From positions 1-23,490 of the IMG/VR virus record IMGVR_UViG_3300042516_003330: a stretch of 23,490 nucleotides of DNA. The stretch is one strand, 5' to 3'. The notes beneath the pieces are model-generated. The model made no database searches, was not told where the DNA came from, and was given only the letters and a program-made list of their open reading frames with translations. The stretch is from a virus. The position numbers and the translations under genes are program-made. Shown one piece after another: positions 1 to 23,490 of the stretch (its first letter is position 1; every line of letters begins with the position of its first letter).

Positions 1-914
1 ATGCAAACAACGTAGCAGTAACAGACACAACTACTGGTGTTGGTCCATATTATGTTATGTTTGCTGATGGTACTACTGGAAACAGAGCAGTACGTGTTGA
101 TTCAGCGGCATTAACATTTAATGCTACAACAAATACATTAACAGTAACATCATCATTTGCAACACAAGCAACAAGTGCTTCATTTGCATCAACAGCTCCT
201 TATTCAGGATTAACAGGAACACCAGCTGGAATTGTTTCTTCATCAGTATTAGCAGCAGGTTCAGGTCAAGGTACACATACTTTAACTACAAACGGTGTCA
301 GCTCAGGTGATATTGTAGCAACTGGATTAGGAACATCAGGAACACCTACATTTGCTGGCTTAACAATTACCAACGGTAACATTGCAATTAACAATGGTAC
401 CTCGACAGCTCTTACTACAACAGGTACCACAGCAGCATTGTTTAATACAAATGCAACTACATTGAATGTAGGTGGTGCTGCAACCACTGTAAGTATCGGA
501 TCAGCAACAGGAAATACCACAGTTAATAATAGTTTAGTTGTTACCGGTAATTTAACTGTTAATGGTACATCTACTATTATTGATACAACCAATTTAAGTG
601 TTGAAGATCGTTTCGTTATATTGAACCATGGTTCGGGATCTGTATCGCCAACACAAGAAGGTGGTATTATTATTGAAGGTACCACAGCAGGACAAGGAAG
701 TGCTTTCTTTTATGATGGAGATACCATTCTTCGTTGGGGTGTAGCTTTAGGTGTAGCAGAGGGTGCAATTTCTGTAGCAGCAAATAGTTTTGTTGTAACA
801 GTTTCTGGATCATCTTCTAATCCAACCGGCGATCCTATTTATGGCGGCGCATCAACTGGGTTCGGTAACATGTATGTTAATACTTCAGACAGTTCAATTT
901 GGATTTATGCATAA
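1..914 (+). CDS. Tail fibre / structural adhesin, 3' part (5' end outside window)
   Basis: The reading frame is open to the left edge (codons from base 3), so the ATG at 57 is probably internal and the gene starts before the window. About 303 residues are visible. The sequence is low-complexity and rich in Thr, Ser, Ala, Gly and Asn, with ASFA-type repeats typical of fibrous phage proteins. A module near the start (YYVMFADG..GNRAVRVDS..LTFNATTNTLTV) recurs in the 1185-aa fibre downstream (around 4288-4390). A second module, TGNLTVNGTSTIIDTTNLSV followed by DRFVILNHGSG, resembles a trimeric beta-strand unit familiar from T4-like phage fibres. The C-terminus (GNMYVNTSDSSIWIYA) is a short aromatic cap. 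A role in host adsorption at the virion surface is inferred from these repeats and the neighbours; no receptor can be named. Confidence 0.75.
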   Translation, partial: ANNVAVTDTTTGVGPYYVMFADGTTGNRAVRVDSAALTFNATTNTLTVTSSFATQATSASFASTAPYSGLTGTPAGIVSSSVLAAGSGQGTHTLTTNGVSSGDIVATGLGTSGTPTFAGLTITNGNIAINNGTSTALTTTGTTAALFNTNATTLNVGGAATTVSIGSATGNTTVNNSLVVTGNLTVNGTSTIIDTTNLSVEDRFVILNHGSGSVSPTQEGGIIIEGTTAGQGSAFFYDGDTILRWGVALGVAEGAISVAANSFVVTVSGSSSNPTGDPIYGGASTGFGNMYVNTSDSSIWIYA

Positions 915-924
915 TATTTTATAT
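914..924 (+). promoter_or_regulatory. Degenerate late-promoter-like motif
   Basis: ATATTTTATAT lies in the 30-base gap before the 61-aa gene. It is the TATTTATA motif seen upstream of other structural genes with one extra T. It sits 20 bases before the ATG at 945, similar to the other copies, but the mismatch and AT-rich setting make it weak. Confidence 0.3.
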
Positions 925-944
925 TATTAATAATAAAGGTTACG

Positions 945-1130
945 ATGGGCATTATCAACAAGTTAACAAGCACGATTACTAGTACAATTGATCCTAATCA
1001 ATTATCACCGGAAGAGATTGAATTCTTATTGAATCAATTGAAATCAGTAACAATTATCGGCGAACAAGTTGAAATGTTTTATAATCTAATTATTAAACTG
1101 CAAAATCAATACATAGAACAAACTAAATAA
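945..1130 (+). CDS. Small conserved-looking protein, paralogue of the next gene (61 aa)
   Basis: The start is supported by AAAGG seven to eight bases upstream. The second half aligns with the next gene along most of its length: a leucine-rich EI segment, then T-I-x-G, then a helical K-L stretch (LSPEEIEFLLNQLKSVTIIG here, LTVPEIQTIRQSLDLITIAG there). The pattern predicts two amphipathic helices with a turn at the T-I-x-G. There is no signal peptide, membrane segment or Cys. Placement between two fibre genes suggests a structural accessory or assembly role, but no function can be assigned. Confidence 0.75.
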   Translation: MGIINKLTSTITSTIDPNQLSPEEIEFLLNQLKSVTIIGEQVEMFYNLIIKLQNQYIEQTK

Positions 1131-1136
1131 TAAGTT

Positions 1137-1358
1137 ATGGATATTTTTTCAATCGATTTAACTGTACCAGAAATTCAAACAATTCGTCAATCTTTAGACC
1201 TCATAACAATTGCTGGTAAAGATGCACGCTTCTTAGCAAATCTTCAAACTAAATTAGAACACGAGTTAACTCAAATTTCTCAGATGTTAACTGCAGAACA
1301 AACTAAAAAACAAGAAGATTTACAAAAAGCAATTGCGACGGATAAGAAACTTAAGTAA
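1137..1358 (+). CDS. Small helical protein, paralogue of the preceding gene (73 aa)
   Basis: It begins six bases after the preceding stop with no clear Shine-Dalgarno, so it may be translated by coupling. Residues about 7-45 match the 61-aa neighbour in the spacing of EI, L, T-I-x-G, F and K-L, which indicates an old tandem duplication. The C-terminal 25 residues are Lys/Gln-rich (AEQTKKQEDLQKAIATDKK) and look like a charged, possibly coiled helix absent from the neighbour. A TATTTATA motif follows the stop, so the gene probably closes the upstream transcription unit. Function unknown. Confidence 0.75.
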   Translation: MDIFSIDLTVPEIQTIRQSLDLITIAGKDARFLANLQTKLEHELTQISQMLTAEQTKKQEDLQKAIATDKKLK

Positions 1359-1360
1359 CC

Positions 1361-1370
1361 ATATTTATAT
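1361..1370 (+). promoter_or_regulatory. Putative late promoter (TATTTATA)
   Basis: ATATTTATAT follows the stop of the 73-aa gene and precedes the structured leader of the 1185-aa fibre gene. TATTTATA at 1362-1369 is identical to the cores before the sheath, tube, chaperone and tape-measure genes. It differs from the T4 late consensus TATAAATA at two positions. Here the start codon is about 88 bases away, because the leader element lies between. Confidence 0.55.
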
Positions 1371-1377
1371 TAAATTG

Positions 1378-1441
1378 AGATTGTTGGCCGCAAGGAAGTA
1401 GGCGCACACACGGCATAAGTGTATGTATCTAACCGCAATCT
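1378..1441 (+). ncRNA. Unidentified structured leader element
   Basis: This non-coding stretch has visibly higher G+C than its surroundings and can fold as a closed unit. AGATTG (1378-1383) pairs with CAATCT (1436-1441), extended by GG (1386-1387) with CC (1433-1434). Inside are CC-GCAA-GG (1388-1395), a GNRA-type tetraloop on a very short stem, and CACACAC-GGCATAA-GTGTATG (1405-1425), with six of seven pairs. It ends 17 bases before the fibre ATG, so the fold is part of the 5' leader if transcription starts at the upstream motif. It has no tRNA T-loop and no hammerhead core. It could be a leader RNA, a processing or stability element, or a DNA-level site. Confidence 0.45.
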
Positions 1442-1458
1442 AAAAAAGGAAATATAAT

Positions 1459-4400
1459 ATGCCATCATGGAATCGCGTCATAGTGTCAGGCTCTAATGCC
1501 TCACTAAATTCATTAACAGTCACTTCAGGAATCACCGGATCATTATTAGGTACAGCTTCATTTGCTAGAACAGCATCATATTTAAATCAATTAAATCAAG
1601 CTGTAATTGTAACCGGTTCGTATAATTTACAAGCAAGCACTGGGCAGAACCTGTTCTTTAATAGTAGCGGTCAAATAGGTAGTTCAGGAACGGGCACACA
1701 TATTACAATATCACCAAGTACTAACGTAACGTCTTTTGGCCAAGTAGTTAGTATTAATAACGGAATGAATGTAACACCTGGTGCTAATCAAGCTACATTA
1801 GGATTAGGTGTAACAGTAGGTGCATATCCTGCAGCAACGATAGCAAGATTTTCTTCAGGATCAGTAACAGCATTAGCAATATCCGGATCTGGAATGACCG
1901 GTACCGGATCATTTAATTATTCCGGAAATATAAACGCAACATCATTTACGGGATCATTATTAGGTACAGCATCATTTGCAGTATCAGCTTCATGGGCACC
2001 TGGTGGAACTGTTTTTCCATTTACCGGGTCTGCACATATAACTGGATCATTAACCATAACGGGGTCACTTTCACAAGGATTTACATCATCTGCATCAGGT
2101 CTTTATTCTCACGCTGAAGGCGTTAACAATCGTGCAATTGGCTACGGAACCCATGCGGAAGGATACCTAACTAGAGCATATGGAGAGTCTAGTCACGCAG
2201 AAGGATGGCTTGCAAGTACATCTGGATCTTATTCTCATGCAGAAGGATATTTTACTCAAGCATCGGGAAGTGCTTCACACGCAGAAGGCGTTCAAACACG
2301 CACACTTGGCGATTTCAGTCATGCTGAAGGTAACGGCACTCAAGCAAATGGCTACGGAGCTCATGCCGAAGGTTCTGTCACATATGCAAATGGAGGAGGA
2401 GCTCATGCCGAAGGCAGCGGCACATATGCAGATGCAGATGTTTCGCACACCGAAGGACAAAAAACTGCAACTATGGACACAGGCGCTCATGCTGAAGGTC
2501 TTTTCACAACGGCGGGTGGTATACGATTACGTAACGCAGCTACTAGTAGTGGTGATTATTTCACTCAAACAGAAGTATATGTTCAAGGAGATGTATTATC
2601 ACAATATCCAAATTCAGCAGTTGCGGGCGCATACATACATTTCCAGGTACAATACACAACGACGCCACCAGCACCAACCGACGACCCATATGATGTTGTT
2701 AATACTACAATATTGTCATCATCGTACGATTCTGGTACAAATATTACAACGTTGACAATACCAACAATGTCAAATTATGCATCATTAGACGCCCTCAGCG
2801 GCGCAGCTACATATGTGTTTCTTGAAAATCAAGAAGAATCACAAACATGGAATACATTCTATGGAAGCAATGCACACGCCGAAGGATATTTTACAACGGC
2901 AACGGGACGATATTCACACGCAGAAGGAGGTGAATCAAAAGCATTAGGACTTTCTTCACATGCTGAAGGCGCTGGCACTATTGCATACGGCACCGGATCG
3001 CATGCTGAAGGCGTCGGCAGCACAACGGGTCGCAACGACGCATATTTAATAGATTCTACTAGTAGTCCCATTAATGGTATTACAGAAATTATAGTTAATT
3101 CAAAGTATGGCAATATAACTAGTTCTCTCGCTGCGGGAAATTATATACAATATTATGAAACAACCGGACTCGGATATGCTCCTGCTCTAATATCTTCATC
3201 CATTTGGACAACGCCAAATACAGTAATTAATGTATATGGACCCAATCTCTCTGGCTACACCGGCGGAAGTATTGCATACGCTACCTCTACTAGTACAGGA
3301 GATTATGAAACCGGCGGCAATGGGGCGCATGCAGAAGGCTCATATAATCAATCATATAATGATTATAGCCATGCTGAAGGCCGTACTAATTTTGCCATTG
3401 GACAATATTCGCATGCTGAAGGCCGTTCTAATATTGCATATGGAGATGGATCGCATGCTGAAGGAAACCAAAACGAAACACGCGGTGTTTTCAGTCACGC
3501 AGAAGGCTTTAACACTATTGCATATGCATTTAATTCTCATACAGAGGGCGAAGGTACACTTGCTGGGGGCTGGGGTTTGCAAACTCCGGAGGTGATTTCT
3601 GGAGCTTTCATTTTAGAACAAGCCGGCGATGTTACATCATATTTCACAAACGGTGTTGAGATTGTTTTACACGATATCAATACGCTAATCGCGTCAGAGC
3701 CAACCGCATACGTTTTTACGGTTGATTACTCAACCTGGGATGGTAATAAAACTGTTGTTACCTTAACTGACACATCTTTAACACTTGCTAGCAAGTGTAT
3801 AATTGGGATATATGGACAGCCACAAGCTTTTAGTTGGATTGAAGAAACATATGGTAACGCATCACACGCAACAGGCGTTAGCAGTGTAACCATAGGAAAC
3901 TATTCATACGTCGCCGGCGATAATAATATAGCATTAGGATGGAAACAACATGTTGTTGGTAAATTCAACCAAACAAGTTCCAAAGCAGGTGCATTCATTA
4001 TAGGAAATGGTGCCGAAGGCGTAGGCCGAAACAATTTAATGTTAGCATATGATAATCGAGTTGAAGTAACTGGATCTGTAATGGCAACAATGGGCTTCAC
4101 CGGATCACTTCTAGGAACAGCATCATATGTAACAAATGCAGCAACAGCATCATTCCTATTAGGAAGTGTTGCATCAGCATCATTTGCAACTACCGCAGCA
4201 ACTGCATCATTCCTATTGGGAAGTGTTGCATCAGCAACATCAGCATCAGTTGTTAGTATTACAAACAATGTCTCAACCAACGCAACATATTATCCAACAT
4301 TTGTTTCATCAACGAGCGGCCATCAACAAATACAAGTTGATTCAAGTAATCTTACATGGAATCCAAGTACAGACACATTAACAGCTGCAAATTTTGCCGG

Positions 4401-5016
4401 TAATGCATCAACTTCTACAACAGCATCATTTGCTGCTACAGCTAGAACTATATACAATGCTTCTCCTGCAGAAACTCAAAATGATAATTATATTTTATTT
4501 AATTCACCTAATCAAAATGCATATAATACAGCAGCAACAGATTCAACATTAGTATTTAATCCTACATCAGTAACATTATCCGCAAGAAATTTTCGAAGTA
4601 CTACTTCATTGACAGTTTCAGGATCAACCATTTTAAGTGGATCAACTAGTATGTTTGGAAATGTTAATATATCAGGTTCAACAATTGTATCGGGGTCATT
4701 GCGAGGTGTTGTTATGTTACCAACAATAACAACAAATACAGCATCATTAGATTTTTCTAAAGCAAACTTCTTTACATGTTCATTAGCCAATGGTGTTACC
4801 ACACACGTATCTGCATCAAATTATTTACCAGGACAAACAATAAACATGTTGATTGTACAAGGATCTGCAGGTACTGGAAAAGTATCATTCCCGGCAGCAT
4901 TTAAATCAGGTTCATTATATACAGGCTCTGCTGTTGCCAACGCAGTTGATATAGTTACATTCATCACATTTGACACTACAAATATTTATTTAAGTGCAAT
5001 AAGAAATTTAAAATAA
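1459..5016 (+). CDS. Long tail fibre / adhesin with YadA-like head repeats
   Basis: 1185 aa; the ATG is preceded by AAGGAA. Residues 1-210 hold the N-terminal MPSWNRVIVSGS segment and GSLLGTASFA repeats, a fibrous shaft likely to attach to the tail. Residues about 217-354, 471-523 and 622-700 carry about 20 copies of a 14-residue (S/A)H(A/T)EG repeat. This is the signature of the left-handed beta-roll of YadA-type trimeric adhesin heads, so the protein is probably a trimer. Degenerate copies run to about residue 838. Three inserts of about 100-116 residues (355-470, 524-621, 701-801) interrupt the array and look like divergent copies of one domain. Further ASFA repeats, the VDSSNLTW module shared with the left-edge fibre, and a C-terminal tip domain (about 1080-1185) follow. 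The role in host binding is inferred. Confidence 0.85.
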   Translation: MPSWNRVIVSGSNASLNSLTVTSGITGSLLGTASFARTASYLNQLNQAVIVTGSYNLQASTGQNLFFNSSGQIGSSGTGTHITISPSTNVTSFGQVVSINNGMNVTPGANQATLGLGVTVGAYPAATIARFSSGSVTALAISGSGMTGTGSFNYSGNINATSFTGSLLGTASFAVSASWAPGGTVFPFTGSAHITGSLTITGSLSQGFTSSASGLYSHAEGVNNRAIGYGTHAEGYLTRAYGESSHAEGWLASTSGSYSHAEGYFTQASGSASHAEGVQTRTLGDFSHAEGNGTQANGYGAHAEGSVTYANGGGAHAEGSGTYADADVSHTEGQKTATMDTGAHAEGLFTTAGGIRLRNAATSSGDYFTQTEVYVQGDVLSQYPNSAVAGAYIHFQVQYTTTPPAPTDDPYDVVNTTILSSSYDSGTNITTLTIPTMSNYASLDALSGAATYVFLENQEESQTWNTFYGSNAHAEGYFTTATGRYSHAEGGESKALGLSSHAEGAGTIAYGTGSHAEGVGSTTGRNDAYLIDSTSSPINGITEIIVNSKYGNITSSLAAGNYIQYYETTGLGYAPALISSSIWTTPNTVINVYGPNLSGYTGGSIAYATSTSTGDYETGGNGAHAEGSYNQSYNDYSHAEGRTNFAIGQYSHAEGRSNIAYGDGSHAEGNQNETRGVFSHAEGFNTIAYAFNSHTEGEGTLAGGWGLQTPEVISGAFILEQAGDVTSYFTNGVEIVLHDINTLIASEPTAYVFTVDYSTWDGNKTVVTLTDTSLTLASKCIIGIYGQPQAFSWIEETYGNASHATGVSSVTIGNYSYVAGDNNIALGWKQHVVGKFNQTSSKAGAFIIGNGAEGVGRNNLMLAYDNRVEVTGSVMATMGFTGSLLGTASYVTNAATASFLLGSVASASFATTAATASFLLGSVASATSASVVSITNNVSTNATYYPTFVSSTSGHQQIQVDSSNLTWNPSTDTLTAANFAGNASTSTTASFAATARTIYNASPAETQNDNYILFNSPNQNAYNTAATDSTLVFNPTSVTLSARNFRSTTSLTVSGSTILSGSTSMFGNVNISGSTIVSGSLRGVVMLPTITTNTASLDFSKANFFTCSLANGVTTHVSASNYLPGQTINMLIVQGSAGTGKVSFPAAFKSGSLYTGSAVANAVDIVTFITFDTTNIYLSAIRNLK
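2107..3558 (+). repeat. Array of about 20 HAEG beta-roll repeats in three blocks
   Basis: A 14-residue (about 42-base) unit centred on HAEG or HTEG recurs about ten times at 2107-2520, four times at 2871-3027 and six times at 3322-3558. Decayed copies (SHATG, SYVAG, QHVVG) lie near 3862-3970. Codons for the motif vary (cacgctgaagg, catgccgaagg, cacgcagaagg), so the array is old or under protein-level selection rather than recently amplified. Confidence 0.85.
4138..4236 (+). repeat. Near-identical 42-base direct repeats in fibre gene
   Basis: Copies at 4138-4179 and 4195-4236 differ at only two third-codon positions and encode AATASFLLGSVASA twice, with a period of 57 bases. The near-identity points to a recent in-frame duplication in the fibre shaft. 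A related 20-base block (GGATCATTATTAGGTACAGC) is exact at 1537-1556 and 1951-1970, with a diverged form near 4102. Confidence 0.85.
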
Positions 5017-5017
5017 T

Positions 5018-7342
5018 ATGTTTACACCATTTGCTTTTATACAAGATGCAGCGGCAGAAGCAGTTGCTAACGCATTACGTACGTTATATATAGGTGGTGA
5101 ATTTACTACATATAATACAACTAATACGGGCAAAATCCTAAGAATATTTACAGATGGCACTGTAGACACAACATTTATTTCTGGGTCTGGATTTGGTGGC
5201 AATGGGCCACAAGTTATTATGTCACAATCAGACGGCAAAATTATTGCTAGTGCATTTACTGCACAAGGATATAGTGGATCATTTACGCATGGCGACGGCT
5301 TTGTACGTATTAATACTAATGGTACTGTAGATCCAACATTGCAAGGGCCATTTGGATTTACCGGTAATGCATGGACATTAGTAACTGCGTCCTCCGGACT
5401 TTATATTGGCGGCGGATTTACATCATATAGCAGTTCTACAGCTCGAAATTTAATCCGGGTTAACACGTTCGGCCAGATAGATACAACATGGAAACAACGA
5501 ATTGGAGCTAGTAGCACCGTACGTAGTATTGCAACACAAAGTAATGGCAAGATTATTGTTGCTGGCGGGTTTACATCATATAGCAGTTCGTTTGCAAATT
5601 ATCTTGCTAAAATTGATAGATTCGGCGATGTAGATACAACATTCAATACAGGTATTGGATTTAATTCTGCCGTTTACTGTGCAGCTACTCAAAGTGATGG
5701 AAAACTTGTAGTAGGTGGATCATTTACGTCATATAGTGGATCATCTATTAATAGAATTGCTCGATTAAATACTGACGGAACACTTGATACAACTTTTAAG
5801 CCAGGAGCTGGTCCAAATGGGATTCCTTCAGCAGTTGTAGTTTTTCCTAATGGTAAAATTGTAATTGGTGGAGGAATTACAACATATAGTGGGTCATCTA
5901 GAAATAATATAATTGGAATTAATTCTAATGGTACACTTGATACAACATTTAATATAGGAACCGGTGCAAACGCTGCTATTTTGAATGGATTAGTTGATTC
6001 CACCGGCAAAATTATTGTCGTTGGAGAATTTACAACATATAGTGGTTCTGCTAGAAATGGAATTATGCGATTAAATTCCGATGGTACACTTGATACGACA
6101 TTTAATGTCGGCACGGGATTATCTGGGTCTTCAGCTTCAGGATCAATTGGTGGATATTGTATAACCATGGATTCTAGTAGTAGGCTACTAGTAGGAGGAC
6201 CATTTACTAGATATAGTAGTTCAGCAGCTCCGGCAAGAAATCGAATGGCTCGTATTAATACTAATGGTACGTTAGATACTACATTTGCAATGGCAGGTAC
6301 CGGGTTTTCAAGTTACATAATATCGGTAGCTACACAACCTGACGGTAAAATTTTAGCAACCGGAGCATTTACTACAATCAATGGTGCTAGCACAACTAGA
6401 ATTACTAGATTAGATAGCAATGGCACCGTTGATACATCTTTCAAAGGAACCGGATTCACATTAGGAATAAATGCTGTTAATAGTAGTATGTTTAATCAAA
6501 TGTTATCAATTTCATCTTCTGGCAATATTACTCTTACAGGAAATTTTTCAACATATAGTGGATCTAATTTTCTTGTTAATAATATAACACAACTTACACC
6601 ATCCGGCAGTATCAATACTAATTTTATAACTGGGTTGAATAGTACTAGCAGTGCTGCTGGATTAACACCATCAGGCGATGTTGGTCATTTATTGGAAACA
6701 TCAACCGGAAAAATATTTATATTTGGAAGCGGATTCACATCATATAAATATAATCCATATGTTATGCGACTTAATACTAATGGCACTATAGATAATACAT
6801 TTCAAATAGGACGAGGTCCAAATTTCGATGTATATAAAGTAGCCGTGCAAACAGATGATAAAATTATTTTAGTTGGGCCATTTACACAATGGCAAGGTGC
6901 TGCTAATAATAATAGAATCATTCGATTAAATAGTGATGGCACTAAAGATACAACATATAACATCGGTGCAGGACTTAATTCTACTCCAATTGATATGAAA
7001 TTAACTCCAGATAATCGAGTTGTAGTTATTGGACAATTTACAACATACAGTGGCTCATCTAGAAATTATATAGTTCGAATTAATACCAATGGAACATTGG
7101 ATACTACGTATAATATCGGAACAGGATTCGGCGCATCGCCAACGGCATTCGGAGACGCTACAAATACAGCTCTTGCTATTGATAGTGGATCTAATGCGTA
7201 TGTAGGAGGAAATTTTACAACATACAGTGGTTCATCAATCAATAGAATTGTAAAAATATCTACTTTTGGTTCAATTGATACATCATTTAATGTTGGTGCT
7301 GGAGCTAATAATTATATATCTACAATTCAATTAATGTATTAA
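5018..7342 (+). CDS. Delta-60 repeat beta-propeller protein (774 aa)
   Basis: The start is one base after the previous stop, with no Shine-Dalgarno, so translation is probably coupled. From about residue 23 to 760 the protein consists of about 14 repeats of 50-55 residues. Each has a core such as GKIIVVGEFTTYSGS, then an RN-I-x-R-(L/I)-N stretch, then (D/N)GTLDTTF. This is the delta-60 (DUF5122) repeat, predicted to form blades of a beta-propeller; 14 copies could make two seven-bladed propellers. There is no signal peptide or transmembrane segment, which suits a virion component rather than a secreted host protein. Position after the large fibre gene suggests a fibre tip or side-receptor protein that binds a surface glycan or protein; the ligand is unknown. 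Confidence 0.8.
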   Translation: MFTPFAFIQDAAAEAVANALRTLYIGGEFTTYNTTNTGKILRIFTDGTVDTTFISGSGFGGNGPQVIMSQSDGKIIASAFTAQGYSGSFTHGDGFVRINTNGTVDPTLQGPFGFTGNAWTLVTASSGLYIGGGFTSYSSSTARNLIRVNTFGQIDTTWKQRIGASSTVRSIATQSNGKIIVAGGFTSYSSSFANYLAKIDRFGDVDTTFNTGIGFNSAVYCAATQSDGKLVVGGSFTSYSGSSINRIARLNTDGTLDTTFKPGAGPNGIPSAVVVFPNGKIVIGGGITTYSGSSRNNIIGINSNGTLDTTFNIGTGANAAILNGLVDSTGKIIVVGEFTTYSGSARNGIMRLNSDGTLDTTFNVGTGLSGSSASGSIGGYCITMDSSSRLLVGGPFTRYSSSAAPARNRMARINTNGTLDTTFAMAGTGFSSYIISVATQPDGKILATGAFTTINGASTTRITRLDSNGTVDTSFKGTGFTLGINAVNSSMFNQMLSISSSGNITLTGNFSTYSGSNFLVNNITQLTPSGSINTNFITGLNSTSSAAGLTPSGDVGHLLETSTGKIFIFGSGFTSYKYNPYVMRLNTNGTIDNTFQIGRGPNFDVYKVAVQTDDKIILVGPFTQWQGAANNNRIIRLNSDGTKDTTYNIGAGLNSTPIDMKLTPDNRVVVIGQFTTYSGSSRNYIVRINTNGTLDTTYNIGTGFGASPTAFGDATNTALAIDSGSNAYVGGNFTTYSGSSINRIVKISTFGSIDTSFNVGAGANNYISTIQLMY

Positions 7343-7355
7343 AATAAATAATATT

Positions 7356-7595
7356 ATGACACTAAAAACTTTTTTAAATAACAATATTTTAACTGCAGTT
7401 GAAATATTTGATGGTTATGAATTAATTGGTAATATCTGTATCGAAGATACGATATACGGATTGCGAGTAGATACAAGTAACATTGTAGCAGGAACACCAT
7501 TAATACATTATACAGATTTTACATTAGAAAATGATATATTATCATGTGCAGGAATTTCAATCAACATAAATGATGTTACGATGCTTGGAATGTAA
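7356..7595 (+). CDS. Small protein of unknown function (79 aa)
   Basis: It begins 13 bases after the propeller gene. No Shine-Dalgarno is visible in the AT-rich gap. The sequence looks like an all-beta small domain with alternating hydrophobic residues (ELIGNICIEDTIYGLRVD) and no Cys, signal peptide or membrane segment. I do not recognise it. Position between the propeller protein and the coiled-coil gene suggests a virion accessory, for example a fibre attachment or assembly factor, but only by location. Confidence 0.6.
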   Translation: MTLKTFLNNNILTAVEIFDGYELIGNICIEDTIYGLRVDTSNIVAGTPLIHYTDFTLENDILSCAGISININDVTMLGM

Positions 7596-7634
7596 CAATT
7601 AATTTCTTATATTAAAAGAAAAAGGAAACAAGTT

Positions 7635-7916
7635 ATGACCAGAAAACTGGACGCAGAACATTTAGATGCAATTCAAGCATTACGAAATGATTTTGCAAAA
7701 AATTCAACCACACTAGGAAACATTGCAATTGAACTTCATGTATTGAATCGTCAAACGGAATTAATGACCGCAGAACAAAACAAACATTTAGATCAATTCG
7801 AATCTTTAAGAAAACAAGAATCTGAGCTTTTAGAGAAAATGCGAGAACGATATGGTGAAGGCCAAATCAATATTGCAGAAGGAACATTTACTCCAGATCA
7901 AGGTTTAGCACAATAA
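7635..7916 (+). CDS. Small coiled-coil phage protein (93 aa)
   Basis: The ATG is preceded by AAAGGA at good spacing. Residues about 5-72 are predicted helical with heptad-like hydrophobic spacing, interrupted near residue 30 by LGNIAIEL, so two antiparallel helices are likely. The tail, RYGEGQINIAEGTFTP, resembles the YG-x-G-x-I-N ... G-x-F-T ending of small coiled-coil proteins I associate with many T4-like phage genomes. It lies directly upstream of the sheath promoter. Its role is unknown; it could be a small structural or assembly protein. Confidence 0.75.
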   Translation: MTRKLDAEHLDAIQALRNDFAKNSTTLGNIAIELHVLNRQTELMTAEQNKHLDQFESLRKQESELLEKMRERYGEGQINIAEGTFTPDQGLAQ

Positions 7917-7920
7917 ACCC

Positions 7921-7930
7921 ATATTTATAT
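7921..7930 (+). promoter_or_regulatory. Putative late promoter of the sheath gene
   Basis: ATATTTATAT followed by an A-run, with the TATTTATA core at 7922-7929. It ends 22 bases before the sheath ATG (7953); AGGAG (7942-7946) lies between. The only upstream space is the four bases after the preceding stop, so this motif is the main candidate for a promoter dedicated to gp18. Confidence 0.65.
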
Positions 7931-7952
7931 AAAAAAATCATAGGAGTATTAA

Positions 7953-10433
7953 ATGGCAGAAAGAATAGTATCACCTGGCGTGTTTACGAATGAAGTAGAT
8001 CAATCGTATTTAGCTGGTGGAATTGCACAAATTGGTGCATCAATTGTAGGACCGACACTAAAAGGACCTGCACTAATTCCTACTCAAATATCAAATTACG
8101 GAGAATTTGTTAGTAAATTTGGATCATATACAGATGATTCATATGTACCATTCGTTGTTGAAGATTATTTGAAAGCAGGAAACGTAATTACAGTAACGCG
8201 TTTATTGTATGAAGATGGGTATAAATTAACGAATGGTGGTTTAGCAATCCTTGCTGAATCTAGTTCAACGGGTGGAACAACTAAAATTGTAACTCACGTA
8301 TTACACCCAACACAACCGGTAACAACCGATGGAGCATCAAATGTATTTGAAAAAAGTACTTTAACTTTAGGTACACCTGGAACTAATGGTACATTTACAT
8401 TGAACCTTTCAGGTGCATTCGCAGCAGCACAAGATTCAGCAATTGGATTTTCATCATTTTTGGCAGGGAATGGTTCGGCTATTCCATTATCAATTGTTAG
8501 TACAGACAATAATTATGTGTCTACAACATTAGGTAACTCACCAAAATCAATTCAATATCCAGTTTACGTTCAATATGAAAATCCGACAGCAACATCAGCA
8601 TTTGCAACATTAGCACATGTAACAATGTCGTTAGCATATTTACCGTCATATGAATTTGTTGAAGATTATAAAACAGCATCAACACCTTGGATCACATCAC
8701 AAAAACAAAGTGGTACGGCTGTTGACTTGTTCCGTTTCCATACATTGTCCCATGGTACAAATGTTAACTATGAAACAAAAATTGGTATTCGTGACATTGT
8801 AACTTTACCAGAAGCAATATCAGGAGAATATCCAACGTTTACAGTTGAGATTCGTCGAGTTAACAACGCAAATTTACCAGCTGCTCAACCTTATTATGGT
8901 TTAGTAACTGATACAGATAGTTCACCTGCAATTGAAACATATACAAATGTAAACTTAGATCCAACATCACCTCGTTATATTGCACGTGTTATTGGTGATA
9001 AAGTTAGAACAATTGACAATGATGGTAGATTAACAATTTCTGGAGATTATGAAAATTTATCTTCATATGTACGAGTAGAAGTAACAAATGCAGTTAAGAA
9101 TAAAACAAATAACAATGCATTGATTCCATTTGGATTCCGTGCTGTTACATCTCCTATTCCAAATGCATCTGCATCATTCAATCTTAGACCAGTAACATAT
9201 ACAACTACACAAGTAGGTTCGACAGGTATTAATACTAATACTTATTTTGGATTTAATTTTTCAGTAACAAACAACTTGAATTATTTAGCTCCAACTCCAA
9301 CATCTGGATCAACAACTGGTAGCAATTCAGATTTCTATTTAGGAGATGTGAGTCAAGATGCAGCATTGGGCTTCCCATCATCTGCACCATATTCAAATTC
9401 ATTGCAAGGTGCATTGACAGGTTCAACTATGTCTACCAACGTTGCATTGTCAACACGTAAATTCATTGTACCAATGCAAGGTGGCTTCGATGGAGCTAAA
9501 CCTAACTTGAAAAAATATTCCGGAGAGAATATTACTGCAGCAAATACATTTGGATTTGCATGTAACTCAACTACATCGGCAGGTACAACGGCTTATAATA
9601 AAGCATTTGCATTGTTAAGCAATACTGATTACTATGATATGAATTTACTTGTTACACCAGGTATCATTCAAAGTCTTCACCCAATTGTAACAAATGCAGC
9701 ACGTCAATTGGCAGAAAATCGTCAAGACACATTCTATGTAATGGATTCAAATGCAGCAACAGATTCAATTACAACCGTAATTAATCAAGTTTCAACATTG
9801 GATAGTAGCTATACTGCAACTTATTGGCCATGGCTTCAAATTCGTCGTCCTGATACAGGTGTAGCAATGTTTGTTCCACCATCAGTAATGCTTCCTGGAG
9901 TATTAGCATTTACAGATCAAAATGCAAATCCATGGTATGCACCAGCTGGTTTGAATCGTGGTAGTTTAACAGCAGTTAGTGCTACAAAAACCAATTTGAC
10001 ACAAGCTGACCGCGATGCATTGTATAATGCTCGTGTTAACCCTATTGCGAACTTCCCTAATGAAGGAGTAGTTGTTTGGGGTCAAAAGACTTTACAGGCT
10101 CGTCCAAGTGCATTAGACCGCGTAAATGTACGTCGTTTGTTGATTGCTGTTAAGAAATATATTGCATCTTCAACTCGCTATTTAGTATTCGAACAAAATA
10201 CAGATGCAACGAGATTGAGATTCTTGTCAATTGTTAATCCGTATTTAGATATGGTGAAACAAAAACAAGGATTATATCAATTCCGTGTTGTTATGGATCA
10301 ATCAAATAACACACCGGACTTAATTGATCAAAATATTTTATATGGTCAAATATTCCTTCAACCAACCCGCACTGCGGAATTTATTATTCTTGATTTCAAT
10401 ATTCAACCAACAGGAGCAAGTTTCCCGGTATAG
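7953..10433 (+). CDS. gp18: Tail sheath protein (gp18-like)
   Basis: 826 aa, compared with 659 in T4. The start has a strong AGGAG. The N-terminus shows the classic sheath opening SPGVFTNEVDQS, followed by a GP-x-L-KGPALIPTQI segment and YGEFVSKFGSY. The C-terminal third carries the conserved sheath core (about 560-826), including SVMLPGVLAFTDQNANPWYAPAG and RRLLIAVKKYIASSTRYLVFE, and ends in LQPTRTAEFIILDF. Sheath subunits polymerise around the tube and contract to drive it through the host envelope. The extra length lies in the middle, where exposed, variable domains are inserted in T4-type sheaths. A late-type motif precedes the gene and a terminator follows it, consistent with very high expression. 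Confidence 0.97.
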   Translation: MAERIVSPGVFTNEVDQSYLAGGIAQIGASIVGPTLKGPALIPTQISNYGEFVSKFGSYTDDSYVPFVVEDYLKAGNVITVTRLLYEDGYKLTNGGLAILAESSSTGGTTKIVTHVLHPTQPVTTDGASNVFEKSTLTLGTPGTNGTFTLNLSGAFAAAQDSAIGFSSFLAGNGSAIPLSIVSTDNNYVSTTLGNSPKSIQYPVYVQYENPTATSAFATLAHVTMSLAYLPSYEFVEDYKTASTPWITSQKQSGTAVDLFRFHTLSHGTNVNYETKIGIRDIVTLPEAISGEYPTFTVEIRRVNNANLPAAQPYYGLVTDTDSSPAIETYTNVNLDPTSPRYIARVIGDKVRTIDNDGRLTISGDYENLSSYVRVEVTNAVKNKTNNNALIPFGFRAVTSPIPNASASFNLRPVTYTTTQVGSTGINTNTYFGFNFSVTNNLNYLAPTPTSGSTTGSNSDFYLGDVSQDAALGFPSSAPYSNSLQGALTGSTMSTNVALSTRKFIVPMQGGFDGAKPNLKKYSGENITAANTFGFACNSTTSAGTTAYNKAFALLSNTDYYDMNLLVTPGIIQSLHPIVTNAARQLAENRQDTFYVMDSNAATDSITTVINQVSTLDSSYTATYWPWLQIRRPDTGVAMFVPPSVMLPGVLAFTDQNANPWYAPAGLNRGSLTAVSATKTNLTQADRDALYNARVNPIANFPNEGVVVWGQKTLQARPSALDRVNVRRLLIAVKKYIASSTRYLVFEQNTDATRLRFLSIVNPYLDMVKQKQGLYQFRVVMDQSNNTPDLIDQNILYGQIFLQPTRTAEFIILDFNIQPTGASFPV

Positions 10434-10455
10434 TAGAATAATAAACATTTTTAAG

Positions 10456-10484
10456 AAAGGTAGGACTTAGGTTCTACCTTTTTT
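10456..10484 (+). terminator. Rho-independent terminator after the sheath gene
   Basis: AAAGGTAGGA (10456-10465) pairs with TTCTACCTTT (10472-10481) around a six-base loop, giving a ten-pair stem with one G-T. The 3' arm runs into a T tract ending at 10484. It lies 22 bases after the sheath stop and just before the next promoter motif. Confidence 0.9.
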
Positions 10485-10493
10485 ACTTTGCCG

Positions 10494-10503
10494 ATATTTA
10501 TAT
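10494..10503 (+). promoter_or_regulatory. Putative late promoter of the tube gene
   Basis: ATATTTATAT with TATTTATA at 10495-10502, ten bases after the terminator T tract and 20 bases before the tube ATG. AGAGGA lies between. The terminator-then-motif order makes a promoter reading especially convincing, because the tube gene would otherwise be poorly transcribed. Confidence 0.7.
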
Positions 10504-10523
10504 AAAACAAAAAGAGGAACATA

Positions 10524-11039
10524 ATGGCATTAACACCAACATTACCAGATATTAGCCAAAGTGATTTATTTGATAGTGCATTTTCGTGGGAACCGAAATA
10601 TGCTAATAGATTTATCATGCAATTAGCTGGAACAAATATACCTGCATATCTAATTAAAGCAGCAGCTCGTCCATCAATGACAAATGGCGAGATTGTTTTA
10701 GATCATATCAACGTTGACCGCAAGGTTAAAGGAAAAAGCCGTTGGAATGATGTTTCTATCACATTGTATGATCCTATTACAAGTGAAGGTGCACAAAATG
10801 TAATGGAATGGGTACGTTTCCACCACGAATCATTAACAGGTCGCGATGGTTATTCATCAGATTACAAACGCAATATAGAATTTTATTCATTATCTGCATT
10901 AGGTGAGAAGATTGAAAACTGGACATTGCAAGGTGCTTTTATCTCTGAAGCAAATTTTGGTCAAATGGATTGGGGAACAGAAGAAGCTGTAACAATTGAG
11001 TTGACATTGAAATACGATTACGCAATATTACAATACTAA
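10524..11039 (+). CDS. gp19: Tail tube protein (gp19-like)
   Basis: 171 aa, close to the 163 of T4 gp19. Recognisable tube-family segments include FSWEPKYANRFIMQL near the N-terminus, then DRKVKGKSRWNDVSITLYDP and the C-terminal strand set WGTEEAVTIELTLKYDY. The protein stacks as hexameric rings to form the inner tail tube, on which the sheath assembles and through which DNA passes. It has its own promoter-like motif and terminator, so it can be expressed at the high stoichiometry tube assembly needs. The order sheath, tube, chaperone, tape measure is standard for myoviruses. There is nothing unusual in the sequence. Confidence 0.95.
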   Translation: MALTPTLPDISQSDLFDSAFSWEPKYANRFIMQLAGTNIPAYLIKAAARPSMTNGEIVLDHINVDRKVKGKSRWNDVSITLYDPITSEGAQNVMEWVRFHHESLTGRDGYSSDYKRNIEFYSLSALGEKIENWTLQGAFISEANFGQMDWGTEEAVTIELTLKYDYAILQY

Positions 11040-11051
11040 GAATGCATTTAT

Positions 11052-11077
11052 ATGGGGGCTAAACACCCCCATTTTTT
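11052..11077 (+). terminator. Rho-independent terminator after the tube gene
   Basis: ATGGGGG (11052-11058) pairs perfectly with CCCCCAT (11066-11072) around a seven-base loop, followed by TTTTT to 11077. It starts 12 bases after the tube stop and is one of the most G+C-rich spots in this AT-rich window. Confidence 0.92.
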
Positions 11078-11087
11078 ATGTTCGCAC

Positions 11088-11097
11088 ATATTTATAA
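11088..11097 (+). promoter_or_regulatory. Putative late promoter of the chaperone gene
   Basis: ATATTTATAA with the exact TATTTATA core at 11089-11096, 19 bases before the ATG at 11117, with AGGAG (11107-11111) between. It again follows directly after a terminator. Confidence 0.65.
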
Positions 11098-11116
11098 TAA
11101 AGTTATAGGAGTTTAA

Positions 11117-11881
11117 ATGAGTGGAATGACAGACCGAATTGCAAATCAAGATTTAGTACAATTAGCAAAGGCTCAATACGAGCAACAAAAGCGTAGTACA
11201 ATCCCATCAGAAATTATCAAATTAGTAAGTAACGGAATGATGTATCCTATAGATCATCCACTTCGTAACGGAACTATAGAAATGCGTTACATGACAGCAT
11301 ATGATGAGGATATTTTAACTAATCCATCTTATATGCGCGAAGGCGTAGTTTTAGACAAATTATTAGAAGCATTAATTGTAACACCTGTTGATTATTCAAC
11401 TATTACAAAAATTGACAAAAATGGTTTGATCATTGCAGCACGTATTCTAAGTTATGGAAAAGATTATGATGTCATAGTAATTGACCCGGATACAAAAGCT
11501 GAATTAAAACGTGTAGTTGATTTAACTAAATTAAAAAATTCAGAATTTAATTTGCAATCAGATGATAATGGTGAATTTGAATATGTATTACCTGATAATA
11601 CAGTTTTAAAATTTAAATTTTTATTGAATAGCGATGATATTGCTGATATGAAAATTTCACAATTTTTAGAAAAAACAATATGTCAAATCAATGATTCTAG
11701 AAAAATAGATGATATTCGCGATTTCATTCGTTACAAATTCTTAGCTATTGAATCAAAAAAATTCAGACAATATATTGTAGAGAATACACCTAGTATTTTA
11801 ATGTCATATGAATTTGAAGGTGAAAATGGAGGCACCTTCACAGCAGGGTTTCCGCTTGGAACAGACTTTTTTTGGTTTTAA
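11117..11881 (+). CDS. gp26: Tail assembly chaperone / baseplate hub assembly protein (gp26-like), short form
   Basis: 254 aa. After a helical N-terminus (residues 1-25) come SEIIKLVSNGMMYPIDHPLR, the T-A-Y-DE-D-ILTNPSYMREG stretch and several short acidic segments. This is the layout of the T4 gp26 / T4-baseplate family (209 aa in T4), which helps assemble the central hub. It sits between the tube and tape-measure genes, where tail chaperones usually lie. The frame ends at 11879 immediately after T-runs, and an overlapping +1 frame continues for over 70 residues. The short protein is therefore probably one of two products, as in the lambda G/GT system. Family assignment rests on motif memory and position. 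Confidence 0.75.
   Translation: MSGMTDRIANQDLVQLAKAQYEQQKRSTIPSEIIKLVSNGMMYPIDHPLRNGTIEMRYMTAYDEDILTNPSYMREGVVLDKLLEALIVTPVDYSTITKIDKNGLIIAARILSYGKDYDVIVIDPDTKAELKRVVDLTKLKNSEFNLQSDDNGEFEYVLPDNTVLKFKFLLNSDDIADMKISQFLEKTICQINDSRKIDDIRDFIRYKFLAIESKKFRQYIVENTPSILMSYEFEGENGGTFTAGFPLGTDFFWF
11867..11881 (+). other. Candidate programmed +1 frameshift site
   Basis: In the chaperone frame the codons read GAC TTT TTT TGG TTT TAA. Two places allow a Phe tRNA to slip +1 and re-pair perfectly: the seven-T run (11867-11873), and TTT-T at 11876-11879 with the TAA stop waiting in the A site, as in bacterial prfB. Either leads into the +1 frame (AAA CCA GAA...), giving a 326-aa fusion. A -2 slip on the seven Ts is also possible. 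GGTT/AACC flanks the stop but is too short for a convincing stimulatory hairpin. Confidence 0.6.
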
Positions 11882-12098
11882 ACCAGAAGATCGAGTAACA
11901 CTTCATGAAAGCCTTTTTAATTTAGTATGGCATGGCGCTGGTAGATGGGACTGGAATACATTATACAATATGCCAGTATATATTCGTAGATTTTGGATAT
12001 CGAAAATAAATAAAATGCAAGACGATGCTGCATATGCAGCAGACCAAGCTAGAAGAAAAAAGAAGTCTAAACCAAACATCGTAAAATCTCCATTGTAA
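11874..12098 (+). CDS. +1-frame C-terminal extension of the tail assembly chaperone
   Basis: This frame supplies about 74 residues after the slip site (GFKPEDRVTLHESLFNLVWH, then W-D-W-N-T-L-YNMPVYIRRFWISKIN) and a Lys-rich tail (RRKKKSKPN). It ends just before the tape-measure promoter motif. The W...L..MP-x-x-x-RR-(F/Y) pattern is what I associate with the second, frameshift-encoded part of tail assembly chaperones in T4-like phages. The first in-frame ATG (11808) lies inside the chaperone frame and has no ribosome binding site, so independent initiation is unlikely. A single-base error in the seven-T run would also produce this split. Confidence 0.65.
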   Translation, partial: GFKPEDRVTLHESLFNLVWHGAGRWDWNTLYNMPVYIRRFWISKINKMQDDAAYAADQARRKKKSKPNIVKSPL

Positions 12099-12108
12099 AT
12101 ATTTATAT
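12099..12108 (+). promoter_or_regulatory. Putative late promoter of the tape-measure operon
   Basis: ATATTTATAT with TATTTATA at 12100-12107. The ATG at 12112 is only three bases downstream, too close to follow a promoter, whereas the ATG at 12127 is 18 bases downstream, like the other copies. The motif therefore helps decide the next gene's start. Confidence 0.6.
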
Positions 12109-12126
12109 AAAATGGAATTGAAAACG

Positions 12127-13824
12127 ATGCAATCAGAAAATCAGTTAAAGTTAATTAAGCATTTGAAAATGCAACCTAAACAAGGTAGCGATCCATTAGG
12201 CGATGTAGCAAAACAGCTGAAGGGTATTTTTGATTCATATAAACAAGGTGGCCAAGACATTGCCCGCGAAAATGTATTTGGTTTTTTAGCTAAACAAGCA
12301 CAAGATGTTTATGAAAAACTAAATGTATTAGAAGAACGAAATTACAAAGTACAAACTGGATTTAAACTTAGTACAAGAGAAGCTGCAAGATTAGGTCAGC
12401 AATTTGATAGTTTAGGTAAAAGTATTGGTGCTAATTCTGATAAATTAAAAACATATTTAGTAGACTTAAATAAAACATTTGCTGGACAAGCAAAGTTCTT
12501 TAGAGAAGGAGAAGCATTTACTACACAGATTTCAAAAGAAACAGATCTAATACGAAATAAACTAAAAGTATCTGATGATGCATTTCAAGGATTTTTAAAA
12601 TTTCAAGTAACTGCAAATAAAGAATCTCAAAAAGGCAATTTAGCTAATCAATTTATAAAAAGCGGTGATGCAGTTGCACAATTGGCCCAAGAAGTATCTG
12701 AATTTTATACCGGTGCAATTACTGACTTGGTTGAAGGATTAGGATCATTGCCAGCTTCAATTCAAGCTACAATGGGTCAATATCCAAAACAATTAGGTTT
12801 AGCTGTATTAAAATCTAAACAATTGGGTTTATCATTAGAAAAAGTTCAAGGTGTTGCTGAGGGCATGTTGGATATAGAAAAAGCAATTGGGGCAGAGATT
12901 GAATACCAAATTTTATCAGGAGAAGAATTAACAACCACTTCTGGAGAAAGTTTAACTGCTGAATTACAAAAAGCAGCTATACAACAAGATGCAAATAAAC
13001 AAGTTGATTTATTAACTGATTTTTTAGGAAAAAATGGTGAGAAATTAAAAGATAATATTTATTTAGCCAACCAAGTTGCAGATATGTTTGGATTAAGTAA
13101 AGACGAATTATTTGGAGCATATCAACAACTACAAGCAAATCAAGAAATTTCTGAAAGATTATTTAACCAACAAACAAACAATGATGCAAAGATTACTACA
13201 TCATTACAAGAACAAGTTGATTTAGCTGACCAACGTACTCAAAAAGAAATATTAGCTGATGACGCACAACAAGCATATGTTAAAGAATTATTATCCGCTT
13301 ACGGCACACCAGAAAAAATGGAAGAGCAAGTTATTAAATTAGCAGAAATAGGTGCAAAAATGCAAACCGCTGCATTAACTAATGCCGACAAGTTAGTAAA
13401 ATCATTTGAAAATAGTGAGTTCGTAAAGTTTGTCTTTGGCACCGGCGGGTTTGTGAAAACAATAAAAGATGCATTTGACTTAATAACTACAGGCAATATC
13501 GATGGATCTAAAGGATCGATTGGTGAAAGCACCGGAACAACAGCAGCAACAGCAGAAGGAGATATTTTTATCCCAGGTAGCGGTACCGGCAATATCGTAC
13601 GAGGTCCAAAAGGATCTTTTGCATTAGACCCAGATGATGATATAATTGCAATGCCTAATGCACGACAAGCTTTAGCAAATCGAGGTGGCGGAGATACATC
13701 GGCTGTAATAGCAGCATTAAAAGGAATGTCATTTCATGTTACAAATGTATTTGATGGCGATAAAATACGATCTAGTTTGCAAATTCGCCAAGGACAACAA
13801 CTTAATAATACTAATATAGTATAA
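12127..13824 (+). CDS. gp29: Tape measure protein (gp29-like)
   Basis: 565 aa from the preferred ATG at 12127 (570 from 12112). T4 gp29 has 590. GGA (12114-12116) lies about ten bases upstream of the chosen start. Most of the protein is long, Gln/Lys/Glu-rich helix (residues about 5-450) with scattered hydrophobics and no Cys, as expected for an extended rod that sets tail length and passes through the tube. The C-terminal part has a Gly/Thr-rich linker, GSGTGNIVRGPKGSFALDPD and D-D-IIAMPNA, a tape-measure tail-end motif. It follows the chaperone gene, which would coat it during assembly. Similar length to T4 suggests a T4-sized tail of about 100 nm. Confidence 0.8.
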   Translation: MQSENQLKLIKHLKMQPKQGSDPLGDVAKQLKGIFDSYKQGGQDIARENVFGFLAKQAQDVYEKLNVLEERNYKVQTGFKLSTREAARLGQQFDSLGKSIGANSDKLKTYLVDLNKTFAGQAKFFREGEAFTTQISKETDLIRNKLKVSDDAFQGFLKFQVTANKESQKGNLANQFIKSGDAVAQLAQEVSEFYTGAITDLVEGLGSLPASIQATMGQYPKQLGLAVLKSKQLGLSLEKVQGVAEGMLDIEKAIGAEIEYQILSGEELTTTSGESLTAELQKAAIQQDANKQVDLLTDFLGKNGEKLKDNIYLANQVADMFGLSKDELFGAYQQLQANQEISERLFNQQTNNDAKITTSLQEQVDLADQRTQKEILADDAQQAYVKELLSAYGTPEKMEEQVIKLAEIGAKMQTAALTNADKLVKSFENSEFVKFVFGTGGFVKTIKDAFDLITTGNIDGSKGSIGESTGTTAATAEGDIFIPGSGTGNIVRGPKGSFALDPDDDIIAMPNARQALANRGGGDTSAVIAALKGMSFHVTNVFDGDKIRSSLQIRQGQQLNNTNIV

Positions 13825-13841
13825 GAAACGAGATATAAAAG

Positions 13842-15599
13842 ATGCCAACACAAACAGGAATATACAATTGGACATACCAAAATCCATATGGTGGTACTAC
13901 GTTTCCCACATCTACTAGTAATACTAGTCCTATTCTGTATGGTAATACTACATTTCCTACAACGAATAATGGCATTAGTCCTAATGAATACGGAAATACC
14001 ATATTTCCTGGATCCATTAATGTTCCAGTTCAATCATTATATGAAGATACTATAACAATAACAACACCTCCGGACAAATTTAATCGTGACGAAATTGATC
14101 CAGCAACAAATAATCAACCTGGATCTACATATGTAAATCGTTTCGATATTGTTCAAAACACTGGAAACGTTGTACCGGGATCAATTTTCGGAAAAGTAGG
14201 GCTTAGAGCCGCTGCTGGCGGATTTTCGGGTATTGGAAATCCAATATTATCACAATTATCGCCATTGATACCAACGTTATTTAAAAAAGGAAACAATGAT
14301 CAACGAGGTGACAATTTAGATCAACCATATGCTATAATGCCCTTTGAACGAAAAAAACAATTGATCAATTGGAATTTAACTAAATACAAAGATTTTCGAT
14401 CTTTCAAAGGTAATATATTCAATATAGACAATATAAGATTAGATGGCGCATCAGCAGCATCCCGCGGAGCATTTAATTCTGATGCAGGAGGCACAACAGT
14501 TAGTTCGTTGTATGCAGCTGCATCTGTGATCCCAGGTGGAGCTTATACAGCATTCAATTTAGAATCTATATATGGTTGGGGGAATCAAGGGTCTCCGGAA
14601 GCACTTCGAAGAGACTTTACTATTAGAAGCAATGTAGCTACCCGTTGGAAATCTGGTACTAAACCTGCTGATGGAAAATGGGTACCAACTAACAATCCAA
14701 TTGAGCGAGGAACTGAATTTCTTGGAGATAAAATTTCAGTTATTGATTTTAGTAAACGAAAATTAAAAGATGCATATATATGGAAACCTCAATGGTTTGC
14801 TGGTACTGAAAAATGGAAAGGTTTTAATGATTTCATATCATCAACTGATTTAACTCGAGATTTTATAAAATTTTATTTTACTGGTCCTAAATTAAATGCT
14901 GGAAATAAAGATGATGCTGATGATATCATAGTATTCCGAGCAATAATAGATTCATTCTCAGATACACATTCGCCGAGTTGGACCGCAGTTCCTATGATTG
15001 GTAGAGCTGATCCAAATTATACATATACGGGATATTCTCGCGAAGTAAATTTATCATTTACTATTTATGCTACATCGCGTGATGAAATGAAACCTATATA
15101 CCGAAAATTGAATGCATTAGCTGGATATACAACACCAGATTATTCTGCAGATACAATTGCAATGAAATCACCGTGGATGCGAATGACAATCGGTGATTTA
15201 TTAGTACAACAACCAGTAATTATAAATAGTTTAGCATATACATTTATCGATGCAGACACAACATGGGAAATTAACGTTGAACAAGATCCTACGATGATGC
15301 AAGCTCCGCATAAAATATCAGTTTCTTTAGGATTAAATGTATTAACAGATTGGCTTCCAGAAAAAGGCGGCAAGTTTTATTCATTGGCTAAATCATTCTC
15401 TAGTAATGGTACGCCACAAGAAGGGGGCGATAATTGGTTAAGTGATACGCCAGGAACTGATCAGAACATAAAAATAAAACGTGAGAGAGGCAGAAAAGAA
15501 AATCCAACATCGGTAAGTCCTACCACTATTAAGGATAATAAGCCAGTCGATCCAGAAATAGCTAATCAATTAAGTAATTTACCAATTGGAAGAAGGTGA
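13842..15599 (+). CDS. Tail tube-baseplate junction protein (gp48/gp54-like)
   Basis: 585 aa, with only a weak purine-rich stretch before the ATG. Residues 16-56 hold three YG(G/N)T(T/I)FP repeats with an exact 17-residue period. The core at about 338-505 (FIKFYFTG, VFRAIIDSFSD, SPSWTAVPMIGRADPNYTYT, then Y-x-R-E-VNLSFTIYA, WMRMTIGDLL and W-E-I-N) matches the T4 gp48/gp54 pattern. These proteins cap the baseplate and start tube and sheath polymerisation. T4 gp48 (364 aa) and gp54 (320 aa) are two proteins; one 585-aa protein here could replace both or be an expanded gp48. The C-terminus is charged and disordered-looking. Family assignment is from motif pattern; the exact T4 counterpart is uncertain. 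Confidence 0.7.
   Translation: MPTQTGIYNWTYQNPYGGTTFPTSTSNTSPILYGNTTFPTTNNGISPNEYGNTIFPGSINVPVQSLYEDTITITTPPDKFNRDEIDPATNNQPGSTYVNRFDIVQNTGNVVPGSIFGKVGLRAAAGGFSGIGNPILSQLSPLIPTLFKKGNNDQRGDNLDQPYAIMPFERKKQLINWNLTKYKDFRSFKGNIFNIDNIRLDGASAASRGAFNSDAGGTTVSSLYAAASVIPGGAYTAFNLESIYGWGNQGSPEALRRDFTIRSNVATRWKSGTKPADGKWVPTNNPIERGTEFLGDKISVIDFSKRKLKDAYIWKPQWFAGTEKWKGFNDFISSTDLTRDFIKFYFTGPKLNAGNKDDADDIIVFRAIIDSFSDTHSPSWTAVPMIGRADPNYTYTGYSREVNLSFTIYATSRDEMKPIYRKLNALAGYTTPDYSADTIAMKSPWMRMTIGDLLVQQPVIINSLAYTFIDADTTWEINVEQDPTMMQAPHKISVSLGLNVLTDWLPEKGGKFYSLAKSFSSNGTPQEGGDNWLSDTPGTDQNIKIKRERGRKENPTSVSPTTIKDNKPVDPEIANQLSNLPIGRR
13887..14009 (+). repeat. Three YGxTxFP repeats, 17-residue period
   Basis: Residues 16-22, 33-39 and 50-56 of the junction protein read YGGTTFP, YGNTTFP and YGNTIFP, each 17 residues apart. 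The regular spacing suggests an extended strand or peptide with repeated docking points. The DNA copies have diverged at synonymous sites. Confidence 0.8.
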
Positions 15600-15607
15600 A
15601 CTAAATC

Positions 15608-15907
15608 ATGAATAGATATCAAAACTCAGCAACTATATTAGATCGTAACGGCAAACGTCGCAAAGCTACTATCATATTGCCAACACCGGAAGTGTCTACA
15701 ACAGATACTTATATACGAACAACAACGGTTGAGCGTTTAGATCTATTAGCTTATGCATTTTATAATGATGTAACATTATGGTGGGCTATAGCAGCAGCAA
15801 ATGGTTTAGGAAAAGGTTCAATGTATGTTCCTACAAATTCATTATTACGAATACCAGATATAGCATCAATTGATCAACAAACACAAACATTAAATACAAA
15901 TAGATGA
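15608..15907 (+). CDS. gp53: Baseplate wedge protein with LysM-like core (gp53-like)
   Basis: 99 aa, with AAGGTGA upstream of the ATG. The core VERLDLLAYAFYNDVTLWWA, then I-A-x-A-NG, and RIP near the end match the LysM-like fold of T4 gp53 (196 aa) and related short baseplate LysM proteins. In T4, gp53 joins neighbouring wedges around the hub rather than binding peptidoglycan. The small size suggests only the LysM core is kept. Its stop overlaps the next ATG by four bases (ATGA at 15904), so hub translation is likely coupled. The sequence is short, but the W-W and R-L-D-L-L-A pattern is distinctive. Confidence 0.8.
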   Translation: MNRYQNSATILDRNGKRRKATIILPTPEVSTTDTYIRTTTVERLDLLAYAFYNDVTLWWAIAAANGLGKGSMYVPTNSLLRIPDIASIDQQTQTLNTNR

Positions 15908-17907
15908 GTGCAATATTTTATTCACAAGTAAATAAATCAGTTCAAGATGAATTGATTGAACGTGGCGCTGCCGGTACTGCAAATAGAACTACTAAAGCAT
16001 TAGATTATATGCTTGGTAAAATAACGAATGTGCAGATTGAAGCATTTGATAGTAAACCAAAACCCGGTCAATCGATTATGAAAACAGAACAAGGCTTTGG
16101 ATTATTAGGAGGCTTTTCCGTACGTGGTAATGCATATATGCCATCGAGTGAATTCGGATATTTAAATGATAAAGTTAGACCGGCTAATCGAATCCCCCCA
16201 ATCATTACGGATGTATCAATTGCAATTAATGATCAATCTAAATCATATATAAACAAAGCATCTGTATCAATATTAATATCAGATGCTGATACTGATTTAG
16301 AAGAAATGGAACAAGTATATTGTAAACCCGGACGTTACGTACGAATCATATATGTAATGCCAGATTCTGCAATATTATCATCGAGTCCTCTTTTACAGGA
16401 TGATGGACTTCCATCAACCGATTTCTTAAAAAAACAATATCCAGATGTAGATTTAAGTAATTTACGTAAAATGAATGAATTTTATTTTCAAGGACGCATA
16501 TCTACCTTTTCATATTCATATAATGCAGATGGTTCTATTTCATTGACATTTGAAGCAATAGGGACTAGTAATACATATGCAGATATAGGTGTTTATATTA
16601 AAAACGAAAAACAACCAACTGAAACTGAAGAAAAACCTGCAAATCAAGTTGGCAATTTATATACATTGTTAAGTGATGAAATAAATACAGTTATTGCTGC
16701 AAAACAAAAAGACAATATAACTGAATTTGAATTTTTATCTAACGGCACAACTGATCAGGGAATATTAGTTGGAATTCCATATACTATCGGTAATAGTACA
16801 ACACCAGGTACAGAACGTATGATGTCATTAGGTTATTTGATTCAATTTATTAATAGCAAATTAATGGAACAAGTCGGTGCTAGTATTACATGTAATGATA
16901 CAATTTGTAAAAGCAATTTATATGAAAAATTAGTATCCGCAGATCCGCAAAATGTATTGTTATGGCGCGGCAAAGCTGATATTCAATCTGATACATATTC
17001 CTGGGATCACAGTACCGAATTGGCTAAATCTAGAGGCTATACGCAAACAAGACAATGGTTACCAAATATAACATCTGCAAATGCAGCATCTCCCGGATTT
17101 TCGGACGGTACTGATGCATATCCATCTCGTATTTATATTAATATAGAACTAATTAGAAAAATTATTACTGATATTAAAGATGATCCAACTATTAAAAATT
17201 TATTAATACATTTAAGTGACGCAATACGTATTAATACAGGTAATGCAATTAACATGGTATTAGTACAAGATCCACTTATATCAGATGCTTTGATTTATTG
17301 TGATGCAAATTATGTAAAAACGAATGTCAATATTTTTGAATTTACATTGCCGGCATTTGCAACGAAAACGGGTAGATCGGTCGTTCGAGATTTTTCATTG
17401 ACATCTAATGTTCCAAACAGCGTAAAAAACATGATATTTGGAATTGACTCATGGGATACTGGAAATCAAAAACAAACAGCATTTAATCCATATATTTATG
17501 CAGATGGCGAAACTAGAACTAAATTAGCTAATGATTGGAAACGAAAATATACTGAAACTAGTATAAATTTATCAGATATAAAATATGAAAAAGTTCAAAA
17601 GCCAGTAGATCCTGAAACCATAAAAAAATTGCAAGATATTTTAGCTAAATATGTTACATGGTTTACTCCGAATATAGAGGATTCGATGCAACTAAATAAA
17701 TCTATATTTCCAATGGAATTAGAATTTACAATTGATGGAATTAATGGATTAAAATATGGAGATGTTTTGAGTTTTGATGGTTTACCAAAACGTTATACAG
17801 AATCTTTTGTGTTTACTATTTTAGGCATCACTCACGCTGTATCAAACGAAGGTGAATGGACTACACAAGTTAAATGTAATCCTAGAATAAGAATTAAAGG
17901 AAAATAA
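15904..17907 (+). CDS. Baseplate hub protein (gp27/gpD-like)
   Basis: 667 aa. The N-terminal half contains IPPIITDVSIAINDQSKSYI and a VSILISDADTDLEEMEQVY stretch, then RISTFSYSYNADGSISLTFE. These are strand patterns of a hub tube-like domain. A C-terminal segment at about 603-667 (PMELEFTIDGINGLKYGDVL, GITHAVSNEGEWTTQVK) fits the second tube-like domain of gp27/gpD hubs. The hub forms a trimer under the tube and carries the piercing tip. T4 gp27 has 391 aa, so the middle (about 230-560) is larger and unassigned. No lysozyme catalytic motif is evident. The stop overlaps the next ATG by one base. Assignment is by strand pattern and position, not a named catalytic motif. Confidence 0.65.
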   Translation: MSAIFYSQVNKSVQDELIERGAAGTANRTTKALDYMLGKITNVQIEAFDSKPKPGQSIMKTEQGFGLLGGFSVRGNAYMPSSEFGYLNDKVRPANRIPPIITDVSIAINDQSKSYINKASVSILISDADTDLEEMEQVYCKPGRYVRIIYVMPDSAILSSSPLLQDDGLPSTDFLKKQYPDVDLSNLRKMNEFYFQGRISTFSYSYNADGSISLTFEAIGTSNTYADIGVYIKNEKQPTETEEKPANQVGNLYTLLSDEINTVIAAKQKDNITEFEFLSNGTTDQGILVGIPYTIGNSTTPGTERMMSLGYLIQFINSKLMEQVGASITCNDTICKSNLYEKLVSADPQNVLLWRGKADIQSDTYSWDHSTELAKSRGYTQTRQWLPNITSANAASPGFSDGTDAYPSRIYINIELIRKIITDIKDDPTIKNLLIHLSDAIRINTGNAINMVLVQDPLISDALIYCDANYVKTNVNIFEFTLPAFATKTGRSVVRDFSLTSNVPNSVKNMIFGIDSWDTGNQKQTAFNPYIYADGETRTKLANDWKRKYTETSINLSDIKYEKVQKPVDPETIKKLQDILAKYVTWFTPNIEDSMQLNKSIFPMELEFTIDGINGLKYGDVLSFDGLPKRYTESFVFTILGITHAVSNEGEWTTQVKCNPRIRIKGK

Positions 17908-18524
17908 TGAGACGTAGATTACATTATACTCCGAACCAAATAACAAATAATTTGTATACAACTGGTTCACAATGGATGCTTGAAAATGAAACGGAATATG
18001 TAGGCCCATATCACACCTATACCACCGGTGAAGTTTTTACGCAAACGGAATGGAATGCTCAAACATCCAAACAATTGTTTCCAATTGTACTAGAAAATCC
18101 TGCAACTAAACAATATAAAACTTTGAAAACAATTCAAACAGCATTTCAAAGTCCTATTAAAGTATTTCCAACAATTACAGTAAGTGATAGAACAGCAGGA
18201 TTCATTACACGTTATTTTTTAAAAAAATACAATCAACCAGAACTTATTGAAATTGATTCAGCTCAATATACGGAATGGCAGTCTAATAAAATAGATCGCA
18301 ATCTATATATTGGCACATCATTGAAATGGCAAATAACAGGTCCACTTACTACTGAAACAAAAAATGGTGCAACTGTTTTAAGTGTTGCTGCACAAAACAT
18401 ACAAACAATTCAAACTGCACAATTAACAATGCCGGAGATATCTGCATTGCTACAAAATCCTACACAATATTATACTGACATTGATTTCGTTGCACCGAAA
18501 GACATCAACGGATTGGATTCTTGA
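17907..18524 (+). CDS. Baseplate-region protein of unknown function (205 aa)
   Basis: It is coupled to the hub gene by a one-base TAATG overlap, so it belongs to the same transcript. A mixed segment at residues about 95-150 (RYFLKKYNQPELIEIDSAQY, then W-Q-S-N-K-ID-x-N-LYIGTSLKW) is the most distinctive part and resembles proteins of unknown function next to tail genes in T4-like phages. There is no signal peptide, membrane segment or catalytic motif. The N-terminus (HYTPNQITNNLYTTGSQWML) is Tyr/Thr-rich and may be extended. A minor baseplate or virion role is likely from context alone. It is the last gene of the tail block. Confidence 0.75.
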   Translation: MRRRLHYTPNQITNNLYTTGSQWMLENETEYVGPYHTYTTGEVFTQTEWNAQTSKQLFPIVLENPATKQYKTLKTIQTAFQSPIKVFPTITVSDRTAGFITRYFLKKYNQPELIEIDSAQYTEWQSNKIDRNLYIGTSLKWQITGPLTTETKNGATVLSVAAQNIQTIQTAQLTMPEISALLQNPTQYYTDIDFVAPKDINGLDS

Positions 18525-18548
18525 TAAATTTTTCTTATTATATCCATA

Positions 18549-19871
18549 ATGATAGTGGATTGTATAGAAGATGTATTGAGTACAATTAAGTACATACAAG
18601 GTCGCAAAACTTTGTTAGTGCCCATATTTTGTAGTCCATCGCTTCATGCAAGTATCAATCCGTTGTGCGCAATATACATTTATACGGAAGATGATATAGA
18701 AAGATTGATTCCTATTCGTCATACTGAACAACTAAGGGGCTTCCCTGAACATGTAAGTGCTTTTTTAGAATTGGAGAATATCTTTGTTCATGACAAGAAG
18801 CAGTGGCTTCAAATAGGAGGTAATGGGTCTGTATTGGATGTGAAGGCATTGTGGTGGTATACATATAATGAAGCATATGATGAAGGACATTATCCAACAG
18901 CTGCTCATCAATTTTATTGGAGACGGCATCATGGTTTAGCTCAAGTTAATGCAATTGTTCCAATGCAACAACATTTAGCAATGTGTCAAAAGATTCGTCA
19001 TTATGCTTGGCCAATGTGTATGAATGCAGAACAGACACAATCATATTTGCAATTCAATGCACAATACCCACAAGTATTTGCAATGATTGAAAAGCAAGGT
19101 TTGCAAGTAACAGATGAATTTAGAATGCCAGAATTGATTAAAGATGGTCGTGTTTATTCGCAGTATAATTATTATACAATGACCGGTCGACCTAGTAATG
19201 CATATCGAGGATTCAACTTTGCGGCAATGAACAAAGAAGATGGTACGAGAGCAGCATTTTGTAGTAGGTTTGCAAATGGCGCATTAGTTGAAATGGATTT
19301 CGATTCATATCACGTTAGATTGATTGCACGTTTAATTGGTTATGATTTACCTACATCATCTATACATGATTATTTAGGTAGATTTTATTTTGGCACTGAT
19401 GAATTAACAGACGAACAACGAGATGAAAGCAAACAAATAACATTTCGATTGTTATATGGAGGCATTGATTCCGAATTTTTATCAATTCCATTCTTTCAAA
19501 AGGTAAATACATTTGTATATGATCTTTGGGCAAAATGGAAAGCAAAAGGACGTATTGAAACACCGATATTGAAACGACCTATTACCAAGGATATGGTAAA
19601 AAATATGACAGCAAATAAATTGTTTAATTACTATTTGCAAGCAACAGAAACAGAAGTATCCGTACAAAAATTACAACAAGTACAAGACATATTAAAAGAA
19701 CGCGAAACGGTTATGATACTTTATACATATGATTCAGTATTATTTGATGTACCCATAACTGAAGCAAAAGAATTGCTACCTAATATCAAAGAAGTATTAG
19801 AGCAAGGCAACTTTCCGGTAAAATGTAAAGTTGGCAATATTTATGATAAAATAAAAACTATATCTTTATGA
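18549..19871 (+). CDS. Divergent family A DNA polymerase
   Basis: 440 aa, with no clear Shine-Dalgarno. The C-terminal half has the family A palm and fingers signatures: TGR at 212-214; motif A MDFDSYHVRL with D250; motif B R291-K295-F299-Y303-G304 (spacing as in E. coli PolI R754/K758/F762/Y766); and motif C YTYDSVLFD with D395. Both metal-binding aspartates are kept. The residue matching E710 is His255, and H-D-E of motif C is Y-D-S. The N-terminal 150 residues include HDKK and LDVK segments that may be a decayed or minimal 3'-5' exonuclease, but I see no full exonuclease motif set. Total length is much shorter than PolI (928). T4 uses family B gp43, so this may replace it or be a repair or translesion enzyme. 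It is coupled to the next gene by ATGA. Confidence 0.8.
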   Translation: MIVDCIEDVLSTIKYIQGRKTLLVPIFCSPSLHASINPLCAIYIYTEDDIERLIPIRHTEQLRGFPEHVSAFLELENIFVHDKKQWLQIGGNGSVLDVKALWWYTYNEAYDEGHYPTAAHQFYWRRHHGLAQVNAIVPMQQHLAMCQKIRHYAWPMCMNAEQTQSYLQFNAQYPQVFAMIEKQGLQVTDEFRMPELIKDGRVYSQYNYYTMTGRPSNAYRGFNFAAMNKEDGTRAAFCSRFANGALVEMDFDSYHVRLIARLIGYDLPTSSIHDYLGRFYFGTDELTDEQRDESKQITFRLLYGGIDSEFLSIPFFQKVNTFVYDLWAKWKAKGRIETPILKRPITKDMVKNMTANKLFNYYLQATETEVSVQKLQQVQDILKERETVMILYTYDSVLFDVPITEAKELLPNIKEVLEQGNFPVKCKVGNIYDKIKTISL

Positions 19872-21100
19872 ACATTGATTTAATTTTAACAGAGTGGTGT
19901 TTCCGATTGCCCAAGGGTTATCCTACATGTAGTAAAGATTACGAAGTATTATACAACGTAATTTTAGAAACTGCAAAAGTTACTCCAGAGTATGCCCGAC
20001 AAATTGTAGAACGCGCGCAAGGTTTACGAAATCAAGTTATCACAGAATCAATTGAACTTAACTCTATACAGAATGCACCATTAATTGATGCAGTTACTGA
20101 AGCAAATAAAATTGAAGATTTTAAACAATTTTTAAGTTTATTGCCGGTTGAAGCAGATGCAATTACATTGAAATATTTAAATAAACTTTCATATGAAAGA
20201 GCATCGGAGTTTGCTGAATTATTATATTCAGGAAATGATATCAACGAACAAACCATTAATGCAGTAAATTATAGATCTGGCGTTGGATTTGAAATGTTCA
20301 ATTTAGAACCAAAAGGAATGGGTAAAGGTGAAATATTTTTAGCTGCAGCATTCCGCGGCGCACAAGCTCAAGGTGGTGGCCAATCATTTGACTTATTATC
20401 AAATAACCAAAAATTTGAAGTAAAAGATTATCGAATTGGAAAATCAAAATCAATACGATTAGGAACAAAAGGTAGTGTTACTAGATTTAAATTTTGGGAT
20501 GAAATTGTAACCACATTGAAACGTTTAGATCAATTGCGAGGTACTATGGAAAATCCAAAATTTAATTTCCATAAATATTTTCATCAGGAATTATTAGATG
20601 CAGTTGCATATTTAGATAATCGCCGAGAATTTATCTTAGCAGGTAATTTGAATATGAAAGATAAAATGTATTTAGATCAATTTTATCGAGAAGCAAATTC
20701 AATAAATTCAGAAATACAAGGATACACTAACGTTATTTTACGTGGTCCGAATGCAACTCCGGTTGAATTATCAATTCAGCCAATGACTAAATTAAGTGAT
20801 GGTTCAATTGTTATCAAACCAATTGATGATGGAAGTCAAGATATAACATATATTAACGCTGAATTGCGACGTTTAAAATATGTACGTAATCCTAGCGAAT
20901 TAGATGTAGATTTGCAACAAGCAGTTGATCAAATTGTAGGAGAAGATTTACAATTCATTGTTTTTAGAAGAGATAGAGTAAATGTAACAAGCGATTTCCG
21001 TTACGTAGTAATTGATGCAGGTAAAATACGAATTATAGAAAAAGATATTATTCCTGAGGATGTTGAAAATGATAGCGATTTAGAATTATATGAGGATTAA
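19868..21100 (+). CDS. Putative PD-(D/E)xK nuclease
   Basis: 410 aa, starting at a four-base ATGA overlap with the polymerase stop. Residues 150-186 carry a nuclease-type spacing: GMGKGE with E155, then FDLL with D175, then FEVKD with E184 and K186. This is E-19-D-8-ExK, the arrangement of the PD-(D/E)xK (restriction-endonuclease-like) fold. The N-terminus (LTEWCFRLPKGYPT) matches an opening I associate with other phage proteins of this kind. Residues 190-260 have further basic positions for DNA contact. The C-terminal half has no recognised motif and ends in an acidic tail (VENDSDLELYED). Roles could include recombination, Okazaki or repair processing, or host DNA degradation. Coupling to the polymerase favours replication or repair. 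Confidence 0.65.
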   Translation: MNIDLILTEWCFRLPKGYPTCSKDYEVLYNVILETAKVTPEYARQIVERAQGLRNQVITESIELNSIQNAPLIDAVTEANKIEDFKQFLSLLPVEADAITLKYLNKLSYERASEFAELLYSGNDINEQTINAVNYRSGVGFEMFNLEPKGMGKGEIFLAAAFRGAQAQGGGQSFDLLSNNQKFEVKDYRIGKSKSIRLGTKGSVTRFKFWDEIVTTLKRLDQLRGTMENPKFNFHKYFHQELLDAVAYLDNRREFILAGNLNMKDKMYLDQFYREANSINSEIQGYTNVILRGPNATPVELSIQPMTKLSDGSIVIKPIDDGSQDITYINAELRRLKYVRNPSELDVDLQQAVDQIVGEDLQFIVFRRDRVNVTSDFRYVVIDAGKIRIIEKDIIPEDVENDSDLELYED

Positions 21101-21102
21101 TA

Positions 21103-21489
21103 TTGAAAACACAATTACTTTGCACTTTTGCACATAGATCAGATTTAAACATAGTAACAGAATACATACAGCAAAGTTACATCATTCCAGAACAACGAAT
21201 TTTCATATTCGCAAATGCAGAATCTGCAGACAATTTATATTGCACATATAATGCAGATGCAGGAACGCAACGCGGACAGAATACAATTAGCATTCACCGT
21301 AAAAAAGAAACTAATACATTGTATACAGTTAATGCACTTAATCAAATTATAAAAGCAGTTAACAATGGCGTATTAGATAAGACATTCCAATTAGATTGGA
21401 GTATTTATCAAAATTCATTTATACTTACTGATGAAGCCGGATATCGTGTTATTGAATTGACGTTCTTCAAGAAAATTTCTTGGAAATGA
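21103..21489 (+). CDS. Conserved-looking phage protein of unknown function (128 aa), TTG start
   Basis: The likely start is TTG at 21103, with GAGG seven bases upstream and only two bases after the nuclease stop; no ATG precedes the conserved-looking region. The sequence looks like a compact alpha/beta domain. The stretch ISIHRKKETNTLYTVNALNQ and the later GVLDKTFQLDW are the kind of motif I associate with a small protein shared by many T4-like marine phages, though I cannot name its function. Linkage to the polymerase and nuclease genes suggests DNA metabolism or transcription control. There is no signal peptide, Cys pair or membrane segment. Confidence 0.75.
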   Translation: MKTQLLCTFAHRSDLNIVTEYIQQSYIIPEQRIFIFANAESADNLYCTYNADAGTQRGQNTISIHRKKETNTLYTVNALNQIIKAVNNGVLDKTFQLDWSIYQNSFILTDEAGYRVIELTFFKKISWK

Positions 21490-21498
21490 TATTTATTA
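21489..21498 (+). promoter_or_regulatory. Near-match late-promoter motif
   Basis: ATATTTATTA at the 3' end of the 128-aa gene, one base different from the TATTTATA core. It ends 16 bases before the ATG at 21515, close to the spacing of the other copies. If real, it marks the two following MIKLKN genes as late-expressed. Confidence 0.4.
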
Positions 21499-21514
21499 TA
21501 GTATAAAGGTTGAA

Positions 21515-21910
21515 ATGATAAAATTAAAAAACTTAATATCAGAACAAGGAGGGTTTTTATCTGCATTAATGGGTGATTTCAATAAAAACGTTACAGCTAA
21601 AAACAAATTCTTTATTGATCCAAAAGACGCAAAGATCGGTGATGCAGTAGAGTGGTATGGTGAAGACAAAGATCCTAGAGCAACTGGTACAATTGTAAAG
21701 ATTGACTCTAAAGGTATAGCAATTACCAATCTTAAAGGAGTAGGTACTACGAAGTGGGAATATGGTATGAAAGGCCGCACACTTAACGCTAATACAAAAT
21801 ATTATTTCTTTGGACCTAACAAAATGTTAAATCATTGGAAACTTAAAGACTCACAAGATACAGATCAAAACAACAACGGATATCCAGATTCAACGGAAAT
21901 AACATTATGA
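21515..21910 (+). CDS. Small protein with MIKLKN leader and Ca2+-loop-like tail (131 aa)
   Basis: AAAGG precedes the start. The N-terminus MIKLKNLISEQGG nearly repeats that of the next gene. Residues about 40-80 (KIGDAVEWYGEDKDPRATGT, IVKIDSKGIAITNLKG) look like a small beta-barrel of KOW or Tudor type. The C-terminus DTDQNNNGYPDSTE has the D-x-D-x-N-x-N-G-x-x-D spacing of thrombospondin type 3 or dockerin calcium loops. There is no signal peptide. The leader could direct head packaging (see findings). It may be a virion-internal protein, but no function is established. Its stop overlaps the next start as ATGA. Confidence 0.65.
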   Translation: MIKLKNLISEQGGFLSALMGDFNKNVTAKNKFFIDPKDAKIGDAVEWYGEDKDPRATGTIVKIDSKGIAITNLKGVGTTKWEYGMKGRTLNANTKYYFFGPNKMLNHWKLKDSQDTDQNNNGYPDSTEITL

Positions 21911-22116
21911 TAAAATTAAAAAACATACTTAAAGAAAATGAAGAATCGGATAAACGATTTGCAGAATATGTATATAAAAGTTATTTAGAAGATGCCAATC
22001 AGTCATATTCAGCAGCAGGTGTTGCATATATGATAATGATGGATACAGATTCTAAAATTCCACCCGCATATATTAAAAATGTTATGAAAAAATATTATAA
22101 CATGGATTTAAAATAA
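21907..22116 (+). CDS. Small protein with MIKLKN leader (69 aa)
   Basis: ATGA overlap at 21907 with the preceding stop indicates translational coupling. The leader MIKLKNILKENEE matches the previous gene for eight of ten residues, whereas the rest does not. The body (DKRFAEYVYKSYLEDANQSY ... MMDTDSKIPPAYIKNVMKKY) is helical, acidic at first and Lys-rich at the end, with no Cys. Being paired with the previous gene suggests a shared location or partner rather than shared enzymatic activity. Function unknown. Confidence 0.65.
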   Translation: MIKLKNILKENEESDKRFAEYVYKSYLEDANQSYSAAGVAYMIMMDTDSKIPPAYIKNVMKKYYNMDLK

Positions 22117-22218
22117 AAACAAAAAAACTTAACTAATTACTTTGATTTACCCCATTAATTATCTATATTATAATTAATAATTTATATTTTTATTTACTTA
22201 ATTAACAAAGGAGCACTT
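22117..22218 (+). promoter_or_regulatory. AT-rich intergenic control region before gp32
   Basis: This 102-base gap is the longest gap in the right half and one of the most AT-rich spots. It contains TTTG (22141-22144), 19 bases, then TATATTAT (22164-22171), a partial match to the Bacteroidetes consensus TTTG-N19-21-TAnnTTTG. A perfect TATAAT (22169-22174) is also present. AAAGGAG (22207-22213) is the gp32 ribosome site. No late motif is seen, consistent with early or middle expression of gp32 and uvsX. T4 gp32 represses its own mRNA by binding unstructured leader RNA; the poor pairing here would allow that, but this is inference. Confidence 0.5.
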
Positions 22219-22986
22219 ATGGCACTTAACCTCGACGCTATCAAAGCGAAGTTGAATCAGTTAAACAAATCTGATGACAAAAAACAAAATTTGTGGAAAC
22301 CTGAAGCAGGCAAAACGCGAGTAAGAATTGTACCTTACGTTCATCGCAAAGACAATCCATTTTTAGAACTTTATTTCCATTACGACATCGGTAAGAGATC
22401 TATGTTATCTCCTATCACATTTGGTAATGCAGATCCAATTGTAGAGTTTGCTGACAAACTTAAGAAAACTGGTGACAAAGACGAATGGCTAATGGGTCGC
22501 AAAATTGAACCGAAAATGAGAACTTATGTTCCTGTAATCGTTCGTGGTAAAGAATCTGAAGGAGTTAAATTCTGGGGATTCGGTAAACAAATCTACACTG
22601 AGCTTTTATCAATTATCTCAGATGCAGATTATGGTGATATTACCGACTTAATGAATGGTCGTGATATTGACGTAGAATTTACACCAGCTGAAGGCGGAGC
22701 TTTCCCTAAAACAGCAATTCGTGTTAAACCAAACACACAACCTGCAACTGAAGATAAAGCAATTGCAGAGAAAATTATGAATCAACCAGTAATCACTGAT
22801 TTATTCCCTGAACCAACTTATGAAGAACTTGAAAATGCTCTTAAAGAATGGATGAATCCAGAGAATGCAGATTCAGATGTTGAAGAAGAAGAAACTTCAG
22901 CACCAGCAGCACCTGAAAAAACCGCAAAACCAATTGCAGGTAAAGTTGAGGATGTTGCATCAGCATTTAATGATTTATTTAATTAA
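22219..22986 (+). CDS. gp32: Single-stranded DNA-binding protein (gp32-like)
   Basis: 255 aa (T4 gp32 has 301). It shows the three-part layout: N-terminal MALNLDAIKAKLNQL for cooperative self-binding, a core with TRVRIVPYVHRKDNPFLELY and VPVIVRGKESEGVKFWGFGK, and an acidic C-tail (DVEEEETSAP ... DVASAFNDLFN) that in T4 contacts replication and recombination partners. T4 gp32 binds zinc through one His and three Cys; this protein has no cysteine, so the zinc site is missing. It coats ssDNA at the fork and loads recombination factors. It lies 12 bases upstream of uvsX and probably shares its transcript. Strong AAAGGAG. Confidence 0.92.
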   Translation: MALNLDAIKAKLNQLNKSDDKKQNLWKPEAGKTRVRIVPYVHRKDNPFLELYFHYDIGKRSMLSPITFGNADPIVEFADKLKKTGDKDEWLMGRKIEPKMRTYVPVIVRGKESEGVKFWGFGKQIYTELLSIISDADYGDITDLMNGRDIDVEFTPAEGGAFPKTAIRVKPNTQPATEDKAIAEKIMNQPVITDLFPEPTYEELENALKEWMNPENADSDVEEEETSAPAAPEKTAKPIAGKVEDVASAFNDLFN

Positions 22987-22998
22987 TAAGGAGTCTAC

Positions 22999-23490
22999 AT
23001 GGCAAAGAGTAAAAGTAAACTGGAACTAGAAGACAGTCTAGCAAATACATTAGCAGATAGTATTAACAAGCAATTTAAAGGACAAAATCTTAAGACTGCG
23101 TTCTTTTTAGATGGCGATGAAGATTCTCCAAGCAATGTATCAGAGTGGATTTCGTCAGGTTGCTCGATGCTTGATTTAGCAATTTCAAACCGTCCCTATG
23201 GTGGGTTTCCTGTGGGACGGATCACTGAAGTTACCGGATTAGAAGCATCTGGTAAATCATTATTAGCAGCACACACCTTAGCAGAAACGCAAAAGAAGGG
23301 TGGGTTGGCTGTTTATATTGATACAGAATCTGCTACGAGTTCTGAATTCCTAACGGCGATTGGCGTTGATTTGAAAACAATGCTTTATGTTCCATTAGAA
23401 ACAATTGAAGAGATCTTTGAAACGATTGAAACAATTGTAGAAGGAGTTCGTAAATCAGATAAAGATCGTTTAGTGACAATTGTAGTAGAC
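22999..23490 (+). CDS. uvsX: UvsX / RecA-like recombinase, 5' part
   Basis: The ATG is preceded by AAGGAG (22988-22993). The frame is open to the right edge (164 residues visible). After a variable N-terminus comes EWISSGCSMLDLAISNRPYG, then GGFPVGRITEVTG and the Walker A GLEASGKS (residues 80-87). YIDTE at 106-110 aligns with RecA's E96 region, and the hydrophobic Walker B strand (LVTIVVD) reaches the last bases. UvsX forms filaments on ssDNA and drives strand exchange for recombination-dependent replication, helped by gp32, whose gene is immediately upstream. L1/L2 DNA-binding loops and the C-terminus are outside the window. Confidence 0.95.
   Translation, partial: MAKSKSKLELEDSLANTLADSINKQFKGQNLKTAFFLDGDEDSPSNVSEWISSGCSMLDLAISNRPYGGFPVGRITEVTGLEASGKSLLAAHTLAETQKKGGLAVYIDTESATSSEFLTAIGVDLKTMLYVPLETIEEIFETIETIVEGVRKSDKDRLVTIVVD

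What the first reader, a model, noticed from the sequence alone, without database searches (positions are those of the whole stretch)
11867..11881. Probable programmed +1 frameshift in a T4-like tail assembly chaperone
The gp26-type gene stops at 11881, while the +1 frame continues for over 70 residues with a MPVYIRRF motif typical of chaperone extensions. Two slip-competent sites are present: seven Ts, and TTT-TAA, where a stop codon waits in the A site as in prfB. The gene lies between tube and tape measure, the usual place for frameshifted chaperones (lambda G/GT). Frameshifts in these genes are classically -1 (some -2), so a +1 event with a stop-codon pause would be notable.
Basis: partly seen in the sequence, partly recalled or inferred. 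Interest (0 to 1): 0.72.

Follow-up and report, generated by a model that had tools for sequence, protein, structure and literature searches.

The report
Plus-one frameshift in phage tail chaperone
A T4-like phage gene needed to build the tail appears to make two proteins from one gene by letting some ribosomes skip one base at a run of Ts; the same arrangement is kept in hundreds of related phages, including two cultured ones, although the published T4-like examples I could find use a backward slip or two separate genes.

Summary
A T4 gp26-type tail assembly chaperone gene (11117-11881, Pfam PF12322) ends at TAA just after GAC TTT TTT TGG TTT. The +1 frame runs on to 12098 and encodes a conserved extension. 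It is not a sequencing artefact: 236 of 242 non-redundant relatives (including Flavobacterium phage immuto and Microcystis phage Mel-JY01) keep the split, the +1-frame extension and a slip site of consensus YTT YTT TGG. The extension is under purifying selection in the +1 frame only (dN/dS about 0.12). Third codon positions inside the site are almost invariant. In 59 of the 236 no start codon exists from which the extension could begin.

Every site variant allows a +1 slip with acceptable re-pairing; six (TTC TTT TGG, TTT CTA TGG) allow +1 but not -2 under simple pairing rules. Sites without a long T run (TTTCTTTGG) argue against polymerase slippage. No RNA structure or Shine-Dalgarno-like stimulator was found.

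Best reading: programmed +1 ribosomal frameshift giving the chaperone's long form, a new variant of a known kind. No protein evidence exists yet, and -2 cannot be excluded for the window's own T7.

The parts
11117..11881 (+). TAC-N: T4 gp26-type tail assembly chaperone, zero-frame product, 254 aa
   Evidence: PF12322 E 2.5e-7 and phrog_150 E 1e-10; 40 of 40 aligned relatives hit phrog_150; predicted fold (pLDDT 88.5) matches T4-like baseplate hub models in BFVD, E 3e-12 for the best named hub subunit
11867..11875 (+). Slip site TTT TTT TGG (zero frame); +1 slip of tRNA-Phe on TTT with TGG in the A site, next codon GGT
   Evidence: Two Phe/Leu-type codons then TGG/TAY in all 236 non-redundant relatives; third positions near-invariant (1.84 and 1.78 bits against about 0.1-0.3 in the preceding region); all variants +1-competent
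11876..11881 (+). TTT TAA: zero-frame end of TAC-N just after the slip site; not a conserved slip site
   Evidence: Near relatives have ATT TAA, GTT TAA, TCT TAR; stop lies 4-8 codons from the first slip codon across relatives
11874..12098 (+). TAC-C: +1-frame extension (GFKPEDRV...VKSPL, 74 aa), translated after the frameshift
   Evidence: Purifying selection only in this frame (dN/dS 0.115, against 0.96 and 1.94 in the other two); helix-loop-helix model pLDDT 83; conserved G, GxG, YxxP and R positions
10524..11039 (+). Tail tube protein upstream (context)
   Evidence: phrog_4542 E 3.9e-26, PF06841 E 2.9e-5
12112..13824 (+). Presumed tape measure downstream (context, position only)
   Evidence: No family hit; the syntenic gene is annotated tail tape measure in Flavobacterium phage immuto

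Best explanation
The gene makes two chaperone forms. Most ribosomes read TAC-N and stop at 11881. A fraction, with peptidyl-tRNA-Phe on TTT and the next codon (TGG, Trp) waiting to be decoded, slip forward one base (TTT to TTT), read GGT in the +1 frame and add TAC-C, giving a 326-residue TAC-NC with the junction ...TDFFGFKPEDRV.... As in lambda G/GT, TAC-N would coat the tape measure while the rarer TAC-NC recruits tube subunits. Shown: conserved split, coding +1 frame, conserved slip site, a single TAC-N copy per genome, relation to T4 gp26. Inferred: that the shift happens, its direction (+1), its rate, and the chaperone roles.
For: Conservation in 236 of 242 non-redundant loci, including two cultured phages. 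Codon periodicity switches frame at the site. dN/dS 0.115 in the +1 frame of the extension. Slip codons end in T far beyond codon usage: first-codon Leu is CTT in 44/44 against 17% background, second-codon Leu CTT in 44/47, Phe TTT 187/190 and 180/189 against 77% (relatedness not corrected). All 236 variants have a +1-competent codon with no mismatch; six (TTC TTT TGG, TTT CTA TGG) have no -2-competent codon. No usable start codon for the extension in 59 of 236, and a +1-frame stop within 3 codons upstream of the restart codon in 22. Large contigs and complete phages with the split hold one TAC-N gene each; T4 has two PF12322 genes.
Against: No protein or ribosome-profiling evidence. For the window's own T7, and for 230 of 236 relatives, -2 at the second codon is also possible. 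No single slip codon explains all variants: +1 at codon 2 fails for TTT TTC TGG (9) and TTT CTA TGG (3), so some lineages would have to slip one codon earlier. No stimulator was found: no conserved downstream structure, and the SD-like signal 9-13 bases upstream is accounted for by a conserved Gly codon.
Confidence: 0.77

Rival explanations
1. Programmed -2 ribosomal frameshift at the second slip codon (TTT to TTT two bases back), giving TAC-NC with one extra Phe (DFFFGF); -2 shifts are known for Mu-type tail chaperones (own knowledge).
For: -2 re-pairing without mismatch is possible in 230 of 236 variants, including the window and TTT TTC TGG, where +1 would need the first codon. The T at the third position of the first codon (98.7%) is what -2 needs.
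Against: TTC TTT TGG (14 loci, 3 non-redundant) gives a middle-base mismatch for -2, and TTT CTA TGG a third-position mismatch; both keep the extension intact and allow +1. Second-codon TTC is depleted (9/189 against about 23% expected), which -2 does not predict.
Confidence: 0.15
2. RNA polymerase slippage on the T7 run yields a subset of mRNAs with one U fewer (or two more), fusing the frames without any ribosomal shift.
For: Seven Ts in the window; poly-A/T runs are known transcriptional slippage sites (PMC3711429).
Against: 44 non-redundant relatives have TTT CTT TGG or TTT CTT TAC, 3 have TTC TTT TGG and 3 have TTT CTA TGG, with no run over four Ts, yet keep the same split.
Confidence: 0.04
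3. The extension is an independently initiated gene (termination-reinitiation or internal start), not a fusion.
For: The window has an ATG in the +1 frame at 11808. Two related contigs (L258/L432, L263/L433) carry the C domain as a separate ORF with its own ATG a few bases after the TAC-N stop, matching the C-domain profile at about 80 bits. Mel-JY01 is annotated as two CDSs.
Against: No ATG/GTG/TTG is available in 59 of 236 lineages, and the +1 frame is closed by a stop within 3 codons upstream in 22. In the two exceptional contigs the slip site has decayed (TTC TTG TAT, TTC CTT TGG), as expected if it is kept only where fusion is needed.
Confidence: 0.03
4. Sequencing error or variable T tract, the gene really being one 326-aa frame.
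For: Homopolymers are error-prone.
Against: Same split in 236 non-redundant loci from independent assemblies and in two isolate records, including sites without homopolymers.
Confidence: 0.01

Closest known systems
Phage lambda gpG/gpGT (and HK97, P2-type) tail assembly chaperone -1 frameshift
   Same: Position between tube and tape measure, short and extended chaperone forms, slip near the end of the short form
   Different: Shift is into the +1 frame, no -1 heptamer use, and the protein belongs to the T4 gp26 family (PF12322)
T4 gp26 and gp51 (PF12322), and Vladimirov et al. 2022 (Virology 566:9; only the title was seen, full text not held)
   Same: Same protein family; gp51 is a longer paralogue
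   Different: T4 encodes two separate genes; the phages here carry one TAC-N gene plus a +1-frame extension
Cyanophage, Rhizobium and Pseudomonas T4-like gp26 with a gp51-like extension in the -1 frame (L275-L278)
   Same: Homologous locus type with an extension following gp26 in another frame; T TTT TTC at the overlap in the cyanophage
   Different: Extension lies in the -1 frame; homology of the extension itself is weak (8 bits or less)
prfB (RF2) +1 frameshift, CUU_UGA_C with an SD stimulator
   Same: +1 slip of a pyrimidine-rich P-site codon onto UUU; the Flavobacterium-type site CTT TGG C differs from CTT TGA C by one base
   Different: A-site is a sense codon (TGG/TAY), no SD stimulator found, no autoregulatory stop
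Listeria phage PSA/A118/A500 +1 frameshifts in cps and tsh; HSTV-2 tail chaperone, likely +1 (PMC5009743)
   Same: Phage structural or assembly genes using +1
   Different: CCC proline slip codons in the Listeria phages, different genes; HSTV-2 is an archaeal virus
Pakpunavirus Adele tail chaperone, conserved GTTTTT, proposed -1 (PMC12846349)
   Same: Myovirus tail chaperone with a T-rich slip site, supported by the same kind of comparative argument
   Different: -1 frame, different site

Membership tests
Tail assembly chaperone with programmed frameshift (lambda G/GT type) | Gene between tail tube and tape measure | tested here: met
   tube upstream by family hit; tape measure by synteny with immuto
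Tail assembly chaperone with programmed frameshift (lambda G/GT type) | Second frame open across the end of the first, conserved and under protein-level selection | tested here: met
Tail assembly chaperone with programmed frameshift (lambda G/GT type) | Conserved slippery sequence at the overlap | tested here: met
Tail assembly chaperone with programmed frameshift (lambda G/GT type) | Both products made, at an unequal ratio, and absent from the virion | not testable with these tools
   Needs proteomics
T4 gp26/gp51 family (PF12322) | Match to the family profile above its cut-off | tested here: met
   31 bits against cut-off 24.5; 25 of 40 relatives E<1e-3 in Pfam, 40 of 40 in phrog_150; fold match to T4-like hub models
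T4 gp26/gp51 two-gene arrangement | Two separate PF12322 genes in one genome | tested here: not met
   One copy in each of 10 genomes or large contigs of relatives; T4 control gives two. The window itself is only a 23-kb fragment
Classical -1 tail chaperone frameshift | Extension in the -1 frame after a XXXYYYZ heptamer | tested here: not met
   Extension is in the +1 (equivalently -2) frame
prfB-type +1 frameshift | Stop codon in the A site | tested here: not met
   A-site codon TGG 229, TAC 5, TAT 2
prfB-type +1 frameshift | Shine-Dalgarno-like stimulator about 3 bases upstream of the P-site codon | tested here: not met
   No enrichment at that spacing

The most novel reading that the evidence does not exclude
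A large clade of aquatic T4-like phages uses a structure-free +1 frameshift at UUU/CUU with a Trp sense codon in the A site, as a third way, besides -1 frameshifting and two separate genes, of making the long tail chaperone; the shift may depend on slow decoding of UGG.
Probability: 0.65. Interest if true: 0.66.

Novelty: new variant of a known kind. Interest (0 to 1): 0.56.

Why it matters
The T4-like tail chaperones have been described as departing from the frameshift rule (title of Vladimirov et al. 2022). Here the same family shows a frameshift in the opposite direction to lambda's, kept across hundreds of uncultured and two cultured phages. One gene family then has three solutions (-1 frame, +1 frame, two genes), plus a lineage where the C domain has become a separate gene and the slip site has decayed. 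That makes the family a natural test of what sets frameshift direction. It also gives a set of bacterial +1 sites with no stop codon and no evident stimulator, testable in simple reporters, and it corrects annotation: the extension is largely unannotated in immuto and called a separate hypothetical protein in Mel-JY01.

Tried and rejected
Slip at TTT-TAA: rejected, not conserved. Downstream RNA structure: per-sequence folding gave mean z between -0.1 and -1.1, only weakly below control stretches (about -0.4) at +25 to +100, and RNAalifold found no convincing consensus helix in three clades. SD stimulator: a weak G-rich signal 9-13 bases upstream is accounted for by a conserved Gly codon. Foldseek of the TAC-N model against PDB: no match with E below 0.6. 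Profile comparison of TAC-N with one cyanophage gp26: weak (probability 13%). Vladimirov et al. 2022 is not held, so its content is not used beyond the title and how others cite it. Host assignment of the window was not attempted beyond noting relatives from Flavobacterium and Microcystis.

Full report
Observation. The window contains a 254-codon ORF, 11117-11881, ending GAC TTT TTT TGG TTT TAA. The seven Ts are 11867-11873. The +1 frame is open through the stop to 12098. The ORF matches PF12322 (T4_baseplate, 31 bits, cut-off 24.5) and phrog_150, downstream of a tail tube gene. T4 gp26 and gp51 both belong to PF12322.

Conservation. Relatives were collected from IMG/VR and from phage records. 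In the first 80, every complete case has the same split, including five contigs nearly identical to the window. Across 489 loci reduced to 242 at 90% identity over 180 bases, 236 carry the extension in the +1 frame after a site of two Phe/Leu-type codons and TGG or TAY. Four of these also have a slightly longer open -1 frame, but for the two inspected the conserved C-domain motif lies in the +1 frame. The six set aside are two related contigs with a separately started C gene (L432, L433), a locus with an early stop (L462), and three distant or odd loci (L083, L084, L085), of which L083 and L085 also have their extension in the +1 frame. Isolates: Flavobacterium phage immuto (AGC TTT CTT TGG CCT) and Microcystis phage Mel-JY01 (AAC TTT TTT TGG CCT).

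Coding. Information content per base peaks at zero-frame first and second positions before the site, is high through TTT TTT TGG including third positions, and then follows the +1 frame. In the window's clade dN/dS over the extension is 0.115 in the +1 frame and about 1 to 2 in the others; in TAC-N it is 0.25 in the zero frame. The extension is predicted as helix, loop with GxG, and a long helix. TAC-N is predicted well (pLDDT 88.5) and matches predicted T4-like baseplate hub proteins, with no solved counterpart found.

Direction. The frame alone cannot separate +1 from -2. Site variants can, in part. Re-pairing was scored with the usual anticodons, allowing G-U. Counts of non-redundant loci: TTT TTT TGG 125, CTT TTT TGG 44, TTT CTT TGG 43, TTT TTC TGG 9, TTT TTT TAC 4, TTT CTA TGG 3, TTC TTT TGG 3, TTT TTT TAT 2, one each of GTT TTT TGG, ATT TTT TGG, TTT CTT TAC. 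Every variant has a +1-competent codon without mismatch. TTC TTT TGG and TTT CTA TGG have no -2-competent codon under these rules. TTT TTC TGG, in contrast, would slip +1 only at its first codon and -2 at its second. So +1 explains all variants but not always at the same codon, and -2 explains 230 of 236. I put about 0.77 on +1 and 0.15 on -2. The first-codon Leu is always CTT (44/44 against 17% background), which +1 at codon 2 alone would not need; either both codons can slip or pairing in the E site matters.

Other mechanisms. Polymerase slippage is argued against by sites lacking a long T run (TTTCTTTGG). Independent initiation is excluded where no start codon exists between the last +1-frame stop and 15 codons into the extension (59 of 236), and unlikely elsewhere. 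The exception is informative: in L258/L432 and L263/L433 the C domain has its own ATG just after the TAC-N stop, in the other frame, still matches the C-domain profile at about 80 bits, and the slip site has decayed to TTC TTG TAT or TTC CTT TGG. The prfB analogy with a waiting stop is not supported: none of the 236 has a stop codon in the A site after the slip codons.

Stimulators. No consensus RNA structure and no SD-like element at the prfB spacing. TGG is an uncommon codon in TAC-N (under 1 per 1000 apart from the site) but not rare in the window overall (9.7 per 1000), so a 'hungry codon' explanation is conjecture.

Known systems. Lambda G/GT and most published tail-chaperone cases are -1; +1 is published for Listeria PSA-group structural genes and inferred for HSTV-2 (PMC5009743), and 350 forward cases are annotated in SEA-PHAGES data (PMC10885494). 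A -1 site with GTTTTT is proposed for Pakpunavirus (PMC12846349). T4-like phages of cyanobacteria, Rhizobium and Pseudomonas have a gp51-like extension in the -1 frame. T4 has two genes. Ten genomes or large contigs of relatives tested have one TAC-N gene each.

Limits. Everything is comparative sequence evidence. Counts are not corrected for shared ancestry, and the binomial p-values are descriptive only. The best-80 limit per scan means the sample is not a census. The tRNA repertoire of the hosts is unknown, so the re-pairing rules are generic.

Noticed in passing
L258/L432 and L263/L433: Two related contigs carry the C domain as a separate gene with its own ATG right after the TAC-N stop; the slip site has decayed.
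   Followed up: yes
L275-L278 (Synechococcus phage Sf-FS3, Rhizobium phages IC12 and RL38J1, Pseudomonas phage Cygsa01): The gp51-like extension after gp26 lies in the -1 frame; in Sf-FS3 the overlap has T TTT TTC, a classical -1 heptamer. Annotated as separate genes.
   Followed up: partly
L085 (Listeria phage LIS04, record 50415-51143): Gp26-like gene with a +1-frame extension matching the C-domain profile weakly (18.5 bits), at GAG TTT TTT AGT.
   Followed up: partly
L081 3776-4012 (Mel-JY01) and L082 3719-3958 (immuto): The extension is annotated as a separate hypothetical protein in Mel-JY01; in immuto only a 36-aa hypothetical CDS overlaps its end.
   Followed up: yes
window 5018-7342: 774-aa protein with DUF5122 beta-propeller repeats (PF17164, E 1e-125) in the structural region.
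   Followed up: no
window 1459-5016: 1185-aa protein with many SHAEG repeats resembling YadA-head (Hep/Hag) repeats; no Pfam hit at E 0.01.
   Followed up: no
window 18549-19871: 440-aa protein with a family A DNA polymerase match (PF00476, E 1.7e-12) directly downstream of the tail region, followed by gp32-like (22219) and RecA-like (22999) genes.
   Followed up: partly
L462 TAC-N: TAC-N ends early (GAC ATG AAG TTC TAA) with no slip site; possibly a contig error or a broken copy.
   Followed up: no
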